A stretch of DNA of 61,898 nt from Herbiconiux ginsengi (GTDB taxonomy: Bacteria > Actinomycetota > Actinomycetes > Actinomycetales > Microbacteriaceae), in contig NZ_FNPZ01000010.1 in the NCBI RefSeq assembly GCF_900107435.1, positions 1-61,898 on the forward strand, in the 5' to 3' direction. Position numbers and translations under genes: made by a program. Positions 1 to 61,898 of this stretch are shown here, in pieces; within the stretch, counting starts at the first letter, position 1; each line of letters starts with the position of its first letter. The notes under the pieces were generated by a model that was not told the origin of the DNA, searched no databases, and saw only the letters and a program-made list of their open reading frames with translations.

Positions 1-95
1 GTGAATCGAGCCGGGTCATGAGAGCGATCGCAGACGTGTGAGGCGCAGGAAGCCGAAGGACAGCACGCAGGTGATGAGTGCGAGCACGACCGAGT
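1..95. repeat. Left copy of 95-bp terminal overlap
   Basis: Bases 1-95 are identical to bases 61804-61898. The repeat cuts through an operon: the second ABC permease gene starts at 61822, equivalent to base 19, and its ATG overlaps the TGA of the first permease at 16-18. This is the pattern of a circular molecule opened by an assembler with a k-mer overlap, not a biological terminal repeat. The unique length would be 61,803 bp. Confidence 0.93.
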
Positions 96-927
96 ACGCT
101 GCAGCGAGGTTGTAGTCGGGCGTGGCTGACGTGTTGAAGATCAGCATGTTGGGTGTGAACGTGCTGGTGATGCCGTTCGAGAGCGCCCGCAGTACCGTCG
201 GTTCGTTGAACAGCTGGAACGCTCCGATGATCGAGAAGACGGTGCCGAGCACGATCGCGGGGCTGATCAGGGGCACCTTGATGGACCAGGCGATGCGCGT
301 TTCGCTCGCGCCGTCGATCCGTGCCGCCTCGTACACCTCCTGCGGGATGGACTGGAGCGACGAATAGATGATGAGCATGTTGAAACCGGCGACCGTCCAG
401 GTGAGGATGTTGCCGATCGCTAGGAGGACAGCTGAGCCGAGGAAGTCGATTCCCGTGGCCAGCGCAGGGACCGGAGACAGGGTCGGGGCGTAGAAGAACC
501 CCCACATGATGGCTGCGATCACGCTTGGCACCGCGTACGGCGCGAAGAAAGCGAGCCGGAAGAACTTCCGTCCCTTGACCACCGGAGAGTCGAGGAGCAG
601 TGCGAAGAGGGTTGCCAGGCCGATGGTGATGGGCACCTGGATCACGAGCAGCAGCAGCACCCTGCCGAGGCCTGTCCAGAAGACATCGCTGGACAGGGCT
701 GTCGCATACTGCTCCAAGCCTGCGAAGACGACGGACGGCGCCTCATAGGTCGAAGCCCGATAGACCTTGAAGAAGGACTGGACGAAGGCGTACAGCACAG
801 GGGCAACATAGAGAAGGGCGAATAGCACGACGAACGGTGCCGTGAATCCGATGACCGCGAGCAATCGACGGCGGCCGAGGGGCTGGCGTCGCCTGACCAC
901 GGCGACGGTGGGTGTGGGTGGATTCAT
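16..927 (-). CDS. Carbohydrate ABC transporter permease, MalF/UgpA type
   Basis: This 303-aa inner-membrane permease forms half of the channel of a sugar importer. A hydrophobic segment near residues 23-50 is followed by further membrane spans, and the EAA loop that docks the ATPase is visible at residues 200-207 (EAARIDGA). It starts with ATG at 925-927, after the binding-protein gene (1002-2336). Its TGA overlaps the ATG of the second permease across the circular junction, which indicates translational coupling. No ATPase gene is in the cluster, so a shared chromosomal MsiK-type ATPase is presumably used (inference). The substrate is not known; neighbours suggest a glycoside or oxidised sugar. 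Confidence 0.93.
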   Translation of the reverse strand: MNPPTPTVAVVRRRQPLGRRRLLAVIGFTAPFVVLFALLYVAPVLYAFVQSFFKVYRASTYEAPSVVFAGLEQYATALSSDVFWTGLGRVLLLLVIQVPITIGLATLFALLLDSPVVKGRKFFRLAFFAPYAVPSVIAAIMWGFFYAPTLSPVPALATGIDFLGSAVLLAIGNILTWTVAGFNMLIIYSSLQSIPQEVYEAARIDGASETRIAWSIKVPLISPAIVLGTVFSIIGAFQLFNEPTVLRALSNGITSTFTPNMLIFNTSATPDYNLAAAYSVVLALITCVLSFGFLRLTRLRSLS

Positions 928-1001
928 TGTCTCTCTCTACGTCGGATGGGAACAGGCCCGGGGCGGGGAGGTGGAGACGCGCTCCGCCTCCCCGCCTCTT
1001 C

Positions 1002-2336
1002 CTATCCGTTGACTGGGATGGACTGCGCTTTCATCGCACTGATGGTGGCGGACTGGGTCGCCGCGAAGGCGTCGGCGAGTGTCTGCTCTCCGGTCAATGC
1101 CGTGCCGATCTCGCTCTGAAGACTGTTGTAGGTCTCGACCATGGTCGGACCCCACTGCCAGCCGGCCGGCACGGTCGGGGCGATCTCCGAGCCGAAGATC
1201 TCGAATATCCGCTGTCCGCTGAAGAACTCGGACGGCTCGCTCAGCGACGGCACCTCCTCGAGCGCGTTAGTTGACGGCGGGAAGAGCCCGGCCGCCTCGA
1301 CATCCAGAGCCAGTGCGTCAGGGTCGGTTGCGACCCAGGTCGCGAACTGCGCGGCCTCGTAGGGATGCTCACTGTCAGCCGAGACGGCGAACGTGACGCC
1401 GCCCCAGGTACCGGCGGCAGGCTCACCGGTGAACGACGGCATCGGGGCGAGTGCCCACTTGCCGGACGTGTCCGGTGCGCCGGCACTGATCGACCCGTTC
1501 GTCCAGGTGGCGCCGATGACTGTCCACAGCTGTCCACTGGCGAGGGACTGGTTCCACGTGTCCGCCCCGAAAGCGTTCGTCTCGACGAGATCATTGTCGA
1601 GGAACTGCTGCCAGTAGTCGGCCACCTGAAGCGACTTCTCGCTGGTCAACGAGACATCCCAGGTGCCGTCCGACTGGTTGAACCACTGCGCGCCGGCCTG
1701 GATGGCCATGCCCGCCCACCAGTTCTGACCCGATGACGAGAGGTTCCCGATGTAGCCGCCGGTCGCTCTGATCTTCTGGGCGGCCGCGTAGTATTCGTCC
1801 CACGTCGTCGGTACTGCAATGCCCGCTTGCTCGAACAGGTCTTTGCGGTAGTACATCCCCATCGGCGCCGTGTCGACGGCGACGCCGTAGACCGAGTCCT
1901 TCTCACCGAAGCTGGTGATGCTTCGGATGCTGTCGGAGAACTGCTCCTGCGCCTCCGGGACGCCGGCGCAGTCGTAGATGTTGCGCAGCCCACCTGCCGA
2001 GCGGAAGGTCGGGAGCTGCTCGTACTCGATGGAGAGCACATCGTCAGCGGTTCCTGATTGGATCGCGTTGAGGTAGTTGGTGTAAGTGCCGGATGCTCCT
2101 GCTGGGACGCTGGAGTACTGCACCTCGATATCCGGATGCGTGTCGTTCCAGAGGTCGACTACCTTCTCGAAGCCCGGAGCCCACCAAGAGTGCTTGAGGA
2201 CCACATGGGTGCCGTCGGGAGCGGGGGTGCAGTCGGCTGCGGTATCGCTGGACCCTGGGGCGCAGCCCGCAAGGGCGGCCGACAGTCCTCCGACGAGTAC
2301 CAGGCTGATGACGACTTTGTGACGCCTGATTGGCAT
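1002..2336 (-). CDS. Extracellular sugar-binding lipoprotein of ABC importer
   Basis: This 444-aa solute-binding protein captures the substrate outside the cell and delivers it to the two permeases. A lipoprotein signal is clear: positively charged MPIRRHK start, hydrophobic core, and lipobox LAGC. The family is extracellular solute-binding protein 1 (sugar type). I chose ATG at 2336 because the reverse strand carries AAAGGAAG just upstream and the signal peptide begins there; upstream in-frame extension overlaps the Gfo/Idh gene and is not signal-like. It lies between the oxidoreductase (2425-3558) and permease (16-927) in one minus-strand operon. Confidence 0.93.
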   Translation of the reverse strand: MPIRRHKVVISLVLVGGLSAALAGCAPGSSDTAADCTPAPDGTHVVLKHSWWAPGFEKVVDLWNDTHPDIEVQYSSVPAGASGTYTNYLNAIQSGTADDVLSIEYEQLPTFRSAGGLRNIYDCAGVPEAQEQFSDSIRSITSFGEKDSVYGVAVDTAPMGMYYRKDLFEQAGIAVPTTWDEYYAAAQKIRATGGYIGNLSSSGQNWWAGMAIQAGAQWFNQSDGTWDVSLTSEKSLQVADYWQQFLDNDLVETNAFGADTWNQSLASGQLWTVIGATWTNGSISAGAPDTSGKWALAPMPSFTGEPAAGTWGGVTFAVSADSEHPYEAAQFATWVATDPDALALDVEAAGLFPPSTNALEEVPSLSEPSEFFSGQRIFEIFGSEIAPTVPAGWQWGPTMVETYNSLQSEIGTALTGEQTLADAFAATQSATISAMKAQSIPVNG

Positions 2337-2424
2337 GTTCTTCCTTTTCTCGGTTGCGGGTGAACGGGTGTTTCCCGCCGCACCGCAGTGATCGGCGGCG
2401 CGGCGACGCGGAGGATTCGATTGG

Positions 2425-3558
2425 TCAGTCGGCAGTGACAGGGGCGAATCGAGGCACGGCGACGGGTAGTCCGCCCTGCATCGCCGAGTCATGGGCTGCA
2501 ATCCCGACGCTCGTCCAGTTCGCTGAGGTGACGGCGTCGATCGCCGAGGGACGGCCCTCGCGTGCGCTGGTGACGAACTCATGGACGAGGTGTGGATGCG
2601 AGCCGCCGTGTCCAGACCCCTGAATGAAGGACAGGTGCGCATTCGATTCGTCGTACACGCCGTGTCGAGTGAATGATCGAATGGCTTCGGGAAGCCGCTC
2701 GGCGAAATCGGGCACAGTGACGCGTTCGGCCTGCTCCCCCTGGAAGACCACCGGGTTGTCGCCTGCGATCTGCTCCCATTCGAAGGATCCCAGAGATCCG
2801 TACACGTCGAAGCTCTCGACATATTCGCGGGCGGTCTCGAAGAGGGAACGAGTGACCTCGGCCGCCACGTCCGAGTCGGCGATACCGATGAGGGCCGTCT
2901 CGACCGCGAACGGCGACCCATAGCGTTCTGCCAGCTGGGGATCGATGGAACCAGAACCTCGGCAGACCACGACTTCAGCGAGTCTGCCGGCGAGCGTGAG
3001 GAGCGGCCCTACCGCGTGAGTGGCGTAGTGCATGGGCGGGAGGCCTTCCCAGTACCCGGGCCAGCCGGCCATCTCCTGCTGGTGCGCACCGCGGAGGAAC
3101 TGGATACGACCGAGCTTTCCCGCTGCGACGAGCTGCTGCACGAAGAGGAACTCACGCGTGTAGACGGCGGTCTCCATCATCATGTACGTCCGACCGCTCG
3201 CTCGCGCGGCATCGACTACACGCTGACAGTCCTCGATCGAGGTAGCCATCGGCACCGTGCAGGCGACATGTTTGCCCGCCTCCAGTGCAGCGATAGCTTG
3301 CTCGGCATGCAGCGGAATCGGGGTGTTGATGTGAACTGCGTCGATGTCCCGATCGACGAGCAGATCCTCGAAGTCGGCATAGCGGGTCTCGATCCCGAAC
3401 TCGTCGCCCACGGAATTCAGCCGCACCCGGTCGCGCTGGCAGATCGCCGCGAGGGCGGCATCGGGATGCGCCTGATAGATCGGGATGAACTCGGCGCCGA
3501 ACCCGAGGCCGACGAGGGCAACTTTCAGCGGGACCTTTGTGCTGATGGGCTGCGACAT
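2425..3558 (-). CDS. Gfo/Idh/MocA-family NAD(P)-dependent oxidoreductase with atypical active-site motif
   Basis: This 377-aa protein has an N-terminal Rossmann fold (GLGFGAEF at about 17-24) and the C-terminal alpha/beta domain of the Gfo/Idh/MocA family, which oxidises sugars, inositols and glycosides. The usual EKP motif with the catalytic lysine is replaced by CTVPMA at about residues 100-105, so that lysine is absent. Later conserved stretches (YMMMETAVY; HYATHAVGP) remain. It is the first gene of the ABC importer operon and is divergent from the ROK regulator. Together with the TIM-barrel protein at 60111 it suggests oxidation then isomerisation or elimination of an imported sugar; this is inference. 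Confidence 0.9.
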   Translation of the reverse strand: MSQPISTKVPLKVALVGLGFGAEFIPIYQAHPDAALAAICQRDRVRLNSVGDEFGIETRYADFEDLLVDRDIDAVHINTPIPLHAEQAIAALEAGKHVACTVPMATSIEDCQRVVDAARASGRTYMMMETAVYTREFLFVQQLVAAGKLGRIQFLRGAHQQEMAGWPGYWEGLPPMHYATHAVGPLLTLAGRLAEVVVCRGSGSIDPQLAERYGSPFAVETALIGIADSDVAAEVTRSLFETAREYVESFDVYGSLGSFEWEQIAGDNPVVFQGEQAERVTVPDFAERLPEAIRSFTRHGVYDESNAHLSFIQGSGHGGSHPHLVHEFVTSAREGRPSAIDAVTSANWTSVGIAAHDSAMQGGLPVAVPRFAPVTAD

Positions 3559-3621
3559 TGCTTCGTCCTCGCTTCGGCCTTGAAGATGGTGACCGGCGGG
3601 GCGCCCATCACGATGTTTATG

Positions 3622-3650
3622 AGGTTAGATCGGACGCATTGGTTGTTCAA
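3622..3650 (-). promoter_or_regulatory. Predicted promoter of the sugar importer operon
   Basis: On the minus strand TTGAAC (3650-3645) and TAACCT (3627-3622) are separated by 17 bases, a good housekeeping sigma match. It points into the Gfo/Idh gene that starts at 3558. The palindromic operator candidate at 3651-3676 abuts its -35 element. Confidence 0.5.
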
Positions 3651-3676
3651 CGACAGAATAAAGAACATTTATGTCG
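3651..3676. promoter_or_regulatory. Candidate operator of the ROK regulator
   Basis: CGACA (3651-3655) and TGTCG (3672-3676) form outer arms; inside them ATAAA (3658-3662) and TTTAT (3668-3672) form a second inverted pair around GAACA. The element lies in the divergent region between the oxidoreductase and the ROK gene, next to the predicted -35 of the sugar operon, where a repressor would act on both. Confidence 0.45.
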
Positions 3677-3713
3677 TAATTCTGGCATGATGTGAGAGGT
3701 GGAGAGAAAATTC

Positions 3714-4991
3714 ATGAATCTGCCGGCCACCGAACTCAGCGAGCTGCCACTACGCTTGGAGCAACCCGACTTCCCGGCCCGCCCCGACCACGCTGTCCTC
3801 CTGAGCGCCACGGCCCGCATGGTCGCGGACGGCTCGGCCGTCACCAAAGCCGATATCACTCGCACCCTCGACATAGCGCGATCCACCGCGAACGTCGTCG
3901 TCGACGATCTCCTCGAGCGCGGGCTGATCGAGCGAGCGGGCAACTCGGAGGCCTCGGGCCGGGGGCGGCCGGGCGAACGGCTCGTCATCGCGCCATCGTT
4001 CGGCACGGTCCTCGTGGCCGATATCGGCAACCGATCGACACGCGTCTGCGTGAGCGATCTGAGCCAGCAGGTGCGGGCAGCCCGCTCACTCGACATCGGG
4101 TTTGAGGACGCTCCCGACCAAGTCCTTGCCGCCGTGATAGCAGCTCTCGACGACGCGCTCGATTCGTCCGACTGTGACCCCGCTCTGGTCAGGTGTGTGG
4201 CGGTCGGGCTGCCCGCCTCGATCGACATCAGATCCCTGCCGCCGGTCATCCGGCGGCCCACCAACTCCCTCTGGGACGGGTTCCCCGTCACCCACCACCT
4301 GAGTCGCCACTTCGAGTGCCCGGTCATCCTCGAGAACGATGCCAACCTCCGTGCCATCGCTGAATCCCGCATCCTTCCGGCCCATCAGCTTCCACTGATC
4401 TACATCAAGATGGGCACCGGAGTGGGGGGCGGGATCATCGGCCGCGAAGGCCGCCTCCAACGCGGCGCAGACGGCGCTGCGGGCGAGATCGGCCACATCC
4501 AGGTGCACAGCGCACTCGAGATTCGCTGCAGCTGCGGCAAATACGGTTGCCTCCAGGCCATTGCGTCAGAAAGCGCACTCCTCGAGCGGATACGATCCAG
4601 GACCGGCGAGAACCCCTCCGCGACGACGGAGTCGAACCTGACAGAACGACTCAGATCAGGGGATCTCGTCACGGCAGAGGTCATGCACGAATCGGCGCTC
4701 GCCATCGGCGAGGTGGTGGCCGCACTGGTTCAATTTCACAACCCAGCAAGGGTCGTGCTGGGAGGCGCACTCATTGAGGCGAACGAAGAGACGCTGGCAG
4801 TGGTGCGAAGCATCGTCTACCGCTCAGCACACCCCCTCGCGACCCGCAATCTCTATCTCGGCCAATCCCTGCTCGGACGAGACGGCGCTCTGATCGGCGG
4901 CGTGATATCAGCCATCGAACACGCCCTGTCCCCGGACAGGATTTCATCAGCCCGGCCAGGTGAATCCAAGATCACCTTCACCGAGGGATAG
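3714..4991 (+). CDS. ROK-family transcriptional regulator
   Basis: This 425-aa protein has an N-terminal winged helix (about residues 20-75, including TRTLDIARSTANVVVDDL) fused to a ROK sugar-kinase-like domain. The ATP-site glycines (MGTGVGGG) and zinc-binding CSCGKYGCLQ motif are present; the usual GCLE is GCLQ. ROK repressors sense the sugar imported by their neighbours. ATG at 3714 is preferred over GTG at 3699 because GGAGAG (3701-3706) sits 7 nt before it. It is divergent from the sugar operon and probably controls it through the palindrome at 3651-3676. Confidence 0.9.
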   Translation: MNLPATELSELPLRLEQPDFPARPDHAVLLSATARMVADGSAVTKADITRTLDIARSTANVVVDDLLERGLIERAGNSEASGRGRPGERLVIAPSFGTVLVADIGNRSTRVCVSDLSQQVRAARSLDIGFEDAPDQVLAAVIAALDDALDSSDCDPALVRCVAVGLPASIDIRSLPPVIRRPTNSLWDGFPVTHHLSRHFECPVILENDANLRAIAESRILPAHQLPLIYIKMGTGVGGGIIGREGRLQRGADGAAGEIGHIQVHSALEIRCSCGKYGCLQAIASESALLERIRSRTGENPSATTESNLTERLRSGDLVTAEVMHESALAIGEVVAALVQFHNPARVVLGGALIEANEETLAVVRSIVYRSAHPLATRNLYLGQSLLGRDGALIGGVISAIEHALSPDRISSARPGESKITFTEG

Positions 4992-5074
4992 ACACCGCTG
5001 TCTCTCACCGACGACGGATTCCACGGATGTGACTTCGCGAATTCCAGCGCCCCGGGTCTTGCGATCCGTCCCGG

Positions 5075-5627
5075 TCATCGCCGCACCGATCGCTGACCGG
5101 CATCCTCCAAGGAGGCCGGCCGGCACGCGATGGCCCCACTGACGAGCAGCACGGTGAGACTGACGAAGACCACGGTGTAAGAGCTCCCCCAGCCCTCCTC
5201 CGCGTCGCGGAGCACCCCGATGAGCACTGGCCCGATGCAGGCGATTGCATATCCGATGCCCTGCATCGCACCGGAGAGCATGGACGAGCCGGATGTCGAT
5301 CGCGTACGGGCATTCACGAGGGTGAGACACATCGGGAAGGTGCTCACACCCAGGCCGAGAGCCACGACCCACGCCACCGCACCCGATAAGGGTGCGATGA
5401 GAAGTCCCAGATAGCCCACGGCGAGAAGCGCGACGCAGACGATCACGATCACGACCGGATTCCGGAGATGGAGAGTCAGAGGCGGCACGACGAAAGCGGC
5501 CGCCAAGCCGAAAATCGAGAACAGTGCGAGCAGCGCGCCTCCGAGGGCCGGGTCGGCCCCGGCGTCAGTCAGGATCGCGGGCAGCCAGGTGATGATGACA
5601 TAGGTGTTCAATGCAGTCATGGCGCAT
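5075..5627 (-). pseudogene. 5'-truncated MFS transporter remnant (CynX/NimT-like)
   Basis: The reading frame encodes about 180 residues that look like the C-terminal six membrane spans of a cyanate/nitroimidazole-type MFS transporter, beginning near LNTYVIITWLPAIL and ending at the natural C-terminus. The N-terminal half is missing: upstream of about 5627 the frame runs into unrelated residues and no transporter sequence is found before the thioredoxin gene. The break marks the edge of the segment that carries the sugar cluster. Exact breakpoint is uncertain by some tens of bases. Confidence 0.75.
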
Positions 5628-5773
5628 TGGCCTCGACCCAGCCTTCTTAAGACGTCTAACAAGGCGTGCCAGGCTCCTCCGTATAGAGCCGAACGCCCAT
5701 TGAGGGATCCCTCAGCGGGCGGATTGGGAACTCGGCACGCAGCTCGGTTCCGAGTGATTGATATGTTGCACTG

Positions 5774-6355
5774 GTGAGGATCAGAGCCTGGGTCGCGATT
5801 GCGCTGTTGATCATCGGGATCTGTCTGACCGCGTGCTCGAACGATGCTTTGGCCGAGCAGTATCGCGATGGGGGTAGTCCTGGCTTCATCGCCGGCGATG
5901 GTGCGGTGATCGAGGTCCCGGAGGCTGAACGCGTTGCACCTATCGTGCTCGCCGATGTCGAGGACATGAGTGGGATAGCTGTCGAAATCCCTGCGGCTGA
6001 CGCGCGTGTGACGGTGGTCAACTTCTGGTATGCGGGGTGCGCGCCGTGTCGCGCAGAAGCTGCCGACTTGATCGATGTCGCCCGCCAAACGGAGGGATCG
6101 GGTGCCTCATTTCTGGGCGTCAATGTGCGTGACACAGCGGCAACCGCGCAGTCGTTCATCGATGGCTACCGGGTGCCCTATCCGAATGTGATTGATTCTG
6201 ACGGCGCAGTTCAGTTTGCGTTTGCGGGGGAAATCGCTCCGAACGCCGTACCTACGACACTTGTGCTGGATCGAGAGGGTCGCGTGTCATCCCGAATCCT
6301 CGGTACTGCTGAGCCGAGCATTCTGCTCGCCCTCATCAAGTCGGCGAACGATTGA
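5774..6355 (+). CDS. TlpA/ResA-like thioredoxin-fold lipoprotein
   Basis: This 193-aa protein is predicted to sit on the outer face of the membrane and reduce or exchange disulfides. A lipobox (LTAC, Cys21) follows a short hydrophobic signal, and the thioredoxin-fold active site is CAPC at residues 89-92 in NFWYAGCAPCRAEA, with the cis-proline region at VPTTLVLD. It starts at GTG 5774, since stops precede it and the signal begins there; no strong ribosome site is visible. The usual partner CcdA (electron donor) is not next to it, so it would rely on chromosomal partners. Confidence 0.88.
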   Translation: MRIRAWVAIALLIIGICLTACSNDALAEQYRDGGSPGFIAGDGAVIEVPEAERVAPIVLADVEDMSGIAVEIPAADARVTVVNFWYAGCAPCRAEAADLIDVARQTEGSGASFLGVNVRDTAATAQSFIDGYRVPYPNVIDSDGAVQFAFAGEIAPNAVPTTLVLDREGRVSSRILGTAEPSILLALIKSAND

Positions 6356-6380
6356 GAATCGTCGCCGACACGGCCACGCT

Positions 6381-7061
6381 CTAGAATCGGCGCTCGTGAC
6401 GGACCGGCTTGAGTCGTGATGGCGCGTCGACGGTCGGCGGGAAGTCGCAGACGAACCATCCTTCGTACCCGAACAGGAAGCCGAGCAGCCGGTTCCGCAC
6501 CTCGAGTACGACGTGGAACTGTCCACGTTCCTCGTCCCAATTCTCGTGGAGCTCGGCCGAGCCCGAGAAAGCCAAGGGAAATCGGAACCCGAGCGGGCCC
6601 TCGTAGAACCGCTGCTCGGTAGAGCGCAGAACGAGCCCGCCGCGCTCATCCACGTCGAGATCGAGGTCCACGGCCAGGTGCTGGTGGGTGCCCAAGTAAT
6701 CGACGACAACGCCACGGCTCTCATCCAGCACCATGGTGGCGTCGAAACGCGCCGGGCGGCGGTGCACGCGGTATTCGCGCACGAAGGTGACCGTCTCTCG
6801 CCCGAACGGGTCGAGGTAGGGGTAGTTCTCGATCGTGAAGGGCACCTGCGCGCCCGTGTCGGCGACCAGGATGTTCCGCAGCCTCCCGATCAGCAGGAAG
6901 GGCATCGTCCACCACGGTCCCCGCCGGATGCTGTCCATCGTGCCGCGCCCCACGCACGCGTAACCGGCCTCGAGTGAGACGCCGAAGCGGCGCTGCAACA
7001 TCGGATGCAGTCGCGCGAAGCGTTCCTCCCCGAGCGCCGTCCGGAAGATCGGCGCGCTCAC
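6381..7061 (-). CDS. DUF4166-family protein
   Basis: This 226-aa protein resembles the DUF4166 family, whose biochemical role is not known to me. It begins with SAPIFRTALGEERFARLHPM and contains the family-like stretches GTMDSIRRG and LGFRFPLAFSG. I place the start at GTG 7061, whose bases overlap the TGA of the upstream SRPBCC gene (GTGA), so the two are co-translated. Paired DUF4166/SRPBCC genes suggest a shared small-molecule or lipid-related function; this is inference. Confidence 0.75.
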   Translation of the reverse strand: MSAPIFRTALGEERFARLHPMLQRRFGVSLEAGYACVGRGTMDSIRRGPWWTMPFLLIGRLRNILVADTGAQVPFTIENYPYLDPFGRETVTFVREYRVHRRPARFDATMVLDESRGVVVDYLGTHQHLAVDLDLDVDERGGLVLRSTEQRFYEGPLGFRFPLAFSGSAELHENWDEERGQFHVVLEVRNRLLGFLFGYEGWFVCDFPPTVDAPSRLKPVRHERRF

Positions 7062-7669
7062 GTCAACTCTCCAAGAGTCCCCGGGGCGTCGGCCATCGCG
7101 CCGGCCCGCGGCGGGCGGATGCGGCACCGTGCAGCGCGCGGCCGCTCTGGACGCCACCAGGCCAGCACGGTCAGAAGTCCCCAGCGTTCTGGCGGCACAT
7201 CGGTTTCCGCCCAGATCCGCAAGCGATCGAAACTCCATGCCGTCATCCACAGCACCATGGGGCGCAACACAAGATCGGGTAGCCGGCCGAATCCCGGAAC
7301 ATAGTCATACCCAGTGATGAAACGCACCCCGTCCGGCATCGGCACGTACCGCCAATAGCCTCGACCACTGCGAAGCGGCGACAGCCGATCGCCGGTCTCA
7401 AATGCGAGAGCGGACGTGCGCGTTCCGTCGGCTCTGCCGCGCTCGCCTAATGAGATGCCCGTGCCGCGGATGCGGTGAAACGGCAGCGACCGCTCGTACC
7501 GGAATCGCATTCGTCCGCGAGCATCCGTGTCCATCGGCGTGATCGCGGTGAAGCGCAGATCCCAGCGCGGATGAAGCGAAGGATCTTGAGTGAGCCGCCA
7601 CACCGTCTCAAGATCGGCCCGGATGAACGTCTCCACATACAACGCTCGCCCGTCGACTCTCACACGCAC
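7058..7669 (-). CDS. SRPBCC-superfamily (polyketide cyclase/START-like) protein
   Basis: The 203-aa protein opens with a short beta strand (YVETFIRADLETVWRLTQDP) typical of SRPBCC proteins, where a hydrophobic ligand binds in a helix-grip fold. No catalytic residues can be assigned. It overlaps the DUF4166 gene downstream by four bases. The C-terminal 40 residues are Arg/Ala/Pro-rich and may be less structured. Confidence 0.75.
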   Translation of the reverse strand: MRVRVDGRALYVETFIRADLETVWRLTQDPSLHPRWDLRFTAITPMDTDARGRMRFRYERSLPFHRIRGTGISLGERGRADGTRTSALAFETGDRLSPLRSGRGYWRYVPMPDGVRFITGYDYVPGFGRLPDLVLRPMVLWMTAWSFDRLRIWAETDVPPERWGLLTVLAWWRPERPRAARCRIRPPRAGAMADAPGTLGELT

Positions 7670-7827
7670 TCCATCGGGTCATTATCTCCACAACCGCGAC
7701 TGAAACGAAGACAAGCACACCACCCACTCATCAGACCTCACCAAGCGCTCGCAAACCGACCGCCTAACGAACACCCACCTCGTCTTGGGAGTGGAGGTCC
7801 CGAGGGGCTGCAGGCTAGCGTCGACAG

Positions 7828-8022
7828 ATGTATTACAACGACTGGTCGACCATTCCGTATACGGCCTTCATGATCGCTCTCTTCGTGGGAGCCGTGGTGC
7901 TGCTAGTTCTCCTGGGCCGCTTGATGGTGACAGCCACCAGGGCGCTTCAAAGCTATCGACGCGTGCAGGAGCTCCGCATCGATCTCCTCATCGCCGACGG
8001 AAACGAGGACCCGAAACTCTGA
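7828..8022 (+). CDS. Small single-span membrane protein
   Basis: A 64-aa protein with one hydrophobic helix (about residues 14-33, FMIALFVGAVVLLVLLGRLM) followed by a charged tail (ALQSYRRVQELRIDLL). Function unknown. It is four bases upstream of the membrane protein at 8027 and probably co-transcribed with it. Confidence 0.6.
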   Translation: MYYNDWSTIPYTAFMIALFVGAVVLLVLLGRLMVTATRALQSYRRVQELRIDLLIADGNEDPKL

Positions 8023-8026
8023 CGCC

Positions 8027-8701
8027 ATGATTCTGACCGGCGCCCAGCGCCCTCTGACAACGATAGGCATCGTTCTGCTGCTGCTCGGACTCGCAACGCT
8101 CGCGGCCGCGGCCCAGAGCGCAAGCGGCGACGGGCTCGGAATGACGTGCTCCGACGGCTACGGCTGCCACACCGATCACCCCGTACTGTTCACCGTAATG
8201 ACCTTCGGATATCGCATCTCGATGCCGTTGCTAGTGGCTGGCACCATCTTCCTTGCCGGATCTCAGACTCTCTCCGCGCTCAGAGGGACCGACGCAGACC
8301 GAACGGACACAATGAGCACACAAGAACAGACCCGATCAGCCAGTCAACACGTGGTCGCGGCGCGACTGTGGACTCTTGCCGCCATCCTCGTTCTAGGGTC
8401 AGCAGCGCTCGGCATATGGTCGGCGTCACCCGCAGGTCAATCCGTCATGCTGGTATCCAGCGTCAACCGCTCATCACCGGAATACATCCTGAATCAGCTG
8501 TCATACGTCCTCGTTCCGGCAGGGACTCTCTCAGGCTTCCTCGTCGTCGGCCTCGCACTCGTCGTGACTCGGGCAAAACCATCGGTGCAGCATCCCCGGC
8601 ACGAGTCGGACAAGCAAGACCGCACCATGTGGGACGGCAAGAGTCATGATCCGTTCAAGCGCCCAGACTCCACGACCCAGCTACCGTTCGATCGCGAGTA
8701 G
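8027..8701 (+). CDS. Hypothetical four-span membrane protein
   Basis: This 224-aa protein shows hydrophobic segments near residues 10-30, 58-80, 105-125 and 155-178, and a hydrophilic charged C-terminal tail. Two cysteines in CSDGYGC lie in the first extracytoplasmic loop. I do not recognise the family. It follows the 64-aa membrane protein closely, which suggests a two-gene unit. Confidence 0.6.
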   Translation: MILTGAQRPLTTIGIVLLLLGLATLAAAAQSASGDGLGMTCSDGYGCHTDHPVLFTVMTFGYRISMPLLVAGTIFLAGSQTLSALRGTDADRTDTMSTQEQTRSASQHVVAARLWTLAAILVLGSAALGIWSASPAGQSVMLVSSVNRSSPEYILNQLSYVLVPAGTLSGFLVVGLALVVTRAKPSVQHPRHESDKQDRTMWDGKSHDPFKRPDSTTQLPFDRE

Positions 8702-8936
8702 CCACCAAGTCGGTGGCGTAGTCGGCGATGTTCAAACGGGTGATTGACGGTTCTCGCGTCAGTACGTGCCCGCTGAGGGATCGGCTTACGCGCATCCAGC
8801 CCGCCGCGAAGCGGCGACAGAACACCGCCATTTAGTGATCAACTCCACAGATCGTCACCCGCGAGATTCCGGGGGGGGCGATAGGCGTTCGCGATCGCGT
8901 GGAAAGCGATCGTTTCTGGTGGCCTGCGCTCAGCCG

Positions 8937-9605
8937 TCAGGTGCCGGTTTCGTGGTGGGGGTCGCCGACCTTCTTGGACTCGCTTGAGCCTCGTTCGCGG
9001 AGATAGATGGAGAGTGCGGCCATGCTGCCGACGGCGAGGAACTCAGATTGCCAGTTCTGCAGGGTGCGGTTCCAGAAGTCGGCCGAGGTCACGTAGCCGA
9101 GCCAATCGACCGGGGCCTGGAGATTGTTGAGCTGCTCTTCGTTGTAGGCGATTGTTCCGGTCACGGACTGCGCCGCCCAGGAGAGCAAGAAGATGGTTCC
9201 CATCACGATCAGTAAGGAATGAGAGAACAGCACCCGCCGCAGCCCGTCGGCGCTGGCCCAGCGCGGCGATCCGGGTTCGGCGAAGCGGCCGACCTTCTGC
9301 TCCTGGTCCGACTCCAGTCCTTCTTTGCCGGGCTGTTTCGATTCCGGGGAGCCTCGTTGGATCAGCCAGACCGTGGCAGCGATGTAGAGGAAGAATTGCA
9401 GGTATTCTGACTGCCAGTTCTCGGCGACGTCCACGGCAAAGTCCGATGACGTGACGAACCGCCAGTAGCCGACTTCTTTGAGGCCATCGGCGATTTGGGT
9501 GTCGTTGTACGCGACGAGGCCAGCGAAAGACTGTCCGAGCAGCGCGGCCACAAAGATGACCAGGAAGAACAAGGTCAGGCTGTTATCGCGGAGGAATCTG
9601 CGCAC
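8937..9605 (-). CDS. DUF6766-like membrane protein with internal duplication
   Basis: A 222-aa membrane protein made of two similar halves. Each half has a hydrophobic segment, an AYN motif (AYNDTQ; AYNEEQ), a W..F.TSxDF strip, ENWQSEYL or QNWQSEFL, another hydrophobic segment and RGSxESK. The halves are joined by a charged linker. Start is GTG 9605, four bases after the stop of the 27-aa gene at 9610-9693 with GGCGGTGAG as ribosome site. Function unknown; third gene of an operon with a lipoprotein and a micro-protein. Confidence 0.75.
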   Translation of the reverse strand: MRRFLRDNSLTLFFLVIFVAALLGQSFAGLVAYNDTQIADGLKEVGYWRFVTSSDFAVDVAENWQSEYLQFFLYIAATVWLIQRGSPESKQPGKEGLESDQEQKVGRFAEPGSPRWASADGLRRVLFSHSLLIVMGTIFLLSWAAQSVTGTIAYNEEQLNNLQAPVDWLGYVTSADFWNRTLQNWQSEFLAVGSMAALSIYLRERGSSESKKVGDPHHETGT

Positions 9606-9609
9606 GCGC

Positions 9610-9693
9610 TCACCGCCCTATCAGACCGATGACGAAGAACGTCACCAGACCGGCGACGATGACGACGAGATACGAGGTGAAGACGGTTCGCAT
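9610..9693 (-). CDS. 27-aa single-span membrane micro-protein
   Basis: An ATG-to-TGA frame of 28 codons lies exactly between the lipoprotein stop and the DUF6766 start. It encodes a short N-terminus (MRTVFTSYL) and one hydrophobic helix ending in IGLIGR. The tight spacing on both sides (one base and four bases) supports translation as part of the operon. Confidence 0.6.
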   Translation of the reverse strand: MRTVFTSYLVVIVAGLVTFFVIGLIGR

Positions 9694-9694
9694 C

Positions 9695-10141
9695 TCAGCG
9701 TCCGTCCAATAGGCAGTCGAAGGGCCCCTCCGCCATAGGTGTGCAACCCGCCGCCCGGATGAGCCAACCGTCGTCGCCGGGGGTGAGGAAGACCGCGGTC
9801 TCGCCGGTCTCGACGAATGCAGCGCGACTATAGACCTCGCCAGACGAGGCGGGCGCTTCAGTCTCGATGTTCAGAGCGAGCACGCCCTCCGCGCACCCCG
9901 CATCTGTCTCGTTTTCCACGGTCTCACGCGCAGAATCGTTCAGCTGCTGGCACGCGGTCGCGCCGTCCCCATCCGCGATCGCGGTCAGAAACGTCTCGGT
10001 GACCCGTTGGGCCGCCGCTCCGTCGGGCGCGAGTGAAGCGCAGCCAGACAGAACAAGTGCCGAGCCGACGAGCGACGTGAGCAGCACCACCCCACGGGCT
10101 GACTTGTTCGGCGTAGTCGCGGAGGCGGGGTTAGTGCTCAT
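9695..10141 (-). CDS. Hypothetical lipoprotein
   Basis: A 148-aa protein with a lipoprotein signal ending in LSGC, followed by a domain with repeated Cys (ATACQQL, DAGCAEG, AAGCTPM, FDCLL) that may form two disulfides. It resembles small actinobacterial secreted proteins with an NTF2-like fold (TETFLTAIADGDGATACQQL), but function is unknown. First gene of a three-gene minus-strand operon. Confidence 0.7.
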   Translation of the reverse strand: MSTNPASATTPNKSARGVVLLTSLVGSALVLSGCASLAPDGAAAQRVTETFLTAIADGDGATACQQLNDSARETVENETDAGCAEGVLALNIETEAPASSGEVYSRAAFVETGETAVFLTPGDDGWLIRAAGCTPMAEGPFDCLLDGR

Positions 10142-10552
10142 GGTGCTCGCGACCTTACTCCCCGCTTGAGCGGAGGGCGGATGTCATTTCGACTTGCCAG
10201 CGAGCTGCCCCCAGAACGGCGGCCCGCGACCAAGATCGTTAGGGTTACGAAACGACGCCTGCACAGCAACGGACCGCATTGGTGTTGCGGCCACTACCCG
10301 AAACCTAAGGGCTTTTCCATCGTCTGGGTGGGTGGACCCGTGTTCGCTAGCGCGCCCACGCTGCCGGGAAGATGGGTACTTAATCCGCTTGCAACGACCA
10401 GGAGAACAAGCGTGGTTCCGCCAACGACCCAGAGTCCCTGTGTCGGGTCCGGCTCGAGACTGGAGCCATCTTCTCGATGTGCTTCCCTTGTTGTGTTGCG
10501 GTCGAGCGGGGGCGCCTCCGAGGAGACACCCCCGTGGATGTGTGTTGGACCG
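10142..10552. other. Intergenic stretch without convincing genes
   Basis: About 410 bases lie between the divergent lipoprotein gene and the small basic protein gene. A minus-strand frame in it has a hydrophobic run (LWVVGGTTLVLLVVASGL), but it lacks a start codon with a ribosome site and its N-terminus antisenses the basic-protein gene, so I do not call it. I see no clear tRNA, terminator or promoter. Confidence 0.4.
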
Positions 10553-10687
10553 TTACCGGGCTGCTTTACGCGGTTTGACGAATGCCATGCGTTCGTGCGC
10601 CTGGTCTCGCTTGGCTTCTCGTCTCTCTTTGAGAGTGAGCTTCGGTTCCTTTTTCGCATTGCCGCGACGAGGTTCTTTCCCCGACAT
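10553..10687 (-). CDS. Small basic protein (KEPKLTLKERR type)
   Basis: A 44-aa lysine/arginine-rich protein (SGKEPRRGNAKKEPKLTLKERR...) of a kind found in actinobacterial genomes, with unknown role. ATG at 10687 gives the compact form; GTG at 10696 would add three residues. AGAAGGGAAG is close upstream. Confidence 0.5.
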   Translation of the reverse strand: MSGKEPRRGNAKKEPKLTLKERREAKRDQAHERMAFVKPRKAAR

Positions 10688-10832
10688 TTCGATCACGCTT
10701 CCCTTCTTGAGCTGGCGTGGTCTGATGACCATAGCCCATTGCCGCAGGGAAAGCACCTTTACGCTGATCAGCAAAAACGCTGTGAGAAGATCTTCGCCCT
10801 GATGGCTGACGCGCGGTCGCGAGTTGACGCCG

Positions 10833-11252
10833 TTAGGGCTTCCACACCATGAGGATGACAACGGCGATGAGGCACAGGGTCGCGATGCCGGAGCTTGCTG
10901 CAGCGCGCGCGTATGCCGAGGAGTAAGGCTGTCGGCCGGAGTGCTGGAAGGCGGGCACTGTGACGATGAGGGTGGCCAGTAGCGCGACGGCGTAAAGGAT
11001 CAGGGACGCGAGTACCCAGGGGGTGGTGATGTTCAGGTTGTACTTGGGGTCGGCCATGCCCATGACACCGAATCCGGTGATCACGATGATCAGCGACAGG
11101 TAGCTGAGAAGACGGATGCTTTTCGCTGACCCCATCGCGCGTTGGGTGTCGCCGGTGCGGAGGGAGCGGAGCGCTGCCATCGGCATGATGGCGATGGGGC
11201 CGACGATGAACACAGCCGAAACGACGTGCAGGATGCTGAAGAGAGTTTCCAT
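10833..11252 (-). CDS. DUF2269-like integral membrane protein
   Basis: A 139-aa four-span membrane protein (hydrophobic near residues 5-25, 50-70, 80-100 and 120-137), resembling the DUF2269 family. ATG at 11252 is preferred because AAGGAAA lies 7-8 nt upstream and the first helix starts directly after it. It is the last gene of the minus-strand operon with the ABC permease and ATPase, 34 bases downstream of the ATPase. Confidence 0.75.
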   Translation of the reverse strand: METLFSILHVVSAVFIVGPIAIMPMAALRSLRTGDTQRAMGSAKSIRLLSYLSLIIVITGFGVMGMADPKYNLNITTPWVLASLILYAVALLATLIVTVPAFQHSGRQPYSSAYARAAASSGIATLCLIAVVILMVWKP

Positions 11253-11286
11253 GATGGGGGTTTCCTTACGGCGGTTGGTCGGTCGG

Positions 11287-11979
11287 TTACGCGGTGGCGA
11301 CGGTGTCGACGAGTCGGCCGTCGACGAGGTGGACGACTCCGTGCATGCGGGGGAGGTGGACGAGGTCGTGGGTGACGAGGAGGGTTGACGTGTTGAGCTC
11401 ATCGGTGAGTCGCAGGATCAGGTCGATGATGCTTGCGCCTCGTTCCTGGTCGAGGGCGCTGGTGGGTTCATCGATGAGGAGCACGCTGGGGTCGTTCATC
11501 AGGGCGCGGGCAATGTTGATCCGTTGACGCTGACCACCGGAGAGCTGATGCGGTCTCTTATCGCTGTGTGCTGTGAGACGGACAGCGTCCAAGAGCACGT
11601 CTGCCCGTGCCAAAGCATCGGCACGGTGGCGGCGACTGTGCTGTGCACCGAGCTCGTTCATGACGGTCAGTTGTTCACGGGCGGTGAGGGAGGGGATCAG
11701 GTTGGACTGCTGGAATACGATTCCGATCTTGTTCCGGCGGAGCTCGGTCGCTTCGCCGGGGTTGAGGCGGGTGGCGTCGATGTCGTCGATGAGAACCTGC
11801 CCGGCGTCCGGGTGGATCAAGGTCGCGGCGACGGCGAGGAGGCTGGATTTGCCGGACCCGCTGGGCCCGGTGATGCCGGTGACTGTTCCCGGGTGGGCGG
11901 TGAGGGAGACGTTGTCGACGGCGGTGACGCGGGTGTCGCCATCGGGGAAGCTGAGGGTGATGTTGTTCAGGCGGATCAT
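11287..11979 (-). CDS. ABC transporter ATP-binding protein, MacB/LolD type
   Basis: This 230-aa ATPase has Walker A (GPSGSGKSS), Q-loop (FQQSN), signature (LSGGQRQR), Walker B (VLLIDEPTSALD) and H-loop (LLVTHD). It pairs with the FtsX-like permease whose TGA overlaps its ATG (ATGA). Such pairs extrude peptides, antibiotics or lipoproteins, or act as mechanotransmitters. The adjacent, divergent two-component system suggests induction by an envelope or antibiotic signal. Confidence 0.92.
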   Translation of the reverse strand: MIRLNNITLSFPDGDTRVTAVDNVSLTAHPGTVTGITGPSGSGKSSLLAVAATLIHPDAGQVLIDDIDATRLNPGEATELRRNKIGIVFQQSNLIPSLTAREQLTVMNELGAQHSRRHRADALARADVLLDAVRLTAHSDKRPHQLSGGQRQRINIARALMNDPSVLLIDEPTSALDQERGASIIDLILRLTDELNTSTLLVTHDLVHLPRMHGVVHLVDGRLVDTVATA

Positions 11980-13046
11980 CGGTTGCTCCCAAGGGCGGTG
12001 AGGGGGTCGGCGGAGGTGACGGAACGGAGCGCGAACGCGGCCCCGGCGAGGCCGAGGACGATCATGATCGCCCCGGGAAGAAGGGTGGTGATCGGGCTGA
12101 GCAGGAACGGCAGTGCGGTGCCGGCGAGGGCGCCGAACACGGTCACGAGCCCCAGGCCGATACCGATTCCCAGCAGCAGCACGATCAGTGCCTGACCCAG
12201 AGCATCACGGACAAGAGAGCGGGTGCTGGCGCCGAGAGCCTTGAGGACGGCGACGTCGCCCTTGCGTTGCATGGTCCAGACGGTGAAGAACGCGCCGATC
12301 ACCAGCCCCGAGATGCCGAACAGCATGACGACCATGAGCAGCAGCGACCCGATCTCGGAACGGAACGCGCTGAGTGCCATCAGCGTCCCGAGAGTGGTCT
12401 CGGACACGGTGGTGTTCGCGGTGTCGGCGGCATCCCAGTCCGGGCTGCCGGTGACGGCGAGAACGGTGGCGTAGGCGTCGGGGTTGCCGGTCGCGGCGGA
12501 GTACGCCTGCCAGTCGTGGAGGGTCATTTCCACGACGGGGGTGTGGCTGTACCACCCGTCACCACCGATCGTTTCGACGGTGTAGGTGGTGCCGGCGATG
12601 GTGACGTCATCTCCGGTGGTCACGTCGAGGGCTTTGGCGGCGGGATCGGACAGGCCAAGTCGTCCATCGCCTGTGGGGGCGGTGGCGTCGAAGCCCGGCT
12701 CCGCCCCGAACACGGCGATCGCGGCGCGGATGTCGCCTGCTTCCCCGCGGGTCTGGCTGATCCCCACCGGTTCGGCCGCGGTGACGCCGGTGGTGGCCGC
12801 CCAGTCGGTTGCTTGCTGTTTTGTGATGGTGGAGTCCGAGAAGCTGGCACCGGTGTCGCCCGCTGTGGGGGCGGAAAAGACAACCCGGTCGCCTGGGAGT
12901 GAGAGGACGGCGGAGATGTTCTGGGTGGCGAGACCTCCGGTGAGGCCGCTGAGGAATCCCACGAGGATGGTGATGAGGGCGACGACGGAGCCGATGAGGA
13001 TGAACCGGCCGCGGGCGAAGCGGAGATCGCGTAACGCGACGAACAT
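11976..13046 (-). CDS. FtsX/MacB-like ABC transporter permease
   Basis: A 356-aa permease with an N-terminal membrane helix (about 15-38), a large extracytoplasmic domain (about 40-235) and three C-terminal helices with the FtsX-type KALGASTRSLV cytoplasmic loop. ATG at 13046 is preceded by AGGAAAGG; the longer upstream frame lacks a plausible signal and runs into the divergent promoter. First gene of the ABC operon. Confidence 0.9.
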   Translation of the reverse strand: MFVALRDLRFARGRFILIGSVVALITILVGFLSGLTGGLATQNISAVLSLPGDRVVFSAPTAGDTGASFSDSTITKQQATDWAATTGVTAAEPVGISQTRGEAGDIRAAIAVFGAEPGFDATAPTGDGRLGLSDPAAKALDVTTGDDVTIAGTTYTVETIGGDGWYSHTPVVEMTLHDWQAYSAATGNPDAYATVLAVTGSPDWDAADTANTTVSETTLGTLMALSAFRSEIGSLLLMVVMLFGISGLVIGAFFTVWTMQRKGDVAVLKALGASTRSLVRDALGQALIVLLLGIGIGLGLVTVFGALAGTALPFLLSPITTLLPGAIMIVLGLAGAAFALRSVTSADPLTALGSNR

Positions 13047-13210
13047 GATGTGTGCCTTTCCTGCCACCGATGCGGCGACCACTCCACTCTCGCTCTCCGT
13101 CGCCGCCGGGTCATCGGTCGTGCGGACAGCGTTCCGTGCCCGGAGTGTGGAGCCGCGAGTCGTCCTTTTGGACGATGACCGGCCACCGCGTGGCGCGTAG
13201 AGTTCAGCCC

Positions 13211-14395
13211 ATGGCGCACACCGCATTGACCCCTGTTTTCGTGGGTCTGCGCACCGGCCTCCACGTCCTGTTCGGCGCCCTCACCGTGCTGGTCATCGCC
13301 CGCGCGATCCTCGCCCCCACCGACACAAGCATCACCGTAATCGTGGTGGCAGTGATCCTCGGGGTCACGTATGCGCTCGGCGCTGCCCTGACCCGCCCGG
13401 CGCGGGTGAGGGGTGTGCTGCGGTTGGGCTGGTTGGCGGCCCTGACTGTGGAATGGGTCGTCCTGCTGTGGCTGAGCCCGGATGCCGCCTACCTGGTGTT
13501 CCCGCTGTTCTTCCTCTACCTTCATCTCCTCGGCCGCTGGTGGGGGGCGGCTGCGATCCTGGTATCTACGATCATCGCGATCTGCGCCCTCGGCATCCAC
13601 AGCGGCTGGACCGTCGGCGGTGTCGTCGGCCCTCTCGTCGGTGCCGGTGTCGCGCTCCTGATCGGGCTCGGCTATCAAGCTCTCGCCCGCGAAGCCGAAC
13701 AGCGTGAAACGCTCGTCACAGAGCTTCTCGCCACCCAGGGGCGACTCGCGGCGACCGAGCACGAATCGGGGGTTCTCGCCGAACGGGCCCGGCTCGCCCG
13801 AGAGATCCACGACACCCTCGCTCAGGGTCTCTCGAGCATCCAAATGCTGCTGCACGCCGCCGAACGCGCCGACCCCGGCCGGCCCGGCATCGAGCACATC
13901 CGCCTCGCCCGCGAAACCGCTGCCGCGAACCTCGTCGAAGCGCGCCGCTTCATCCGCGAGCTGACCCCACCCCAGCTGGATGATCAGACCCTCGGCGGGG
14001 CACTCCGTCGGCTGGCGCGCACCCAGTGGGCGGCCCAGGGACTCGACGTGCAGGTGCGGGTCTCCGACACCATCACCCTCCCGATGCACCTGCAGACGGC
14101 ACTTCTGCGCATCGCGCAAGGAGCGATCGCGAACGTCATCCAGCACGCCCACGCCAGCACCGCGACCATCACCATCGCCACCGACCAGGACCAGCTCCGC
14201 TTCACGGTCTCCGACAACGGAACCGGCTTCGACCCCCACCGAGCGGTGAGAGAACTCGCGGAGAAGTCGGACTCGTTCGGGCTCCGGGCCACGTCGGAGC
14301 GCGTGCAGCAGCTCGGCGGAACTCTCACCATCGACGCTGCACCAGGACGTGGGACGACCCTGGCCGTCGACCTCCAGCTGACGGAGCATGCATGA
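13211..14395 (+). CDS. NarL-type sensor histidine kinase
   Basis: A 394-aa kinase with five or six N-terminal membrane spans (up to about residue 155), a short coiled linker, a HisKA_3 dimerisation helix with phospho-acceptor His200 (LAREIHDTLAQGLSSIQ), and a C-terminal ATPase domain with N-box (AIANVIQHAHA) and G-box (DNGTGFD). ATG at 13211 is chosen; the longer frame extends into the divergent promoter. It overlaps the response regulator gene (ATGA) and is divergent from the ABC exporter operon it probably regulates. Confidence 0.9.
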   Translation: MAHTALTPVFVGLRTGLHVLFGALTVLVIARAILAPTDTSITVIVVAVILGVTYALGAALTRPARVRGVLRLGWLAALTVEWVVLLWLSPDAAYLVFPLFFLYLHLLGRWWGAAAILVSTIIAICALGIHSGWTVGGVVGPLVGAGVALLIGLGYQALAREAEQRETLVTELLATQGRLAATEHESGVLAERARLAREIHDTLAQGLSSIQMLLHAAERADPGRPGIEHIRLARETAAANLVEARRFIRELTPPQLDDQTLGGALRRLARTQWAAQGLDVQVRVSDTITLPMHLQTALLRIAQGAIANVIQHAHASTATITIATDQDQLRFTVSDNGTGFDPHRAVRELAEKSDSFGLRATSERVQQLGGTLTIDAAPGRGTTLAVDLQLTEHA

Positions 14396-15018
14396 TCCGA
14401 CTCGTGATCGCGGACGATCACCCCATCGTCCGCGCCGGCCTCACCGCCCTGTTCAGCCTCGAGGACGACTTCGAGGTCGTCGCCGAAGCCGGCACCCCGG
14501 ATGAGGCGGTCGCCTTGGCGGAACGCGAGAACCCCGACGTCGTGCTGATGGACCTGCAATTCGGGTCCCAGCAGGAAGCAACCGGAGCGGACGCGACTCG
14601 CCGAATCCGCGCGCTCGAAGCACCCCCGTACGTTCTCGTGCTGACGAACTACGACTCCGATGCCGACATTCTCAGCGCCGTCGAAGCGGGCGCCAGCGGT
14701 TACCTCCTCAAAGACGCCCCACCCCACGAACTCATCGCCGCCGTCCGAGCCGCCGCCGCCGGCGAGAGCGCCCTCGCCCCCGTCATCGCCTCCCGGCTCC
14801 TGAACCGGATGCGCGCACCGAAGATCAGTCTCAGTGGCCGCGAGATCCAAGTCCTCGAACTCGTCGCAGCAGGCCGATCAAACACCGAGGTCGCCGAAGA
14901 ACTCTTCGTCAGTGAAACAACTGTGAAATCCCATCTCGCGCACATCTTCTCCAAACTCAACGTCACTTCCCGCACTGCTGCCGTCTCCGCCGCCCGCCGG
15001 CAAGGAATCCTCCGCTGA
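14392..15018 (+). CDS. NarL/LuxR-type response regulator
   Basis: A 208-aa response regulator: receiver domain with acidic pocket (ADDH) and phospho-acceptor Asp54 (VLMDLQF), then a LuxR-type helix-turn-helix (LSGREIQVLELVAAG...ELFVSETTVKSHLAHIFSKL). It is translationally coupled to the kinase and followed by a strong hairpin terminator at 15177-15216. Confidence 0.93.
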   Translation: MIRLVIADDHPIVRAGLTALFSLEDDFEVVAEAGTPDEAVALAERENPDVVLMDLQFGSQQEATGADATRRIRALEAPPYVLVLTNYDSDADILSAVEAGASGYLLKDAPPHELIAAVRAAAAGESALAPVIASRLLNRMRAPKISLSGREIQVLELVAAGRSNTEVAEELFVSETTVKSHLAHIFSKLNVTSRTAAVSAARRQGILR

Positions 15019-15176
15019 CGACCGGACAGCAGACACCATAGGGACTGTGTCCTCTCAGGTCGGCGGCGTAGGGTGTGTCCTGCACAACGGCGTGCGTCGA
15101 TCCGCTTCCATTCGTGATTCGCTCCGGGTGACTAGCGCAGGACAGTGATCCCACCGGATCTGCCGTACCTCGGATC

Positions 15177-15216
15177 GCCGGGCGATCCCCATCTCACCAG
15201 GTGGGGATCGCCCGGC
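15177..15216 (+). terminator. Hairpin after the two-component operon
   Basis: GCCGGGCGATCCCCA (15177-15191) and TGGGGATCGCCCGGC (15202-15216) are perfect 15-bp arms around a 10-nt loop. There is no long T-tract, so it may act as a bidirectional terminator between the convergent response regulator and DUF488 genes. Confidence 0.6.
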
Positions 15217-15265
15217 ATCGTCTCGGTCCTCGCCTGATGGGGTCGCGGGTATGCCGAGACCTCCG

Positions 15266-15808
15266 CTACGCGTTCGCGGGCTCTTCTGGCGGGTACCACA
15301 GGCGGTGACCCTGTGTGCGGGCGAACTCGGTCATCCGGTGCGGTTTTGTCTCCGAGACACTCATGATGTCTTCGACGTCGATGTGACGGACGAGGAGGGC
15401 GTCGCCGATGAGTGAGCGGTGGCAGCGCCACGGTACGGCTTCCGCGCACATGATGACGACGCGCTGCGACGCTGCACTGCGGAGGAGGGTGTCGATTCCG
15501 TGCTCGAACTCGGGTGTCTGCATGTAGTCGGCGTAGTTCCGGAAGCTGGCGTTCCGCCACGCGCCGTTGATCGAGTTCGTGCCGGCTGTGCTGTGGCGGA
15601 GACCGCCGAGCTCGGCGAGACGTTGATATCCGATGTCCGCACCCATGAGACTGTCGGCGAGTTCGTGTTCACCGAATTGCGGGTTGTGTCGGGACCCGGG
15701 GACGGTCCGAACGTCGAGGACGCGCTCGATTCGGTTCCTTTGTAGCATCTGGACGAATTCCTCGATCGGGTGCGTCGAGTGACCGATCGTGAAGACCGGA
15801 TCGGTCAT
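15266..15808 (-). CDS. DUF488-family protein
   Basis: A 180-aa protein with the DUF488 hallmarks: TIGHSTHPIEEF at the start, DVRTVPGSRHNPQF, and VIMCAEAVPWRCHRSL with a cysteine pair. Its function is not established. ATG at 15808 overlaps the TGA of the zinc-ribbon gene (ATGA), so this start is preferred over the ATG at 15847. Third gene of a coupled minus-strand operon. Confidence 0.88.
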   Translation of the reverse strand: MTDPVFTIGHSTHPIEEFVQMLQRNRIERVLDVRTVPGSRHNPQFGEHELADSLMGADIGYQRLAELGGLRHSTAGTNSINGAWRNASFRNYADYMQTPEFEHGIDTLLRSAASQRVVIMCAEAVPWRCHRSLIGDALLVRHIDVEDIMSVSETKPHRMTEFARTQGHRLWYPPEEPANA

Positions 15809-15957
15809 GCCCGTCTGCGTTCGAGGCGGGTCCCGCATCTCCAGCACGCCATCTTCGATGAGTCTTCAGTGAGGGCGCCGCAGCCTTCGCACAGCCATTC
15901 CAGCCAGCACGCCAGATCACCCCCGTCTGGCTCGTCGCACGCAGTTGGATCGGTCAC
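15805..15957 (-). CDS. 50-aa zinc-ribbon-like protein
   Basis: A short frame from GTG 15957, overlapping the upstream gene's TGA, to a TGA overlapping the DUF488 start. It contains two CxxC pairs (CEGC and CWRC) 18 residues apart, a rubredoxin/zinc-ribbon arrangement. The double overlap is strong evidence for translation. Function unknown. Confidence 0.65.
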   Translation of the reverse strand: MTDPTACDEPDGGDLACWLEWLCEGCGALTEDSSKMACWRCGTRLERRRA

Positions 15958-16799
15958 GGCAGTCGTCCGTCGTCGGGTGCGCACCATTGCCCACCGTTCC
16001 GTGTCAGCGGCGTGACGTCGATGACGACGGCGCTGTTGCCGGTGGGAATGGCGCCCAGGATACGCGCCTGCTCCACGTCACTCTGATCCACCTCGATTCC
16101 TTCGTCGCGGAGACCCACCACACCCAGGGTCACCAGGACCAGGGGGAGAGCAAGGTCGCAGTACTGAGCGAGAGCGGAGTCAAGCCCGTCGCGGGTCACC
16201 GCATGGATGTAGCCCTCGTCGGCGAGAGATTTTCCGCGCGTGGAGGCCTCGTAAGTTCCGAATCCTTGCGATGCTTCCCAGTCATCGGCGATCGCGATGT
16301 GAAAAATCCGCGATCCGGACGGCGCATCGCCTCCGCTTGGGGTGTCGATGCTGACACGAGTCATGGGGCTGGTCTCTGCATACGGTCGGGGGATCGAATC
16401 GATCCGCCGGAGCTGCTCGGCCCTCCCGCGTTCGGCGGTGAGCGCGGCGAGCAACGTCACGGTCGTGTTCACCTGAGATTGCAGGGACAGCCAAAGAGTT
16501 CTCGCCTCGGCGAACCGTTCAGCTCGCACCTCGTCGAGGAAGTCCTTCGGAAAGGTGGAGACCAGGACGGCTTCGACGCCGATCGCGACCAACAATCGGG
16601 CGAGGGTGTAGTCGAGGAGAAAGTGGTTTCGGTCCCACCGTTGCTCTGACGCGGCGCGGGCAGCCTCGTACTCGAATCGCCATTCGACCACGTCGGCCTC
16701 GCGAGCGACCAAGAGCATCGTCTTGGTGACCATGAAGTCCTGCACGACCTCGATGTCGTCACTGTCTAGCGGCGCCAGATGCGCAGGAGCAATCGCCAT
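15954..16799 (-). CDS. Protein with C-terminal DUF952-like domain
   Basis: A 281-aa protein. Residues from about 160 (RIFHIAIADDWEASQGFGTY...SLADEGYIHAVT) match the DUF952 fold, which resembles ADP-ribosyltransferases but has no proven activity. The N-terminal 150 residues are helical, unknown, and not usual for DUF952 proteins, which are normally about 110 aa. ATG at 16799 is chosen over 16853, which lies inside the divergent MarR promoter. First gene of the DUF952/zinc-ribbon/DUF488 operon. Confidence 0.7.
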   Translation of the reverse strand: MAIAPAHLAPLDSDDIEVVQDFMVTKTMLLVAREADVVEWRFEYEAARAASEQRWDRNHFLLDYTLARLLVAIGVEAVLVSTFPKDFLDEVRAERFAEARTLWLSLQSQVNTTVTLLAALTAERGRAEQLRRIDSIPRPYAETSPMTRVSIDTPSGGDAPSGSRIFHIAIADDWEASQGFGTYEASTRGKSLADEGYIHAVTRDGLDSALAQYCDLALPLVLVTLGVVGLRDEGIEVDQSDVEQARILGAIPTGNSAVVIDVTPLTRNGGQWCAPDDGRLP

Positions 16800-16837
16800 C
16801 GTTCTCACTCGCTTCTTCAATCCGACGTGAACCTGAT

Positions 16838-16855
16838 ACTTGTACTCTAGCAAGT
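16838..16855. promoter_or_regulatory. Candidate MarR operator
   Basis: ACTTG (16838-16842) and CAAGT (16851-16855) are inverted around 8 bases in the divergent region 16800-16875 between the DUF952 operon and the MarR gene. The position suits autoregulation, but the arms are short. Confidence 0.3.
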
Positions 16856-16875
16856 GTTGCTGCTATACAACTAGT

Positions 16876-17376
16876 ATGAACAGCCTGGCCCAGGAGACTC
16901 CGTTGCAGCCTAGCTATCCCGTCGATGAGGAGACGGTGGAGGCCGCATTTCTGGCCTCGAAAGCACTGCTCGGGGTTGTTGCCCGATCGATCGCTCCCAC
17001 GTTGGACAACATCACTTTGCCGCAGTTCCGGGTGCTCGTCGTCCTGCGATCGACCGGACCGATGAAGATGAGCGCGCTGGCGGAATGGATTGCTGTTCAG
17101 CCATCCACGTTCAGCCGGACGGTGGACCGCCTCGTCACAAAGGGGTGGGTGACTCGTCAGCCCAACAAAGACAGCCGCCGCGAGATCCTCGTCACCGCCA
17201 CCCCGCACGGTGCCGAGCTCGTCGACGCGGTGGCCGAGCGTCGACGGAAAGAACTGCGCCACATCCTGGCCACGTTGACTCCTGCCGATCAGGCTCAGGT
17301 GACGTTGATTTTGAGCAGATTCGCTGACGCCGCAGGAGAGCCCCGGGCCGACACTCTCCTCACACTCGGAATTTGA
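16876..17376 (+). CDS. MarR-family transcriptional regulator
   Basis: A 166-aa winged-helix regulator with the MarR recognition region (MKMSALAEWIAVQPSTFSRTVDRLVTKG split over about residues 70-97) and wing DSRREILVTAT. ATG at 16876 is used; the upstream in-frame ATG falls in the promoter. It heads a four-gene operon with carbonic anhydrase, nitronate monooxygenase and an SRPBCC protein, which it probably represses until an organic ligand appears. Confidence 0.9.
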   Translation: MNSLAQETPLQPSYPVDEETVEAAFLASKALLGVVARSIAPTLDNITLPQFRVLVVLRSTGPMKMSALAEWIAVQPSTFSRTVDRLVTKGWVTRQPNKDSRREILVTATPHGAELVDAVAERRRKELRHILATLTPADQAQVTLILSRFADAAGEPRADTLLTLGI

Positions 17377-17380
17377 ATCT

Positions 17381-18091
17381 ATGCACACCGACACATCCCT
17401 ACCGATCGCCTCGGCCCCATCGCTCGATACTTCTCCCTCGGGTCCGGCAGGGGTGTGGTCGGCGTTGGTGGCTGGAAATGAACGATTCGTCAGCGATACG
17501 CCGGAGCATCCCCACCAAGACGCTCAGCGGCGCGCAGAATTGGCGACATCCCAACGGCCGCTGGCGGCAGTCTTCGGCTGCAGCGACTCGCGTCTGGCCG
17601 CCGAGATCATCTTCGATCTCGGCCTGGGTGACCTCTTTGTGGTCCGGAACGCCGGACATGTGATCGCGGACACCAGCATCGGATCAGTGGAATACGCCGT
17701 CGAGGTCCTAGGGGTGAGACTCATTCTGATCCTCGGCCATGATGCCTGCGGTGCGGTCGGTGCCGCGATTGCTGCCGAAACTCCCGGAGCGCCGCGGCAT
17801 TCTCCCGCCATCGAGGTCCTGATCCAGTCGATCGCGCCGGCCGTGCACCGCGTGAAAATCACGAACCAAGCCGATGGAGTGAGTCGAGAACGGGATGCCA
17901 GCGAGGTGGGCCGGGAGCATCTGCGAAATACCGCCCACGAGTTGCTGCGACGCTCACCTCTGATCGCGGACGCAGTCGCGGAAGGCCGAACCGGGATAGT
18001 GGCGGCGAACTATCGACTTGCCGACGGACACGTCATCCCTGACCTCATCCTCGGCCTGGGCCTGGGCCTGGGCCCGGAGGGCATGTCGTGA
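17381..18091 (+). CDS. Beta-class carbonic anhydrase
   Basis: A 236-aa cytoplasmic enzyme that interconverts CO2 and bicarbonate. Zinc ligands and catalytic dyad are visible: Cys67-Ser-Asp69-Ser-Arg71, and His120 with Cys123 (GHDACGAV). It starts four bases after the MarR gene and its TGA overlaps the GTG of the next gene. Presence in a nitronate-monooxygenase operon is unusual and may supply bicarbonate or buffer a product; that is inference. Confidence 0.92.
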   Translation: MHTDTSLPIASAPSLDTSPSGPAGVWSALVAGNERFVSDTPEHPHQDAQRRAELATSQRPLAAVFGCSDSRLAAEIIFDLGLGDLFVVRNAGHVIADTSIGSVEYAVEVLGVRLILILGHDACGAVGAAIAAETPGAPRHSPAIEVLIQSIAPAVHRVKITNQADGVSRERDASEVGREHLRNTAHELLRRSPLIADAVAEGRTGIVAANYRLADGHVIPDLILGLGLGLGPEGMS

Positions 18092-19140
18092 CCGGTGATC
18101 TGAGGTCGCTCCTCGGAATCGATGTTCCGATCGTGCTCGGCGCGTTCGGCGGCCTGTCCTCCGTCGAGCTGACCGGGCTCGTCAGCGACCGCGGAGGGTT
18201 GGGCTCGTACGGGCTCTACGGGTACACCCCCGAACGGATCACGGACACCATCGACGCTCTCCGACACCGCACAGACCGACCGTTCGCCGTAAACCTCTGG
18301 TTACCACTCCCGGACGAACCAGGCCCTGACGACTCGGATGCCGAGTTCCTGACCGCGCGAACGAGCATGGAGCCTCTCTTCGCCTCGCTCGGGCTGGAAC
18401 TGCCCGCACCCCCACCCCGCTACCTGCCGCCGTTTGCCGAGCAGATCGACGCGGTTCTCGCAGCTGCCCCTGCGGCGGTGAGCTTCGTGTACGGGGTGCC
18501 GTCGGCGGAGGTCGTCGCCGCAGCGCACCAGACCGGGATCGTGGTGATAGGCACGGCAACCACTCCGGATGAAGCGGCCGCGTTGGAGAAAGGAGGGGTC
18601 GATGCGGTGATCGCGTCGGGCGCCGAAGCGGCAGGCCATCGGGTGTCATTCATCAACGCAGCCGAAGACTCCCTCATCGGCACGTTCGCGCTGGTTCCTC
18701 AAGTCGTCGACGCCGTGACCGTGCCGGTCATCGCCGCCGGCGGAATCGCCGATCGCCGCGGGGTGGCCGCGGCCCTCGCGCTCGGCGCATCCGCGGTCCA
18801 GGTCGGTACGGCATTTCTTCGAACCCGACAATCCGCCGCGACCGACGCCCATCGTGACGCGATCGCGGCAACCCCCGCGCAGGGCACAGTCCTCACCCGG
18901 GCAATGAGCGGTCGACTCGCACGGGGTATTCCGAACACGGCCATCCGAACGATCCACGCCGCCGCCCAGATTGCACCGTTCCCCGTGCAGAACTGGCTCA
19001 CCGGCCAGTTCCGCACCGAAGCCGCCCGCCGTAATGACGGAGACTTGCTGTCCCTGTGGGCCGGTCAAGCCGGTCAGCTCGCCTATCACCTCGATGCCGA
19101 CAACCTCTTCACCGAACTCGCGCACGGTCTCAGCCGCTGA
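18088..19140 (+). CDS. Nitronate monooxygenase (2-nitropropane dioxygenase family)
   Basis: A 350-aa FMN-dependent TIM-barrel enzyme that oxidises alkyl nitronates to carbonyls and nitrite. The FMN and catalytic region VIASGAEAAGHR and the phosphate-binding stretch VIAAGGIADRRGVAAALALGA are present. GTG at 18088 overlaps the carbonic anhydrase stop. Its TGA overlaps the ATG of the SRPBCC gene. It may detoxify propionate-3-nitronate or related nitro compounds. Confidence 0.9.
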   Translation: MTGDLRSLLGIDVPIVLGAFGGLSSVELTGLVSDRGGLGSYGLYGYTPERITDTIDALRHRTDRPFAVNLWLPLPDEPGPDDSDAEFLTARTSMEPLFASLGLELPAPPPRYLPPFAEQIDAVLAAAPAAVSFVYGVPSAEVVAAAHQTGIVVIGTATTPDEAAALEKGGVDAVIASGAEAAGHRVSFINAAEDSLIGTFALVPQVVDAVTVPVIAAGGIADRRGVAAALALGASAVQVGTAFLRTRQSAATDAHRDAIAATPAQGTVLTRAMSGRLARGIPNTAIRTIHAAAQIAPFPVQNWLTGQFRTEAARRNDGDLLSLWAGQAGQLAYHLDADNLFTELAHGLSR

Positions 19141-19538
19141 TGGCCGAGATTCGTGTCGAAACCTTCACTGAGGTCCCCCCAGAACAACTCTTCCCCTACT
19201 TCGTCACCGCGGCGGGAGTGACCTGCTGGTTGAGTGCTCCCGACGTTTTCGAACCGTCCGCCGGCGGTTTCATTCGCCTCCCCCTCGATGGCCGGCTGAT
19301 CGCCGGCCAAGTTCTGGAAGTCGTCGCACCGAGACGGGTGCTGATGTCCTGGCAGATCAACTGGCCTGACCGGCTCGCACCATCGATGTCCAAACTGGAA
19401 CTCACTGTGCGCCCCCAGAAGCGCGGCAGCCGGATCGTCATCATCCATTGGAACCTTCCCGAAGGCAGACTTCCGCAGCTCCGTGTCGATTGGGACCAGC
19501 GCCTCATCAGGCTCCTCGCCGCGGTCAACAGCGAATAA
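19140..19538 (+). CDS. SRPBCC/AHSA1-like protein
   Basis: A 132-aa protein of the AHSA1-type helix-grip fold (VPPEQLFPYFVTAAGVTCWL near the start; VLMSWQINWPD in the sheet). It probably binds a small hydrophobic ligand. ATG 19140 overlaps the previous TGA. Last gene of the MarR operon; convergent with the gene at 19554. Confidence 0.75.
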   Translation: MAEIRVETFTEVPPEQLFPYFVTAAGVTCWLSAPDVFEPSAGGFIRLPLDGRLIAGQVLEVVAPRRVLMSWQINWPDRLAPSMSKLELTVRPQKRGSRIVIIHWNLPEGRLPQLRVDWDQRLIRLLAAVNSE

Positions 19539-19553
19539 GGCTCGGGCGCTTTG

Positions 19554-19814
19554 TTACCGCCGGGGCTCGGTTCGGATGAACTTACCTTGACGCTCGCTGA
19601 TCGTCCGCGGGGCGCCGGTGTAGCTGCCTTCGGATGAGCCAAGGCGTGAAGAGTCTGAGGCCGGATCGCTCGTTTCTTTCGTATATCGACCGTGAACTGC
19701 TCGAGTCTCAGCTGTGTTGTCGTCGGCCTGCGTGTAGTGCCCTTCAAGGACATCGCGGGGACCGTCGTTGATGAAAGGTTCTTCCGTGTGCCGCTTTGGG
19801 CTGTGCTCTGTCAT
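19554..19814 (-). CDS. Small hydrophilic protein with GxYT repeats
   Basis: An 86-aa strongly hydrophilic protein with repeated GHYT, GRYT and GSYT motifs spaced about 20 residues apart, and a basic C-terminus (GKFIRTEPRR). No hydrophobic segment. Function unknown; resembles short disordered stress-associated proteins of actinobacteria only in composition. Confidence 0.6.
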   Translation of the reverse strand: MTEHSPKRHTEEPFINDGPRDVLEGHYTQADDNTAETRAVHGRYTKETSDPASDSSRLGSSEGSYTGAPRTISERQGKFIRTEPRR

Positions 19815-20089
19815 GATGCTCCTCCTGCCGGTACGTCGTCGGATGGCGGCGAGCTGTGTTTTGAGGATACGCCGACCAGAGCACCTTTTGAAGAGGCTCT
19901 GGAACGATCCTCACGGGACTCCCCGGCGTCGAGGCAGACCTTCCGTCGGGAGTTCTGGTGACGAGTTTCTGTAACGGCAATCGTCTTGGCGGAAGTCCTG
20001 TCCCGGCCGAGCCGCTACGGTGGAGGGGCCGGATTCCGTCGCGAAGCGAACCACCTGTCTTCGGCTCACCACATCGCGATGGAGGCTGA

Positions 20090-21442
<1,353 letters not shown>

Positions 21443-21480
21443 CCCCCGCCGCGCCTCACGACGACCAACCGGGTGCTGGC

Positions 21481-21508
21481 TTGCCTTTACTGGGGTAACG
21501 GCTATGGT
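21481..21508 (+). promoter_or_regulatory. Promoter of the DksA-like gene leader
   Basis: TTGCCT (21481-21486) and TATGGT (21503-21508) are 16 bases apart. The A of an ATG at 21515 is 7 bases after the -10, so transcription would begin at or next to a leaderless upstream ORF. Confidence 0.55.
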
Positions 21509-21514
21509 GAGGGC

Positions 21515-21673
21515 ATGCCTACCCCTCGCGCGACTCCCGGATGCGGTCACCGCACCCGTGCCGTGCCCGGGTACCTCAACCAGCCGGCCACCGGTGTCGC
21601 TCCTGCCCGCCAGTTCGACCAGGCAGGACGTGTTCTCCTCATCCTCTCGCTCACGCGCGCTCCACCGCACTGA
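21515..21673 (+). CDS. Leaderless upstream ORF (possible leader peptide)
   Basis: A 52-codon frame begins at the predicted transcription start and ends 36 bases before an intrinsic terminator. The product (MPTPRATPGCGHRTRAVPGY...) is not a known family. Position and terminator together suggest a regulatory leader like those upstream of whiB7 or other antibiotic-inducible actinobacterial genes; this is inference. Confidence 0.4.
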   Translation: MPTPRATPGCGHRTRAVPGYLNQPATGVAPARQFDQAGRVLLILSLTRAPPH

Positions 21674-21709
21674 TCATCCACACCACCCGGATCAGTCCGA
21701 AATCAGGAG

Positions 21710-21735
21710 CGCGTCGCAGTTGCGGCGCGTTTTGT
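21710..21735 (+). terminator. Intrinsic terminator inside the leader (attenuator)
   Basis: CGCGTCGC (21710-21717) pairs with GCGGCGCG (21722-21729), one G-U pair included, loop AGTT, followed by TTTTGT. It lies 27 bases before the ATG at 21762, so readthrough would be needed for expression of the DksA-like gene. Confidence 0.6.
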
Positions 21736-21761
21736 CATTTAACCGCGTTGAAGGAACCATC

Positions 21762-22097
21762 ATGACCACCCTCCCCACCCCTGCCCCCATCGACGTCACC
21801 GATGATGATGACGAGCTCACCGGCTTCCGCCGGCAGCTGGAAGAACAACTCCGTGAGCGCGAAGCATTCATCGCCGACCTCGACCCACGAGCGGCCCCTC
21901 ACATCGACCTCGTGGCTTGGTCGTCCACCCAGTCCGCTCTCCAGGTCGTCGCCCAGATCAACGCGGCACTGCTCCGCATCGACGCTGGCACATTCGGAAC
22001 CTGCAGCCGCTGCGCAGGGCCTATCGCCCCAGCCCGGCTCGAGATCATCCCCTACGCCGACACCTGCGTGCCCTGCCACACCGACGGGACATCATGA
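21762..22097 (+). CDS. TraR/DksA-type C4 zinc-finger protein
   Basis: A 111-aa protein with an N-terminal helical coil (LTGFRRQLEEQLREREAFI) and a C-terminal zinc finger of CSRC and CVPC pairs, as in DksA/TraR proteins that bind the RNA polymerase secondary channel. ATG at 21762 has AAGGAA upstream. It lies behind a 250-nt leader with an upstream ORF and terminator. The acidic DDDD near the N-terminus is not at the usual coiled-coil tip, so activity is uncertain. Confidence 0.8.
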   Translation: MTTLPTPAPIDVTDDDDELTGFRRQLEEQLREREAFIADLDPRAAPHIDLVAWSSTQSALQVVAQINAALLRIDAGTFGTCSRCAGPIAPARLEIIPYADTCVPCHTDGTS

Positions 22098-22124
22098 CCG
22101 GACCGACGGTTGACAGGCGCGATC

Positions 22125-22703
22125 ATGACGATCACGCAACACCACGACCAGTCAACACATCAGCCAGGGTCATGGAACCCTGAACGAGGGCGTCCGATTG
22201 TTCTCCTCGGAGATGACCTGGGAAGCCTCCGGACTTTCCAAGCCCACCCCGATGTCACGACTGTCCCCCGTGGCACTCTCATACGTGGCCGGCCGACAGC
22301 TGCGGTCATCCGAATGGATTTGTCGGCCGTTGCAGATCGAACGGAGCTAGGCGCACGATTGCGTGCTCAGGTGCCGTTCTGTGCGAACATCTGCGCGAAG
22401 ACACCGTCTATTCGGCGTCTCCTTCTGATCATCGAAGGACCGGCAGCTGTGCCCGAATGGGTGCTGCGGCGGATGTGTGAATCGGTCGAGGGCCGCATTC
22501 ACAGCAATATCGAACGACACTGCGGCACCTACATCATCCTCACCATCCTGCTCGTCAACGGCTGCGATGACCCGGCCCTCCTCGAACACCGTATCCACCA
22601 CCGCGCCCTCCAACCCCAAGGCATTGACGCGACCATCACCCTCACCTGGAAAGAGATCGAGCAGGCGCCCATCGGATACACCGCCGCAAACCACTACGTG
22701 TAA
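22125..22703 (+). CDS. Hypothetical protein
   Basis: A 192-aa protein without signal peptide. The pattern TAAVIRMDLSAVADRTELGARLRAQVP then LLLIIEGPAAVPEWVLRRM suggests an alpha/beta fold. It resembles actinobacterial DUF4192-like proteins only weakly. ATG at 22125 is used; TTG at 22110 is possible. It follows the DksA-like gene by 27 bases and may be co-transcribed. Confidence 0.55.
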   Translation: MTITQHHDQSTHQPGSWNPERGRPIVLLGDDLGSLRTFQAHPDVTTVPRGTLIRGRPTAAVIRMDLSAVADRTELGARLRAQVPFCANICAKTPSIRRLLLIIEGPAAVPEWVLRRMCESVEGRIHSNIERHCGTYIILTILLVNGCDDPALLEHRIHHRALQPQGIDATITLTWKEIEQAPIGYTAANHYV

Positions 22704-22732
22704 ACCACACCTAAGTCATTAAGGAATCGATC

Positions 22733-22990
22733 ATGGAGAAAACACGATGGACGGCATGCGCACTACGTGCACGATTACGCGCGGAACAATCACTCGACGC
22801 TGGAGGTGCAGCACAACGAGCTCTCGCACTGAAGCGGCTCGAGTTGCTCAAGATCATCAGGCAAGTCGACACGAACGCCATCACCGCCGAACTCGCCACT
22901 GACCAACTCAACGCCCTCACCGACACCATCCACACCATCCGACAGCTGCCCCCGGAAGCTACTATGCCCCTCTTCCAGCGCGCACGCTGA
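22733..22990 (+). CDS. Small helical hypothetical protein
   Basis: An 85-aa mostly helical protein (LRARLRAEQSLDAGGAAQRALALKRLELL). AAGGAA precedes the ATG by 7 bases. Function unknown; same direction as the two genes before it. Confidence 0.5.
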   Translation: MEKTRWTACALRARLRAEQSLDAGGAAQRALALKRLELLKIIRQVDTNAITAELATDQLNALTDTIHTIRQLPPEATMPLFQRAR

Positions 22991-23138
22991 TCCGGCGCCG
23001 TTGGTGCGTGGCAGTTGGACAATCAGCGGAAGAAGACGGCCGTCTCTGCTGAGCAGTATCACCGCGGCGTCAACATAACCTGTTCCGCGTGAAAAACCTC
23101 ACGCTGGATTGTCGTTTGCCCCTTCGGCGACGGCAGCG

Positions 23139-23576
23139 TCAGGTACGTACGGTATCAATCCGCTCCGAAACCACCTTGCCGGTCTCGTTGAAGAGACGCG
23201 CAGTCACTGTTCCCTGGTCCGAAACACGGTCCAGCTGGACCAAGAACGACCACGATCCCGGCTGAACATCAGTTCCGGGATCGAACGCCAGCATCGTGGT
23301 ACCGAAGCGTGTGGACGGCCAATCGGAGCCACGATCAGTGATCTCCGAGTTCGCATCCAGAAGGCTCAACTCGAGCATTGGTCTCGTCCCCACCAATTGG
23401 GACCCCTCGTCGACAGTGAGCTGAAACCTCGACAGCCTGCCCGCCTCAGGCGGACCAACCCAGAACAAGAGCCCGGCAACTTGACTCGACGCGAAAGCCG
23501 GCGCTGCAGTCGTGGCCACGATCACGGGCACCGCCCAGGCCCCCGCAAGGACAATTCTCCGATCGATTTCCGGCAT
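23139..23576 (-). CDS. Exported protein with twin-arginine-like signal
   Basis: A 145-aa protein whose first 28 residues form a signal peptide (EIDRRIVLAGAWAVPVIVAT...AFA-SS) with an RR pair. The mature part is beta-rich (FQLTVDEGSQLV; WSFLVQLDRVSDQGTVTARL), suggesting an Ig-like surface or exported domain. ATG at 23576 is preferred; the longer frame reaches across the haemoglobin promoter. Function unknown. Confidence 0.6.
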   Translation of the reverse strand: MPEIDRRIVLAGAWAVPVIVATTAAPAFASSQVAGLLFWVGPPEAGRLSRFQLTVDEGSQLVGTRPMLELSLLDANSEITDRGSDWPSTRFGTTMLAFDPGTDVQPGSWSFLVQLDRVSDQGTVTARLFNETGKVVSERIDTVRT

Positions 23577-23715
23577 GGTGCCCCTGTCCTCGTTGCGTCC
23601 GAGCCTACCCGACGGGGAAAAGGGGGAGATCGGTGTCAGCGAGGCGAAGAGCACGAAGACCAGCAAGAAAGAGGCTCGCACACCGAACAGAACGAGCAGC
23701 TTAGAAAGTATCATC

Positions 23716-23725
23716 ATCCTTTTTA
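23716..23725. promoter_or_regulatory. ATCCTTTTTA motif before the haemoglobin gene
   Basis: The 10-mer ATCCTTTTTA, followed by AATCGGATAAGG, lies 20-29 bases before the haemoglobin GTG at 23745. The same 10-mer occurs in reverse at 25632-25641 before the membrane gene at 25614, inside a longer inverted repeat. It is a candidate site for the Fe-S regulator encoded between them. Confidence 0.4.
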
Positions 23726-23744
23726 ATCGGATAAGGTGGGTTGG

Positions 23745-24203
23745 GTGAAGGATCTGAGAGACCGGGCAGATGTGGAGCAGCTGATCGTTGCGTTTTACCG
23801 GGCCGCGTTCGAAGACTCGCTGATTGGTCCTGTATTCACCGACGTCGCTAAGCTCGATTTGAATCACCATCTGCCGATCATGTGCGACTTTTGGGAAACG
23901 GTGCTCTTCAATGCCGATCTTTACCGACGCAACGCGTTGCAGGCCCACTTCGTGCTGCATGCTCGACATCCGCTCGGGGCTGAGCATTTTGACCGTTGGC
24001 TTGCTCTGTGGTCGACGACCCTGGATGACCTGTTCGCGGGTCCGGTAGCCGAGCGCGCGAAACTTCAGGCGCACCGGATCGCGGGATCTATGCTGCGACG
24101 CATTAGTGGCAGGTCCGGTAGCGCGTTCGAGAACCTGACCCACCGCGAGAACGAGGAGCGTGCCAATGTCGAGTCAATTACCAGAACTCACCCCCGTGTG
24201 TGA
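23745..24203 (+). CDS. Group III truncated haemoglobin
   Basis: A 152-aa globin. The proximal histidine lies in GAEHFDRWLALW, and the FWETVLF stretch resembles group III truncated haemoglobins, which bind O2 or NO. GTG at 23745 is preceded by AAGGTGGG. Its 3' end overlaps the Rieske gene. With the Rieske protein and Fe-S regulator next door it suggests NO or oxidative-stress handling. Confidence 0.88.
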   Translation: MKDLRDRADVEQLIVAFYRAAFEDSLIGPVFTDVAKLDLNHHLPIMCDFWETVLFNADLYRRNALQAHFVLHARHPLGAEHFDRWLALWSTTLDDLFAGPVAERAKLQAHRIAGSMLRRISGRSGSAFENLTHRENEERANVESITRTHPRV

Positions 24204-24513
24204 CGATGATGATCTCAGGTCAGGGCAGCTCGTGCGAGCGCTCATTCCCGAGGGGCCAGTGCTTGTGGTCCGCGACGAGGACGGAGTCATCCGCGCGGTC
24301 GATGACACCTGCACTCATGCGGAGATCTCACTCGCTGATGGATTCGTCGAGGGTCGGACAGTGGAATGCTGGGCTCATGGCGCCCGGTTCGACCTGGCCA
24401 CCGGAGCAGCGCTGACACTGCCGGCCAGTGAACCGCTGCGTGTACGCGAGGTCCTCGTGCATGCGGGGACTATATATATCCGCTCGACGGACACGGGTTC
24501 CGGTCTCGACTAA
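24166..24513 (+). CDS. Rieske [2Fe-2S] ferredoxin
   Basis: A 115-aa Rieske protein with both cluster ligands: CTH (DDTCTHAEISL) and CWAH (VECWAHGARFDL), the C-x-H...C-x2-H pattern of NirD or dioxygenase ferredoxins. ATG at 24166 follows GAGGAG by seven bases and lies inside the end of the globin gene. It may pass electrons to the globin or to another oxidoreductase. Confidence 0.9.
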   Translation: MSSQLPELTPVCDDDDLRSGQLVRALIPEGPVLVVRDEDGVIRAVDDTCTHAEISLADGFVEGRTVECWAHGARFDLATGAALTLPASEPLRVREVLVHAGTIYIRSTDTGSGLD

Positions 24514-24538
24514 TCCGGAAGATGTTAGGTTCAAGCGG

Positions 24539-25177
24539 ATGAGTGGGAAATATCGCGCGGCGCTGGGATCCGCCAGCCGCCAGCAGGTGCTGCGCGTCCT
24601 CCGCGCTGCCCCGGAGCCGCTCGATGCGTCTGCCGTCGCCCAAGAGCTAGGGCTGCACGTTACCACCGCCCGGTTTCACCTCGATCAGCTCGCTGCCGCG
24701 GGGCTCGTCCAACGTCGAATTGGGACCGAGAACCGCCGCGGTAGGCCTCGTGTGCTCTTCGTCACGGCCGGACCCGTCCGCGACGAGGATGCCCGCGAGC
24801 AGCTGATAGAGGTCCTCGCAGCCGCCCTTGCAGGCAGGAAGGATGCCGATGCCCGCGCTTCCCGCGCCGGGCGGCGCTGGGCGGAGACGTTCGTTTCGCC
24901 CGATCCGGAAGATCCGGTGCCGGGTTTGATAGAGGTCTTCGAGCGGCTTGGTTTCGATCCCGAAACCGACACGGAGAACGACACCATACGGTTGCAGGCA
25001 TGCCCGTTCCGCGGTGCTGCCCGAGAACACCCGGAGGTAGTATGCGCTGTCCACCGCGGGCTGATCGAGCAGCTTCTCGACAACACCGAGCCGCAAGCCC
25101 GGCTCATTCCCTTCGTCGAAGCGGAGTTGTGTGTGGTCACTTTAGACCGACACCCTGCGTCGCCCGCGATCACCTGA
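24539..25177 (+). CDS. SufR-like winged-helix regulator with Fe-S-type cysteines
   Basis: A 212-aa regulator with an N-terminal ArsR/DeoR-type winged helix (LDASAVAQELGLHVTTARFHLDQLAAAG) and a C-terminal domain that carries Cys155, Cys169, His172 and Cys198 (ACPFRG; VVCAVHRG; ELCVV). This spacing resembles SufR-family proteins that hold an iron-sulfur cluster and respond to redox, iron or NO. ATG at 24539 is used, 25 bases after the Rieske stop. Likely controls the globin, Rieske and membrane genes. Confidence 0.82.
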   Translation: MSGKYRAALGSASRQQVLRVLRAAPEPLDASAVAQELGLHVTTARFHLDQLAAAGLVQRRIGTENRRGRPRVLFVTAGPVRDEDAREQLIEVLAAALAGRKDADARASRAGRRWAETFVSPDPEDPVPGLIEVFERLGFDPETDTENDTIRLQACPFRGAAREHPEVVCAVHRGLIEQLLDNTEPQARLIPFVEAELCVVTLDRHPASPAIT

Positions 25178-25182
25178 CTCGC

Positions 25183-25614
25183 TTAGTCGATCAGTCCGGT
25201 CACTCCGATCGCCAGGAGGAGTAGCACCTTCACGCATTCCAATACGACGTAGCCGATGTGGAGCCCATGGCGGGGCTGACGCTCCGCGGTCTGTCCGCGC
25301 CGTACTCGAGCGTCCATGCGCGGACGCAGCACCAGCGCGCCAATCACGAGGATCACGACGACGGCCACGATCATGCCGACGCTCCACCAGGTTGTGTCCC
25401 GCATCACGAGCATGACAGTGACCAGCAAAGTCGCGGCAAAGGCGGCCTCTGCGAGGTTCAGTGCGCGGAATACGAGTCGACCGATCCCGACGCCCAAAGC
25501 AACTGTGATGCCAGGAGCGCGAAACTTCAGGGGCGCCTCGAGGAATGAGATCCCCAACACCATCCCCAGCCAGGTGAACGCGACCGCCACCTGCACGGCT
25601 TCTGCGACATTCAT
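25183..25614 (-). CDS. Four-span membrane protein of the haemoglobin locus
   Basis: A 143-aa protein with hydrophobic segments near residues 5-23, 45-62, 68-82 and 122-138 and a charged loop (RPRMDARVRRGQTAER). It looks like small integral membrane proteins that accompany globins in actinobacteria, role unknown. ATG at 25614 follows GGCGG. It is convergent with the regulator gene and its promoter carries the inverted repeat 25632-25655. Confidence 0.7.
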   Translation of the reverse strand: MNVAEAVQVAVAFTWLGMVLGISFLEAPLKFRAPGITVALGVGIGRLVFRALNLAEAAFAATLLVTVMLVMRDTTWWSVGMIVAVVVILVIGALVLRPRMDARVRRGQTAERQPRHGLHIGYVVLECVKVLLLLAIGVTGLID

Positions 25615-25631
25615 TAGACCGCCAATCACAG

Positions 25632-25655
25632 TAAAAAGGATAGGCCTCCTTTTTA
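25632..25655. promoter_or_regulatory. Inverted-repeat operator candidate
   Basis: TAAAAAGGA (25632-25640) and TCCTTTTTA (25647-25655) are perfect 9-bp arms around TAGGCC, 18 bases before the membrane gene start at 25614. The arm contains the ATCCTTTTTA motif shared with the haemoglobin promoter. Confidence 0.55.
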
Positions 25656-25773
25656 TCACCTATGGAGCAACCCGTCCCGTGGCGGAACTGATCGTGGACG
25701 TGAGCATCGACGTCATCGTTCGCGTCTGCGACCTGGTCTACCTAAACACCCCGATCGTCCGTCGTGGACAGCT

Positions 25774-26253
25774 TCATCTAGAGGCCACGTTGTGTGAAGC
25801 AGCCCAAACTCGTCCCCACAGCACCTCATCCGAAACAGGGCCGCTTGCGCTGATTATGGATACCTGACGCAATCGTTCAATCTCGCGCACCAGCGCCTCG
25901 AGACTCATGCTCCCGGTTGTCGCCCGTGGAGCTGAAAGCCGCAGTCGGAGCGACTGGCGAAGAAGCTTCGGTACAGAACGGCCTCTCAAAGCGAGGATCA
26001 GGAACACCGCAACGATTCCTGCGATGCATCCGCTCAGTGAGAGTGCGACAAGCGGGGAACTGATGACGCCAGGGATCATGATCGCACCAAACAGCAGTGG
26101 GACAGCAGCAAAGCAGAGCAGCAGGACGATGTCGCGCCGCGAAAGATATCGCACAGCGTGGCGTGCAGTTTCGACCGGAGTGCCAGGCGGAAATATCAAT
26201 GCGCTGTGCGTCGCACGGACGCCGAGCCAGTCGGCCGCGGTGAGGTATGTCAC
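25774..26253 (-). CDS. Hypothetical two-span membrane protein
   Basis: A 159-aa protein with two hydrophobic helices (VLLLCFAAVPLLFGAIMIPG and LVALSLSGCIAGIVAVFLIL) and a basic cytoplasmic tail. GTG at 26253 is the most plausible start; the longer frame is antisense to the resolvase fragment. Function unknown. Confidence 0.5.
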   Translation of the reverse strand: MTYLTAADWLGVRATHSALIFPPGTPVETARHAVRYLSRRDIVLLLCFAAVPLLFGAIMIPGVISSPLVALSLSGCIAGIVAVFLILALRGRSVPKLLRQSLRLRLSAPRATTGSMSLEALVREIERLRQVSIISASGPVSDEVLWGRVWAASHNVASR

Positions 26254-26353
26254 ACCCCAGACATGCTGAGATGAGCTGATCGGCCTTGCTAACAAATAGC
26301 CCCCCCCAGCGTACGAGGCGATGGGGTTCGGAAGCGCTGACGCGTTGCGATCT

Positions 26354-26629
26354 TCATTCGATCGGTTCGCGCACGCCGGCTTCTGGCGCTCGACCACTTA
26401 TATAGGAGTAGACCGTTTCTCGGCTGATGCCGTACTCGCGGTCACGGGCGCGACCGCGGTAGGCGCCGCGCTTCTGAGCCAGATCGATACCTTCTCGTTG
26501 CCGCTCTCGAATCAAGGATCGCTCAAACTCCGCGAATGCACCCATCACATTCAGCAAGAGAGTGGCCATCGCATTGGCGTCGCCAGTGAAAGCGAGTTGC
26601 TCTTTCACAAACTCGACCCGCACTTTGGG
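26354..26629 (-). pseudogene. Decayed serine recombinase (resolvase) fragment
   Basis: The frame begins in the middle of a Tn3-type resolvase (NVMGAFAEFERSLIRERQREG), contains the GAYRGRA stretch and ends with the helix-turn-helix (YGISRETVYSYI). The catalytic N-terminus with the active serine is missing, and about 15 residues between GRA and the HTH are deleted. Only the C-terminal remnant remains. The intact recombinase at 57966 is a different, more distant family member. Confidence 0.8.
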
Positions 26630-26634
26630 TGGTG

Positions 26635-26778
26635 ATGAGCGTTGATGGTGACCAATCCGAGGTGGTCGGCATCTTCGAATCAGAGCAGCAGGCCAATGAT
26701 GCCGCCGAACACACGGGCAGGTACGTCTCGGTCGAGCAACACCCCGTGATCGGCCCCAGCGACGCGTCTGGTCTGTGA
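26635..26778 (+). CDS. Small acidic hypothetical protein
   Basis: A 47-aa frame from ATG 26635 to TGA 26776-26778 encodes a compact acidic protein (MSVDGDQSEVVGIFES... ending DASGL) with clear high-GC third-position bias. No known family; the EVVGIFESEQQANDAAE stretch looks like a small alpha/beta unit. Confidence 0.4.
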   Translation: MSVDGDQSEVVGIFESEQQANDAAEHTGRYVSVEQHPVIGPSDASGL

Positions 26779-26827
26779 CAATCGTTCACAACCGCACGTC
26801 CACTGTGCCGACCAGAAAGACATCATC

Positions 26828-27163
26828 ATGGGGAAGCTGCTCTACGGCACTCATCAGCGCGAACTCGAAATCGAAGACCGCCTGCTGGCTCACCTCAAAA
26901 TCGTGATCCTCACCAAACTTCGCCGGACTGAGTGCTTCGCGTTCTCCTGGGAGAACGACGCCGCCGATGGCAGCGGCCGCGGAACCATCTGGTTGTCCCC
27001 GCACATCCCTCTCGAGTTCGACTTCTATGGAGGCCGCCCGCCCCGCATCAATCGCGCCTGGCTGCAGGCCCTTACCTCAACGGCGGAGCGCGGCGAGCTC
27101 CACGCGGTTCCTGAAACGGAAGACTCCGAGCCGCACGAAAGTCAAGGGCAGACGCGGCTCTGA
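26828..27163 (+). CDS. DUF7882-like protein
   Basis: A 111-aa protein beginning MGKLLYGTHQRELEIEDRLL and containing FAFSWE and GRGTIWLSPHIPLEF, the pattern of a small family widespread in Microbacteriaceae and sometimes mislabelled DNA ligase. It is far too short for a ligase. Its TGA overlaps the next ATG. Function unknown, but it supports the host assignment. Confidence 0.75.
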   Translation: MGKLLYGTHQRELEIEDRLLAHLKIVILTKLRRTECFAFSWENDAADGSGRGTIWLSPHIPLEFDFYGGRPPRINRAWLQALTSTAERGELHAVPETEDSEPHESQGQTRL

Positions 27164-27381
27164 TGACACTGTTCCTCGCCAGCGGAATCGAGGACGACCA
27201 CTTCTGGGTCGTTCAGGAACTCGACGGCGCGCTCGTGGAGACGCCGTGGCGGATCGAACGTGAAGCGGACGGCTACCGGTTGAGCCATGCGGATGACAGC
27301 CGCGAGACGGCTCGTGGGTACGCGCTGGGAGCGTTCGTGACGCCGGAATCCGCGGTCGAGGCGCTGCGGGCCATGCTCTAG
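27163..27381 (+). CDS. Small hypothetical protein
   Basis: A 72-aa protein, ATG overlapping the stop of the DUF7882-like gene (TGATG). It has a beta-rich start (FWVVQELDGALVETPWRIE) and a C-terminal helix (PESAVEALRAML). Function unknown; co-translated with its neighbour. Confidence 0.55.
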   Translation: MTLFLASGIEDDHFWVVQELDGALVETPWRIEREADGYRLSHADDSRETARGYALGAFVTPESAVEALRAML

Positions 27382-27453
27382 CTCTGGTGCCGGGTGCGGC
27401 GATACTGTGTCGCCGTGAGGTTCACGCCGATGTGGGCCAGCAGGGCGCGGATC

Positions 27454-27628
27454 ATGGCCGGCAAGTTTGAGCTGTACAAGTCCTCGAACGGTGAGTTCCG
27501 CTTCCGTCTGAAAGCCGGCAACGGAGATCATCGCCACCTCCGAGGGCTACACCTTGAAGGCTTCGGCGAAGAACGGCATCGAGTCCGTGAAGAACAACGC
27601 TGCGGATGCTGAGGTCGACCTGTCGTAG
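27454..27628 (+). pseudogene. Frameshifted YegP/DUF1508-like gene
   Basis: The 5' half reads MAGKFELYKSSNGEFRFRLK and the 3' half, in another frame, reads IIATSEGYTLKASAKNGIES...NNAADAEVDLS to a stop at 27626-27628. Together they make one DUF1508 protein of about 58 aa. Two bases appear to be missing near 27523 (GGAGATC where GGAGAGATC is expected). Confidence 0.8.
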
Positions 27629-27667
27629 AGCTGCCGCGCGCGGGGCGCTTGCCCTCGATGATGTGGG

Positions 27668-27877
27668 CTAGTTCGTGGGGTCGTTTCCGATGGCGCCCGT
27701 TGGGCGGCGTCGGCTGTCGCGGTCGCGCGCCTCGAGCCAGAGCTGATGACGCCGTAGAGCACTTTGCACCGCCGATCGGATGACCCAGTACGAGGCGAAT
27801 AGGACGATCACGACGGGAACGGCGTAGGCGAGGATCGCGATGAGTATCCCGGAGAGGTTAAAGCCGCTGGAGATCAC
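27668..27877 (-). CDS. Small single-span membrane protein
   Basis: A 69-aa protein with one long hydrophobic helix (about residues 8-33) and a basic, Arg-rich cytoplasmic tail. GTG start at 27877. It lies 25 bases beyond the palindrome at 27902-27921 and may be the last gene of the conjugation operon. Function unknown. Confidence 0.6.
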   Translation of the reverse strand: MISSGFNLSGILIAILAYAVPVVIVLFASYWVIRSAVQSALRRHQLWLEARDRDSRRRPTGAIGNDPTN

Positions 27878-27901
27878 GGGTGCTTCTTTCTGCTCGAGCT
27901 A

Positions 27902-27921
27902 GTTGACGCCTAGGTGTCAAC
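27902..27921. repeat. Backbone palindrome copy 1
   Basis: GTTGACGCCTAGGTGTCAAC, a 20-bp palindrome with one mismatch. The TGA stop of the cell-wall hydrolase gene (27917-27919) lies inside it. Three other copies are at 36455, 40038 and 47007. Confidence 0.8.
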
Positions 27922-28999
27922 CAGCGGTGAGGGTGCCGTCGGTGAATCCGACGTCGATGTGGAGGTGCGTGCAGGTGTCATCGAACTGCGTGAAGTGCGT
28001 CGTCCCTATCGAGGTTCCGGCTTCGGCCCGGCATTCGACTTGGCCGACGCGGGCACCGTCGGGCATGACGGGGTCGAGGGCGCTGATGAGGCGGATGGAG
28101 TTCCCGTCGGCGCCGGTGAGTGATTGCCCGTTGAGCCGGTAGAAGTCGACAGCGAGCCCGCCGCCGTCGACGTAGTGCGATGACGCGGTGCCGGCGCCCT
28201 CGATCTGGCCGGTGCATTTGCGGTTGATGTCGGAGACACCGACCTGGTCGAAAACCTGGAGCGACAGCACGAGCACCTGCAGAATGCGAACGTCGACACC
28301 GCAGTCAGGCACGCTTTGCCCCTGGGCGATCCACCGGATCTCTTTGATGTGGTCCGGGGTGGACCCGATGAGCCGGCCTTCGTCGGCTGCGTCGACGAGC
28401 TGCTGCGCGAGCTGCACGGCGTTCCCGCTGATGGCGCACGCGCCCGCTCCCCCGGTTGAGACGAGCCCTTGCACGATCGCGGTGGCCGGGGCGTAAAAGG
28501 GCGTGTAGTAGTTCGGGTCGGCGTTGATCTGCACCGCGTGCGCGGCAAGGGTCGGAGCCATCGTCTGCCAACCGTCCACACCTTTGAGGCGGGTGAAGAA
28601 TGCGGTCGCAGCTTTGAACGGGTCCATCCTGTTAGCGAGCGGCCCGTAGCCGCGTTCCTGCTGCTGGAAGAGGCCGACGGAATCGGCCACGGTCCCGTCG
28701 GGGTTGATGGCGTTGTCGCCGTGGTCGAGGTTCCGGAGGGTCGATTCGCCGATCGCGGTCATAACCCCGATCGTCTGCGCCGCAGTGGGGAGTTGAAGCT
28801 CCGCGGCCGCGTTCATGATCTGCGCCGCGTTCTCCAGCTGTTCTCCCGAGAATCCCGCGATCGATTGGCTGCCGGCGACACCCGCATCGACGACGCCACT
28901 GCCGCATCCCGCTTGGGCGTCCGGGGCCATGCCGAACAGCACCGCGGTGGCCGTGAAGGCGACGACGGTGGCGGCGATCGCCGGGAGCTTCCAACCCAT
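27917..28999 (-). CDS. Conjugation cell-wall hydrolase (transglycosylase-like plus M15-like domains)
   Basis: A 360-aa exported protein. The signal peptide ends near AQA (residue 30). An N-terminal lytic domain with putative catalytic Glu85 (VMTAIGESTLRN, followed by GLFQQQERGYG) resembles actinobacterial lysozyme-like proteins. The C-terminal part has SSHYVDGGGLAVDF and THLHIDVGF, the histidine/aspartate pattern of zinc M15/VanY-like peptidases. It would open peptidoglycan for the transfer channel. ATG at 28999 is five bases after the VirB4-like gene. Confidence 0.8.
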   Translation of the reverse strand: MGWKLPAIAATVVAFTATAVLFGMAPDAQAGCGSGVVDAGVAGSQSIAGFSGEQLENAAQIMNAAAELQLPTAAQTIGVMTAIGESTLRNLDHGDNAINPDGTVADSVGLFQQQERGYGPLANRMDPFKAATAFFTRLKGVDGWQTMAPTLAAHAVQINADPNYYTPFYAPATAIVQGLVSTGGAGACAISGNAVQLAQQLVDAADEGRLIGSTPDHIKEIRWIAQGQSVPDCGVDVRILQVLVLSLQVFDQVGVSDINRKCTGQIEGAGTASSHYVDGGGLAVDFYRLNGQSLTGADGNSIRLISALDPVMPDGARVGQVECRAEAGTSIGTTHFTQFDDTCTHLHIDVGFTDGTLTAG

Positions 29000-29003
29000 C
29001 CGG

Positions 29004-30500
29004 TTAGCCCTGGATGCCGGCGGCGGCCTTGAATGCTTCGTCGGTGTCAGTGATCTGTGTCTCCCACGGCGACCGGATGTGCTGCACCAGCGTCTCCGGC
29101 CGGGAGGAGTATTTGAAGATGTGGTGCCCGTCAGCCAGCCGCTCAATCTGCTGCGCGGTATCGGCCCCGAACGCGAACGTGCGCGCCGCCCACAAGGCAT
29201 CCTCCCGGAGCGTCTGCCGGTGCACGTGCACGGTCTGTGCCTCCTGGATCATGGCCATACCCGGCGACCCGGCCGGAATGTCGGTGCCCTTGTGGAACAC
29301 GAACACGTTCGACAGGCCCAGGCCGCGGGAGAGCTTCTGGTTCGCGCGCGCGAGTTGCGCGGACGGGCCGGCGGCGATGTGCCAGCCTTCCTCGTAGACG
29401 CAGTTCGTCGCCCAACCGCGATCCTCGCGGAGCCGGCCGAGCAGCCACATGTGCCCGATCGCCATGACTGCCGGCACGGCCGGTCCCTGGTCTGGGAGCT
29501 GCGAAATGTCGAACGCGGTGAGCTTGCCGCGGAGATCGACGTTCTTCGACGTCTCCCCGTCGAGCAGGCCGCCGTAGTCCTGCAGCAGCGTGTTGAGGGT
29601 GAACCGCACAGAGAGGCCCGCCTGATGCAGGCCATCGATCGCCTGGGATGACAGGCCGGCATAGTCTTCCATGTCAGCGACCCGTGACAGGTTCGGCAGC
29701 ACATCTGCGAGGGTCGGGGTTCGGCCGTCCTGGTACTGGTTGACGGTGCGGCGGAGGGCGGCACGGAGCGCTTCTTCCTCCCACTCGTTGAGCGCCTGGT
29801 CTTCGCGGGCGAGGCGGGCGACGACGTTGAGCAGCTGCATCTGGCCGACCATGCCCGTGCCGCGGCTGATCAGCGGGTCGAGAAGGTTCAGTCGGGTGCC
29901 GGAGCCGTCGACGGCGAACTTGATCGGCTCGTGCCCATATGCCCGTGCCAGCTCGCCGTATTCGCCCTCTCCCCCGCGATCCTTCTTGTCGAAGACCACG
30001 GCTCGCCGCTTATTCAGCAGCAACGGCCGGATCACGTACACGGTCTTCGTCAGCGACGACTTCCCGGAGCCGACGTCGCCGATCACGACGACGTTCGGAC
30101 TCGATACCAGTCGGGGGGACGCGTTGTAGGCGGTGACGGGGTCGTGGGCGATCATCGTGCGTGAGAGCACGTCGCGGCCGATGACGACACCGTTGGTGCC
30201 GGTCGGTGCTCCGATGATCGCCGTGTTGAGGATTTCAGCCTGCCGAGTCGATGTCGGCGCGCCTGGCAGCGCGGGCGCGTAGAGGCCGCGGCGCGCGGCG
30301 CTGAGCTTGGTGCGGAGCCGCGTCCCGGGCATCGTCCACGGCACGATCTCGCGCGCCTCACCGGTGGCTTCGTTGACCTGGGCCGCCGTCTCGACGGGCG
30401 GCGCGAATGCGCGCAGCACCGGCATCGTGTGCCACGCCTTCGCGGCGTCTTTACGTTCGGTCTTCCGGTGCTTGTCGGTGTCTGCGGCGTGTGCGCTCAC
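29004..30500 (-). CDS. VirB4/TraC-like conjugation ATPase
   Basis: A 498-aa ATPase with Walker A at about residues 141-149 (GDVGSGKSS), Walker B-like VYEEGWHIA, and VirB4-type C-terminal motifs (FHKGTD; ALWAARTFAFG). It lacks the N-terminal domain of full-length VirB4; that part seems to be encoded by the SCO6880-like gene upstream. GTG at 30500 overlaps its TGA (GTGA). It powers the type IV secretion channel. Confidence 0.88.
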   Translation of the reverse strand: MSAHAADTDKHRKTERKDAAKAWHTMPVLRAFAPPVETAAQVNEATGEAREIVPWTMPGTRLRTKLSAARRGLYAPALPGAPTSTRQAEILNTAIIGAPTGTNGVVIGRDVLSRTMIAHDPVTAYNASPRLVSSPNVVVIGDVGSGKSSLTKTVYVIRPLLLNKRRAVVFDKKDRGGEGEYGELARAYGHEPIKFAVDGSGTRLNLLDPLISRGTGMVGQMQLLNVVARLAREDQALNEWEEEALRAALRRTVNQYQDGRTPTLADVLPNLSRVADMEDYAGLSSQAIDGLHQAGLSVRFTLNTLLQDYGGLLDGETSKNVDLRGKLTAFDISQLPDQGPAVPAVMAIGHMWLLGRLREDRGWATNCVYEEGWHIAAGPSAQLARANQKLSRGLGLSNVFVFHKGTDIPAGSPGMAMIQEAQTVHVHRQTLREDALWAARTFAFGADTAQQIERLADGHHIFKYSSRPETLVQHIRSPWETQITDTDEAFKAAAGIQG

Positions 30501-32146
30501 AGCGCTTCCCTCTCGCTCTTGCCCGCGAGGGCGTTGATGAACCTGGACCCGAACGAGGACCGGCCCGGGGTGAGGCCGCGGCCGATCGGCCAGGTCGTGC
30601 CGGATGCCGCTGCCTGGTAGGAGTCCTGCCACTCCAGCCGCTCGATCCCAAGCCCGGTCGCACACGTCTCCTCGAGCGCGCGGGAGGCCCGCATGAGCGC
30701 ATCCCGGTCCCTCTCGGAGATCGTGACGTAGCCGATCCACGCGCCGCCGTGGTGAGGCGAACCGTGGGCAAGGTCGAGTGCCCGGCGGCGTGCTGCGGAG
30801 AGGTTGGCGCCGGTTTCGTCGTTCTCGACTCGGCCCTTCTGGGCGTCGTCGAGCCGGTCGGCGCGGTCGCGCGTGACGTCCTTCGCGGTCGCGGCCTTCG
30901 CTTCGCCCTTGGGCACGAGGTGCAAGTGGAACGACAGAGTGCGGATGAACCGGATGTCGGACCCAGTGAGCAGATCAAGCGCCCAAAGCTGCCCGCGGGC
31001 GCCCATCGCCATGTTCTCCGACCGGATCGCGGCCGTGCGATGCCACCACTGCACCCGTGTGCCCATGATCGGGTCGACGTCCTCGACGATCTGCGCCGAG
31101 AACTCATCGTGCGACGCGACACCAAGCCGTGCCGGGTCGACGCCTTTCACCAGGTCGATTGGTCGGGAAGGGTTCTGCTGGTGCAGCATCACCGCGGCCA
31201 GGCGGCGCGCGGTGAGTACGTCGACGTGGCCTACGCGGGCCTCGGTGAGGCCGCGGAGCGTCGAGGCGATCTCCTGCCGCATCAGTCCACGCCACCCGTC
31301 GCGGCCCTCGCCGTACTTCGCGGCCGCGTCATGGAACGCGGTCGTGATTGGCCAGGAGACGGTGAAGAAATGGCGCTGCACCATCGCGTCCTCGCTGTTC
31401 AAGCGCAGCACGTTCTCGTAGGACTGCACGGCCTCGGCGGGTGCGTCCGGGTCGAGGGAGCTGAGTACCCAGAACTCCTGCATAGCCGAATCCGCCGGCA
31501 GCACGCGGGTGGTCATCTGCACGTCGCTGACCAAGTTCATCGGCGTCGCCCGCGACGCCAGGAACAGACCGAACGCCTCAGCCGCACGGCGGAGCTTCGC
31601 GGACGATTCCGACCCGGATACCTGCCCGGTGGCGGTGAACGTGACCGACAGGTACGGCTGCTCGCCGAGCGGGGCGTGCCAGGCGATGCCGGGCTCGTTG
31701 TGGCCGCATTGCAGCCAGCCCATGCCGTCGGCGCCGTCCGGGTGGCTCCGCATGATCGTGAGCTGCCGGGCGGCCTCCCACTTCTCGGTGCGGCCGTGAG
31801 CTTGTGCTGCGGCTTGTTCGCGCTGGTCCCACTCTGCGACGTCGAACGGTTCGAATGCGTCGGTTCCGGTCTTTACCCGGGCTCGCCACCTGGCCCGGCG
31901 GGTGCGCCGGTCAAGGATCGACCCGCGGTGCGTGCGCTGGGTCAGGAAGAACACCACCAGGCCCACGCCGAGGCCGAGCGCAAGGCCCCAGATGCCGAGA
32001 AAGGGTGTGAGGACGAGCATGGCGAGGAACGCGCCGAGAAGGCCCACGATGCGGGTCCTGGAAACGGTGCCGCCGAAGAATGAGCGGTGCCCGCTCTCGC
32101 CGCCGATGTGACGGGCAGCATCACTGTGGAGTTGTTCCGTGGTCAC
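30497..32146 (-). CDS. SCO6880-like type IV secretion protein
   Basis: A 549-aa protein with two adjacent N-terminal membrane helices (about residues 33-70), a VirB3-like arrangement, and a large cytoplasmic domain like that of VirB4 N-termini and SCO6880 proteins of Streptomyces. No Walker A motif is seen. Its ATG overlaps the VirB6-like gene stop and its stop overlaps the ATPase gene, so the three are translated together. Confidence 0.85.
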   Translation of the reverse strand: MTTEQLHSDAARHIGGESGHRSFFGGTVSRTRIVGLLGAFLAMLVLTPFLGIWGLALGLGVGLVVFFLTQRTHRGSILDRRTRRARWRARVKTGTDAFEPFDVAEWDQREQAAAQAHGRTEKWEAARQLTIMRSHPDGADGMGWLQCGHNEPGIAWHAPLGEQPYLSVTFTATGQVSGSESSAKLRRAAEAFGLFLASRATPMNLVSDVQMTTRVLPADSAMQEFWVLSSLDPDAPAEAVQSYENVLRLNSEDAMVQRHFFTVSWPITTAFHDAAAKYGEGRDGWRGLMRQEIASTLRGLTEARVGHVDVLTARRLAAVMLHQQNPSRPIDLVKGVDPARLGVASHDEFSAQIVEDVDPIMGTRVQWWHRTAAIRSENMAMGARGQLWALDLLTGSDIRFIRTLSFHLHLVPKGEAKAATAKDVTRDRADRLDDAQKGRVENDETGANLSAARRRALDLAHGSPHHGGAWIGYVTISERDRDALMRASRALEETCATGLGIERLEWQDSYQAAASGTTWPIGRGLTPGRSSFGSRFINALAGKSEREAL

Positions 32147-33549
32147 TGGCCGGCTCCTTCGTCATCCATCGTGTCCAGCGACTGCTGCGCAGCCGCGTCC
32201 GTGTACTCGACCGCCTTCTCCCCGACCTTCGCCCCTACAGCCATCGCACCGGCCGCCACCAGTGTCGGGACACCGATCACGGCGCCGACGCCCGTTGCGG
32301 ACTCCCCGGCGCCGGCTGCAGCAGTTCCCGCGGCGATGTCTTCACCTGCGCCGGCCACGCCCCCGGCAGCGCCGGACGCGCCGGCCCCCACTCCTACGGC
32401 CGCCCCAGCTCCACCAGCGGCGACGCTGCCGACTCCTGCGGTTCCGATGCTGGCTCGCTGGGCGGCTGCGGCGCCGAGCCCTCCACCGCCTGCGCTCGAG
32501 GCGGGCAGCTCATCAATGACCCCGGTGGCTGCCTGTGATTCGCTCGTCGGAGCCGACTGTTGCGTGGCTTCGGGATGCTGTTTCTCCGTGACGGAGGTGA
32601 GCTTGTCCGACCCCCACGATCCAGGGTCCTTTCCGGCACCGTTATTGCCGCCTGTGCCCAGCGGAATCACGGGCGCGAAGCTCTTCAACAGTAACGGGGA
32701 GAACGCGGCGATGAACAGCGCGATCACGGCGACGATGAGCCCGACGAGGGACTGCAGGGAGGCGTTGTTGCCGAAGGTGTTCACGCTCGAACCCATCATC
32801 TGGAACGCGACCCCCAGCAGCAGGAAGAGCAGCGGGTGAGCGGCGAGAATGCCGACCCAGAGCCCGATGACGCGCAGCCCGAATCGGCGGTGGTTCTCGT
32901 CGATAATCCACACGATGCCCAACGGCACGATGACGCCCATGAAGTACAGGGCGACGAGCTGCACGATCAGGATGCACAGCACCAGCAGCAGGCCGATGAG
33001 CATGAGAATCATCAAGATCGCGGCGACGGGCACCCCGCCGGCCATGCCGACCGGGTCCGCCTCGTCGAGCATGGTCTGGAATCCGTTGATGGTGTCGTCG
33101 ATGCTGCCAGTGATGCCCCAGCCCATGAACACGCTCGAGAGCGAGTGGAAGAAGTTCACCAGCAGCAGGCCGATCAGCGGCCCGAACATCGCCCCACCGA
33201 GAAACAGAGGTGTGTAGAGGCCGAGCGATTCAGCCAGAGCCCTGCCCGACTGCTGGCCGCGTGCTGTTCGCACGAGCTGCATTAGCAAGATGACGACCAT
33301 CACGAGGATCGCCGTCGCGAACGAAATCGCGTAAGCGCTCAGGAACCAGTCGACAGACAGGTCGGGCAGCGTCGCCGAGGTCAACGCCGGGAGCAGGTCA
33401 TTGGCGAGACTCTTCGATGCGTCCCTCATCGCCTCGAACGTCTTGCCCCACGGGTCTTGGAAGAACCCGAGCACCTGCCCGCCGCCGTTGATGATGTCTC
33501 CGATGCCGTCTGAGGCGCACTCAAACGGGTTCGTGCATTCCGGCTCCAT
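32143..33549 (-). CDS. VirB6/TrbL-like channel membrane protein
   Basis: A 468-aa polytopic protein: about seven hydrophobic segments between residues 65 and 300, then a long Ala/Gly-rich, low-complexity C-terminal tail (residues about 320-460). Cys5 and Cys11 in the N-terminal MEPECTNPFEC may form a disulfide. This matches VirB6/TrbL-like proteins of actinobacterial transfer systems. ATG at 33549 overlaps the stop of the preceding gene. Confidence 0.82.
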   Translation of the reverse strand: MEPECTNPFECASDGIGDIINGGGQVLGFFQDPWGKTFEAMRDASKSLANDLLPALTSATLPDLSVDWFLSAYAISFATAILVMVVILLMQLVRTARGQQSGRALAESLGLYTPLFLGGAMFGPLIGLLLVNFFHSLSSVFMGWGITGSIDDTINGFQTMLDEADPVGMAGGVPVAAILMILMLIGLLLVLCILIVQLVALYFMGVIVPLGIVWIIDENHRRFGLRVIGLWVGILAAHPLLFLLLGVAFQMMGSSVNTFGNNASLQSLVGLIVAVIALFIAAFSPLLLKSFAPVIPLGTGGNNGAGKDPGSWGSDKLTSVTEKQHPEATQQSAPTSESQAATGVIDELPASSAGGGGLGAAAAQRASIGTAGVGSVAAGGAGAAVGVGAGASGAAGGVAGAGEDIAAGTAAAGAGESATGVGAVIGVPTLVAAGAMAVGAKVGEKAVEYTDAAAQQSLDTMDDEGAGQ

Positions 33550-34235
33550 CAGCAACCTCCTGTGAAGGTCGTTCCGATCGAGTAGAGGTCTTGCGTAGTC
33601 CGCGAAAGAGACCCGCTCTCGAGCTTCCACGCACCGTCCTGCCACACGAGCACGAACGTCGACGCTGAGCGCAGTTGTGGGCTCAGCTCCCCGTCGATCA
33701 CATAGCCCGATCCGACAGACACCTCAGCTCTGTCCGGCTCGGCTGATTCGACGTGCCAGACACCCGGCACCGTCGAGAGATAGAACGGCGTCTCGTCGGG
33801 CACGACTCCCCTTGACGGGTTTGGGTTCGCGGCCGCAGCAGCCGCGAGGTTCGCGAACTCGGGCGCAGCGGTCGAAGCAATCACGTCGTCCGCCACCTGG
33901 TTCGCTTCGTCCGCACCCGGCCCCGGATGCCGGAATGTCCACCGAACCATTGCTGCGGCCACCTCGACCGCCCCGTTAGTCGTGTGAGGGGCTGCCGCCT
34001 GCGCCGCGAGCAGCATCGCCGCGTCGCGCCCTGGCCCGCCGAGACAGCCTGTCGGTTCCTGCTCTGTCACAACCGTGGTGCTGGCCGTGGGGGTCGACAC
34101 GGGTGCGGCGTCGACCTGGTTGGCCGGTGCCGGCCGGAGGGCGATCACGAGCACGACGACCGCGGCCGCGATCACGGCGGCACCGGCGAGGAACCAGGGC
34201 CAGATGCGGCGCGGCGGTCGCGCTTCGACTCGCAT
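33549..34235 (-). CDS. VirB8/TcpC-like bitopic transfer protein
   Basis: A 228-aa protein with a short basic cytoplasmic start, one membrane helix (about residues 13-35) and an extracytoplasmic domain that looks like an NTF2/VirB8 fold (VVWQDGAWKLES near the end). The VirB8 assignment rests on topology and operon position, not on clear motifs. Confidence 0.6.
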   Translation of the reverse strand: MRVEARPPRRIWPWFLAGAAVIAAAVVVLVIALRPAPANQVDAAPVSTPTASTTVVTEQEPTGCLGGPGRDAAMLLAAQAAAPHTTNGAVEVAAAMVRWTFRHPGPGADEANQVADDVIASTAAPEFANLAAAAAANPNPSRGVVPDETPFYLSTVPGVWHVESAEPDRAEVSVGSGYVIDGELSPQLRSASTFVLVWQDGAWKLESGSLSRTTQDLYSIGTTFTGGC

Positions 34236-34238
34236 GGA

Positions 34239-34550
34239 TCAGCTCCCGAAGACAGCCAGGATCGCCCCCACAATGACCGCGAGAGCGGCAAGGATGCCGA
34301 GTGAGATTCCCGACACGAGTGCGCGGGTGCGGCTGGTCTTGTACTCCATCGGGTTGTTGCCGGCGGATGCGGTCGCCATCGACGCAACGTTGACGATCAG
34401 GAACACGACTGCAGCGACGATCGCGAGGCCCCAGAGGCCAGCGAGGAGCTTCTGCCAGAGGGCGGTGAACTCGGCGCCGAAGATTGCAAAGTCCGGGATG
34501 ATGCCGTCGATCGGGTTGTCGATCGCCAGCACGCGGGTGGTGAGGCTCAT
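34239..34550 (-). CDS. Small two-span membrane protein, possible VirB2-like subunit
   Basis: A 103-aa protein with two hydrophobic helices (about residues 38-60 and 80-101) separated by a polar loop with SRTR. Size and operon position fit a VirB2/TrbC-like pilin or channel subunit, though no cleavable signal is evident. ATG start with a GGAG-type site upstream. Confidence 0.6.
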   Translation of the reverse strand: MSLTTRVLAIDNPIDGIIPDFAIFGAEFTALWQKLLAGLWGLAIVAAVVFLIVNVASMATASAGNNPMEYKTSRTRALVSGISLGILAALAVIVGAILAVFGS

Positions 34551-34567
34551 GATTGTCTCCTTCTGGC

Positions 34568-35761
34568 CTAGTTGGTGTTCTTCTGAATGGTGTGGACGAC
34601 GGCGGCCGCGGCCGCGGTGAAGGCGGCCCGGGTGGCCGGGGATACCTTGCTGAGGATGATCTGGCCTCGTTCGGCGATGTGGGGGTCGTAGGGGATGGTG
34701 AACACTCCCCCGACGCCGGCGCGGTCGATGATGTTGTCGAGTCGCGCCACGAGCTGCGGGTTCTCCGGGCGCCCGTCGACCAAGCGCACGATGATCGCCG
34801 TGTTCGCGAGCTGCGCACCCCTCGGGCTCTCCGAGCGGAGCCGATCGAGCATTGCGACGGCCTCGAGCACGACGTCGGCCGAGTTCAGCACCGGCACGAC
34901 GAGAGCATCCGTCGTTTCGATCGCGCCGGCGAATGCGGAGCTGGTCGGCTGGTTCCCGGAGTCCATGACCCTGATGGCGTAGAACTCATCAATGACCCTC
35001 GCTGCCGATACGACGTCGTCGTGGGTCAGCGGGGCTCGGTTCCCAACGGAGCCGATGATTGAGGCGTAGCTGGTCTGTGGTGCGGTGTAGCCGGCGAGCT
35101 GGCCGGCGCTGCGGATGCCATCCGCGTCCCGCACCAATTCGGCGACCCCGCGGGAGGGATTTCCCTCGGCGCGGAACGAGAGCGTTCCACGGTCGTCGGA
35201 GACTTCCAGGACCGCCACCGAACCACCACGGATCGTCGCGAGCAACCCGCCCAGCACGATCGACGTGGGAGTCTTGCCGCTCGAGCCCTTCGGATTCGCG
35301 ACGAGCACCCCGACCGCTTCGGTGCCGACGAACTGCCGGATGACCGTCTCCCACTGCCCGAGCTGCGCGGCAGCCTGCAGCTGCTGCTTCTCCGCCTCGC
35401 CCGGCTCCATCTTCAACCCGAGCCGACTCATCAACCCGCGCCATCCCTGGGTCGCCGTGGGCGCCTTCTCGATCGTGCTGATGACAGCAAGATCATCGAG
35501 CGGTTCGGGCGCGAGCTCCGCCTGGAACTCGGCATCCGTGATCGGCGCCGCGTGAGCCCCGACAGCGCGTCCCGGCTCCTCGTTGACCTCGACTGCCGTC
35601 ACGACCTCGGCCGGCAGTGAGGCCGGGGCGATCTCAGTTGCCACTCCCCCGCCGACGGCCCGGAGGCCAGCGGCCGGGGCCGAGTCCTCGACGTAACCGG
35701 CGGCCTGGTAGGCCCCCGAGAAGTGGGATGTACGCGACTCACCGACAGGTTCTGAACTCAT
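34568..35761 (-). CDS. ParA/MinD-like ATPase of the transfer operon
   Basis: A 397-aa protein: a 160-residue variable N-terminal region and a C-terminal SIMIBI ATPase with deviant Walker A (NPKGSSGKTPTS), SSGKT replacing GGxGKT. The proteins of this kind occur at the head of SCO6880-type transfer operons and may position the channel. ATG at 35761 is chosen with GGGAG upstream; an ATG seven codons earlier is possible. First gene of the minus-strand operon ending near 27917. Confidence 0.82.
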   Translation of the reverse strand: MSSEPVGESRTSHFSGAYQAAGYVEDSAPAAGLRAVGGGVATEIAPASLPAEVVTAVEVNEEPGRAVGAHAAPITDAEFQAELAPEPLDDLAVISTIEKAPTATQGWRGLMSRLGLKMEPGEAEKQQLQAAAQLGQWETVIRQFVGTEAVGVLVANPKGSSGKTPTSIVLGGLLATIRGGSVAVLEVSDDRGTLSFRAEGNPSRGVAELVRDADGIRSAGQLAGYTAPQTSYASIIGSVGNRAPLTHDDVVSAARVIDEFYAIRVMDSGNQPTSSAFAGAIETTDALVVPVLNSADVVLEAVAMLDRLRSESPRGAQLANTAIIVRLVDGRPENPQLVARLDNIIDRAGVGGVFTIPYDPHIAERGQIILSKVSPATRAAFTAAAAAVVHTIQKNTN

Positions 35762-36055
35762 CTTTGGGACTCCCAGTCTCATTTCGTGTGCATGAAAGTT
35801 GTAGCCAACCGGAAAGGCTGGCTAGACGTACCGCCAATCTTGCGACTCACAGCGCGTTGCCCGACCATCAGCTAGACGCTTCCTGACTCCCGCCTGCACG
35901 ACACCAAAGCGCGGGATTGAGCCAATGTGACTCAGATCGATCATGCTTACCTACCCCCCGAAGTGGTGACTTCTGACTAGGTTATGCCTACCTTGGGACA
36001 TTAGACCCGAATTCCTTAGCTTGCTATTCGATTACAAGGTAGGAGAGCCGACTTT

Positions 36056-36436
36056 ATGGACGACGTCACGCCCGACCTTTCAGGCCACACGGCGGTCCGC
36101 CAGGCACCGAGGCACAATGGAGCCATGCCGAGCCGTCGAGACCCGACCGACATGCCCGAGCGAGCCGAAGTGGCGTATCGCTCGATTTCCGGCAGCTCTC
36201 GCATGATGACGCTGCGCTTCCTCCTCGACCACCCGAAGTCGACGGTCGCCGCGATCGCGGACGCCACCGGCGTGAGCCCCGCATCAGCGCGCGTCTCACT
36301 CACCGACCTCGAGGACGCCGGCTACGTCACCGCCGACGTCGAGGGCCAACGCAACGGCCGCACCGTTCGATACTCCGCCGATCGCGGAAAGTTCGTTGAC
36401 GACCTCAGCCTGTTGTGGTCCTGGATGGTTCGCTGA
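36056..36436 (+). CDS. Winged-helix DNA-binding protein
   Basis: A 126-aa protein with an ArsR/MarR-like winged helix (MMTLRFLLDHPKSTVAAIADATGV...ASARVSLTDLEDAGYV then wing QRNGRTVRYSA). AGGAGA lies nine bases before ATG 36056; ATG 36125 would give a shorter protein. It is divergent from the transfer operon, which it probably regulates, and ends 19 bases before palindrome copy 2. Confidence 0.8.
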   Translation: MDDVTPDLSGHTAVRQAPRHNGAMPSRRDPTDMPERAEVAYRSISGSSRMMTLRFLLDHPKSTVAAIADATGVSPASARVSLTDLEDAGYVTADVEGQRNGRTVRYSADRGKFVDDLSLLWSWMVR

Positions 36437-36454
36437 CGCCTTCATCTCGAGCTG

Positions 36455-36474
36455 ATTGACACCTAGGTGTCAAC
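36455..36474. repeat. Backbone palindrome copy 2
   Basis: ATTGACACCTAGGTGTCAAC; its 18-bp core is a perfect palindrome. It lies just after the HTH gene and before the 98-nt leader element at 36526. Confidence 0.85.
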
Positions 36475-36525
36475 GCCCCTCCCCCGCTCCGCGGGCGTTA
36501 CAGCACCAAGACCGGCCGCCACATC

Positions 36526-36623
36526 GTAGTTCACTCCCGGCGCTCCGTTCCGGACTTCTCGAACGCGCCCCTGATGGGGCTTATTTCGCCCGAGATCTCC
36601 GGCACTACGCGCCTCCCGCTCAC
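36526..36623 (+). ncRNA. 98-nt conserved leader element, copy A
   Basis: This stretch is 91/98 identical to the reverse strand of 42346-42443. In each case it precedes a glutaredoxin gene by 47-52 bases. Copy A can fold with CCGGACTTCTCG (36550-36561) against CGAGATCTCCGG (36591-36602), two central mismatches, and an inner perfect hairpin GCCCC-TGAT-GGGGC (36567-36580). It is either a cis-acting RNA or a conserved DNA element. Confidence 0.65.
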
Positions 36624-36675
36624 CATCGATGCTCTTGCCGGTTTTGGCACTTCAAAATGTCTGGGAGGAATCATC

Positions 36676-36909
36676 ATGGTCACCGTCTACGGCCGAAGCG
36701 ATTGCGCACAGTGCACCGCCACGAAACGAACCCTCGAAATCAAAGAAGTCGAGCACGTGTACCTCGACGTCGAGCAATTCCCCGATGTGTGCGACTACCT
36801 GCGCTCGCTTGGTCACCAGCAGCTCCCCGTCGTGATCGCCGGGCCGGCCCACTGGTCAGGCTTCCGTCCCGACCTCATCGTGGCTGTGGCGTTACGCAGT
36901 CGTGATTAA
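36676..36909 (+). CDS. NrdH-type glutaredoxin-like protein A
   Basis: A 77-aa thioredoxin-fold protein with redox motif CAQC (GRSDCAQCTATKRTL), cis-Pro region QLPVV and C-terminal WSGFRPD typical of NrdH redoxins that reduce ribonucleotide reductase. No nrd genes are in the window. ATG at 36676 follows GGGAGGAA. A second, diverged copy is encoded at 42056-42298. Confidence 0.85.
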   Translation: MVTVYGRSDCAQCTATKRTLEIKEVEHVYLDVEQFPDVCDYLRSLGHQQLPVVIAGPAHWSGFRPDLIVAVALRSRD

Positions 36910-37026
36910 TGCAATAGTTTATGTGCTTCGCATATTTCCAATAAAGTATTGATTTAGAAGCCTTTAAAGTATTGTGTTGCTGATGTTTATTGCGTTAGCA
37001 TAAACGCAATATTATGAGGAGGCGTC
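36910..37026. promoter_or_regulatory. AT-rich ParA promoter/centromere candidate
   Basis: This 117-base stretch is far richer in A and T than the rest of the window. It contains several TAAAGTATTG-like words (36950s, 36965-36974) and a perfect 9-bp inverted repeat TATTGCGTT (36988-36996) / AACGCAATA (37003-37011) six bases apart. Partition complexes of ParA with a small CBP often bind such repeats upstream of parA. Confidence 0.55.
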
Positions 37027-37905
37027 ATGCCGCACATCACGACGATCGCGAACAACAAGGGCGGAGTGGGAAAGTCGCACCTGACGGTGCAGCTCGCCGC
37101 GGCCCTTGCGCGACGAGGGTTGCGGGTCTTGGTGGTCGATCTCGACCCACAGGCGAATACAACTCGACGGCTCGGAATCGAGATCGATCCGCAAAATGCG
37201 ATCGTCACCATGTCCGAGGTCATCAAGTCCGGCGAGGACGGCGCGGGGGAGTCCGCCGTCCTTGCGTGCGGCTGGGTTGACAGCGAGGGCCAGCCCACCC
37301 CGGAGTCAGAGCTGATCGATGTCCTGCCATCACGATATGACCTCATCAATCGCGAATCAGAGGCGGCCGTTCTCGGTGCAGTGCGTCGACTTCGGAGAGC
37401 GCTCACTGGGTGGATCGACGACTACGACGTCGTGCTCATCGACACCCGGCCAGACCTCGGCCACCTGGTGCAGATGGCGTTTGCTGCTGCCGATACCATC
37501 CTCATCCCGACTGACCCGGCTTACGACTCGATCGAAGCGGCGATCCGCGTGCGTGACTTCGTCGAGCGCCACGCTGTCGACCTAGTGAACCCGGATCTTC
37601 GCGTCGCCGGCGTCGTCGTCACCCGTCGCAAGCCGACAGCCGAGCACGACTTCCAGATTCAGGGCATCGAGGAGCAGTTCGGCGACCTGGTGTGGAGCCT
37701 CAAAGGACCCGTGCACTGGCCAGACGGGGGAGTGACGGTCAATCCGGCGTACATCTCCGAATGGTCGCGGTTCACGGAAGCAGATGCCGCCGCGGCATCT
37801 CTGAACTCTTACAACGATCGAAACTCACGCAAGACCGTTGCCCTGTATGACGCACTCGCGTCACGATTCATCGACGAACTAATCCGAACGGGAGCACGAG
37901 CATGA
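37027..37905 (+). CDS. parA: ParA partition ATPase
   Basis: A 292-aa ParA with Walker A KGGVGKSH (about residues 11-18), Walker B VLIDTRPDLG and DLDPQANTT motif. It lacks an N-terminal HTH. ATG at 37027 follows GAGGAGG. Its TGA overlaps the ATG of the ParB-like gene. It would drive segregation of the plasmid. Confidence 0.93.
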   Translation: MPHITTIANNKGGVGKSHLTVQLAAALARRGLRVLVVDLDPQANTTRRLGIEIDPQNAIVTMSEVIKSGEDGAGESAVLACGWVDSEGQPTPESELIDVLPSRYDLINRESEAAVLGAVRRLRRALTGWIDDYDVVLIDTRPDLGHLVQMAFAAADTILIPTDPAYDSIEAAIRVRDFVERHAVDLVNPDLRVAGVVVTRRKPTAEHDFQIQGIEEQFGDLVWSLKGPVHWPDGGVTVNPAYISEWSRFTEADAAAASLNSYNDRNSRKTVALYDALASRFIDELIRTGARA

Positions 37906-38336
37906 GCCAGCCCCAGCGGCGTCGCCCCGGAAGCGCGAGTCCGATCAAGCTCGTGCCCACTGTCGAGCCGGTACAGACGCCGACCGTGACAGCGCCCGAA
38001 GCGCCGGTGGAAGCGTCCGCAGTTGCGCCTCAGCCCTCTAAGCCGGCAGGGCGCAAGCCCCTCAAGTCACCACCCGCAACCGCTCCAACTGCCACAAAAG
38101 ACGCCGCCGATGTCAAGACACCGGTAACAGTGACCATCCACCGATCGGTCAAGAAGACCGCCGAAACCGCCGTGCTGCGCACGGCGGGATTTCCAAACGG
38201 TTATCCCTCGTTCTCCGCACTTGTCGAAGGCGCCATTCAGCGCGAGCTGCAACGTCTTGCAGACGAATACAACGGGGGAGAGGCGTTTACGCCTAATGGA
38301 GGAAGCTTCCGCCAGGGTCGACCGTTCAGTTCGTAG
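37902..38336 (+). CDS. Small ParB-like centromere-binding protein
   Basis: A 144-aa protein: a proline/alanine-rich disordered N-terminal half and a C-terminal ribbon-helix-helix-like part (PVTVTIHRSVKKTAETAVLRTAGFPNGYPSF... split around residues 73-105). Overlap with parA (ATGA) and this architecture suggest the centromere-binding partner. It likely binds the repeats upstream of parA. Confidence 0.7.
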   Translation: MSQPQRRRPGSASPIKLVPTVEPVQTPTVTAPEAPVEASAVAPQPSKPAGRKPLKSPPATAPTATKDAADVKTPVTVTIHRSVKKTAETAVLRTAGFPNGYPSFSALVEGAIQRELQRLADEYNGGEAFTPNGGSFRQGRPFSS

Positions 38337-38396
38337 GAGCGATCAGCCCACATGCACTTGTATATTCGGTTCAACGCGTAAAGGGGGAGTCACACC

Positions 38397-39545
38397 GTGG
38401 CTGTGCGTGTTCCGGTAAGCCCAACGATGCTGACGTGGGCGCTTCAACGGTCCGGCATGCCCACGAGCAGCGCGCGCTATGAACAATTCTCCAAATGGGC
38501 GGCCGGCGACGGGCAGCCGACCTTCAAACAGTTGGAGGGATTCGCCCACGCCACACATACCCCCCTTGGCTACCTGTTCCTGCCGGAGCCACCTGAGGAG
38601 CCCGTACCAATCCCGGACTTTCGGACTCTCGGCAATAACGCCATCAGTGCGCCGAGCCCCGATCTGCTCGACACAATCTATGAAGCGCAGAGACGCCAAG
38701 ACTGGTTCCGCTCGTATGCAGCCGACCAGGGCCACGAGCCGTTCTCGTTCGTGGGCTCGGCCACGATCGACGACTCCCCGGCCATTGTGGCTGACGAGAT
38801 TCGTCGCATGCTCGACTTCGGATTAGATCGGCGTGCGCGCTTCTCCTCCTGGGAAGAGGCTCTGCGGCAGCTAATCGACTCAGTAGAGCAGCTTGGCGTA
38901 CTAGTCATGGTGTCCGGCATCGTTGGGAGCAATACCCACCGGATACTCGATCCCAGTGAGTTCCGGGGATTTGCGCTCACCGACCCCCTGTCGTCGCTGG
39001 TCTTTGTGAACGGTGCGGATACGAAGTCTGCCCAGATATTCACTCTTATCCACGAGCTGGCCCACATCTGGCTGGGCGAGACGGCGCTGTCGGACGCGCA
39101 AATGGCGAACCAGACTCAGAACGATCACGAGTTGTGGGCGAACAACGTCGCCGCCGAGGTTCTAGTGCCGTCTAGCTCGATCAGGATCGACTATCGGCAA
39201 AACAGCGATTTCGGCGAACTGCAGCGTCTGGCACGGCTCTATAAGGTCAGCACTCTCGTCGTGCTGAAACGCATTTTCGATAGCGGATTCCTCACTTGGG
39301 ACGACTACCGCGCTCGCTATCAGACCGAGCTGGAACGACTGCAAGAGATCATCGCCTCACGAAAAGGAAGTGGCGGCGGTGACTACTACAACACTCAGCC
39401 TCTTCGAATCAGTCAGTCGTTCGCGCGGGCCGTGATTGTGGACGCCCTGGAAGGTCGCACGCTGTATCGGGACGCCTTCAGTCTCCTGGGTGCTGCCAAG
39501 CGATCCACCTTTGAGGGCATGGCCAACAAGTTGGGGGTGGCGTGA
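38397..39545 (+). CDS. ImmA/IrrE metallopeptidase-domain regulator (antitoxin-like)
   Basis: A 382-aa protein with an N-terminal Xre-like region and a ImmA/IrrE zinc peptidase with HELAH motif (His219, Glu220, His223 in LIHELAHIWLGE). GTG at 38397 follows GGGGGAG. Its TGA overlaps the ATG of the DUF4411 gene. Such pairs are predicted toxin-antitoxin modules in which this protein is the antitoxin. Confidence 0.85.
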   Translation: MAVRVPVSPTMLTWALQRSGMPTSSARYEQFSKWAAGDGQPTFKQLEGFAHATHTPLGYLFLPEPPEEPVPIPDFRTLGNNAISAPSPDLLDTIYEAQRRQDWFRSYAADQGHEPFSFVGSATIDDSPAIVADEIRRMLDFGLDRRARFSSWEEALRQLIDSVEQLGVLVMVSGIVGSNTHRILDPSEFRGFALTDPLSSLVFVNGADTKSAQIFTLIHELAHIWLGETALSDAQMANQTQNDHELWANNVAAEVLVPSSSIRIDYRQNSDFGELQRLARLYKVSTLVVLKRIFDSGFLTWDDYRARYQTELERLQEIIASRKGSGGGDYYNTQPLRISQSFARAVIVDALEGRTLYRDAFSLLGAAKRSTFEGMANKLGVA

Positions 39546-40027
39546 CGTATCTGCTCGACGCCAATATTTTCATTCAGTCGAATCAAGCGCATTACGGGCT
39601 GGACTTCGTGCCGGCCTTCTGGGATTGGCTCGACCGCTCGTTCAATGCTGGTCTGCTGAAAAGCATTCAACCCATTGGCACTGAGATCGCCGCCGGACAT
39701 GACGATCTCACGACCTGGGCGGCAGCTCGCTCGTCAATGTTCGTGCCGATGGATGCGGCGTGTGCTCCCAGCCTGCAAGCCCTTGCCACGTGGGCGAATG
39801 CCGGGCATTTCACCGCTGCCGCTGTCACCGAGTTCCTAGGAGCAGCGGACTACGAGCTGGTTGCGTATGCGCACGCGCACAGTCTCACCGTCGTCACGAT
39901 GGAGAAGTCGGAACCGCAACGACGCAACAAGGTCAAAATTCCGGATGCATGCATCGCACACGGCGTCGCTTGGAGGACTCCGTTCGAAATGCTGCGGCTC
40001 GAAAATGCGTCCTTCGTCCTGCCGTAA
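39542..40027 (+). CDS. DUF4411 PIN-like putative toxin
   Basis: A 161-aa protein starting TYLLDANIFIQS, with PIN-domain acidic residues (LDAN; GTEI; MEKSEP; IPDAC). DUF4411 proteins are predicted PIN-fold RNases paired with ImmA/IrrE proteins. ATG overlaps the preceding stop. It ends 10 bases before palindrome copy 3. Confidence 0.82.
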   Translation: MTYLLDANIFIQSNQAHYGLDFVPAFWDWLDRSFNAGLLKSIQPIGTEIAAGHDDLTTWAAARSSMFVPMDAACAPSLQALATWANAGHFTAAAVTEFLGAADYELVAYAHAHSLTVVTMEKSEPQRRNKVKIPDACIAHGVAWRTPFEMLRLENASFVLP

Positions 40028-40037
40028 CTCGAGCCGG

Positions 40038-40057
40038 GTTGACACCTAAGTGTCAAC
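40038..40057. repeat. Backbone palindrome copy 3
   Basis: GTTGACACCTAAGTGTCAAC, one mismatch from perfect symmetry. It lies between the convergent DUF4411 and HicB genes. Confidence 0.8.
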
Positions 40058-40062
40058 GAAGA

Positions 40063-40485
40063 TCAGTGTGAGAGCTGGCTGATTCGTTGAGCGGATAGGC
40101 CGAGCGCGCGGGCAACGTCGGCTTGTGTGAGGCCGCTCTTTTTGAGGGTTTGCACGGCCTCGCGCCGAAGGCGCGCGGCCGCTGCGGCCGCTTCACGGGA
40201 GTGCTCTTCGTTCTCGTTCGCCTCGGCCCACATTGTGGCGGCGGCCTCGGGGAGCTCCACGGTGACGTCGACGACGATCTGATCGTCGTCGACGTCGAGC
40301 CAGACGGCGGCGAGGTCGCGGGCGGCCTGGTCGACGTCCTTCAACGCGACGGCGCCGCCGATTGCGACGATGGTGGAGCCGTTGGGGCCGGTGGAGGTGA
40401 GTTCGGGAATCTCGATCGTCCACCACTTGCCGGCGTCGCGGTAGGCGCGTGCGTGGAGCGTGCGGGGCATCTGGCTGGTCTTCAC
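40063..40485 (-). CDS. hicB: HicB-type antitoxin with C-terminal HTH
   Basis: A 140-aa protein: HicB-like N-terminal fold (WWTIEIPELTSTG...DVDQAARDLAAVWLDVD) and a C-terminal helix-turn-helix (LTQADVARALGLSAQRISQL). GTG at 40485 follows the HicA stop by one base, and gives MKT-type N-terminus seen in relatives. It neutralises HicA and probably represses the operon through 40705-40743. Confidence 0.85.
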   Translation of the reverse strand: MKTSQMPRTLHARAYRDAGKWWTIEIPELTSTGPNGSTIVAIGGAVALKDVDQAARDLAAVWLDVDDDQIVVDVTVELPEAAATMWAEANENEEHSREAAAAAARLRREAVQTLKKSGLTQADVARALGLSAQRISQLSH

Positions 40486-40486
40486 A

Positions 40487-40696
40487 TCAATTCCATTCAC
40501 GAGGCGCATCCGGGAAAATCTGCTGAATCTGTCGAACCACTCCGACCGAAACCTCACCCTTGTGAGCGACGAGTGAGAAGATCATGCCGGATTCGGACGG
40601 CCCCCAGATTTCGTGGCTGCCCTTCTGGCGTTTGAACTCCCAGCCCTTCGATCGCAGGAACTTGGTAACGTCCCGGTACTTCTGTGGCTTGGTCAT
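40487..40696 (-). CDS. hicA: HicA-type mRNA interferase toxin
   Basis: A 69-aa double-stranded-RNA-binding-fold toxin with the family motif GSHEIWGP and catalytic His, and C-terminal VRQIQQIFPD. ATG start at 40696. It lies just upstream of hicB in the same operon and stabilises the plasmid. Confidence 0.9.
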   Translation of the reverse strand: MTKPQKYRDVTKFLRSKGWEFKRQKGSHEIWGPSESGMIFSLVAHKGEVSVGVVRQIQQIFPDAPREWN

Positions 40697-40704
40697 GAGT
40701 CTAG

Positions 40705-40743
40705 TCTAGTCCCCCTAGATAGTAAAGATCAAGGGGGACTAGA
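40705..40743. promoter_or_regulatory. HicAB operator candidate
   Basis: TCTAGTCCCCCT (40705-40716) and AGGGGGACTAGA (40732-40743) are perfect 12-bp inverted arms around 15 bases. It is 9 bases upstream of the hicA start, suited to autorepression by HicB. Confidence 0.6.
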
Positions 40744-40748
40744 TGTTT

Positions 40749-40955
40749 TCAGCTATTTGGGTACAGGATGGCATGTCCGATCAGGCCGACGATGAGCGGG
40801 CCGATGATGAGTAGCAGCCCGAGCGCGAATGCGGCAAGAGATGCACGGGCGAGGCCGCGGCGGCCGCGGCCTCGGATCGGGAGCACGCGGGGGAGTACGA
40901 ACAGTACGGCGACACAGGCGAAGACGGCAAAGCCTGCCGCTTGTAGCGCCTGCAT
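40749..40955 (-). CDS. Small two-span membrane protein
   Basis: A 68-aa protein with two hydrophobic helices separated by a basic loop (RGRGRRGLARAS). Four bases after the SprT-like gene, so probably in the same operon. Function unknown. Confidence 0.6.
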   Translation of the reverse strand: MQALQAAGFAVFACVAVLFVLPRVLPIRGRGRRGLARASLAAFALGLLLIIGPLIVGLIGHAILYPNS

Positions 40956-40958
40956 GGT

Positions 40959-41591
40959 TCACCCCTCGTCGTCCTCTGCTTCGAACTCAGCGTTGCACAC
41001 ACCGCAGACGATGGGGCCGACCTCGAATGTGGAGCGGCTGACGCGGAGCTTCCGCCCGCATTCACAGACGGCCACCACGCCGCTGTTGGTCTTCTTGCTC
41101 ACGGCTCCGATGTCGGTGAGGCGGTAGGCGACGATCGCGGCGTCGAGAGCGTCGATGGCGTGGCGGTAGCTGTCGGCGGTCGCGTCGGGTACGTCGGTGA
41201 TCGACCAGCCGATCGAGGGGTCTTTGGTGAGGGTGAGCCCGAATTCTTCGCCGATGGCCTTGAAGCGGGTGTTGTGGAATCGGCCCTGTCGGCTGGTGTC
41301 TTTGATCCCGCGGGCCTCGGCGGCGGCGTGGGCAGCTTCGTGGATGAGGGTGCCGAGCACGGCGCGGCCGCCGCGCTGGAGTCCTTCACCGCCTACCAGC
41401 AGCTCGTGCACGAGGGCATCGCCGCGTGCCCAGCGTGAGGCGGCGAAGTGGCCGTAGGCCATGCCGCCGCGGCCGTTGCCGGAGGCGAGAGTCACGACGA
41501 CCTCGGGAACGTCTTCGTGGCGGTCCTGGATCGCGGCCCAGGCTTCTTCGATCGCGGCCACGAGGGGCACGGTGATGGTTGTGGTGGTCAA
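40959..41591 (-). CDS. SprT-like metallopeptidase domain protein
   Basis: A 210-aa protein with zinc-peptidase motif HEAAH (His84, Glu85, His88) and a C-terminal zinc ribbon (CECG and CGVC). SprT-like proteins cleave DNA-protein crosslinks; on a plasmid it may clear covalent relaxase or replication complexes (inference). ATG at 41591 overlaps the upstream stop. Confidence 0.85.
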   Translation of the reverse strand: MTTTTITVPLVAAIEEAWAAIQDRHEDVPEVVVTLASGNGRGGMAYGHFAASRWARGDALVHELLVGGEGLQRGGRAVLGTLIHEAAHAAAEARGIKDTSRQGRFHNTRFKAIGEEFGLTLTKDPSIGWSITDVPDATADSYRHAIDALDAAIVAYRLTDIGAVSKKTNSGVVAVCECGRKLRVSRSTFEVGPIVCGVCNAEFEAEDDEG

Positions 41592-42025
41592 CGTCCTGCC
41601 TCCTGGTCGGCGGATCCGGGATGGTGGGCGTCGCCCTCTTCGTCGCCCTCGGCGTGACGCTCGATCCAGAGCGCGGCGGTGTCGGTGGCTCCGGCGGCGC
41701 GGAGAAGATCGGCGAGGGCGTCGACCTCGCCGCAGTTGAGGGTTGCGGCGACGTCGCCCGCGGTGTCCCAGGTGAAGGCGGCCACGAAGCGCTCGAGCAC
41801 GGTCGTGGCGATGGGGGTGCTTTCGGTCACGGTATAGCCGGAGAGGATGCCATCACGCATCAGGGCGAGTTCTTCAATCGTGGAGTTCATTGCGTCGTGC
41901 TGGTCGAAGGGGATGAGCCCGAATTCCCAGTTCTCGCCGTATTGGTGGTCGAGCCACTTCGAAGCAAGTTCAACATCGGTGGCGGCGGTGATCGCGGTCC
42001 CATCGGGGGTGGTGAGTGTGAGCAT
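41588..42025 (-). CDS. Hypothetical plasmid backbone protein
   Basis: A 145-aa acidic protein. N-terminal LTLTTPDGTAI and VELASKWLDHQYGENWEF suggest a small alpha/beta domain, and the C-terminus is rich in Glu, Asp and His. Its stop overlaps the SprT start. Function unknown. Confidence 0.6.
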   Translation of the reverse strand: MLTLTTPDGTAITAATDVELASKWLDHQYGENWEFGLIPFDQHDAMNSTIEELALMRDGILSGYTVTESTPIATTVLERFVAAFTWDTAGDVAATLNCGEVDALADLLRAAGATDTAALWIERHAEGDEEGDAHHPGSADQEAGR

Positions 42026-42055
42026 GGCTGTCGTCCTTTCTCAGATCGGGTCGGG

Positions 42056-42298
42056 TCAGAGTGCGTCGATGCAGTCGGGGCGGAATCCGGACCAGCCGTC
42101 CCAGGTGCCGGTGACGATCACGACGGGGAGCTGCAGGTAGCCGAGTTCGCGCAGCAGCTCGTCAGCTCCGGGCGTCTGGTCGACGTCGACGGGCTTGTAG
42201 GTGACGCCTTTGCGGTCGAGCGCGCGGTACGTGGCCGTGCACTGCACGCAGCCGGGGCGGCTGTAGACGGTGACCTTCGTCGTGATGGTGATTGTCAT
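42056..42298 (-). CDS. NrdH-type glutaredoxin-like protein B
   Basis: An 80-aa redoxin with CVQC active site (SRPGCVQCTATYRAL), QLPVV and WSGFRPD, related to copy A at 36676 but clearly diverged. ATG at 42298 follows GGAGAG. It is preceded on the minus strand by the second copy of the 98-nt leader element. Confidence 0.85.
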   Translation of the reverse strand: MTITITTKVTVYSRPGCVQCTATYRALDRKGVTYKPVDVDQTPGADELLRELGYLQLPVVIVTGTWDGWSGFRPDCIDAL

Positions 42299-42345
42299 GG
42301 TGCTCTCCAAACTTTTTCTCGGGCCGAACCCTCACGTGCATGGCA

Positions 42346-42443
42346 GTGAGCGGGAGGTGCGCAGTGCCGGAGTTCTCGGGCGAAATAAGCCCCGCCAGGG
42401 GCGCGTTCGAGAACTCCGGAACGGAGCGCCGGGAGCGAACTAC
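42346..42443 (-). ncRNA. 98-nt conserved leader element, copy B
   Basis: Reverse-strand partner of 36526-36623 with seven differences. It can form a perfect 12-bp stem, CCGGAGTTCTCG with CGAGAACTCCGG (42408-42419 and 42367-42378), enclosing hairpin GCCCC-TGGC-GGGGC (42389-42402). The inner stem is the same in both copies and only its tetraloop differs. Confidence 0.65.
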
Positions 42444-42512
42444 CGTGAATGCGAGGGTTTGGCCGGAGATGTCGAGCGCAGCGGGAAGGAAACAGCGGCC
42501 GTTAGGCCGGCC

Positions 42513-42833
42513 CTATTTGCCTGGCCGGCCAGGCTTCGGGATCGTCACCGCGGATCGCCAGACCCAAGCCTGGTGCGTGCCGCCGCCTTGGGTTTCCCAC
42601 TCGACGAGCACCATCCGGTCGTTGTAGGCGACCACCCGGCCGGCGACCTGGACCGTCCACTCGGGGTAACGCACCCACGCGAGCACCTGGGGCGCTTCCT
42701 CCGCCGGCGGCTGCACCGCCTCGCCGGTGGACTTCTTCTCGTCCTCAGTCAGCGAGAGCGGCTTGGGGCGCACCAGGACCGCATTGATCGCCTTATCGGT
42801 CAGGTCTGACCCGTATCGGCGATTCGTTCCCAT
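42513..42833 (-). CDS. Hypothetical backbone protein with SH3-like segment
   Basis: A 106-aa protein; the N-terminal half is polar and the C-terminal half is beta-rich (WTVQVAGRVVAYNDRMVLVEW, then WVWRSAVTIP), suggesting a small SH3/Tudor-like fold. ATG at 42833 lies 12 bases from a LexA-type box. Function unknown; SOS control is inferred. Confidence 0.6.
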   Translation of the reverse strand: MGTNRRYGSDLTDKAINAVLVRPKPLSLTEDEKKSTGEAVQPPAEEAPQVLAWVRYPEWTVQVAGRVVAYNDRMVLVEWETQGGGTHQAWVWRSAVTIPKPGRPGK

Positions 42834-42845
42834 GCTTTCAGATTA

Positions 42846-42857
42846 GAACATATGTTC
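42846..42857. promoter_or_regulatory. LexA (SOS) box candidate
   Basis: On the minus strand CGAACATATGTTCT matches the Gram-positive/actinobacterial SOS consensus CGAACRNRYGTTYC at 13 of 14 positions; the core GAACATATGTTC is a perfect palindrome. It lies immediately before the gene starting at 42833. Confidence 0.7.
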
Positions 42858-43049
42858 GATTTAATTGGTGCGAGCGGGAATGCGTACCTCATTCGGGTGT
42901 GGTTAGAGCTCCCCATCGGAGGACTTGGAAACCGCCGACTACCATTTCAGGGAGGCGCGTCGTTTCGCTGCCTGTTGATTACCCGCAACGCCGCTGAGGA
43001 CGTCTTCCATGGGGGAGGAGCCGGAGGCGTCCTATCGAAAGACCCAGCT

Positions 43050-43751
43050 ATGACGTTCGACCCTAATTCGGAGCCGAATCTGTACCAGCCGCACGCGGGC
43101 CCGCCTGCAACGAATCGACGATCGTCACGATGGCTTGTCCCACTCGTAACAGGGTTGGTTGGCCTGTTGATTGGGGGCGGCGTAGGCGCTGCAGCGGGGG
43201 TGACAATCGCATCTTCCCAGGGGCAGACAGCCACTTCGACTTCCAGTCCGGTGAAGACTCCCGTTGCGTCTCCGACACCGACAAAGTCTCCGACGCCGGT
43301 GGCTCAAGAAGAAGGCACGCGCACCAATCCGTTTGCGATTGGGACAACTCTGACTGCCTCTTCGAACGGACGTGAGAACTGGACTGTAACTGTCTCGTCC
43401 GTGTCGCTAAACGCTACCGACGTGATCCTTGCCGAGAACCCCTACAACGATGTCCCACCTGAGGGCATGCAGTACGGCTTGGTGAGCATCGACGCGACCT
43501 ATACCGGGGTCGATGCAGGAGACCCGGGAAATGCGATCCGGATGTCGTTCGTGTCTGCGGAGGGTCGAACTTATGACGAATTTGATGTTTCGGTGGTGAC
43601 CCCAAACGCGTTATTCGGCCAAAACGAAATCTACGCCGGCACATCCACCACAGGGAACATCGCTGTTCTCATCCCATCTACCAACGCTGAACAGGGCGTG
43701 TGGGCACTCTCCGTGGACTTCGGCGATCCCGCCTTTTTCGCCGCTCAGTGA
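43050..43751 (+). CDS. Membrane-anchored DUF4352-like protein
   Basis: A 233-aa protein: short polar start, one membrane helix (about residues 28-55, glycine-rich), a Ser/Thr/Pro linker, then a beta domain (TRTNPFAIGTTLTAS...NWTVTVSSVSL...AEGRTYDEFD) like DUF4352/telokin-like exported proteins. ATG at 43050 is the best start for the topology. Function unknown. Confidence 0.65.
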   Translation: MTFDPNSEPNLYQPHAGPPATNRRSSRWLVPLVTGLVGLLIGGGVGAAAGVTIASSQGQTATSTSSPVKTPVASPTPTKSPTPVAQEEGTRTNPFAIGTTLTASSNGRENWTVTVSSVSLNATDVILAENPYNDVPPEGMQYGLVSIDATYTGVDAGDPGNAIRMSFVSAEGRTYDEFDVSVVTPNALFGQNEIYAGTSTTGNIAVLIPSTNAEQGVWALSVDFGDPAFFAAQ

Positions 43752-43781
43752 CCTCGGGGCAGGGTTTGCCTGGAGGATCGT

Positions 43782-44429
43782 CTAACTCAAGCAAAGGCCC
43801 TGAGGGTATGAGCGGCAAAGGATGCCGAGAAACTGCTGCACGTCGGCCGTTGTAGCCTCGGTCATCCCGAGTACATTTGGCAGCATCGCTGCAGCTGTGA
43901 GCCATTCGGCGCGATCTCCGCATCGGGTCGTCGTAGATGCAAGTGCCGTTTCCGACCAACCGCCTGCAGTCGACTCCTCGGACGATTCTTGAAATGCTGA
44001 AAGGCAGCTTGGGGTGATGCTCGATGCGGAAGGGATAGCTGGGATCAACGCCCAGTCACTCACCTGCCCGTCGGAGAGGATCGCGCGAAAGTGCACGTCC
44101 ATTGCCGGAGCGCTGTCCGGCCCCCAGAGGACGTCAGAGCCGCCTAGACGGTCTGCGTAATCGAGCGACCACGAGTCTGTGTTTGCGTCGACCCACTCGT
44201 CGGACCCTGCCGGAGCGTACTGGTATTGATAACCGCGGGCCTCCTGGATTGGGCTCCAGTCAAGCGAGACACCTTGGACACCCCAGTACGTCCACGAAAC
44301 GTCGGAAGGAGCCGAGGTGGTCGCCTCGGCGGTAGCAAGGCTTTCGGCTGTAGCAGCAGGTTGGCCGGCACAACCCGAGAGCGCAAGGAGGCCGACAAGA
44401 GCCGCAGCGAAGTAAAGACGATTCCCCAT
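43782..44429 (-). CDS. Hypothetical lipoprotein with fibronectin-like segment
   Basis: A 215-aa lipoprotein (lipobox LSGC) with a segment WTYWGVQGVSLDWSPIQEARGYQYQYAP that looks like a fibronectin type III strand pair. Cysteines further on (PSCLSAF; TTRCGDR; ILCRSY; GLCLS) may form disulfides. ATG at 44429. Role unknown. Confidence 0.65.
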   Translation of the reverse strand: MGNRLYFAAALVGLLALSGCAGQPAATAESLATAEATTSAPSDVSWTYWGVQGVSLDWSPIQEARGYQYQYAPAGSDEWVDANTDSWSLDYADRLGGSDVLWGPDSAPAMDVHFRAILSDGQVSDWALIPAIPSASSITPSCLSAFQESSEESTAGGWSETALASTTTRCGDRAEWLTAAAMLPNVLGMTEATTADVQQFLGILCRSYPQGLCLS

Positions 44430-44545
44430 GACCGTGAATGTAGCAGCGCGCGGGAATTGCACAGCCTTCACACCTAGCGCCTAGGGCCGAAAGGTGAAAC
44501 GCACACTCCGGATAAATTTACTGCGCTCTGCAACACACAGAGGTG

Positions 44546-44584
44546 CACTAGAGAACTTGTGACAGTGCTGTAAATGCTCTAGTG
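44546..44584. promoter_or_regulatory. Inverted repeat before the gene at 44636
   Basis: CACTAGAG (44546-44553) and CTCTAGTG (44577-44584) are perfect 8-bp arms around 23 bases, 52 bases before the GTG at 44636. Candidate operator. Confidence 0.4.
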
Positions 44585-44635
44585 TCTTATTTACCGCCAG
44601 AGTGGTGGAGCTGATACTAAGAAGCGAGCAATATC

Positions 44636-45076
44636 GTGAGTACTGAATTCCAGCTTGTCCCCGTTCCCACGCAGCACGTCGTGGCCGTGATGCGTTTCAT
44701 CGCAGAAATTGACTCGACGCTACAAACCTCCGAAGAAGTATCGAGCTCGATCAGCACTTGGAGCGATGAAGCACTTGAGCGTTTCGCCCACGGAGAGTCA
44801 AAAACGCTGCGAATTGTTCAGGACGTCATTGACGTTTTAGTTAAGACACCGGGGGTCTGGTTCAACCTCGACGAGTTGGCGGAGGCGACCACCTGGGATC
44901 GAGCGACACTCAAGGGAGTCTGGACCCATCTCTCGCGAGCGCTCAAGGCACACTTCGACGGCAATGACTGGCCGCTTGCGGCTATCTGGGGGTTGCACCT
45001 TGAGCCCCAGCTTGACCCGGCAATGTATTACCGGGTGACAGAGGATCAGGCTGCTCAATGGCTTCGGGTGCGGTGA
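44636..45076 (+). CDS. Hypothetical protein overlapping the TraD-like gene
   Basis: A 146-aa cytoplasmic protein. The region VIDVLVKTPGVWFNLDELAEATTWDRATLKGVWTHLSRAL could be a winged helix (shown here in outline at about residues 62-105). Its last 95 bases overlap the 3' end of the convergent coupling-protein gene. Function unknown. Confidence 0.55.
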   Translation: MSTEFQLVPVPTQHVVAVMRFIAEIDSTLQTSEEVSSSISTWSDEALERFAHGESKTLRIVQDVIDVLVKTPGVWFNLDELAEATTWDRATLKGVWTHLSRALKAHFDGNDWPLAAIWGLHLEPQLDPAMYYRVTEDQAAQWLRVR

Positions 45077-46964
45077 CTCCGCTGGCAACCTCGGTCGACT
45101 CATTCCCATTCGCCTCGTCAGGGGTCTGGGTCGTCTGCGCATCTGAAGCCGCCGAGTGGCGCTCACGAATGCGACGAGTGGGGAGCGCTCGGAAGGGTGC
45201 GATTCCGCCGGCCTGGATGATCCAGAATGCACCATCGGCGGCCTCTCGGACGTCCTGGGGTGGGACGAGGAAGGTGTGTTGCGCGCGGCCGGATTTCAGT
45301 TCCTCGCCGGTGGCGGCGCCGGAGGCTTCCATCTGCATGATGGTGCCGGCGTATTGCACGACGTCTTCGGGGTCTTTGGATCGGCCGAAGATCAGAGCGG
45401 CGCCGGAGGAGAGGGCGCGTCGGCGGGAGATTTCGTCGCGGGAGAGGCCGGCGACGGACTGGGCGGCGAGGATGAGGCCCATGCCGGCGCTGCGGGCTGT
45501 TTCGAACAGGCTCGTGGCGGTGTCGCCGGGGTCGGTGGTGCCGGTGACGAGCTGGGGGAATTCGTCGACGACGACGAGGGTGGGGGTCTTGTCGCGGCGC
45601 TCGAGGCGTGTGGCGAGGTAGTTGCGGAGGTCGAGCAGCAGCAGATCACCCAGGCGCGCCTGGGTGTCGCTGATGGGGGAGAGGGGCACGATCCGGATGT
45701 CGGCCTGGGGGTTGTCGTAGGACCATCCGTCGGGGCCGATCCACTGCTGCAGCGGGCGAAGCTCCACGAGCAAGCTGGAGAGGGCGCGTTCGCCGGCGGT
45801 AGTGCCGTCGCGGTCGATCTTGTGCAGCACGATGCCGAGGTCGACGCGGTCGTCGATGAAGTTCTCCGGCCGAGTGAGGCGCTCCCGGAGGTCGTCTACG
45901 CTGGCCAGTGGCGACCCAGCTTGCACAACCTGCAGCACACCGCGGATCTCGTTGAGGTAGTACTGGTTCGCGCCATCCGGGGGAGGCATGAGCCGCATCA
46001 GCTTGGAGGTGACCTGGTCGGCGGTGCCGGTGAACAGGTTCCATGGGCCGCCGACCTCGGCGGTGCGGCCGAAGGATCGGGCGATCGTCTGGAGCTTTTC
46101 GGCGTCGGCGGGGTCGCCCTTGGCGTCGATGAACACCACTGGCCACCCGTACATCAGCGCGCACAGCATCATGTCCGACAACAGCACCGTCTTGCCCGTA
46201 CCGGATTCGGCGATCAGTAGCGCGCGGACGCTGGCCGCATCGGCGGGGAGCATCATCAGCTTGCCTTCCTCGTCGGTCCAGTCCCGCACCCGGCGCACGT
46301 CGTAGAAGCGTTCTGCGAGGTTCTTCACGGTCGCCCGTGACACGAACCCGAATCCTTGCCGGCCGTGTGGGCCGGGCAGGGGTGCGGTGAGTGCTTTGTC
46401 GGAGGTGCTGGCGATGGCGCCGGTTTCGGCGTCGAGCTGCACACCAACGCGCTTCGCCGCGGCCGCGTCCGCGGCGCGCTTCCGGGCCTGCTCGATCTGG
46501 GTCTGCCGCAGCACGTCCGAAATGCGGCGGGTACGCACCCGGCGGGCGATCCTGCGGCGGTGTGCCGACATCGCGACCGGGATCAGGAATACGCCGGAGG
46601 CGAGGTTGGCGATCGCCCACGGCAGGAACGTCGGGAGAATCTGATCGCCCCAGTCGGGGGAGTTGCGGAAGGCCTCGGCCTGGCCGGAGCTGAACCACCC
46701 GGCCAGCAGCACCACCTCCACCGTGAGGAGGGCAATGACCAGGAGCACGCCGACGGTGTTGAGTACCCATCGCCAGGGCGAGACGATCCAGAACCGGGTC
46801 TTGGTCGCCACAATCTCACCCGACACGGCCACCACGATCAGCGGCACCAGCAGCGGCAGCAGCAGAAGCGCCAGCACCACCTTGAATGCGAGTGCGACGA
46901 CGGCGGTGAGAGCGTCGCCGCCCGGGTCGCTTTGGGGCTGGTCGGGCTGTTGCGGGTTGCTCAT
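44982..46964 (-). CDS. VirD4/TraD-like coupling ATPase
   Basis: A 660-aa type IV coupling protein that links the DNA-processing complex to the secretion channel. Three to four membrane spans in residues 20-135, Walker A at 252-260 (AESGTGKTV), Walker B (TLVVVDEFPQL) and the conserved AAQSVAGL region are present. C-terminal tail is acidic and disordered. ATG at 46964 is 43 bases beyond palindrome copy 4. It is separated from the main transfer operon by 9 kb. Confidence 0.9.
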   Translation of the reverse strand: MSNPQQPDQPQSDPGGDALTAVVALAFKVVLALLLLPLLVPLIVVAVSGEIVATKTRFWIVSPWRWVLNTVGVLLVIALLTVEVVLLAGWFSSGQAEAFRNSPDWGDQILPTFLPWAIANLASGVFLIPVAMSAHRRRIARRVRTRRISDVLRQTQIEQARKRAADAAAAKRVGVQLDAETGAIASTSDKALTAPLPGPHGRQGFGFVSRATVKNLAERFYDVRRVRDWTDEEGKLMMLPADAASVRALLIAESGTGKTVLLSDMMLCALMYGWPVVFIDAKGDPADAEKLQTIARSFGRTAEVGGPWNLFTGTADQVTSKLMRLMPPPDGANQYYLNEIRGVLQVVQAGSPLASVDDLRERLTRPENFIDDRVDLGIVLHKIDRDGTTAGERALSSLLVELRPLQQWIGPDGWSYDNPQADIRIVPLSPISDTQARLGDLLLLDLRNYLATRLERRDKTPTLVVVDEFPQLVTGTTDPGDTATSLFETARSAGMGLILAAQSVAGLSRDEISRRRALSSGAALIFGRSKDPEDVVQYAGTIMQMEASGAATGEELKSGRAQHTFLVPPQDVREAADGAFWIIQAGGIAPFRALPTRRIRERHSAASDAQTTQTPDEANGNESTEVASGVTAPEAIEQPDPLSPGNTLPGQAGAQGATPR

Positions 46965-47006
46965 CCTCGTGTCCCCTTCATCGGGTCATCGGTGCGCCAC
47001 TTCTGC

Positions 47007-47026
47007 GTTGACACGTAGGTGTCAAC
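47007..47026. repeat. Backbone palindrome copy 4
   Basis: GTTGACACGTAGGTGTCAAC, one mismatch. The TGA (47022-47024) of the replication-relaxation gene is inside it, just as the hydrolase stop is inside copy 1. Confidence 0.8.
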
Positions 47027-47726
47027 GACTCGAGCGGGCATCTTCGAGCTCGACGGCCACGGCCTGATCCGCGATCGTCTGCCAGGCGGCCTCGTCGTCC
47101 TTCGGCCATTGCCCTCGAGCGTCCAGGAGGGGCAGCCACAGGAATCGGGTGCGCAGCGATCCGAGTGCTCTGGTGTGTTCGTCGGCGCCGGCCGCGCGCA
47201 GCGCTACGGGGGTGCCGAAGTAGATAACCCGGGCGAAGCCTTCGCGCTCGAGCCGGCGGGCGTGATCGTCGATGATCTTCCCGTACCGTGCGCCCGTCTT
47301 CGGCGTCAGCTCCACCTCGACCAGCTCCCGCACACCGTCCCGGGTGGCGACGCCGTCGGCCTGGTGGTCGTTCCTGTTCTGAGGTTTCCGGTCGCGCTCC
47401 CAGCTGTAGCCGCGACACAGGAATCGGGCCGCGGCAGACGCCACCACGATCTCGTGCCGCGTCGTCTGCCTGTACAGATTCGGGGCCGCTTTCCCGGTCG
47501 CCTGATGCGTCGCCCACACGATCGACCCATCCCGGAACGTGAGCCGCTGCCGGTCTACCAGACCGACCTCTCCGAGCCGCGCGACCCATTGCTGAGCCTT
47601 CCGCAAACTCACCGGCTCACCCGCCCCGGAGAGCCCTCCGAGCGCGAACCTGATCGCGTCCATGTCACACAGCCGAACGACGTCCAGCCAGGCCAACATC
47701 TGCTCGTCCCGCTCGGTCAACCGCAT
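47022..47726 (-). CDS. Replication-relaxation family protein
   Basis: A 234-aa protein of the replication-relaxation family (PF13814-like): N-terminal winged helix (MRLTERDEQMLAWLDVVRLC...VSLRKAQQWVARLGEVGLV) and a C-terminal nuclease-like alpha/beta domain (LVEVELTPKT). Family members are linked to plasmid transfer or replication. It lies upstream of the coupling protein and next to the large inverted repeat, so it is a candidate oriT- or oriV-binding factor. Confidence 0.82.
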   Translation of the reverse strand: MRLTERDEQMLAWLDVVRLCDMDAIRFALGGLSGAGEPVSLRKAQQWVARLGEVGLVDRQRLTFRDGSIVWATHQATGKAAPNLYRQTTRHEIVVASAAARFLCRGYSWERDRKPQNRNDHQADGVATRDGVRELVEVELTPKTGARYGKIIDDHARRLEREGFARVIYFGTPVALRAAGADEHTRALGSLRTRFLWLPLLDARGQWPKDDEAAWQTIADQAVAVELEDARSSR

Positions 47727-47952
47727 ACAACCCCCTAGAGCCTTTCAATTCGACCCTACGTTGCACCCCCGACAAACCGCTAGACCTAATGACCCCCACA
47801 CAAGTCACACACCGCAACCGATCCTCGGACGACACCAGCCATCATCGACTCAGATCCGTCATCACCACTCGCCCTCACCCCAATACAAATCTGACTACTC
47901 CACCACCCCCATACCTACCTATTCACTTCACTTTCTACTTCTTCTCTCTCTT
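47727..47952. other. Pyrimidine-rich non-coding stretch
   Basis: The plus strand is strongly C/T-rich (runs such as CTTCTCTCTCTTC near 47941) and unusually G-poor. No credible gene is seen; the single ORF over it has a biased, low-complexity translation. It leads into the large inverted repeat and may be part of a replication or transfer origin. Confidence 0.5.
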
Positions 47953-48076
47953 CTGTTTTCCCCCACCACCACACCACCCCTTTACTTCCCAACCTCCATC
48001 AAATCTGCATCGCTGAGTTGGGGGAGGTTGGGAAGCGGGCGGAGCCCGGGGGTGGTGTGGTGGTGGGGGAAAACAG
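47953..48076. repeat. Large nested inverted repeat, oriT/oriV candidate
   Basis: The arms at 47953-47980 and 48049-48076 are 28 bases, perfectly complementary, C-rich left and G-rich right. Inside them CTTCCCAACCTCC (47985-47997) pairs with GGAGGTTGGGAAG (48023-48035), leaving a 25-base loop. A smaller repeat CTATTC/GAATAG (48096-48116) follows. It lies between the replication-relaxation gene and Rep. Confidence 0.8.
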
Positions 48077-48153
48077 GCCTCAACCGTTCGCCAAACTATT
48101 CGCGCTCGGTGAATAGGTTTACGAACCGACCTGCTGGGGGTGTGTGGCCGGCG

Positions 48154-48396
48154 CTATGCGGCGCGGGCTCGGCATTCAGAAGCCGTCTCCTGCACGATAG
48201 GCGACCCGACGCCGGATGCAAACCCCTCACCACACCGTGCTCGAGCACCTGGCCACACCGGAGAGGCAGGCACCTCAGCTGCAGCTCGACGTCGAGGCAC
48301 CATGCCGCCTCTCACTCCATCCGGTCGGCTCGCCAGCATGCGGCGCAGGCTGTCGGCGGAGCACCTTGCAACTGGGGTGAAAGCTCGTGCGCTCAC
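48154..48396 (-). CDS. Possible small gene coupled to rep
   Basis: An 80-aa basic frame whose GTG (48396) overlaps the rep TGA (GTGA), the coupling used elsewhere here. The product is Arg/Ala-rich with no recognised domain, so it may be real or a by-product of high GC. Confidence 0.35.
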   Translation of the reverse strand: MSARAFTPVARCSADSLRRMLASRPDGVRGGMVPRRRAAAEVPASPVWPGARARCGEGFASGVGSPIVQETASECRARAA

Positions 48397-49577
48397 TCGG
48401 CAGCTCCGTCCAGGTGCCGTCGGGCGCGTTCCCACGCTTTCTGCTGCTCGTGCATCGCGGCGATCGCCTCGTCGATCGCCGCCTGATCGCGCGACGCCCA
48501 CCGAGCTTCTTCGGCCTCGCGTTCGCGCCGGCGGGCCTCCAGCTCGGCCCGCGCCTGGATGGCGCGGAGCTGCGCTTCCTCGGCCGGCGTCGGCTCGTTC
48601 GGGTCGATCGCATTCTTGATCTGCCACCCCAAATACGCCACCGGATCACGCTGCCCACCAGGCTCCGCGACGGTGAAACCAGCACGCTTGTTACCCGAGG
48701 CGAGAGCGTCCATGAAGGCGTCGACTGTCCACCTGTCGGGGTCGACCCCTGCGCGCTCGAGCATCGCGCACACCTGACCGATATGCCGCCCATCCGCCAA
48801 CCACCGCATCCGCGCCACCAACCCTGCAGCAAACCGCTGCACACCAAGAGGTCTCGGCCGGCCCGACCTCGAGGAATCGCGGCGGGCTGATCCTTTCGTC
48901 GTCGCTGGAGGGCGCGAAGCGGCCGACTCGCGCGCGCTTGCGCGCGTTGGTTTAACTTCTAAATCAAGAGCTTTAACACCAAGGTCACCCCTACGGGGTA
49001 GATGGACATTTTCAACAGCCCACCGTTTCGGCATCGTCAGCGCACGCACCGACGCGGCCTTGATCTGACGTCCCCCGTGGGCACCCAGGGCGGCCTCACG
49101 CTCGGCCACAGTCAGGTAGCGGCCCTCCACCACAGTCACGGCCAACCCGAGCGCTTCCAGCAGCCCCCGGGCGCGCTGCACGGTCTTCTTACACACCCCC
49201 GTCACCTCGGCCACCGTCTCATGCGCCGTCGACACACCGCGACCCGTGTCGGCGTCGGCCGCGAGCATGTCCGCGTGCGCGATCCGCAGCAGCGTGTCCG
49301 GCGCGATCGACACGCGTCGGCGCAGTTCCTCACCCTCCGGGGTGCGCAGAGCATCCATCACCGCATCGAACCATGCGGCGCCGCTCGTCCAGGCCGGCAC
49401 AGCCGCATACGCCCCCGGAGGGGCCTCCAGGCTCCATGAGCCCGACCGCTTCGGACTCGTCGCTCCTGGGGCAGCCTGTGGCCCCGAAATCGGGTCGTCG
49501 AAGTGATCTGACACGCCGACAGGCGTGTTAGCGCGCGAAGACGGGACAGCAAGTCCCACGTGAGGTACGATCGACAC
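48393..49577 (-). CDS. Plasmid replication initiator (Rep)
   Basis: A 394-aa protein with a central helix-turn-helix (VSTAHETVAEVTGVCKKTVQRARGLLEALGL over about residues 114-145), a second basic DNA-binding region and a C-terminal charged coiled coil (REREAEEARWASRDQAAIDEAI). This organisation is that of actinobacterial theta-type Rep proteins. GTG at 49577 follows AAGGAG closely. It is the only plausible initiator in the window. Confidence 0.7.
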   Translation of the reverse strand: MSIVPHVGLAVPSSRANTPVGVSDHFDDPISGPQAAPGATSPKRSGSWSLEAPPGAYAAVPAWTSGAAWFDAVMDALRTPEGEELRRRVSIAPDTLLRIAHADMLAADADTGRGVSTAHETVAEVTGVCKKTVQRARGLLEALGLAVTVVEGRYLTVAEREAALGAHGGRQIKAASVRALTMPKRWAVENVHLPRRGDLGVKALDLEVKPTRASARESAASRPPATTKGSARRDSSRSGRPRPLGVQRFAAGLVARMRWLADGRHIGQVCAMLERAGVDPDRWTVDAFMDALASGNKRAGFTVAEPGGQRDPVAYLGWQIKNAIDPNEPTPAEEAQLRAIQARAELEARRREREAEEARWASRDQAAIDEAIAAMHEQQKAWERARRHLDGAAE

Positions 49578-49590
49578 GTCTCCTTGAAGA

Positions 49591-49716
49591 CGCGGAAGAG
49601 CCTCCCGGCTCTACCGGGTTCTTGTACTGGGATTGCTCCTCACCTCGAACTGTCGCCAAACAATGAGCGAGGTTGGGAGCCAGAGCTTCGGGCCCGCCTC
49701 TGGCGGGCCTCTCTCG
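49591..49716 (+). ncRNA. Possible counter-transcript RNA region upstream of rep
   Basis: Between rep and the RHH gene lie two plus-strand hairpins: AGAGCC-TCCC-GGCTCT (49597-49612) and GGCCCGCC-TCT-GGCGGGCC (49691-49709), the latter followed by TCTCTCGTT. The placement matches antisense copy-control RNAs, but no promoter is certain. Confidence 0.35.
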
Positions 49717-49950
49717 TTAAGCCGAGTCGATAGGCAACTCCCCATCGCGCGCTCGTTCTTCGGGCCACCAAACAGGCAGGCCTTGGTCGTTGAGCTCGAC
49801 ATTCTCGATCAAGCGCTCGAAATAGAGCGCTGATGAAACGCCAGCATGATCGGCTAGTGCATCTAGCCGCTCCTTCGCGGCTCGCTCGATCTCGTACCCT
49901 GTGCGGATCGGATCTCGCATAGTCCCTCGGGGACGGCGGTGGGCAGCCAT
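49717..49950 (-). CDS. Ribbon-helix-helix-like copy-control protein
   Basis: A 77-aa protein with a short basic N-terminus and a segment IRTGYEIERAAKERLDALAD and HAGVSSALYFERLI that fits a ribbon-helix-helix fold. ATG at 49950 is four bases from a perfect 13-bp inverted repeat. It lies just upstream of rep and could act like CopG-type repressors. Confidence 0.55.
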   Translation of the reverse strand: MAAHRRPRGTMRDPIRTGYEIERAAKERLDALADHAGVSSALYFERLIENVELNDQGLPVWWPEERARDGELPIDSA

Positions 49951-49953
49951 ACT

Positions 49954-49985
49954 GACACTTAACCCTGTTGTTAGGGTTAAGTGTC
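49954..49985. promoter_or_regulatory. Perfect 13-bp inverted repeat operator
   Basis: GACACTTAACCCT (49954-49966) and AGGGTTAAGTGTC (49973-49985) are perfectly complementary with spacer GTTGTT, directly before the RHH gene. Strong candidate for autoregulation. Confidence 0.65.
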
Positions 49986-50270
49986 GGAGGCGATGAGGCG
50001 TGTCGAGCACCGTCTCGACCCGCCTCATTTCGTCATTGCGCCGAGATCCGACATTCAGCGAGCATGTGAAATTGCCGTTCAGGTCGGCGCCGCCTCCGTC
50101 ACCAAGCCGTTCTGCATTCCCTCGTATCCCCAACGATCGGAGCTCATAGACATCAACTGATGCTTCGCATGACGCTAGACCTAGAACAGACGGGTGTCTT
50201 GGAAAGTAGAAGGTATTCGGGAGGTGCGTGCACTATCGCGGTGATTCGATAGTTGAGAGGGCGGTTGCAG
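49986..50270. other. Junction between backbone and catabolic island
   Basis: No credible gene. At 50191-50205 CGGGTGTCTTGGAAA closely matches CGGGTGTCTCGGAAA at 57803-57817 on the other side of the catabolic island. Confidence 0.5.
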
Positions 50271-50999
50271 CTACTTCTCTGGTTGTTCTTGGAATGATGC
50301 TTCAAGTCGGAGGTAAGCGCTGCGCATATGGTCGGTCATTACCTGTCGCGCGAGCTCTTCGTCTCTGGCTGTGATGGCCTCGAGAATTTTCTGGTGCTCT
50401 CTGATGGTGTTGTGACCGGTGTCTTGGTCGGCGGTGAGTCCGCGGCGGATCCAGATGCGGAGTAGTGATCTGACGCTGGTGAGAATGTCGGTGAGCACGG
50501 AATTGTCGGCGATGCGGGCTATTTGGATATGGAATTCGATGTCGGCTTCCATGAGGTCGTCGGGTCGGTCTTGGGCCGCGTCCATTACCGCGAGCTGGGC
50601 GGTGAGTGCCGTGAGCTGTTCTGGAGTTGCTCGTCGAGCGGCGAGGGTAGCGACGGCGACTTCGATGTGTTGGCGGGCTTCGGCGAGATCGAGGGTGCGT
50701 CGCCGCCCGAGCATGAGACCCCATTCGATGGCCTGTGGGAGAAGCTCAGATGGGGTGTCGGCGAGATAGTTTCCCGATCCTTGCCGGCTGACGATGACGC
50801 CAAGGAGATCGAGGGCTGCGAGGGCCTCTCGGAGGGTGCTGCGGGTGACTCGGAGTTGATCGGAGAGGATGCGCTCAGAGGGAAGCTTGCTCCCGGAGCC
50901 GAGTTCATTTTCGCGGATGTAATCGAGAAGTCGTCGCGCAACTTCGGTGGTGGCAGATAGGCGTTCGATCGGTGCGATCGGCTGCAGGTCCCCACTCAC
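50271..50999 (-). CDS. GntR-family regulator, FCD subfamily
   Basis: A 242-aa repressor: winged helix (LGSGSKLPSERILSDQLRVTRSTLREAL) and an FCD ligand domain with the metal-binding residues of DADIEFH type (MEADIEFHIQIA; H at NTIREHQKI; DHMRSAYLRL). GTG at 50999 follows GAGGAGG. It probably senses a sugar acid and binds 53007-53021, controlling both arms of the island. Confidence 0.9.
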   Translation of the reverse strand: MSGDLQPIAPIERLSATTEVARRLLDYIRENELGSGSKLPSERILSDQLRVTRSTLREALAALDLLGVIVSRQGSGNYLADTPSELLPQAIEWGLMLGRRRTLDLAEARQHIEVAVATLAARRATPEQLTALTAQLAVMDAAQDRPDDLMEADIEFHIQIARIADNSVLTDILTSVRSLLRIWIRRGLTADQDTGHNTIREHQKILEAITARDEELARQVMTDHMRSAYLRLEASFQEQPEK

Positions 51000-51022
51000 C
51001 GTGTGCCCCTCCTCATACCGAA

Positions 51023-51808
51023 TTAGTAGTCCGGCGAGCGGAACTCGGCCCGAACCTCTCCGACGCTTTCTATCGTTGCCACAATTGACTGGCCCGCGCG
51101 AACTGGGTGAGGGCCGACGAGAGCTCCGGTCAACACGATGGTACCGGGCGTGAGCCGCTGACCCGATGCGTTCAGGTGAGTGATGAGCCACGATAGCGAT
51201 TCGAAGGCGTCCCGAGACGCGAAGTAGTGGGCTCGGCCTGCGTCGTCGACGACGAGTATCTGCTCGCGTAGGGCTTGGGACGCGGGGATAAAGGTGCCGA
51301 CCACAGCGGATTGGGCCATAGCGTTGTCTGCCGCCCAGAGACCGATGTTATTTGTTGGGGGATCCCATCGTGTGGCGATCACCTCCAGTGCGGGAGCGAT
51401 CTCGACCTTCCCCGCAAGCTCCTCGACGCTGTCATCAGGTGAAACAGGTTCAGCAATGCGTACCGCAAGCTCGACTTCATAGCGGAGAGGGAAGCCTCCG
51501 CCAGTGATCACTGCGGGCGATGGAAGCACGTCGCGCTCGAAGAGGTATCCGCGGCCGGGCTCGATCGCGTTGAGACCGGTTCGTGCGGTGATGGTGGTGA
51601 GGCCGATTTTGTATCCAAGAAGTGTTTCGCCGACCGCAATACGGGATTCGGCCCAGTCGTCCTGGATCCGGTAGCCCTCGGCCAGCGAGACCGGCGGCGG
51701 CGGCGGCACAGGTGCTTCTTGAGCGCGGGCGTAGCTGAGGCGGTGGAGGATGTCGTCGCGCCGGTGGGCGGCCGACGGGTTCGGGAGGCCGTCGGCCGAC
51801 TGGCTCAT
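51023..51808 (-). CDS. FAH/MhpD-type hydratase or decarboxylase
   Basis: A 261-aa protein of the 2-keto-4-pentenoate hydratase/fumarylacetoacetase group: GYKIGLTT, then metal-binding E/E/D-type stretch in RYEVELAVRI. The reaction could be dehydration or decarboxylation of a 2-keto acid from a sugar acid. Its ATG overlaps the upstream dehydrogenase stop. Confidence 0.85.
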   Translation of the reverse strand: MSQSADGLPNPSAAHRRDDILHRLSYARAQEAPVPPPPPVSLAEGYRIQDDWAESRIAVGETLLGYKIGLTTITARTGLNAIEPGRGYLFERDVLPSPAVITGGGFPLRYEVELAVRIAEPVSPDDSVEELAGKVEIAPALEVIATRWDPPTNNIGLWAADNAMAQSAVVGTFIPASQALREQILVVDDAGRAHYFASRDAFESLSWLITHLNASGQRLTPGTIVLTGALVGPHPVRAGQSIVATIESVGEVRAEFRSPDY

Positions 51809-52902
51809 TGGGCCGACAACTCGTGGAGTCGGCGGATGACGGCCTCACCCGCGTCGGTTGTTGAGGCGGTGCCGCGAAGATCCACGGTGCGGTTTTCGGC
51901 GGAGACGAGCGCGTCAGCGACGGCGACGTCGATGAGCCGACCAGCTTCACGGGCTTTGTCGTCGTCGTGCTGCTGACCCAACCAGCTGAGCATGAGGCTT
52001 CCCGAGAGAATCGCAGCGGACGGGTTGGCAATGTTCTGCCCCGCGATCGTCGGAGCTGACCCGTGTGCGGGCTGGAAGAGGCCATGTGTGTCGCCGATGT
52101 CACCGGAGCTGGCGAGTCCAAGTCCGCCGACGGTGCCGGCGGAGAGATCAGAAATGATGTCGCCGAACATGTTCTCGGCCACCACGACGTCAAAGCTCTG
52201 GGGGCGCTGCACCTGATAGAGCGTCATCGCGTCCACGTAGACACGTTCCTTTTCGGTCTCGGGAAACTCGGTCCCGATCTCGTCAAACACTTTCCGGAAG
52301 AACGCGTAAGAGGCCAGCACATTTGCTTTGTCGACGCAGGTAACCCGTGAGAATTCTCGCGTGCCCGCCCGCTCGGCGGCCAGCGCGAAGGCTTTACGTA
52401 CTACTTTTTCGGTGCCGACTCGAGTGATGACGATGGTGTCAGTCGCAATTTCGTCGCGCACGTTAACCCCGGCGCCTCGCGAGGCGTAGAGACCTTCGAC
52501 GTTCTCGCGGACCACGATGTAGTCGATGTCGTCGCCGTGAGCCAGGAGGCTGGGTACGCCGGGGTAGGACTTCACCGGTCGCACGCCGGCGTACAGGTCG
52601 AGGTCGAACCGCAGTTTGAAGATCACATCGCCGGCAACTTCGGTACCGTCCTCGTGCAGAGCCTCCGGGAGTCCGATAGCTCCCATGTACATCGCGGACG
52701 CTGCGGCGCACCGGTCGAACTGGTCGTCGGTGATTGCAACCCCGGTCTGCTGCCACTGCACGGCACTGGCGGCGATCGCTTCAGTCTCAATATCGAGTCC
52801 CCCAACGAGTGATGCTGCGGTATCAACGACACGCAGCGCCTCTGCGGTGACCTCGGATCCGATGCCGTCGCCGGCCAATACTGCGATCGAGTACGTGGAC
52901 AT
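51805..52902 (-). CDS. Isopropylmalate/tartrate dehydrogenase-type decarboxylating dehydrogenase
   Basis: A 365-aa NAD(P)-dependent beta-decarboxylating dehydrogenase. Hallmarks: AVLAGDGIGSEV, IVVRENVEGLYAS, metal-binding DAMTLYQVQRP and GGLGLASS, nucleotide site PAHGSAPTIAGQNIANP. In this context it may oxidise and decarboxylate a sugar acid to a ketose. First gene of the minus-strand arm with the FAH protein and GntR. Confidence 0.9.
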   Translation of the reverse strand: MSTYSIAVLAGDGIGSEVTAEALRVVDTAASLVGGLDIETEAIAASAVQWQQTGVAITDDQFDRCAAASAMYMGAIGLPEALHEDGTEVAGDVIFKLRFDLDLYAGVRPVKSYPGVPSLLAHGDDIDYIVVRENVEGLYASRGAGVNVRDEIATDTIVITRVGTEKVVRKAFALAAERAGTREFSRVTCVDKANVLASYAFFRKVFDEIGTEFPETEKERVYVDAMTLYQVQRPQSFDVVVAENMFGDIISDLSAGTVGGLGLASSGDIGDTHGLFQPAHGSAPTIAGQNIANPSAAILSGSLMLSWLGQQHDDDKAREAGRLIDVAVADALVSAENRTVDLRGTASTTDAGEAVIRRLHELSAQ

Positions 52903-53006
52903 GTGGTGTCTCTTCCTGTTCGTCTTCTCCGACGCAAAGGCTCACGACGTCAACATCGATCGTGGTGGCCGGATACAGCCAGAGTACGCAGAAACTTTAA
53001 CTTGTC

Positions 53007-53021
53007 AACTGGTCAACCAGT
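53007..53021. promoter_or_regulatory. GntR/FCD operator candidate
   Basis: AACTGGTCAACCAGT contains the palindrome ACTGGT-CA-ACCAGT and closely resembles the FadR-type GntR operator AACTGGTCNGACCAGTT. It is in the divergent region between the dehydrogenase and isomerase genes. Confidence 0.65.
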
Positions 53022-53070
53022 GTGCTTGACTCCCTCCAGCCCGGTAGGGCGGACGTGAAATCGGAGCATG

Positions 53071-54006
53071 ATGCAAAGACGTATCCCAGACATCGCCGCA
53101 GCGATGCTGCCATTCGGCGACACTGTGCGCGGAGTTGCTGTTCAGGATGCAGATCCCGCGCTGTGGCTCGAAACTCTCCGCGAGGTCGCAGACGAGGGAT
53201 TTGACGCGATCGACCTGACCGACTCGTGGCTGAAGCCGGGAGACCTGAGCGAGGCCAGATTGACTGATCTCTCCGACGCTCTCGTTCAGGCGAATTTACG
53301 GCCAGTGGCCATCTCGTCAATCCGACACAGCGTAATTGACCCCGATACGGGCGCGGAGAATCTCTCCTACACGCATCGCACTATCGATGCCGCCGCCACC
53401 CTAGGCATTGATCTGGTCAGCATCGGTTTCCACCGCCCACTACTCCCCCGACAGCGACGCAATCTGTGGTTCTGGACCGTTGACGGACCGCACGATAGAG
53501 ACGACGTCGAGACACGATCACAAGCGACCGTCGCACTACGTGACCTCTGCAAGCACGCCGCATCCGTTGGGGTCCAGGTCAGTTTGGAGATGTACGAAGA
53601 CACTCTCCTCGGCTCTCCCGCCTCCGCCGTGCGGGTACTCACCGACGCCGGCATGGACAATCTCGGACTCAACCCCGACCTCGGCAATCTGTTTCGGTTG
53701 CACAGACCAATAGACCCGTTCCTCGAGTCTCTGGCGGTATGCCTGCCTTACACCAATTACTGGCATGTGAAGTCCTACTACCGTGACGAAGACCCTGCGA
53801 CCGGCGCGGTGACGACATTTCCGGCCCCGATGGAGTCGGGCAGCATGGACTATCGCTCCGCGTTCCGCATGGCGGTCGATGCCGGGTATTCGGGCGCGTT
53901 CTGCGTCGAACACTACGGCGGCGATGGGCTTTCGGTAGCCGCACGGAACCGCGACTACATCCGGCATATCCATCAGACACTCCCCCTAAAGAAGGAGCAG
54001 CGATGA
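53071..54006 (+). CDS. TIM-barrel sugar (phosphate) isomerase, possible erythrulose-phosphate isomerase
   Basis: A 311-aa AP-endonuclease-type TIM barrel with likely metal/substrate residues LEMYEDTLLG, LNPDLGN, NYWHVKSYY and FCVEHYGGD. Next to an erythrulose-type kinase and an RpiB isomerase it fits LerI/EryH-like tetrulose-phosphate isomerases (inference). ATG at 53071 has better spacing than 53068. Its TGA overlaps the kinase ATG. Confidence 0.82.
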   Translation: MQRRIPDIAAAMLPFGDTVRGVAVQDADPALWLETLREVADEGFDAIDLTDSWLKPGDLSEARLTDLSDALVQANLRPVAISSIRHSVIDPDTGAENLSYTHRTIDAAATLGIDLVSIGFHRPLLPRQRRNLWFWTVDGPHDRDDVETRSQATVALRDLCKHAASVGVQVSLEMYEDTLLGSPASAVRVLTDAGMDNLGLNPDLGNLFRLHRPIDPFLESLAVCLPYTNYWHVKSYYRDEDPATGAVTTFPAPMESGSMDYRSAFRMAVDAGYSGAFCVEHYGGDGLSVAARNRDYIRHIHQTLPLKKEQR

Positions 54007-55712
54007 CACACGTCGCGAATGACCCGGCCCGGTTCCGTGAAGACATGCTGAACGGCTTTCTCGATCTTTATTCCGGCGAGATTGCCGGCGTTCCCGGCGG
54101 TGTTGTCCGGGCCGTGTCTGCCCCGGGGAAAGTGGCCGTCGTTGTGGGTGGCGGATCCGGTCACTATCCCGCTTTCCATGGCATCGTCGGGCCGGGGTTC
54201 GCCGACGGTGCCGTGGTCGGAAACATCTTCACCTCGCCCTCACGTGGTGATGCAGTGAGCGTGTGCCGAGCCGCCAGCAACGGTGCCGGTGTGCTGCTGA
54301 TGGCGGGCAACTACGCCGGCGACGTCATGAACTTCGGTCAGGCCGCCGCCCAATTGACTAGCGAAGGCATCGTCACAGAAACCTTCTTCGTCACCGACGA
54401 CATCGCATCCGCCCCGCTCGCGGAGAAGGCGAAGCGGCGCGGTATCGCAGGCGACTTCGCGGTCTTCAAGATCGCGGCCGCCGCTGCCGAAGCAGGTCTC
54501 GCATTACCGGACGTGGTCGAGATCACGGCCCGCGCGAACGACCGCACCCGAACACTGGGGGTCGGTTTCGCGGGTGCCACGATGCCCGGGGCCACCTCCG
54601 CGTTGTTCTCGGTGGATCCAGGTCTGATGGAGATCGGACTCGGAATCCACGGCGAAGCCGGACTACGCGATGTCGACCTTACCGACGCCGACACCCTCGC
54701 CGGGATCCTGGTCGACCAGGTTCTGGCCGAATGCCCTGCTCCCGAATCCCGCCGAATTGCCGTCGTCGTCAACGGCCTGGGTTCCACGAAATACGAAGAG
54801 CTGTTCGTTCTGTGGGCCGCAATCGCCCCTCGCCTCCGCGACGCTGGATACGAACTAATCCGACCAGAAGTCGGCGAGCTCGTCACAAGCCTCGACATGT
54901 CAGGCTGCTCACTCACTCTTACCTGGCTCGACGACGACCTCGAACGCTACTGGCTCGCCCCTGCCTCCACCCCAGCCTTCGCCCGCGGCACAGTATCCTT
55001 GCGCGCCGAGCCGCGGCGGGACATCCCCATTGCTCAGACTGAGCCTCAACAGGATGTGACCGGCACCGTCACTGACGAACAAGCTGCAGCCGGGCAGCTT
55101 GTTGCGACACTGTTCAGCTCAGCTGCCGCCATCATCGCCGAACACGAAGACGAACTCGGCACGCTCGACGCCATAGCCGGCGACGGCGACCATGGGCGCG
55201 GAATGCGCCGTGGCATTGACGCCGCAAGCACAGCAGCCACCCAAGCCGCCGGTCGTCGCGCAAGTGCTGGGCGTGTCCTCGCCACTGCAGGCCAAGCATG
55301 GGCCGACAACGCCGGCGGAACCTCCGGGGTGCTCTGGGGTGCCGCACTCACCGCCGCCGCAACCACACTCGGCGACCACGTCCCCAACCCCAAGTCGACT
55401 GCGGCTGCCATAGCAGCCGCAGTCGACGCCATCCGAACACTCGGCAAAGCCGAACTCGGCGATAAGACCATGCTCGACGCCCTCATACCCTTTCGCGACC
55501 GCTTTCGAGACGAAACCGAACGCGGATCCACATTCTCTGACGCGTGGCGCGCCGCAGCAACCGTGGCTGAAGAGGCCGCGGCCGCAACAAGCAGCCTCTC
55601 CCCGCGCGTAGGCCGAGCCCGGCCCCTGAGCGAACGCAGCATCGGCCACCCCGACCCAGGGGCGACCTCCTTCGCACTCATCGTCAACACAGCCCTGCCC
55701 AACAATTCCTGA
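54003..55712 (+). CDS. DhaK-DhaL fused kinase, dihydroxyacetone/erythrulose type
   Basis: A 569-aa fusion: DhaK-like N-terminal domain ([10 protein letters not shown]; covalent substrate His in LGIHGEAG) and DhaL-like C-terminal ATP domain ([19 protein letters not shown]). Fused ATP-dependent kinases of this type phosphorylate dihydroxyacetone or D/L-erythrulose. With RpiB and the TIM barrel, erythrulose is more likely than dihydroxyacetone. Confidence 0.88.
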
Positions 55713-55734
55713 GGTTGAAATTACGGAGAGACCA

Positions 55735-56220
55735 ATGAACGAATCGAAGACACCCCTCCGCATCGTCGTCGGAAGCGACGACGCCGGCTACGAATACAAA
55801 GAAGCCCTGAAAGAACTCCTCGCGGCAGACCCTCGAGTCGCGACCGTCACCGACGTCGGCGTACCCGCTGACGGCCACGAGGCATACCCCCACGTCGCAG
55901 TCGACGCCGCCCGGACCGTAGCAGAAGGCACGGCCGACCGGGCTCTACTCATCTGCGGCACCGGGCTCGGTGTCGCAATCTCAGCCAATAAAGTCCCTGG
56001 CATCCGCGCCGTCACCGCCCACGACTCCTACTCCGTCGAACGAAGCGTGCTGTCCAACAACGCCCAAGTCCTCACCATGGGCCAGCGCGTCATCGGATTG
56101 GAACTGGCCAAGAAACTCGTCAGCGAATGGCTCGACCTCCGATTCGATCCCACCTCAGCATCCGCCGAAAAGATCGACGCCATCCACAGCTACGAAACCG
56201 ACACCCCCAACCCGAGCTAG
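55735..56220 (+). CDS. rpiB: RpiB-family isomerase (tetrulose/ribose phosphate)
   Basis: A 161-aa RpiB-type isomerase with active-site Cys in [22 protein letters not shown] and HD (TAHDSYS). Paralogs EryI/DerI convert D-erythrulose 4-phosphate to D-erythrose 4-phosphate; the island context favours that role. ATG follows ACGGAGAG. Confidence 0.9.
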
Positions 56221-56312
56221 CCCTCTAAACACCGTCAGATCGGATCAACGAAGATGCCCCTGAACCACCCCACCAGCACACCGCTCATTCTGAAGCTTGG
56301 GGAGGCGTGACT

Positions 56313-57713
56313 ATGCTGCTCTCTCTGACCCCACTTTCCGTTCTTGCCGTCGACGAGGCACCTGCACCCGAACCCGCGTGGCTCATCACCGTCCTTCTCG
56401 TCGGTATTGCCTGGGTCGTAGTCGCCGTTACCGTCCTGAAACTCCACCCCATCCTGTCCCTCCTCACCGGCGGACTCATCGTGGGGCTACTCGCTGGCCT
56501 CGGCATCACCGACACGGTCACGAGCCTCACCGCGGGAGTCGCCAAGAACCTCGGTGGAACGGGGTTGCTCATCGTCCTTGGCGCCATGTTCGGCGCGATC
56601 CTCTCCGAATCAGGTGCGGCCTCTCAAATCGTCACCCGGCTCACCTCGCGAGTCGGCAAACGCGGACTGCCCTGGGTGATGCTCGCCGCATCCGTCATCG
56701 TCGGGCTTCCGATGTTCTTCGAAGTCGGATTCGTGACCCTCATTCCCATCGCCATCGTTCTCGCGAAAAAAGCAAACATTCAGTTCAAATGGATTGTGTT
56801 CCCCCTCCTCGCGGGCCTCGACGCTGCCCAATGTCTCCTCCCACCCCACCCCGGTCCGATCGCTGCAGCAGACTCTCTCGGAGCAGACATCGGGCTCACC
56901 CTCCTCATCGGTCTCGGCGTCGCGATCCCCGCGATTATCATCACTGGCCCCGTACTTGGCCGCATTATGGCACCCCGCGTCGAGGTCACTCCCCCCAAAG
57001 CCATCGCGGACCTGTACACAAACTCCGACTACACCGCGCCACGCCCACCCGGAACCATCCGGTCATTCATCGCGATCCTCACCCCCGTCGTCCTCATCCT
57101 CGGCAAAGCAATCATCGACATCGCCTGGCCTAACGGATCCGGCATCTTCTTCAACATCGTCGAATTCGTTGGAACCCCAGTCATTGCGCTGCTCCTGGCA
57201 GTCATCTGCGCCATGGTCGTTCTCGGCACCCTCTCCGGCTCACCCCGCCAGATACTCAACCGTTGGGTCGGGGGATCCCTCGGCCCCATCGCCGGAGTCG
57301 TCTTTATCGTGGGAGCAGCCGGCGGATTCTCCACCGTCATCGTCGACTCCGGATCAGCACAATCCGTCCTCGACATTGCATCAGGCGCCGGAGTCCCCAT
57401 CCTCCTCCTCGCATTCGGAATGGCCGCACTCCTCGTCGCGGCCCTTGGCTCATCGACAGTCGCAGGACTCACCGCCGCGTCCCTCGTCGCCCCCAGCGCC
57501 GTCGGACTAGACCCCATTCACCTCGTCCTCCTCACCCTCGCCGCCGGCGCCGGCTCATCATTCCTGGTGCACGTCAACAGCGGCGGATTCTGGCTCAGCA
57601 AGGAATACTTTGGACTCACCGTCGGTCAGAACCTCAGAGTTTGGACCCTGACACACACCGTGCTGTCAGTCGTAGCCATCCTCGTCATCGGCGCGCTCTG
57701 GGTCATCCTCTAA
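56313..57713 (+). CDS. GntP-family gluconate/sugar-acid permease
   Basis: A 466-aa secondary transporter with about 12-14 hydrophobic segments and family stretches (LVVGAMFGAIL-like GAMFGAILSESGA; LPPHPGPIAAA; HVNSGGFWLSKEY). It imports aldonates such as gluconate by proton symport. ATG at 56313 lies 7 bases after GGGGAGG. Last gene of the plus-strand arm, followed by a terminator. Confidence 0.92.
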   Translation: MLLSLTPLSVLAVDEAPAPEPAWLITVLLVGIAWVVVAVTVLKLHPILSLLTGGLIVGLLAGLGITDTVTSLTAGVAKNLGGTGLLIVLGAMFGAILSESGAASQIVTRLTSRVGKRGLPWVMLAASVIVGLPMFFEVGFVTLIPIAIVLAKKANIQFKWIVFPLLAGLDAAQCLLPPHPGPIAAADSLGADIGLTLLIGLGVAIPAIIITGPVLGRIMAPRVEVTPPKAIADLYTNSDYTAPRPPGTIRSFIAILTPVVLILGKAIIDIAWPNGSGIFFNIVEFVGTPVIALLLAVICAMVVLGTLSGSPRQILNRWVGGSLGPIAGVVFIVGAAGGFSTVIVDSGSAQSVLDIASGAGVPILLLAFGMAALLVAALGSSTVAGLTAASLVAPSAVGLDPIHLVLLTLAAGAGSSFLVHVNSGGFWLSKEYFGLTVGQNLRVWTLTHTVLSVVAILVIGALWVIL

Positions 57714-57723
57714 CCTTGCGACT

Positions 57724-57756
57724 GATCTCCGCCCTGCGATCAGCGGGGCGGAGATC
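57724..57756 (+). terminator. Terminator hairpin after GntP gene
   Basis: GATCTCCGCCC (57724-57734) and GGGCGGAGATC (57746-57756), perfect 11-bp arms, loop of 11 bases, followed by GTTGCGTT. It ends the island's plus-strand operon. Confidence 0.65.
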
Positions 57757-57802
57757 GTTGCGTTACACAATTTCCCTAACTACCAACTCCTGGCGCAAGG
57801 AT

Positions 57803-57840
57803 CGGGTGTCTCGGAAAACTAAAGAATTCTGAGACACCCG
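57803..57840. repeat. Recombinase-site-like inverted repeat, island right edge
   Basis: CGGGTGTCTC (57803-57812) and GAGACACCCG (57831-57840) are perfect inverted arms around 18 bases, with total length like a resolvase crossover site. The left half recurs at 50191. Confidence 0.6.
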
Positions 57841-57890
57841 GGGTGGACCCGGCCAACTACTCCCCTTCCGCGGAATCTCGGCACCGCTCA

Positions 57891-57902
57891 GTGTCTCACA
57901 AA
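57891..57902. repeat. Direct repeat left of recombinase
   Basis: GTGTCTCACAAA; repeated with one change at 58557-58568. GTGTCTTAG (57921) is a further related word, suggesting a res site. Confidence 0.5.
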
Positions 57903-57965
57903 GTCATCTCATGTGCCTGCGTGTCTTAGGGCTGATCAAGAGGCTTTACGAGACATGATTGCGGT

Positions 57966-58544
57966 ATGAGGCTTCTTGGCTACACACGTGTGAGCACCGC
58001 CGGCCAGGACCCGCAGCTCCAGATCGATTCACTCCTCTCTATAGGCGTACAGAAACGGGACATCTTCGCCGACGTCACTTCCGGCAGCAAGACCTCCACA
58101 TCACGACCGGGGATGCAGCGCCTCCTCCAGTACGCCGAGGCCGGCGACACCGTCGTCGTCTGGCGCGTCGACCGACTCGGTCGGTCCCTGATCGATGTGC
58201 TCAATACCGTGAACGGGCTCCGCGACGCGGGCATCAACGTGCGATCCATCTCGGACGGCATCGATCCAGCGACGTCGACGGGCCGGCTGTTGCTCAACAT
58301 GCTCGCCACTTTGGCCGAGTACGAGCGAGAGCTCATCGTCGAACGCGTCAACGCCGGCATCGCCGTTGCTCGAGAAGCCGGCACCCAATTCGGACGCCCG
58401 AAGTCCGACCCCGGTGTCGTCGGCGAAAAGCTCGCGATCGTCGCCCAGGCTCGATCCGCGGGCAAGACCGCGGCCGAGGCAGCGGAACTAGTCGGTTGGA
58501 GCCGGGCTACTCTCTACCGCCATCAGAGCGCCCAATCACGCTGA
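57966..58544 (+). CDS. Serine recombinase (resolvase/invertase)
   Basis: A 192-aa full-length resolvase: catalytic Ser in TRVSTAGQDPQLQ, RLGRS and E helix (LATLAEYERELIVERV), and C-terminal HTH (KTAAEAAELVGWSRATLYRH). All catalytic arginines of the family look present. It is bordered by the direct repeats GTGTCTCACAA at 57891 and 58557. It probably resolves or inserts the neighbouring segment. Confidence 0.92.
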   Translation: MRLLGYTRVSTAGQDPQLQIDSLLSIGVQKRDIFADVTSGSKTSTSRPGMQRLLQYAEAGDTVVVWRVDRLGRSLIDVLNTVNGLRDAGINVRSISDGIDPATSTGRLLLNMLATLAEYERELIVERVNAGIAVAREAGTQFGRPKSDPGVVGEKLAIVAQARSAGKTAAEAAELVGWSRATLYRHQSAQSR

Positions 58545-58556
58545 CCGCGGCGTCCC

Positions 58557-58568
58557 GTGTCTCACAAG
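58557..58568. repeat. Direct repeat right of recombinase
   Basis: GTGTCTCACAAG begins 12 bases after the recombinase stop, in the same orientation as 57891-57902. Confidence 0.5.
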
Positions 58569-58737
58569 ACTGCTCGAGCACGTGAACCATCGCGGCAGCT
58601 TTGAAGACATAGCTGCGAGACGCCGCCGTCGCGCGCTGGAGCCTTCCAGACGCTGCCCGCCAAAACATTCACGAGACGCTTCGCATCCCTACCGTTCTGA
58701 GACGTCGCCCCCTCGGTCGTGGGCTGATCGTCGTCTC

Positions 58738-58881
58738 ATGGACCGACACCGTGCGGCGCTCAATGACGCCTGGACGGCCACGTTCCCCGACCCGGACAGC
58801 ATGCCCGCCCGCCAGGTGGTGGCGGCCCCTCCCGACGGTGGTGCACTCGTGCACGCCGACCTCCTCAGCTGGCTCGGCTGA
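58738..58881 (+). pseudogene. C-terminal remnant of a RidA-like protein
   Basis: The last 47 codons (HRAALNDAWTATFPDPDSMPARQVVAA... to stop) match the typical end of RidA/YjgF proteins, in which W..FPD...PAR and a final GG.LV strand are conserved. The rest of the gene is missing upstream. It forms the right border of the sugar cluster. Confidence 0.5.
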
Positions 58882-59092
58882 TTCCAGACAGATCGCCGGG
58901 CGATTCGTAGTCGAACGCGAGCAGGGGCCCTTCGACGGAAGCGCGAGCTACCTGCTCTCGGCTCGGGCGGCGGGTAGGGCCACCGCCCGAGGCTGCTCGG
59001 CTTGTCGCGTGGGAGTCGGGGCACCCTCTCCTGCCCCCAGGCAGCACGGTCGCACTAATCGGTCGGGGCATCCGACATCTCGCAAGAAGGGC
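58882..59092. other. Non-coding junction next to the sugar cluster
   Basis: No gene seen; with 58569-58737 it makes a scar-like stretch between the recombinase and the PHP gene containing only the RidA-like remnant. Confidence 0.4.
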
Positions 59093-60097
59093 CTAGGAGG
59101 TCGGAACCGCAGGCCCGTCCGAGGTGAGTCCGAAATCCTCGGCGCGGACTACAGGCTGCGTCCAGAGCATCGACCCGTCACCGCTTCGTGCCTCGACTCG
59201 CACGTAGCTCTCATCGGGTCCGACGTGGAAGGTCGCCCGCTGTCCCTGCGCCCGGTGAAGTGTCCTTCCGCCGCTCCCCACAAAGGTGTAATCGGTGTGG
59301 AACTCGCGAGAATAGGGGAGATCGGCTTCGACGGTGAGCAGACCCGAGTCGTCCAGGTCGAAGTCGTAGAGGCGGAGCCCCCGGGATGCGGTGAGGCGGC
59401 CCCGATAGACGGCGCGACGGACATCGGCGAAGCCGGTCGACGCAGCGTGGATGTCCGTCCAGCCTTGATTGATCTCGTGACGGTCGTGAGAGTCGTCGGT
59501 CGCGAACCCCCAGAGGAGGCGTCCGCTGGTGAGGGCGTCGTCCCAGTAATCGGTGGCGAGTCCCGATCCGAATCCGATCCCGTTCCACTCCCGGTGCGGT
59601 AGGCAACCGTTGTAGACCTCCACTCCTACCGCACCCGTCAGAGCTTCCGACATCTCTCTCGTGAGAAGTCTCGGTATGGCGGGGTTCGCCTCACTGAGTT
59701 CGGGGTTCTGATTCGGATGGCAGATGACGGCGAATCCACCGTCATCGAGGCAACCATCGATGACGGACTGCGGAGTCCCCACGTGAAGGCGTCGGGTACC
59801 GATCAGAAGGATGCCGTCGTACTCGACGTACTCCTGGCCGTTGTAGGTCTGGATTCCGATCTCATCCCCCAGCTCGGCCGTGTCCAGCCAGGTCGCGTAG
59901 CTGGACTGCGCTGCGATCTGGTAGTCGGCAGACCGGTATTCGCGAAAGATCTCCGCAAGCGGTTCGGCGGATTCGACAGAACTGCCGCCTTCCTTGTCCG
60001 GGATGAGGTGGTGCAAGTGAAACTGCGCCTTCTGCCATGCCCCTGGTTCGTCATGGAGGCCGGCATACGGGTTGTAGAGGGGTTGGGGTTCGATCAC
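59093..60097 (-). CDS. PHP-superfamily metal-dependent hydrolase (CehA/McbA-like)
   Basis: A 334-aa protein with PHP metal-binding stretches QFHLHHLIPD, AVICHPNQNPE, GVEVYNG and GFATDDSHD. Usual first motif HxH is HLHHL. C-terminal 90 residues form a beta domain. Acts as a phosphoesterase or carbohydrate/ester hydrolase; last gene of the sugar operon, so it may process the imported substrate. Confidence 0.82.
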   Translation of the reverse strand: MIEPQPLYNPYAGLHDEPGAWQKAQFHLHHLIPDKEGGSSVESAEPLAEIFREYRSADYQIAAQSSYATWLDTAELGDEIGIQTYNGQEYVEYDGILLIGTRRLHVGTPQSVIDGCLDDGGFAVICHPNQNPELSEANPAIPRLLTREMSEALTGAVGVEVYNGCLPHREWNGIGFGSGLATDYWDDALTSGRLLWGFATDDSHDRHEINQGWTDIHAASTGFADVRRAVYRGRLTASRGLRLYDFDLDDSGLLTVEADLPYSREFHTDYTFVGSGGRTLHRAQGQRATFHVGPDESYVRVEARSGDGSMLWTQPVVRAEDFGLTSDGPAVPTS

Positions 60098-60110
60098 GTT
60101 CGATTAGTCC

Positions 60111-60923
60111 TTATAGTTTGAGGTGGTCGCGGAGGTAGGCGCGGCTGATCGCGGCACTCTGCCGCGGAGCGCGCCCCAGGCTCGGTCCGTCGTTTCCGTT
60201 CTGCTCCACGGTGATCCAGCCGGTGTATCCCCGGTCCCGGAGCGTGCGCACGATTCGGGCGAAATCCGTCACACCTTCACCGAGAGGCGTATTGAGGTCG
60301 GTGTTCGCGTTCCAGTCCTTGAATTCGAGGTAGTCGATCGGTGGCAGGTTCGCTTCGATGTAGGCTGCCGCACGGTTCCCTACCACCGGATCGTCGAAAT
60401 CCTTCGTCGCATGACCCACGTCGAGCATCGAGCCGACGAGGTCGGGCTCGCACAACGCTCTGAGGTCGTGCAGCTCAGAAGCGGTCTCCGCCACTCCTCC
60501 GGTGTGGTTGTGGTAGTAGACGGCGACCCCGGTCGACTCCGCCTCCGCTCCGCGCTCATTGAGGATTGCTGCCGCTTGATCGATCCTCAAGCCCGTGTCG
60601 AAGTCTGTGCAGGCGAGAAAGGGGGCCCCGAGAACCCCCATGAAGCCGATGACATCGCGGATCCAGGCCGCGTCGTCATCGAGGAGCGCGGTCACCCCGA
60701 CCAGGCTGAGGCCACGATCCTGAAGCTTGGCGTGGAGCAGTTCGGATCGATCGATGTAGGGCGCCAGTTCCGTGGCGAAGCAGGAGAGGCCGTCATAGCC
60801 GAGATCCGCGATGTCATCCAGCATCTCGTCGAAGGCCCGTCCGGTCGGGCGGTCCCAGATGAGGCTCATCGCGGCGATCGCGATCGGTCTCAACGATGGC
60901 GAAGGTGGTGGTTCAGAAGTCAT
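60111..60923 (-). CDS. Sugar phosphate isomerase/epimerase (TIM barrel)
   Basis: A 270-aa AP-endonuclease-type TIM barrel with metal residues in VYYHNHTGG, SMLDVGHATKD, EFKDWN and TVEQNG. Its ATG overlaps the TGA of the second permease. With the Gfo/Idh oxidoreductase it resembles inositol, IolE/IolH-like or 3-keto-glycoside routes. Confidence 0.88.
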   Translation of the reverse strand: MTSEPPPSPSLRPIAIAAMSLIWDRPTGRAFDEMLDDIADLGYDGLSCFATELAPYIDRSELLHAKLQDRGLSLVGVTALLDDDAAWIRDVIGFMGVLGAPFLACTDFDTGLRIDQAAAILNERGAEAESTGVAVYYHNHTGGVAETASELHDLRALCEPDLVGSMLDVGHATKDFDDPVVGNRAAAYIEANLPPIDYLEFKDWNANTDLNTPLGEGVTDFARIVRTLRDRGYTGWITVEQNGNDGPSLGRAPRQSAAISRAYLRDHLKL

Positions 60924-61822
60924 TTGACGCTTCCCTCGGCAAGTCCCGTCTGCCAGAAGCGCTGCAGCGACAGGAAGGCGACGATGACCGGCACCACCGC
61001 GACCAAGGCGCCGACGATGACGTAGAGCCTGAGCTCTGGTGCGTAGGCGATCTGCGTGTTCCAGCTGTAGAGGCCCATCGTCACCGGGAAGAGCGAGTCA
61101 TCCTGCAGCATCACGAGGGGGAGGAAGAAGTTGTTCCAGATCTGACTGAACTGGAACAGGAAGATCGTCACCAGCGCCGGAGTCATCAGTCGGAGCGACA
61201 CGGTGAAGAACATCCGGAACTCTCCGGCGCCGTCCAGACGCGCAGCTTCCAGGAGTTCATCCGGGACGCTGGATGCCGCGTAGATGCGTGCCAGGTAGAC
61301 GCCCAACGGGCTGACCAGACTGGGCAGCAACACGGCCCAGATCGTGTTCGTGAGATTCACGCTGCTGAACATGAGGAAGAGCGGCAGCGCGAGCGCGGTG
61401 CCCGGGATGAGCACGCCGGCGAGGATCGTGTTGAACAGCGTCTCGCGTCCCCGGAAGCCGTACTTGGCTAGCGCGTACCCCATCATCGCGGCGATGAGGG
61501 TGGCCAGAAGTGCGCCTATCCCGGCGTACAGGAGGCTGTTGAGGAGCCACCGACCGAATACGGAGCCGCGGATCGTGAACAGATCACCGAGGTTCTTGAA
61601 GAGATCGAAGTCTCCGCCGAACCAGAGGCCGGGAGTCGTCGAGAGTGCCCCTCGCGATTTGGACGATGCGGTGATCAACCACCAAAGCGGCGTGAGGAAG
61701 TACAGGGCACAGAGCGCCATCATTCCGGTGATGACGATCGAGTCGACGCGCCGTCGGCGGGTACCTGCAGCGAGCCGGTCCCGCCGCGGTGCGGTTTCTC
61801 TGCGTGAATCGAGCCGGGTCAT
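60920..61822 (-). CDS. Carbohydrate ABC transporter permease, MalG type
   Basis: A 300-aa permease with six predicted spans and EAA loop at residues 192-200 (EAARLDGAG). Its ATG at 61822 is the same base as position 19 in the left repeat copy and overlaps the stop of the first permease, proving operon continuity over the circular junction. Its stop overlaps the isomerase start. Confidence 0.93.
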   Translation of the reverse strand: MTRLDSRRETAPRRDRLAAGTRRRRVDSIVITGMMALCALYFLTPLWWLITASSKSRGALSTTPGLWFGGDFDLFKNLGDLFTIRGSVFGRWLLNSLLYAGIGALLATLIAAMMGYALAKYGFRGRETLFNTILAGVLIPGTALALPLFLMFSSVNLTNTIWAVLLPSLVSPLGVYLARIYAASSVPDELLEAARLDGAGEFRMFFTVSLRLMTPALVTIFLFQFSQIWNNFFLPLVMLQDDSLFPVTMGLYSWNTQIAYAPELRLYVIVGALVAVVPVIVAFLSLQRFWQTGLAEGSVK

Positions 61823-61898
61823 GAGAGCGATCGCAGACGTGTGAGGCGCAGGAAGCCGAAGGACAGCACGCAGGTGATGAGTGCGAGCACGACCGAGT
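61804..61898. repeat. Right copy of 95-bp terminal overlap
   Basis: Identical to 1-95; remove one copy to obtain the circular sequence. Contains the start of the MalG-type permease and the end of the MalF-type permease. Confidence 0.93.

Follow-up and report, generated by a model that had tools for sequence, protein, structure and literature searches.

The 98-nt element that occurs twice in the window, i.e., in the whole 61,898-nucleotide stretch of Herbiconiux ginsengi DNA analysed here, is probably a single-stranded-DNA ("fold-back") promoter of plasmid establishment genes, similar in its working to Frpo. This reading is backed by counts which concern the strand that folds, the position of a -10-like hexamer, the spacing to the downstream gene and, on five replicons, the identity of the folded strand with the transferred one. 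From these counts we infer that RNA polymerase is the reader of the element, where it starts, and that its action depends on the single-stranded state.

Copy A occupies 36526-36623 with its gene-sense orientation on the plus strand and its folded strand on the minus strand, and copy B occupies 42346-42443 with its gene-sense orientation on the minus strand and its folded strand on the plus strand. Each is 98 nt long and 91 of the 98 bases are identical, the seven differences falling at element positions 8, 30, 49, 50, 71, 82, and 86. The glutaredoxins encoded behind copy A (36676-36909, plus strand) and copy B (42056-42298, minus strand), both assigned to the Pfam family Glutaredoxin, are identical in 35 of 69 aligned residues (51%), which bears out the original prediction of two well-conserved copies before clearly diverged glutaredoxin genes. 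The spacer to the start codon measures 52 nt behind copy A (36624-36675, plus strand), where it contains a conserved GATGCTCTTGCCGGTTTTGGCA part and a ribosome-binding site, and 47 nt behind copy B (42299-42345, minus strand). The gene behind copy A is followed by a ParA-like gene (37027-37905), and that behind copy B heads a leftward group (41588-42025, 40959-41591). The two copies with their genes are convergent, facing each other. The fold that had been proposed for both copies stands in its inner part, a GCCCC/GGGGC stem which is the same in A and B; the 12-bp CCGGAGTTCTCG outer stem is perfect only in copy B, with two of its twelve pairs broken in copy A. On the antisense strand, the loops of the window copies are ATCA and GCCA, of four bases each. 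At the base of the folded strand, a -10-like hexamer is recognized by its sequence and by its TAnnnT position, namely, TACGAT in copy A (36523-36528, minus strand) and TACCGT in copy B (42441-42446, plus strand). GGAACG lies 17 nt upstream of it within the hairpin duplex in both copies (36546-36551, minus strand, and 42418-42423, plus strand); this hexamer at the -35 position is noncanonical, and a TTG-type -35 is absent from the window copies.

The element is not a product of chance, given its blastn relatives, the covariance-model matches across the family, and a covariation score unmatched by shuffles. A blastn search with copy B retrieved nine other plasmid records (Herbiconiux, Cryobacterium, Mycetocola, Arthrobacter, and Rathayibacter) and nothing among phage records. 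The nine-copy alignments consist of the two window copies and seven copies from blastn, L016 being omitted as a near-duplicate of L011, and a covariance model (R1) was built on the antisense strand of these nine copies. At E ≤ 0.001, R1 has matches in 35 of the 249 genomes from the family of the window genome, this genome included; at E ≤ 0.0001, a second covariance model has matches in 5 of the 297 genomes from the order, two of which are not of this family. In both scans few candidates per genome were scored under strict filters, by which weak matches are lost. The window genome has two further copies on another contig. The 32-kb Mycetocola plasmid L018 has five copies (one of them weak, E 0.005), which precede nrdH, DUF3846, DprA, ArdC, and ParB genes. 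Relatives and compensatory changes were found, as would be looked for in a conserved cis-element. The predicted tie to NrdH-type genes did not hold up: nrdH lies behind the element in one Mycetocola case, and otherwise the genes downstream of the relatives are mostly unrelated to it, including ArdC, SSB, ParB, DprA, DUF3846, DUF3560, and DNA-methylase genes. Redoxin-specific regulation is ruled out by this variety.

By eye, the copies can be divided into a common outer part and one of three inner modules, referred to as class I (the window type), class II (..GGGAGCNTGCGACC..), and class III. The class III core is also found without the common outer part. Its exact pattern has at least 118 matching stretches in genome contigs and, among the 80 matches listed by name, it is present in Actinomycetota, Bacillota, Pseudomonadota, and a Desulfovibrio; the pattern also occurs in 11 viral contigs, and a 2.6-kb Salmonella MOBV plasmid bears a related core. 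A search of published full text for element strings of 12-13 bases returned one unrelated paper only, and the literature on ssDNA promoters, leading regions, and ssi sites yielded no such report for actinobacteria among the papers listed, most subscription papers lying outside both searches.

It is most likely the template strand that folds, rather than the mRNA. The nine copies contain no G·U pair when read on the sense strand, and A·C makes up 13 of the 24 broken cells (A·C counted by hand); these 13 cells are G·T on the antisense strand. In the MAFFT alignment, 95.5% of the cells pair on the antisense strand versus 90.4% on the sense strand (79.8% and 76.5% after shuffling), and none of the dealt shuffles of the alignment reaches the observed covariation score, the shared descent of the sequences meaning that p-values overstate. 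The covariation of the conserved element is strong. Among 61 distinct copies found by the model, the antisense strand shows 135 G·T, 14 A·C, 84 G·A, and 3 T·C; 42 of the 135 G·T are one near-constant pair and 38 of the 84 G·A come from class II rows that had to be aligned to the inner stem of class I. Cells with a double change number 308 in these copies, versus 91 after shuffling. The model behind the 61 copies leans to antisense pairs, so that counts to which nothing was fitted weigh more. In the outer stem of cores found by the core sequence alone (117 distinct flanks), the sense mismatches between Watson-Crick neighbours are A·C in 38 cases, G·T in 4, and other in 42; the inner hairpin of the same 117 distinct cores gives A·C 5, G·T 2, and other 12, which is not significant.

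The predicted DNA folding points to the same strand. Greater stability of the antisense strand is predicted for 134 of the 138 cores and for 60 of the 61 elements, versus 124 of 186 random control segments of the element loci; single folds are uneven, and that of L013 is matched by 30 of 200 shuffles. According to a simple script, 28 of 83 distinct class III hairpins and 5 of 10 class I loops have GNA as the apical loop of the antisense strand, the corresponding numbers for the opposite direction being 3 and 0; class II loops are CNTG in 4 of 5 (by eye). Seen by eye, the helix runs on into the flanks, where it includes G·A-rich positions; a GC/GC to CC/GG change is compensating. It has been reported that d(GNA) triloops are a stable DNA family (PMC5815330, accessible text), and at Streptomyces telomeres GNA and CTTG loops are described and GNA is called a typical DNA motif (PMC7205883, accessible text).

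Parts of a promoter are found on the antisense strand. TA stands at the end of the element in 59 of 61 distinct elements, and all 59 complete the hexamer TAnnnT, where 6.4 are expected; the search model does not extend to the sixth base. The hexamer reads TACGAT (38), TAGGTT, TACGGT, TATCGT, TACCGT, TAGATT, or TACAGT. In actinobacterial sigma-A promoters, the -10 is TAnnnT. Seventeen nt upstream of it, within the duplex, GGCACG or GGAACG is present in 28 of the 59, and several class III copies have TTGCGC or TTGACG at this distance. Around the cores, 34 of 131 antisense flanks contain the pattern TTGnnn-N15-18-TAnnnT, against a shuffled mean of 1.05 and maximum of 5; among the sense flanks it is present in 3 of 128, against 1.48 after shuffling. 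Between element and gene, TTGnnn-N16-18-TAnnnT in the sense direction is found in 0 of 53 intervals (shuffled 3.3). Composite spacers, such as that at L018 14811-14870, have a conserved stretch of approximately TCGATTCTCTTGCC(A/G)GACAGGCAAAAAAA between the element and the ribosome-binding site, which is perhaps the initially transcribed region.

Genes and their starts were called with a codon-usage caller written for this work, whose calls were compared by eye with the annotated genes of a single plasmid, L018. Longest-ORF calling was set aside as it placed ORFs over 48 of 140 cores; its counts (29 sense, 52 opposite) show the reverse trend. Of 62 nonredundant elements, 57 are free of overlapping genes and have a gene called on their right; three of the other five are without a right-hand gene and two lie inside a called gene. 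The right-hand gene is read in the sense direction, away from the element, in 56 of the 57, at an element-to-start-codon distance of 47-61 nt in 41 of the 56. The left-hand gene has the same direction in 36 of these 56 cases. The class III cores, some of them within elements, were counted in the same way: 125 of 140 have a called right-hand gene and none over the core, and this gene is sense in 85 and opposite in 40. In the sense group, 58 of 85 genes start 60-125 nt from the core.

Twenty genes chosen from 97 listed downstream genes were compared with Pfam. DprA was found three times, ArdC twice, and glutaredoxin, DUF3846, ParB, SSB, DNA methylase, DUF3560, and HTH_17 once each; eight of the 20 gave no family, and no SOS inhibitor family (PsiB) appeared among them. 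In a Burkholderia cenocepacia contig (L123, 92,661 bp), a core lies 94 nt before a 222-aa gene whose relative in L072 is a DNA methylase. This gene is probably that of M.BceJIII, which is described as a single-strand-specific methyltransferase in the accessible text of PMC7736820. Among the class III cores with an opposite right-hand gene, 18 of 40 follow the 3′ end of this gene at a distance of 23-32 nt. Six such genes were translated: one is annotated as IS256, four are transposase-like by eye, and one is not. In L073 (5001-5043), L077, L094, L144, and L168, the class III core follows the stop codon of transposase-looking genes at 23-32 nt, as if insertion sequences carried or targeted the site.

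The relation of the element to conjugative transfer can be read on plasmids with a MobC relaxase, which share a common inverted repeat followed by ATAGCTTGCTCC (the oriT motif). We place the nic of this oriT at TTG^C, on the 3′ side of the repeat. For 12 of 12 elements on five replicons, the folded strand and the oriT-motif strand are one and the same, namely, for five elements on L018, two on contig C6 of the window genome, one on G113, one on G069, and three on NZ_CP016284. Given the nic side, which is assumed from known rules, the folded strand is the transferred strand on these five replicons. Conversely, class III cores that lie 168-550 nt from the start of the oriT motif are in opposite orientation to the distal elements at 20 of 20 loci, with the folded strand on the nontransferred strand in all 20. 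L111 has both a near core in the opposite orientation and a distal core in the expected one. The oriT-proximal cores include L062 19467-19505 and L061 5001-5054, and several have glutaredoxin-like or small HTH-like genes downstream. It may be speculated that these cores act on the strand left in the donor. In the window, the ATAGCTTGCTCC oriT motif has one near match only, at 3293. As the window copies face each other, whichever strand is transferred can carry the folded strand of one copy only.

A class III core with three mismatches in its two conserved blocks is present in the F plasmid at about 54.0 kb (L203 4009-4060), 106 nt before a DNA methylase gene, and the F version of the core occurs in at least 5000 enterobacterial plasmid records. 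Most leading genes of F point in one direction, towards traM and traJ. We assume that the oriT of F lies at the traM/traJ side, in which case it is again the transferred strand that folds in the F core. The ssi sites of F were reportedly described in 1991, and one of these may be identical with the core. In the prediction, the DNA of the F core does not adopt a rod, and 13 of 200 shuffles are as good. The core is separate from the repeat pair at L203 8071-8622 and 13459-14012, which was taken for Frpo2 and Frpo1, respectively, from positions and similarity (PMC9849209, accessible text). In a blastn comparison of 202 elements and cores with F 50000-67500 at E up to 5, the best of the 2615 rows fell on the separate core near 54.0 kb; the Frpo intervals are touched by 462 rows, and the six top rows beyond that core all miss them. 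Both Frpo copies have, on the other strand, a half-core with 3 of 15 mismatches, which is no better than chance, 71 of 200 shuffles giving the like. The element as a sequence homolog of Frpo was therefore rejected, with no convincing similarity to Frpo1 or Frpo2. TTGnnn-N15-18-TAnnnT is absent from the F core and from both F intervals taken for Frpo, so that this pattern misses a known case.

Among phages, blastn gave a single match (E 0.07), the microvirus Bajarodmic virus 506 (L069 1501-1560), where the core has a perfect stem of its own. It lies between the replication gene and a cluster of small genes, with the sense version on the gene-coding strand, and it is possibly the complementary-strand origin.

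In the proposed mechanism, the plasmid would enter the recipient as one strand, which would fold into a rod of ~95 nt in which purine pairs of the G·A type link Watson-Crick helices and a GNA or CNTG loop often caps the end. The pairing in the rod is shown by covariation, and the purine pairs presumably have sheared geometry. The rod would replace duplex DNA upstream of the promoter, with the base of the hairpin near -12. The 3′ flank at this base would then offer a single-stranded nontemplate -10 (TAnnnT) about where the open complex begins, and, on the same strand, the 5′ flank would serve as the template into the gene; this geometry is suggested by the conserved positions. Host RNA polymerase would start in the spacer, ~35-50 nt before the start codon, to give mRNA for anti-restriction, SSB, ParB, DprA, glutaredoxin, and similar genes. 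Priming of the second strand is a further possible use of these transcripts. After conversion to duplex, the hairpin would be lost and the -35/-10 would face away from the gene. Several observations count against an ssDNA promoter: the 20 of 20 oriT-proximal cores that lie the other way, the convergent window copies, the 40 of 125 class III cores with an opposite gene, the noncanonical -35 of the window copies, the F core without a rod fold, and the orientation of the microvirus core.

The folded strand might instead be a single-strand initiation site only, recruiting primase, or RNA polymerase as a maker of primers, with no mRNA function. Sites of the ssi kind are known, and Frpo is described as making both primers and mRNA (PMC7736820, accessible text). 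The related cores of the 2.6-kb Salmonella MOBV plasmid and of a microvirus, which is a single-stranded DNA phage, are in keeping with this. Priming alone, however, needs neither a narrow spacing to the start codon (41 of 56 at 47-61 nt) nor five elements before five genes, as in L018, nor a fixed place for the -10, and this explanation is considered rather unlikely. Improbable is also a cis-antisense RNA or leftward promoter of double-stranded DNA, of which the hairpin would be the operator or a part of that RNA. The antisense -35/-10 does point away from the gene in duplex DNA. Yet the hairpin lies upstream of that -10 and would be excluded from the leftward RNA, the transcript would run antisense into the left-hand gene in the 36 of 56 cases, and the right-hand gene would be left without a promoter of the searched type (0 of 53).

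A transposon end, or a target repeat of insertion sequences spread by transposition, would account for the 18 of 40 cores behind the 3′ end of an opposite gene and for five of the six translated genes being IS256 or transposase-like. It is nonetheless a very improbable account of the element, as compensatory changes and a regular spacing to varied genes are unexpected of an IS end and no transposase adjoins the element in the plasmid stretches around the window type.

The absence of a known riboswitch was anticipated correctly, as Rfam gave no match at the gathering threshold in the whole window, three unrelated matches at E up to 5 in 36400-42600, each below its own gathering score, and below-gathering matches only in other covariance searches at E-value thresholds. 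The idea of a cis-regulatory, riboswitch-like RNA leader of redox genes fared worse and is most unlikely: the sense strand is conserved at a narrow distance upstream of genes and folds well as RNA (0 of 200 shuffles as good for copy A, copy B, and L014; 15 and 42 of 200 for two other relatives), but the mRNA strand has no G·U pairs, fewer pairs, and weaker folding, the downstream genes are unrelated, Rfam has no match above threshold, and the pairing, G·T wobbles, G·A-rich helices, and GNA loops are kept by the template strand, a strand polarity by which the sense-strand leader was ruled out.

The ssDNA promoter proposed here can be compared with several known systems. Promoters of the phage N4 virion RNA polymerase are template-strand hairpins with a compact loop; they differ in being served by a phage polymerase, in their much smaller hairpin, and in having no link to conjugation. 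As described in the accessible text of PMC9849209, PMC11541004, and PMC7736820, Frpo1 and Frpo2 of F and ssi2 and ssi3 of ColIb-P9 are transferred-strand hairpins upstream of leading-region genes directed towards oriT, have a -35/-10 tied to the fold, and occur in several copies per plasmid. The element likewise occurs in several copies per plasmid, and it may share the transferred strand, the direction of the genes, and the tie of the -35/-10 to the fold. Features of the Frpo type found here are a stable hairpin, predicted on single-stranded template-strand DNA, and a position directly upstream of ArdC, SSB, ParB, DprA, and DNA-methylase genes. Unlike Frpo, with which it has no convincing sequence relation, the element has its -10-like hexamer at the hairpin base, within the 3′ flank that is single-stranded. 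The telomeres of Streptomyces linear replicons, compared by fold features, are similar in that ssDNA folds there with GNA or CTTG loops and sheared purine pairs (PMC7205883, accessible text), but they are replicon ends and not promoters. The EGeRS of pLS20 are likewise a repeated element upstream of establishment operons of a Gram-positive plasmid; they are longer, and the nicked strand is the nontemplate strand there, for which reason the authors of the pLS20 study considered ssDNA promoters highly unlikely (PMC8708921, accessible text). On the five replicons here, it is the template strand. A 2024 survey, in its accessible text, found no Frpo-like sequence in its Streptococcus island (PMC11541004).

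Expression from ssDNA during plasmid entry has been best studied in enterobacterial plasmids (F and ColIb-P9), and the element family addresses the question of how Gram-positive plasmids protect themselves in the first minutes. Since covariation defines the family and a start site and promoter boxes are predicted for it, the idea becomes directly testable in actinobacteria and, given the core in F, also in ordinary E. coli K-12 matings.

More tentatively, and with somewhat more doubt than belief, the element can be placed in a pan-bacterial family of ssDNA promoters unrelated in sequence to Frpo, whose carriers would be plasmids and integrated elements from Actinomycetota, Bacillota, and Pseudomonadota as well as one or more ssDNA phages. 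The family would include the unrecognized F site at ~54.0 kb before the DNA methylase gene; the fold would supply the upstream duplex and a single-stranded -10, with the other flank as template, and the oppositely oriented oriT copy would act on the donor strand. If this is true, establishment (anti-defence) genes are marked by a promoter across phyla.

In the window, the stretch 37027-40027 behind copy A encodes the ParA-like ATPase and then, as judged by eye, a protein with a HELAH zinc-peptidase motif and a PIN-like protein, the latter two being possibly related to establishment or defence.
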